A stretch of 6,957 nucleotides of DNA from an uncultured Chloroflexota bacterium (GTDB lineage: Bacteria > Chloroflexota > Dehalococcoidia > UBA3495): the NCBI GenBank assembly GCA_913020235.1, contig CAJWBT010000128.1:1-6957 (forward strand), written 5' to 3'. Position numbers and translations under genes: made by a program. Below are positions 1-6,957 of this stretch, piece after piece. Under the pieces are notes generated by a model. That model did no database searches. It was not told the DNA's origin and saw nothing but the letters and a program-made list of their open reading frames with translations. Each line of letters opens with the position of its first letter. The stretch's first letter is position 1.

Positions 1-122
1 ACGAGGACATGGTGGACGCCGTGGGCATCGACCGCGAAGGGTTCGTGGTGCACGTGTTTCAGGGCCGGGAGACGGGCGTGTTCAGCGACGATGGGTTCAC
101 CGAAGACGGCAGCGACCGCTAG
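1..122 (+). CDS. 3' end of an unrecognised protein (partial)
   Basis: The frame starting at base 3 is open and ends with TAG at 120-122, giving the last 39 residues of a protein that begins outside the window. The tail contains DAVGIDREGFVVHVFQGRE followed by an acidic end, TEDGSDR. It alternates hydrophobic and charged residues as a beta strand followed by a disordered acidic tail would. There is no catalytic motif, membrane segment or family signature that I recognise, so no function is assigned. It runs convergently towards the yhaN-like gene; the 176 bases between the two stop codons contain a palindromic repeat. Codon choice is GC-rich, like the neighbouring genes, which supports it being a real coding end. 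Confidence 0.6.
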   Translation, partial: EDMVDAVGIDREGFVVHVFQGRETGVFSDDGFTEDGSDR

Positions 123-151
123 CGTACAGTCTCGTAAGTATCTCTACTTCA

Positions 152-289
152 GCGATATCGTACGACATTCCCGACCAGATTTCGTCTTTCCGGCGCAAGC
201 CGGAATCCAGAGAAGCGTTGGCTGGATCCCGGCCTTCGCCGGGATGACGGACCGGGTATCGAGCCATTTGCAAGACACCAGACCAGCGG
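152..289. repeat. Dispersed palindromic repeat, copy 1
   Basis: This noncoding block matches a second block at about 4949-5097. The shared parts include a CGACAT box, the core CGTCTTTCCGGCG, CCGGAATCCAGA, GGGATGAC, CCGGGTATC and GACACCAG. Copy 1 folds into two tight hairpins: 188-194 pairs with 199-205 around a GCAA tetraloop, and 228-233 pairs with 238-243 around CTTC. An outer helix joins 205-210 (ATCCAG) with 222-227 (CTGGAT). Translated by chance it gives FPAQAGIQ and IPAFAGMT, the familiar spurious peptides of a widespread bacterial intergenic repeat class. It lies between two convergent stop codons and ends about 10 bases from the yhaN stop, so it may shape the 3' end of that transcript. 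Exact boundaries are uncertain; weaker similarity may extend left to about 134. Confidence 0.8.
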
Positions 290-298
290 CCGGTTGAA

Positions 299-3200
299 CT
301 ACATCTCGATAACCTGGGCATCCGGAGCAACGCCAATGAAGAGGTCGACCATCTCCGGGTGACAGGTGAACACCAAGACCTGGTTGGTTTCAGAAAGCTC
401 AGCGAAGGCTTCAGCGGCGCGCCGGGCCCGCTCTGGGTCAAAGTTCACCAACACCTCATCCACCACCACCGGAAGGCTCACCGACTGTTCTCCAAACTCC
501 CGGATCAGGCCGAACCGCAATGCCAGGTAGAGCTGCTCTCTGGTGCCGCGGCTTAGCTCTGAGGGTTGTTTACTCGCGCCCTTCTGGTCGGTCACCGTAA
601 CGGTATGTTCCCCAATGGGAGCATAGAGCCCGGGGTAGCGCTGCTCGGTAATCGCGCCAAAGAACTTCCGGGCGTGCTGAATCACCCCCGGCTGGCGCTC
701 TTTCTCGAACTTCTGGCGTGTTCGTAACAGTAACTCCTCAGCTATGGCTAGCTTCGACCACTCCCGTGCTTGCTCCCGTAGCTCCTCCAAGAGCTGGTTC
801 TTCCTAACGCGCAGGGCCGACGACTCTTCTTCGGTGGTTAGCTGGCTCAGGAGAATCGTAACCTCTCCTTGCTCACCCAAAAGGGCGCGTTGGTGAGCTT
901 CGATACTCTCGATCTGCTGGGTGAGCTGTCTTGAGTTCTCCTCCATCTGTTGACGGTTGGCTTGAGCGAGCGCTTCTTTGAAACGGTCGAACTGCTCGCC
1001 TGGGCTGCTCAACTGTTGGAGACGGACCAAGTGTCCACCGCGCTTTCGCTCCAGGTCGCGACGTTCGTCGTGCTGAGCGGCCCGGCGCCGGAATTCCTCG
1101 GGGTCATCGGTATCACCGGCGGCGAGGAGATTCGCCACAACATCCTGGGATTCCTCGAGGCGCTTCTCGAGCTGCCGGACTCGTTGACCAACACTCTCGG
1201 CCTCTTCACGGGCGATATTTCGCCGGTTTACTGAAGCCCGCACGGCATCGTACCGCGCTATCAGAGCATCCGCCGCCGAGGCAAGCTCGCTGGGCACCCC
1301 GGTCCCAATTGGTGTAGCGAACGTATCCGCGAGGGGAACAATCAGCTCCCTGTACTCGTCAATATCGTGTTCGATGGCCACGATCCGGCGCCGCATGGCC
1401 CGGACCTCCCCCAAAGCGACCCGCGCCGTCTCCACGCTGCCCCGGAATTCAACCATCGTCTCCGGGGTGAGCGTCTCGGCAAGGCCACGGTCCACCAGCC
1501 AAGCTCGCCATTCCCGCCGGGCCGCCTCCAGCCCTTCTTGGGCCGATACCTGCGCCTGGGCCGCATCATCCGCGCGGCGCTGTTGCTGTTGCACCGCTTG
1601 GGTAGCGTCGGCGAGCCGCTGCTGCAGGGAATCCCAGGCGCGAATGGCCTGGCCGGCGAAGTCCAGTTCCCCTTCGACGACATCCAGGGCTACAGCATCC
1701 GGAAAACTGAGGCCAAGGGGCGCCGCAGCATCTCGAAGCGCTGCCTCCGCTTTGGCCTCAGTCAACTTGGCTTCGCGAACCAGCTCGGCCAATGCCTGAT
1801 TGACCGGGCCGCCAGCGCCCGAGGGTGTTCGCTGACCTCTTATCAGGATGAGTCCAGCGGCGCCGAGCAGCACGATGCCCGCGATGCCACCCGTAATCAA
1901 CGCCGGCTGCCCCAGGACCGCTCCCGCAGCCATCAGTACCACCGCCATGACAGCCAGCAGCAGCGGCAAGGCCATCCTTTGCATTCCGCTGCCCTGCCGC
2001 CCGCCGTCCGCCGGGTCCGTGGATGATTCGAGCTGATCCCGGAAGTCCGCATGACGCTGGCGTTGCCTGGTGTATTCGAGCAGCCGGGTCCGAGTGGCCC
2101 GCAATGCCGCCCGCTTTTGCTCGACCGCCGCGGCATCCGTCGCCGGTTCTTCTTTCTCCTCAACGCTGTTGCGGGCCTGAAGTTCGACTTCCTGGTGCGC
2201 CTTTAGTGCCTCCTTGACCAGATCCAGATGGCTGGTGCGTTCCCGCAGTGCACCATGATTCTGGAGCAGCGTCTGCCGCGAATGTTCAACGTGGTCCCGG
2301 GTGACTATCGACGTATCAAAGGATTCGAGCCGTTCCTCGGCCCAGTCAGGACCGAGGTCTCCGAGCCTCTCAGCGAGAGAGGCTTCCAGCACCCGCAGCT
2401 CTGCCTTGCGGTCCGGCAGGTCCCTCACCGATCCGTCGAAGCTGTCGCGCCCTCGACGAATACGCTCGATGTCGTCGCGATGCTCCCATAAACCTTCGTC
2501 CTGGATTATTTCTTCGGCTGACTTCTCGGCCCGTTCGAGCTTTTCGACTTCCTCCTCCAAGTCCCGTTTTGCGTTGCCCACCCTCTCCTCGCCGGTCTCC
2601 AGCCGGTCGACGGCATTCTCGGGAAAGCTCTCGAAACTGGGAAGCGTGTCCAGCTGTTCGTCAACCTCAACGAGGGCAACCCAGTCGTCCCAGCCCTCCC
2701 TCAGCTTGGCCACATCCCCAGATTGCTGCTGCAGCTTGGTGCGATCGGACCCAGCGGAGGCCAAATCACGGCCAATATCCGCCAGACGGGCTCGGAGCCT
2801 GCCATACTCAGCGGCGTTCCCTTGCACCTGAGTGATCTGGCCGCCATTTTCGCCCAGCTCTTCGAGCAGGCCCGCGATGCGGTTTCGTCCGCGCCTGCGA
2901 TAGATCGCGTCTTTCTGTTCCGTCACCAACCGGAGCGCCTGGGGCAATCTGGCCGCTCCCATGCCCGCGCTGTAGATCTGGCTGTCCACTCCGGCGTCCT
3001 TCAGGGTATCCCCAGTTTGGAGTTCGTCGAGGCTGAAGGCAAACACGTTCCTGAACACATCCCGTGAAGCGCCGCCCAAGAGCTTGTTAAGGCCGGCCGG
3101 GTCCACCGGGGCGCCGTCGCCGGTCGCAAGACTGTACGGTCCTCCATGGGAGCCGCGGAACCGTTCTACGATGTAGCGGTGCCCGGCGTCATCCACCAGC

Positions 3201-3415
3201 GTCAGGAGGCCGCCGTGCCGCCCCCCGGCAAGCGGAGGGTAGTGAGATCCACTCAACCGGGGGAAACCGAATAGGACCATCCGGATGAACGCAAGAAGCG
3301 TGCTTTTACCGGCCTCGTTTGGTCCTTGGATCACGGTAATCGGCCGGGTGAATGGGCCGATCTTTTTATCCGACAAAGGACCGAATCCCTCTATATGCAG
3401 CTCCTCGATCTTCAT
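299..3415 (-). CDS. yhaN: YhaN-like AAA ATPase (SbcC/Rad50-type) with central membrane hairpin
   Basis: The protein has 1038 residues and is an SMC/Rad50-type ATPase that probably drives the nuclease encoded just upstream in DNA end processing or repair. The N-terminus has the YhaN-type AAA start, with Walker A GPNEAGKST at 31-39. Long charged, heptad-rich coiled coils fill roughly 200-460 and 560-900. Between them lie two hydrophobic segments, about 481-501 and 504-526, that look like a membrane hairpin. The C-terminal half-ATPase has the ABC-type signature LSRGTREQ (954-961), Walker B LPVVVDE (981-987) and a switch histidine H1019 in TCHPEM. The only cysteine I find is C1018, so there is no CxxC zinc hook as in Rad50/SbcC; known YhaN proteins also carry a mid-protein hydrophobic pair. 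The ATG start overlaps the yhaO stop (ATGA) and has a good GAGGA ribosome site, so the two are translationally coupled. Function is inferred from family and pairing. Confidence 0.92.
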   Translation of the reverse strand: MKIEELHIEGFGPLSDKKIGPFTRPITVIQGPNEAGKSTLLAFIRMVLFGFPRLSGSHYPPLAGGRHGGLLTLVDDAGHRYIVERFRGSHGGPYSLATGDGAPVDPAGLNKLLGGASRDVFRNVFAFSLDELQTGDTLKDAGVDSQIYSAGMGAARLPQALRLVTEQKDAIYRRRGRNRIAGLLEELGENGGQITQVQGNAAEYGRLRARLADIGRDLASAGSDRTKLQQQSGDVAKLREGWDDWVALVEVDEQLDTLPSFESFPENAVDRLETGEERVGNAKRDLEEEVEKLERAEKSAEEIIQDEGLWEHRDDIERIRRGRDSFDGSVRDLPDRKAELRVLEASLAERLGDLGPDWAEERLESFDTSIVTRDHVEHSRQTLLQNHGALRERTSHLDLVKEALKAHQEVELQARNSVEEKEEPATDAAAVEQKRAALRATRTRLLEYTRQRQRHADFRDQLESSTDPADGGRQGSGMQRMALPLLLAVMAVVLMAAGAVLGQPALITGGIAGIVLLGAAGLILIRGQRTPSGAGGPVNQALAELVREAKLTEAKAEAALRDAAAPLGLSFPDAVALDVVEGELDFAGQAIRAWDSLQQRLADATQAVQQQQRRADDAAQAQVSAQEGLEAARREWRAWLVDRGLAETLTPETMVEFRGSVETARVALGEVRAMRRRIVAIEHDIDEYRELIVPLADTFATPIGTGVPSELASAADALIARYDAVRASVNRRNIAREEAESVGQRVRQLEKRLEESQDVVANLLAAGDTDDPEEFRRRAAQHDERRDLERKRGGHLVRLQQLSSPGEQFDRFKEALAQANRQQMEENSRQLTQQIESIEAHQRALLGEQGEVTILLSQLTTEEESSALRVRKNQLLEELREQAREWSKLAIAEELLLRTRQKFEKERQPGVIQHARKFFGAITEQRYPGLYAPIGEHTVTVTDQKGASKQPSELSRGTREQLYLALRFGLIREFGEQSVSLPVVVDEVLVNFDPERARRAAEAFAELSETNQVLVFTCHPEMVDLFIGVAPDAQVIEM

Positions 3416-4683
3416 GGCCCGTCCTCGTCCAGCAACTGGGCGAGGCAGATCGCCTCGGCGCCGGCCATCAAGTCTCGCAGGTCATCGTCGGAGGGTAGGC
3501 TATCGCGCAGGTAACGGCCGGAATTACCGCGTCCGTACAGCTCCTGCAATGTTTCGCGCATCTCGGCGAGAACCTCGGGATTCTCCAGCGATTCGCCACA
3601 GAGCCGGAGCAGGTCCCCAACGAAGTCGGTCCGCTCAAGCTGCTGGCTACGATCGAAGGGCGAGGCGGTGGACGCCTGTATCCGCTCGCACCAGAGGAAG
3701 GGGCGTTCCTGAGTCCCGGTCTCATTGATCCTCGCGAGAAGTTCGTCGGTAAACCCCGGGCGGATCAGCGAGTCATGTAGCTGCCCCCGGCCACCCAGCA
3801 CCAGCCTGAAAATCACGCTTCGTCTGTCAGCTTCTTCCCGGCACCTGGCCATCTCGCTTTCGATGGCATCAACCAACGACTGCTCGGCTTCAAGCTCACT
3901 TATGTCAAGCTCCAGCAACGCCCAGCGGACCAGGTCCACGGCTCGAAAATCGAGATGTACCTGCCTGGAATCGTTTACTTCGACGAGGTACACGCCACGC
4001 GGGCCTCGCTCGTTGGGGTGCCGGCCCTGGGGGTTCCCGGGGTACACGACAGAGGGGTTGATCTCGCGGAGGACCCGGCGGGTGTGGACGTGACCCAGAG
4101 CCCAGTAGTCGATGGCGGTCCGTTCCAGGTCGCCCAAGCTACAGGGGGCATAGGCATCGTGAGCCGGGTCGCTGTCAACGTTGGCGTGGAGCAGCCCTAT
4201 GTTGAACGGCCCGCGTTCGACGGCGCCGAATCGTGGCACCAGATTCTCCCGAATCTCCCGCTGCGGGTAGCTGATCCCGTAGACGACGGCGCGATCAGGC
4301 TCATCCTCGAAAATCGGGAACCGCTCCACGTCGGCGCCAAACCGGTGACATCCCTCTGGGAAATCAAGCCGGGCTTCCCATCCGTCGAGTGGGTCGTGGT
4401 TACCGTGGCAAATGAACGAGCGTATGCCCTCTTCTTTGAGCCGGTTCAAACCATCGACGAACTTGAGCTGGGCCCTGAGGCTTCGGTCGGCGCTGTCGAA
4501 TACGTCCCCGGCAACAAGAAGCGCGTCAACCCGCTCCCGGATACACAGGTCGACGATGTTCTCGTAGGCAGCGAAGGTGGCGTCATACAATGTGCCGGCG
4601 ATCGCCGAGTCGAGGCTGCGCAGGCCGCTGAACGGACTGTCGAGGTGCAAGTCTGCGGCGTGCACGAATCTTAGGCGTGTCAT
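3412..4683 (-). CDS. yhaO: YhaO-like metallophosphoesterase, DNA repair exonuclease (SbcD/Mre11-type)
   Basis: This 423-residue calcineurin-like phosphoesterase is the probable nuclease subunit of a YhaO-YhaN complex acting on DNA ends. The metal-binding motifs of the family are present in order: DLH (D11, H13) in HAADLHLDSPF, GD (D60) in LLVAGDVFD, GNHD (94-97), H166 in GLLHANVD, and GHVH (197-200), then YPGNPQGRHPNE (214-225), typical of SbcD/YhaO proteins. The catalytic domain fills about 1-240. The remaining 180 residues form the helical, charged C-terminal region that in this family contacts DNA and the ATPase partner. It is the first gene of the operon, and its TGA stop overlaps the ATG of yhaN. 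The ATG start is supported by the immediate MTRLRFVHAADLH start usual in the family; the ribosome site is weak (GGGGAT about 11 bases upstream). General SbcD is the alternative name, but the partner's membrane hairpin favours YhaO. Confidence 0.93.
   Translation of the reverse strand: MTRLRFVHAADLHLDSPFSGLRSLDSAIAGTLYDATFAAYENIVDLCIRERVDALLVAGDVFDSADRSLRAQLKFVDGLNRLKEEGIRSFICHGNHDPLDGWEARLDFPEGCHRFGADVERFPIFEDEPDRAVVYGISYPQREIRENLVPRFGAVERGPFNIGLLHANVDSDPAHDAYAPCSLGDLERTAIDYWALGHVHTRRVLREINPSVVYPGNPQGRHPNERGPRGVYLVEVNDSRQVHLDFRAVDLVRWALLELDISELEAEQSLVDAIESEMARCREEADRRSVIFRLVLGGRGQLHDSLIRPGFTDELLARINETGTQERPFLWCERIQASTASPFDRSQQLERTDFVGDLLRLCGESLENPEVLAEMRETLQELYGRGNSGRYLRDSLPSDDDLRDLMAGAEAICLAQLLDEDGP
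3422..3426 (-). promoter_or_regulatory. Ribosome binding site of yhaN
   Basis: On the minus strand GAGGA lies six bases before the ATG at 3413-3415, inside the last codons of yhaO. Together with the ATGA overlap it fixes the yhaN start and indicates translational coupling within one transcript. Confidence 0.65.
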
Positions 4684-4713
4684 ATCCGGATAATCCCCGT
4701 CTCAGTCTAGCGA

Positions 4714-4719
4714 ATTCTA
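4714..4719 (-). promoter_or_regulatory. Possible -10 box for the yhaO-yhaN operon
   Basis: The minus strand reads TAGAAT, one mismatch from TATAAT, about 30 bases before the yhaO ATG, which would give a leader of roughly 20-25 bases. No convincing -35 hexamer is seen at the usual distance, so this is only a candidate. Confidence 0.22.
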
Positions 4720-4794
4720 GCCACAACCGCCACCGCCAGGTCCGGAGACTGGCGTCCAAAGGACCGCAACCGCAACTCACCCTATATCGCCGTG

Positions 4795-4928
4795 CTAGTA
4801 CTAAGTCAACCTGAAATTGATAGATGTCATTCTAAGCGAAGCAAGGAATCTCGTTGTTACGCTGAGATTCTTCGCCGCTCCGCTCCCCACAATGACATCC
4901 TGTCAGAACCAAGCTGACTGAGTGCTAG
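4795..4928. mobile_element. MITE-like palindromic element with terminal inverted repeats
   Basis: A 134-bp noncoding element bounded by CTAG on both sides. Its ends (4795-4831 and 4891-4928) are imperfect inverted repeats of about 37 bp, roughly three quarters identical, finishing in a perfect 9-bp match (GATGTCATT at 4823-4831 against AATGACATC at 4891-4899). An inner arm pairs GAATCTC (4846-4852) with GAGATTC (4864-4870), so the whole unit can fold into one long hairpin. The outer GTGCTAGT is directly repeated at 4792-4799 and 4922-4929. CTAG-type target duplications are known for part of the IS5 family, so a non-autonomous derivative is plausible. The core resembles the common dispersed GTCATTCTGAGCGAAGC-type bacterial repeat. 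It is less GC-rich than the genes around it and encodes nothing. It lies in the 445-base gene-free stretch between yhaO and the selenoprotein gene. Confidence 0.65.
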
Positions 4929-4948
4929 TGCACTGCGTTGCAAATAGC

Positions 4949-5097
4949 TTCACATCGGCGAAATTGTGCGACATCCCTCCCTCCTCTCGTCTTTCCGGCG
5001 AAGGCCGGAATCCAGACAAGTGCTAGCTCGATTCCCCTTCCGCGGAAGGGCCGGGATGACCGACCGGGTATCAAGCCATCTGCGAGACACCAGGCTA
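4949..5097. repeat. Dispersed palindromic repeat, copy 2
   Basis: This is the second copy, in the same orientation, of the repeat at about 152-289. Hairpin one is conserved (4993-4999 with 5004-5010), but its loop has changed from GCAA to GAAG. Hairpin two is replaced by a perfect 16-bp palindrome, CCCTTCCGCGGAAGGG, at 5035-5050. The outer ATCCAG/CTGGAT helix has decayed. A further inverted pair, GACACC (5086-5091) with GGTGTC (5105-5110), lies at its right edge, just beyond the stop of the selenoprotein gene. Like copy 1, its right end abuts the 3' end of a minus-strand gene, here about 30 bases from the stop codon. No open reading frame with coding character crosses it. Confidence 0.78.
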
Positions 5098-5128
5098 GCC
5101 ACGCGGTGTCACTACGGCGACCCCTACC

Positions 5129-5701
5129 TCAGATCGCACCCAGAACATCCAGCAGCTGGTCCACCGTGGGCCGATCGTGAGGTGCGGGGCCCCGGTGTTC
5201 AAACCGCACGACGCCTCGCCCGTCGATGACGAAGTCGCCGCCCCCTTGCCGCAGGTCGCTCCTCTGGAAATGGTACCGGCGCCCCCGGGCCGCGAGCTTG
5301 ATGTAGGTCCAGATGGTCCCCGGACTGAACACCTGTCCCAGGCTCCCCTTTCCCAGCCGGTAGGCCCGGTATACATCCCGCTCCGGATCGGACAACAAGG
5401 GAAAGGGCAACTGCATCTGACGGGACATCTGGAACAGCCGGTCCCGGGGCTCGAAGGAAACCGCCAACACAACGCCGTTTCGCGCTTGAATCTCCGGATG
5501 ATGCCGTCGCAACTGCGACAGGTGCTCCCGTCAAGGCAGTCAAGCGTAGTGGCGAAGGAACACCAGGACCACCTTGCCGCCCCGAGAGTCCTGAAGGGAG
5601 AGGAATTGGCCGTCGGCCGTCGGCAAGGTGAAATCGGGCGCGGTCTCGCCCAGCAAGAGACCGGCTTGACCACCAGGTTGCTTGGCCACACCAGGGCTCA
5701 C
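5129..5701 (-). CDS. selL: SelL-like peroxiredoxin-family selenoprotein with UxxU motif (two in-frame UGA read as Sec)
   Basis: The frame encodes 190 residues of a thioredoxin-fold AhpC/TSA-like redoxin if two internal TGA codons are read through. The N-terminal strand region reads LGETAPDFTLPTADG (17-31), followed by GGKVVLVFLRHYA (41-53), then TGA (5540-5542), Leu, Pro, TGA (5531-5533), then REHLSQLRRHHPEI. Related proteins have CxxC here, so the TGAs replace exactly the two redox cysteines, giving U54-L-P-U57. The fold continues in the same frame through GVVLAVSFEP, FPLLSDPERDVYRAYRLG and GGGDFVIDGRGVVRFEHRG to a TGA stop after LLDVLGAI. No frameshift is needed. The published SelL family has this UxxU diselenide motif and, in bacteria, one SECIS inside the gene; a matching stem-loop follows. 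The GTG start at 5699-5701 is the most upstream one after an in-frame stop (5777-5779); it has no clear ribosome site, and GTG at 5687-5689 is an alternative. The expected role is thiol/peroxide redox chemistry in the cytoplasm. A cysteine-loss pseudogene is the main alternative. Confidence 0.85.
5495..5530 (-). promoter_or_regulatory. Candidate bacterial SECIS element in selL
   Basis: Immediately after the second UGA the mRNA can fold into a two-part stem-loop. The inner stem is 7 bp (5515-5521 with 5504-5510, sequence CTGTCGC/GCGACGG with one G-U pair) capped by the tetraloop AGUU. An outer stem of 4 bp pairs 5527-5530 (CGGG) with 5495-5498 (UCCG), separated from the inner one by a 5x5 internal loop. 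Bacterial SECIS elements place a G in the first two loop positions and put the loop about 16-37 bases after the UGA. Here G is the second loop base, and the loop starts 16 bases after the second UGA and 25 after the first, so one element could serve both codons. Folding was done by eye. Confidence 0.65.
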
Positions 5702-5881
5702 GGGGCTATGCCCGGTTGCGCCGTTGGAACCGTGCCACTGCCTCCGGTCCCCGGATGTCGCCCCGGCCCCTCGCGGTCAGGGGGGCTGTTTGTCCCTCTC
5801 TCCCGTTGCTGCCCGTGGTGGTTGCTCCCAAGTACCATACCCCCGATCGATGTCTAGCGTTCCGCCATTCTATTTGTTCTT

Positions 5882-5906
5882 GGGCGGGCGGATTATAAGC
5901 CCGCCC
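5882..5906. other. Perfect GC-rich hairpin in the divergent intergenic region
   Basis: GGGCGGGC (5882-5889) and GCCCGCCC (5899-5906) form a perfect 8-bp stem around the AT-rich loop GGATTATAA. Neither strand has a run of T after the stem, so it is not a standard intrinsic terminator. It lies between the divergent selL and amidohydrolase genes, about 60 bases before the amidohydrolase start. It could be an operator, a leader structure for selL or one copy of a dispersed short palindrome. The rest of 5702-5965 shows no gene. Confidence 0.5.
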
Positions 5907-5956
5907 TTGCCAGGTGTCCAGAACACGCACTGGCGGACGGCGAATGACACATCTAT

Positions 5957-5962
5957 TATAAT
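5957..5962 (+). promoter_or_regulatory. Consensus -10 box for the amidohydrolase gene
   Basis: A perfect TATAAT lies three bases before the first ATG (5966) and fifteen before the second in-frame ATG (5978). Transcription would start near 5969, which makes 5978 the more likely translation start, with a leaderless or very short leader. No good -35 hexamer is visible 16-18 bases upstream. The box is part of the palindrome ATTATAAT (5955-5962), so a minus-strand -10 at 5955-5960 could also read towards selL. Confidence 0.45.
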
Positions 5963-5965
5963 TGC

Positions 5966-6817
5966 ATGGAATATCCCATGGTGATCGACAGCCATTGTCA
6001 CATCCTTCCACCAGGCTTTGAGCACCGGCGCGCCGAACTGTTGGCGCGCGATGCCACCTTTGCCGCCCTCTTCTCCAGGGCCGGCGCCCCGATGGCCACC
6101 GCCGAGTCGTTGATCGACGCCATGGACCGGGCCCAGGTTTCCCGAGCCGTGGTCATGGGAATCGGCTGGTGCGATCGGGCGCTGGCCGAGGAAGTCAACG
6201 ACTACATCGCCGAATCCGTATCCAGGCACCCGGACCGGTTGACCGGCTTTTGCTCGGTCAACCCGGCACGGGGAGACGGGGCCGCGGCTGAAATGGAGCG
6301 CTGCGCCGCAGCCGGACTGCGGGGAGTCGGCGAGTTGCACCCGGACACCCAGGGATTTGACATCACCGATAAGCCCGGCCTGGCCCCGGTCATGGATACG
6401 GCGCTGCGGCTGGGTCTCCCGGTGCTGGTGCACTCTTCGGAGCCGGTGGGCCACCAGTACCCCGGCAAGGGCCGGACCACGCCCGGGAAGCTCTACCGTT
6501 TCATCGAGAATTTCCCGGAAAACCCGGTCGTCTGTGCCCATTGGGGTGGCGGGCTTCCATTCTACGCCATGATGCCGGAGGTGCCGAAGGTTATCGAGAA
6601 CGTCTACTTCGACATGGCCGCGTCGCCCTTCCTGTACCGGCCCCAGGTCGTCGCCACCGTGGCCGGTCTGGTGGGCGCGGATAAGGTCTTGTTCGCCACG
6701 GACTACCCCCTTATTGAGCACGGGCGGCTCATGCGGCAGGTCGAGGAGTCCGGCCTGGATTCGTCGGCCCTGGAGGCCATCCTGGGAGGGAACGCCGCCC
6801 GCCTCCTCGGGCTGTAA
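5966..6817 (+). CDS. Amidohydrolase-family TIM-barrel metal-dependent hydrolase (amidohydrolase 2 type)
   Basis: This is a 283-residue protein of the amidohydrolase superfamily, closest in look to the amidohydrolase 2 group that includes ACMSD-like decarboxylases and dicarboxylate lactone hydrolases. The metal and catalytic motifs are in order: the first-strand HxH in IDSHCH (H10, H12), GELHP with E123, LPVLVHSSEP with H156, CAHWGGG with H192, and LFATDYPL with D246. The C-terminus ends with ILGGNAARLLGL, the usual final helix of the family. The length is normal for the group. The substrate cannot be told from sequence: hydrolysis or non-oxidative decarboxylation of a cyclic or aromatic acid are both possible. 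The ORF opens at ATG 5966, but the TATAAT just upstream suggests ATG 5978 (MVIDSHCH) is used; a GGA lies seven bases before it. The following mug-like gene starts two bases after its TAA stop, suggesting co-transcription. Confidence 0.88.
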   Translation: MEYPMVIDSHCHILPPGFEHRRAELLARDATFAALFSRAGAPMATAESLIDAMDRAQVSRAVVMGIGWCDRALAEEVNDYIAESVSRHPDRLTGFCSVNPARGDGAAAEMERCAAAGLRGVGELHPDTQGFDITDKPGLAPVMDTALRLGLPVLVHSSEPVGHQYPGKGRTTPGKLYRFIENFPENPVVCAHWGGGLPFYAMMPEVPKVIENVYFDMAASPFLYRPQVVATVAGLVGADKVLFATDYPLIEHGRLMRQVEESGLDSSALEAILGGNAARLLGL

Positions 6818-6819
6818 GG

Positions 6820-6957
6820 GTGGCTAACTTCGGCGGCACCCTGCCGGACTACCTGGAAGAAGGCCTGGACATCGTGCTCGTGGGGTTGAACCCCTCCGAG
6901 TACTCGGTCAAGGCGGGCCACTACTTCGCCAACCCCCGCAACCGCTTTTGGGCGGCC
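6820..6957 (+). CDS. mug: Mismatch-specific uracil-DNA glycosylase, Mug/TDG family (5' end, partial)
   Basis: The first 46 residues of a base-excision repair enzyme are visible, cut by the window edge. After a short lead (LPDYLEEGLDIVLV) comes GLNPSEYS (22-29), which matches the active-site motif I of Mug/TDG enzymes (GINP type; N24 is at the position of the catalytic asparagine). It is followed by GHYFANPRNRFW (33-44), which matches the conserved substrate-pocket segment G-x-x-F-A-x-P-x-N-R-F-W. Members remove uracil or thymine from G:U and G:T mismatches and related adducts. The GTG start at 6820-6822 lies two bases after the amidohydrolase TAA, so translation is probably coupled; only a weak AGGG precedes it. 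The family call is strong from these two motifs, although most of the protein lies outside the window. Confidence 0.85.
   Translation, partial: MANFGGTLPDYLEEGLDIVLVGLNPSEYSVKAGHYFANPRNRFWAA

What the first reader, a model, noticed from the sequence alone, without database searches (positions are those of the whole stretch)
5531..5542. Double in-frame UGA (UxxU) at the redox motif of a peroxiredoxin-like protein: probable SelL-type diselenide selenoprotein
Seen: one uninterrupted frame from 5701 down to 5129 encodes a full thioredoxin-fold redoxin. Its only internal stops are two TGAs nine bases apart, in the context RHYA-TGA-LP-TGA-REHL. Family knowledge: relatives have CxxC at this spot, and the SelL family has UxxU, with bacterial members known. 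Inference: both cysteines are encoded as selenocysteine. Random decay would not place two TGAs on precisely these two codons and leave about 190 codons otherwise clean. Standard annotation would report only the part after the second TGA, starting from a false TTG, and lose the active site.
Basis: partly seen in the sequence, partly recalled or inferred. Interest (0 to 1): 0.93.

Follow-up and report, generated by a model that had tools for sequence, protein, structure and literature searches.

The report
Double-selenocysteine SelL-related peroxiredoxin-like gene
In a bacterium whose nearest relatives found here are Chloroflexota, a redox-protein gene carries two in-frame stop codons at its active site that are very likely both read as the rare amino acid selenocysteine, predicted to be steered by one shared RNA hairpin; the kind of protein is known, but nearly all database copies listed here are cut short at this spot.

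Summary
Confirmed: frame 5701-5129 (minus) is open apart from two TGA codons, 5542-5540 and 5533-5531, at the CxxC position of a peroxiredoxin-like protein. Of 66 aligned rows (window included), 20 have UxxU, 36 UxxC, 8 CxxC, one UxxS, one SxxU. The read-through protein passes NCBIfam's "SelL-related redox protein" (148.5 v 120 bits). A downstream hairpin covaries across 58 Sec-type rows (score 0.550 v 0.215 shuffled, 0 of 500 as high) and meets the published bacterial SECIS spacing for both UGAs: 25 and 16 nt. CxxC rows do not keep it (8 of 8). Two of five relatives' genomes hold tRNA-Sec, selA, selB and selD together; the window's own genome is not held, and 7 of 19 carriers in the family show no selA. 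Of 120 homologous proteins examined, 117 begin after the second UGA. Bacterial SelL with UxxU is already in print; added here are the lineage, one hairpin fitting both UGAs, and repeated Sec/Cys switching at the second site. Selenocysteine insertion and the diselenide are inferred.

The parts
5129..5701 (-). SelL-related peroxiredoxin-like gene, GTG start (assumed) to TGA stop, 190 aa with U54 and U57
   Evidence: start codon chosen by the length of relatives, not proven
5540..5542 (-). first in-frame UGA, codon 54; TGA in 57 of 58 Sec-type rows (the other is TCA, L069)
5531..5533 (-). second in-frame UGA, codon 57; TGA in 21 of 58 Sec-type rows, Cys in 36, Ser in 1
5504..5521 (-). predicted SECIS hairpin, 7 bp, loop AGUU; loop 25 nt from the first UGA, 16 nt from the second
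   Evidence: covariation; rule check; published rule
5511..5514 (-). apical loop AGUU; G30 and U32 (numbered from the first UGA) invariant in 58 sequences
5129..5512 (-). truncated ORF from a TTG that overlaps the SECIS loop; 89 of 120 listed homologous proteins begin at this codon
5129..5131 (-). TGA that ends the same gene; relatives L004 and L005 have TAG and TAA the same number of codons after residue 54
5966..6817 (+). divergent amidohydrolase (PF04909), shared with 16 of 18 related loci compared; context only

Best explanation
The minus-strand frame 5701-5129 is a SelL-related peroxiredoxin-like gene whose two in-frame UGA codons at the CxxC position are very likely both decoded as selenocysteine, predicted to be directed by one downstream hairpin (5521-5504) that would serve as SECIS for both, and the two selenocysteines would form a reversible diselenide redox pair. 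Shown: the frame, the family match, the same UxxU in relatives, the covarying hairpin, its fit to the published spacing rule for both UGAs, and Sec machinery in relatives' genomes. Inferred: SelB with Sec-tRNA binds the hairpin while UGA 54 is in the ribosomal A site (loop 25 nt away), the ribosome moves nine bases, and the same hairpin is used again for UGA 57 (loop 16 nt away, the shortest distance the rule allows). Inferred: U54, at the thioredoxin-type nucleophile position and nearly invariant, attacks the substrate (a peroxide or an oxidised thiol); U57, at the column of the AhpE Cys, resolves it as an Se-Se bond; an unknown reductant resets it.
Against: The window's genome is not held, so its Sec machinery is untested. 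The hairpin alone is not significant in one sequence: z -0.82, and 140 of 1672 codons of the window's other genes pass my version of the SECIS rule. By that version (unbroken stems only, -7.5 kcal/mol) 37 of 58 Sec-type rows and 17 of 20 UxxU rows pass, and one CxxC row (L048) passes too with a different hairpin. Within the 18 UxxU rows of the first set, covariation is weak because the stem hardly varies (1 pair changed on both sides). In the 50-genome family 7 of the 19 carriers lack selA, 7 lack tRNA-Sec and 5 lack both, while all 31 non-carriers have selA. Six of the 7 selA-less assemblies are 1.4-2.1 Mb, so incompleteness is possible, but small non-carriers (G425 1.3 Mb, G426 1.7 Mb) do have selA; no completeness figures were given. 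One UxxU copy (L075) is broken by TAA and TAG codons, and one copy (L069) has Ser at 54 in an assembly without selA and tRNA-Sec.
Confidence: 0.87

Rival explanations
1. Only the first UGA is decoded as Sec; the second mostly stops translation, so UxxU is a regulatory or slightly harmful state and the product is usually short.
For: Most Sec-type rows have Cys at the second site (36 of 58); the second UGA sits at the lower limit of the spacing rule (16 nt).
Against: Codons downstream of the second UGA are under protein-level selection in the window's clade; UxxU holds in 16 of 19 rows of that clade and recurs elsewhere (L081, L083); L069 keeps the second TGA without the first.
Confidence: 0.06
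2. Pseudogene or sequencing error: Cys codons misread or decayed.
For: A broken copy exists among relatives (L075).
Against: The same two codons in 20 of 66 aligned rows from different genomes; the rest of the window's frame is intact and selected; covarying hairpin.
Confidence: 0.01
3. TGA is reassigned throughout the genome (for example to Trp or Gly) and the codons are ordinary.
For: None found.
Against: The gene ends in a TGA at the place where relatives L004 and L005 have TAG and TAA; homologues have Cys (once Ser), not Trp or Gly, in these columns.
Confidence: 0.01
4. Both Sec are made, but the enzyme works as a Sec peroxiredoxin with U57 as the peroxide-reacting residue and U54 as resolver.
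For: U57 aligns with a Cys of AhpE and U54 with its Thr (alignment; that this Cys is the catalytic one is recalled); the best fold matches are peroxiredoxins; L069 reads SxxU.
Against: U54 is the conserved Sec (57 of 58), U57 is often Cys and once Ser, the pattern expected if U54 is the main nucleophile.
Confidence: 0.25

Closest known systems
SelL-related redox protein, NCBIfam NF040769
   Same: Window read-through, L001 and L005 (all three tested) pass the curated cut-off
   Different: The model's own text on Sec sites could not be read; no statement on a shared hairpin seen
Selenoprotein L (SelL) of fish, invertebrates and marine bacteria
   Same: A Prx-like protein with two Sec two residues apart; diselenide bond and occurrence in marine bacteria stated in PMC2397514 (passages seen); two Sec inserted with a single SECIS in vertebrates stated in PMC3316567 (passages seen)
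   Different: Eukaryotic SECIS elements lie in the 3'UTR (PMC3316567); here a bacterial in-frame hairpin just after the UGAs. Animal sequences were not compared; the 2007 SelL paper is not held, so its bacterial members were not seen
Prx-like thiol:disulfide oxidoreductase, PF00578, UxxC/UxxU, in the tables of PMC9312934 and PMC13188914
   Same: Domain and both motif types (passages seen)
   Different: The held main texts do not contain the word stem Chloroflex
Prx-like 2 of the Global Ocean Sampling survey (PMC2398784)
   Same: Several UxxU sequences among UxxC ones (passage seen)
   Different: That family has weak similarity to PF04592; the window matches PF00578 and shows no PF04592 hit at E 0.001
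AhpE / Bcp / PrxQ peroxiredoxins
   Same: Fold
   Different: AhpE has Thr-x-x-Cys where the window has U-x-x-U

Membership tests
NCBIfam NF040769 SelL-related redox protein | score over curated cut-off of 120 bits | tested here: met
   148.5 bits, residues 20-186 on positions 2-172 of 173
SelL | two Sec in UxxU in a Prx-like protein | tested here: met
   two UGA codons at the site, Prx-type domain and fold; reading as Sec is inferred
SelL | sequence kinship to animal SelL | not tested
   no animal SelL sequence was fetched; only the curated model's name links them
SelL | diselenide bond | not testable with these tools
   needs protein chemistry
bacterial SECIS (rule in PMC13188914) | loop 3-9 nt, stem 4-16 bp, G in first two loop positions | tested here: met
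   window: AGUU, 7 bp
bacterial SECIS (rule in PMC13188914) | 16-37 nt from UGA to loop, for each UGA | tested here: met
   window: 25 and 16 nt
bacterial SECIS (rule in PMC13188914) | folding energy at most -7.5 kcal/mol | tested here: met
   window: -9.8 for the stem-loop alone, -10.5 in a 28-nt piece; 37 of 58 Sec-type rows pass by my version
bacterial Sec-decoding organism | tRNA-Sec, selA, selB, selD in the same genome | tested here: inconclusive
   own genome not held; complete in relatives G001 and G002, partial in G003-G005
TxxC peroxiredoxin (AhpE type) | Thr three residues before the aligned Cys | tested here: not met
   a UGA codon stands at that column
GOS Prx-like 2 | similarity to PF04592 | tested here: inconclusive
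   no PF04592 hit at E 0.001, but the survey itself worked with weaker matches

The most novel reading that the evidence does not exclude
One bacterial SECIS hairpin decodes two selenocysteines nine bases apart in a single pass: it is held at a position where both UGAs fall inside the allowed distance (25 and 16 nt), which lets the second active-site residue switch between Cys and Sec by single-base changes without any change to the RNA signal, and it has switched several times in Chloroflexota (one UxxU clade rejected; at least 4 changes forced by well supported branches; gains against losses not resolved).
Probability: 0.65. Interest if true: 0.62.

Novelty: new member of a known kind. Interest (0 to 1): 0.52.

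Why it matters
Two selenocysteines in one redox motif are rare, and I found no description of how a bacterial ribosome reads two UGAs nine bases apart with one hairpin in the listings and passages I saw. This family offers natural variants with UGA at the first site only, at both, and once at the second only, behind a hairpin in the same place, so SECIS spacing can be tested directly. It also shows a systematic annotation fault: the conserved UUG that overlaps the SECIS loop is taken as a start codon, so databases hold proteins without an active site.

Tried and rejected
Folding the window's hairpin alone proved nothing (z -0.82), so covariation was used; its shuffles do not keep relatedness, its slid controls do. 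Rfam gave no hit in the window and no tRNA was found in it. The viral collection gave no relative. The search of G005's family returned the same 50 genomes as that of G001's, and the order search found no further carrier at its cut-off (19 of 250). Presence of selA did not track presence of the gene: it is in all 31 non-carriers of the family and in 12 of 19 carriers, so phylogenetic profiling gives no support. The alignment of four CxxC rows was gapped and not used; pairs were counted position by position instead. Four UxxC rows (L028, L031, L034, L043) have their best hairpin 5 or 6 nt further on (weak in L028); they were kept in the covariation count and lower it. For selD, the same finder gave a strong hairpin in L056 and L057 and a weak one in L055. 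Rows left out before counts: duplicates L020, L060-L063; partial rows L024 and L077 without the active site; L075 also left out. Genome-wide reassignment of TGA was rejected on the gene's own TGA stop. Neighbouring genes (amidohydrolase, uracil-DNA glycosylase, HhH-GPD protein, LigT, aldehyde dehydrogenase) gave no functional clue.

Full report
Observation. The frame 5701-5129 on the minus strand is open except for TGA at 5542-5540 and 5533-5531. The read-through protein matches AhpC-TSA, Redoxin and AhpC-TSA_2. The mechanical ORF list has only 5129-5512 from a TTG in this frame. The gene's terminator, 5131-5129, is also TGA.

Relatives. A scan of genome contigs found five relatives, titled Chloroflexi, Dehalococcoidia or SAR202 bacteria, 60-67% identical; four read AULPU and one AULPC at the site. 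Genome searches gave 59 of 393 genomes in the class at E 1e-15 (a loose cut-off that takes in more distant redoxins), 19 of 50 in the GTDB family at E 1e-20, the same 19 of 250 in the order at E 1e-35, and 20 of 400 in the phylum at E 1e-28. Of the 66 different rows with an active site (window included), 36 are UxxC, 20 UxxU, 8 CxxC, 1 UxxS and 1 SxxU. These are the rows for which a locus was returned (best 30, 30 and 20 matches at most per search), so the shares are not frequencies in nature.

Family. The read-through protein passes NCBIfam NF040769, SelL-related redox protein, 148.5 bits against 120. PMC2397514 states that SelL has a diselenide bond and occurs in fish, invertebrates and marine bacteria (passages seen); PMC3316567 that its two Sec are inserted with one SECIS, in a study of vertebrates (passages seen); PMC9312934 and PMC13188914 list a prokaryotic Prx-like family with UxxC and UxxU (passages seen); PMC2398784 reports UxxU in marine Prx-like 2 (passage seen). 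So the kind is known.

The RNA signal. In the Sec-type rows the sequence after the UGAs aligns without gaps. A 7-bp stem (positions 22-28 with 33-39 counted from the first UGA) around the loop AGUU is kept: 90.1% of 406 cells pair, every pair changes on both sides somewhere, 72 cells in all; 0 of 500 shuffles reach the percentage paired, the changed cells or the covariation score, and 16 of 500 reach seven changed pairs. Examples are CUGUCGC/GCGACGG in the window, GUGGCAC/GUGCCGA in L026 (6 pairs) and GCUUUGC/GCAAAGC in L091. In 18 rows of the window's clade the codons TCG CAG TTG under the stem-loop show no synonymous change, while synonymous differences between the window and the 17 others run at 0.40-0.90 per site. 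The CxxC rows do not keep the stem (8 of 8 with 4 pairs or fewer), although one of them, L048, has another hairpin that my rule check accepts. The published rule asks for 16-37 nt between UGA and loop and at most -7.5 kcal/mol (PMC13188914, passages seen); in the window the loop is 25 nt from the first UGA and 16 nt from the second, with -9.8 kcal/mol. By my version of the rule, 37 of 58 Sec-type rows and 17 of 20 UxxU rows pass, and so do 8.4% of codons in the window's other genes (140 of 1672), so the rule alone would be weak evidence; covariation carries the case.

Machinery. Among the five relatives' genomes, tRNA-Sec reaches 66 bits or more in four, selA passes its cut-off in four, selB in three and selD in three, the latter each with an internal TGA; G001 and G002 have all four. 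In the 50-genome family selA is in 43 and tRNA-Sec in 40; of the 19 carriers 12 have selA, 12 have tRNA-Sec and 14 at least one, whereas all 31 non-carriers have selA. Incomplete assemblies are the likely reason but this was not shown. The window's genome is not held.

Evolution. A tree with the two residues masked rejects one UxxU clade (p-AU 3.6e-82) and needs at least 4 changes of the UxxU state on well supported branches; whether gains or losses is not resolved. The first Sec is kept in 57 of 58 Sec-type rows; the second alternates with Cys. L004 (TGA) and L005 (TGT) are sisters one base apart at that codon.

Mechanism. The model (mean pLDDT 78.4) is a peroxiredoxin fold, with the UxxU at the start of the first helix after the strand 43-49. 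U57 falls on the column of an AhpE Cys and U54 on its Thr. I infer that U54 is the main nucleophile, being the conserved one, and that U57 resolves it as a diselenide. The opposite assignment is a real rival. Substrate and reductant are unknown.

Annotation. Of 515 homologous proteins 120 were listed and examined, the window's own truncated ORF among them (P0002); 117 begin after the second Sec, 89 of them at the TTG that overlaps the loop, one between the two, and two before the first (P0012, which reads SxxC and has no Sec, and P0105).

Verdict. What is added is the covarying hairpin that fits both UGAs and the switching of the second site. Selenocysteine insertion itself is inferred.

Noticed in passing
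window 169-230 and 4974-5035: Two copies (77% identical) of an intergenic repeat with a CCGGCGNNNGCCGG core, one on each side of the sbcC/sbcD-like gene pair.
   Followed up: no
window 299-4683: SbcC/Rad50-like ATPase and SbcD/Mre11-like nuclease genes on the minus strand, below the curated cut-offs of the NCBIfam models they match.
   Followed up: partly
window 5966-6957: Amidohydrolase followed by the start of a uracil-DNA glycosylase gene; the amidohydrolase is shared by 16 of 18 related loci compared.
   Followed up: partly
L075: A UxxU copy with one TAA and two TAG inside, probably a dead gene, although its genome G428 has selA and tRNA-Sec.
   Followed up: partly
L069: Ser (TCA) at the first site with TGA kept at the second, hairpin intact; its assembly G424 shows neither selA nor tRNA-Sec.
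   Followed up: partly
L035-L038, L040-L042, L044, L047: A separate UPFC group (RGF.UPFCRR) with the same AGUU hairpin; in L044 the frame runs on for 387 codons from the Sec, which suggests a fusion.
   Followed up: no
L028, L031, L034, L043: UxxC genes whose best hairpin lies 30 or 31 nt from the UGA instead of 25, a natural change of SECIS register (weak in L028).
   Followed up: no
Genomes G420, G005, G421, G424, G429, G432, G439: The seven genomes of the family without detectable selA are all carriers of the gene; incompleteness is the easy answer but was not tested.
   Followed up: no
P0012: Full-length homologue with SxxC and no Sec in a 19.7 kb contig.
   Followed up: no
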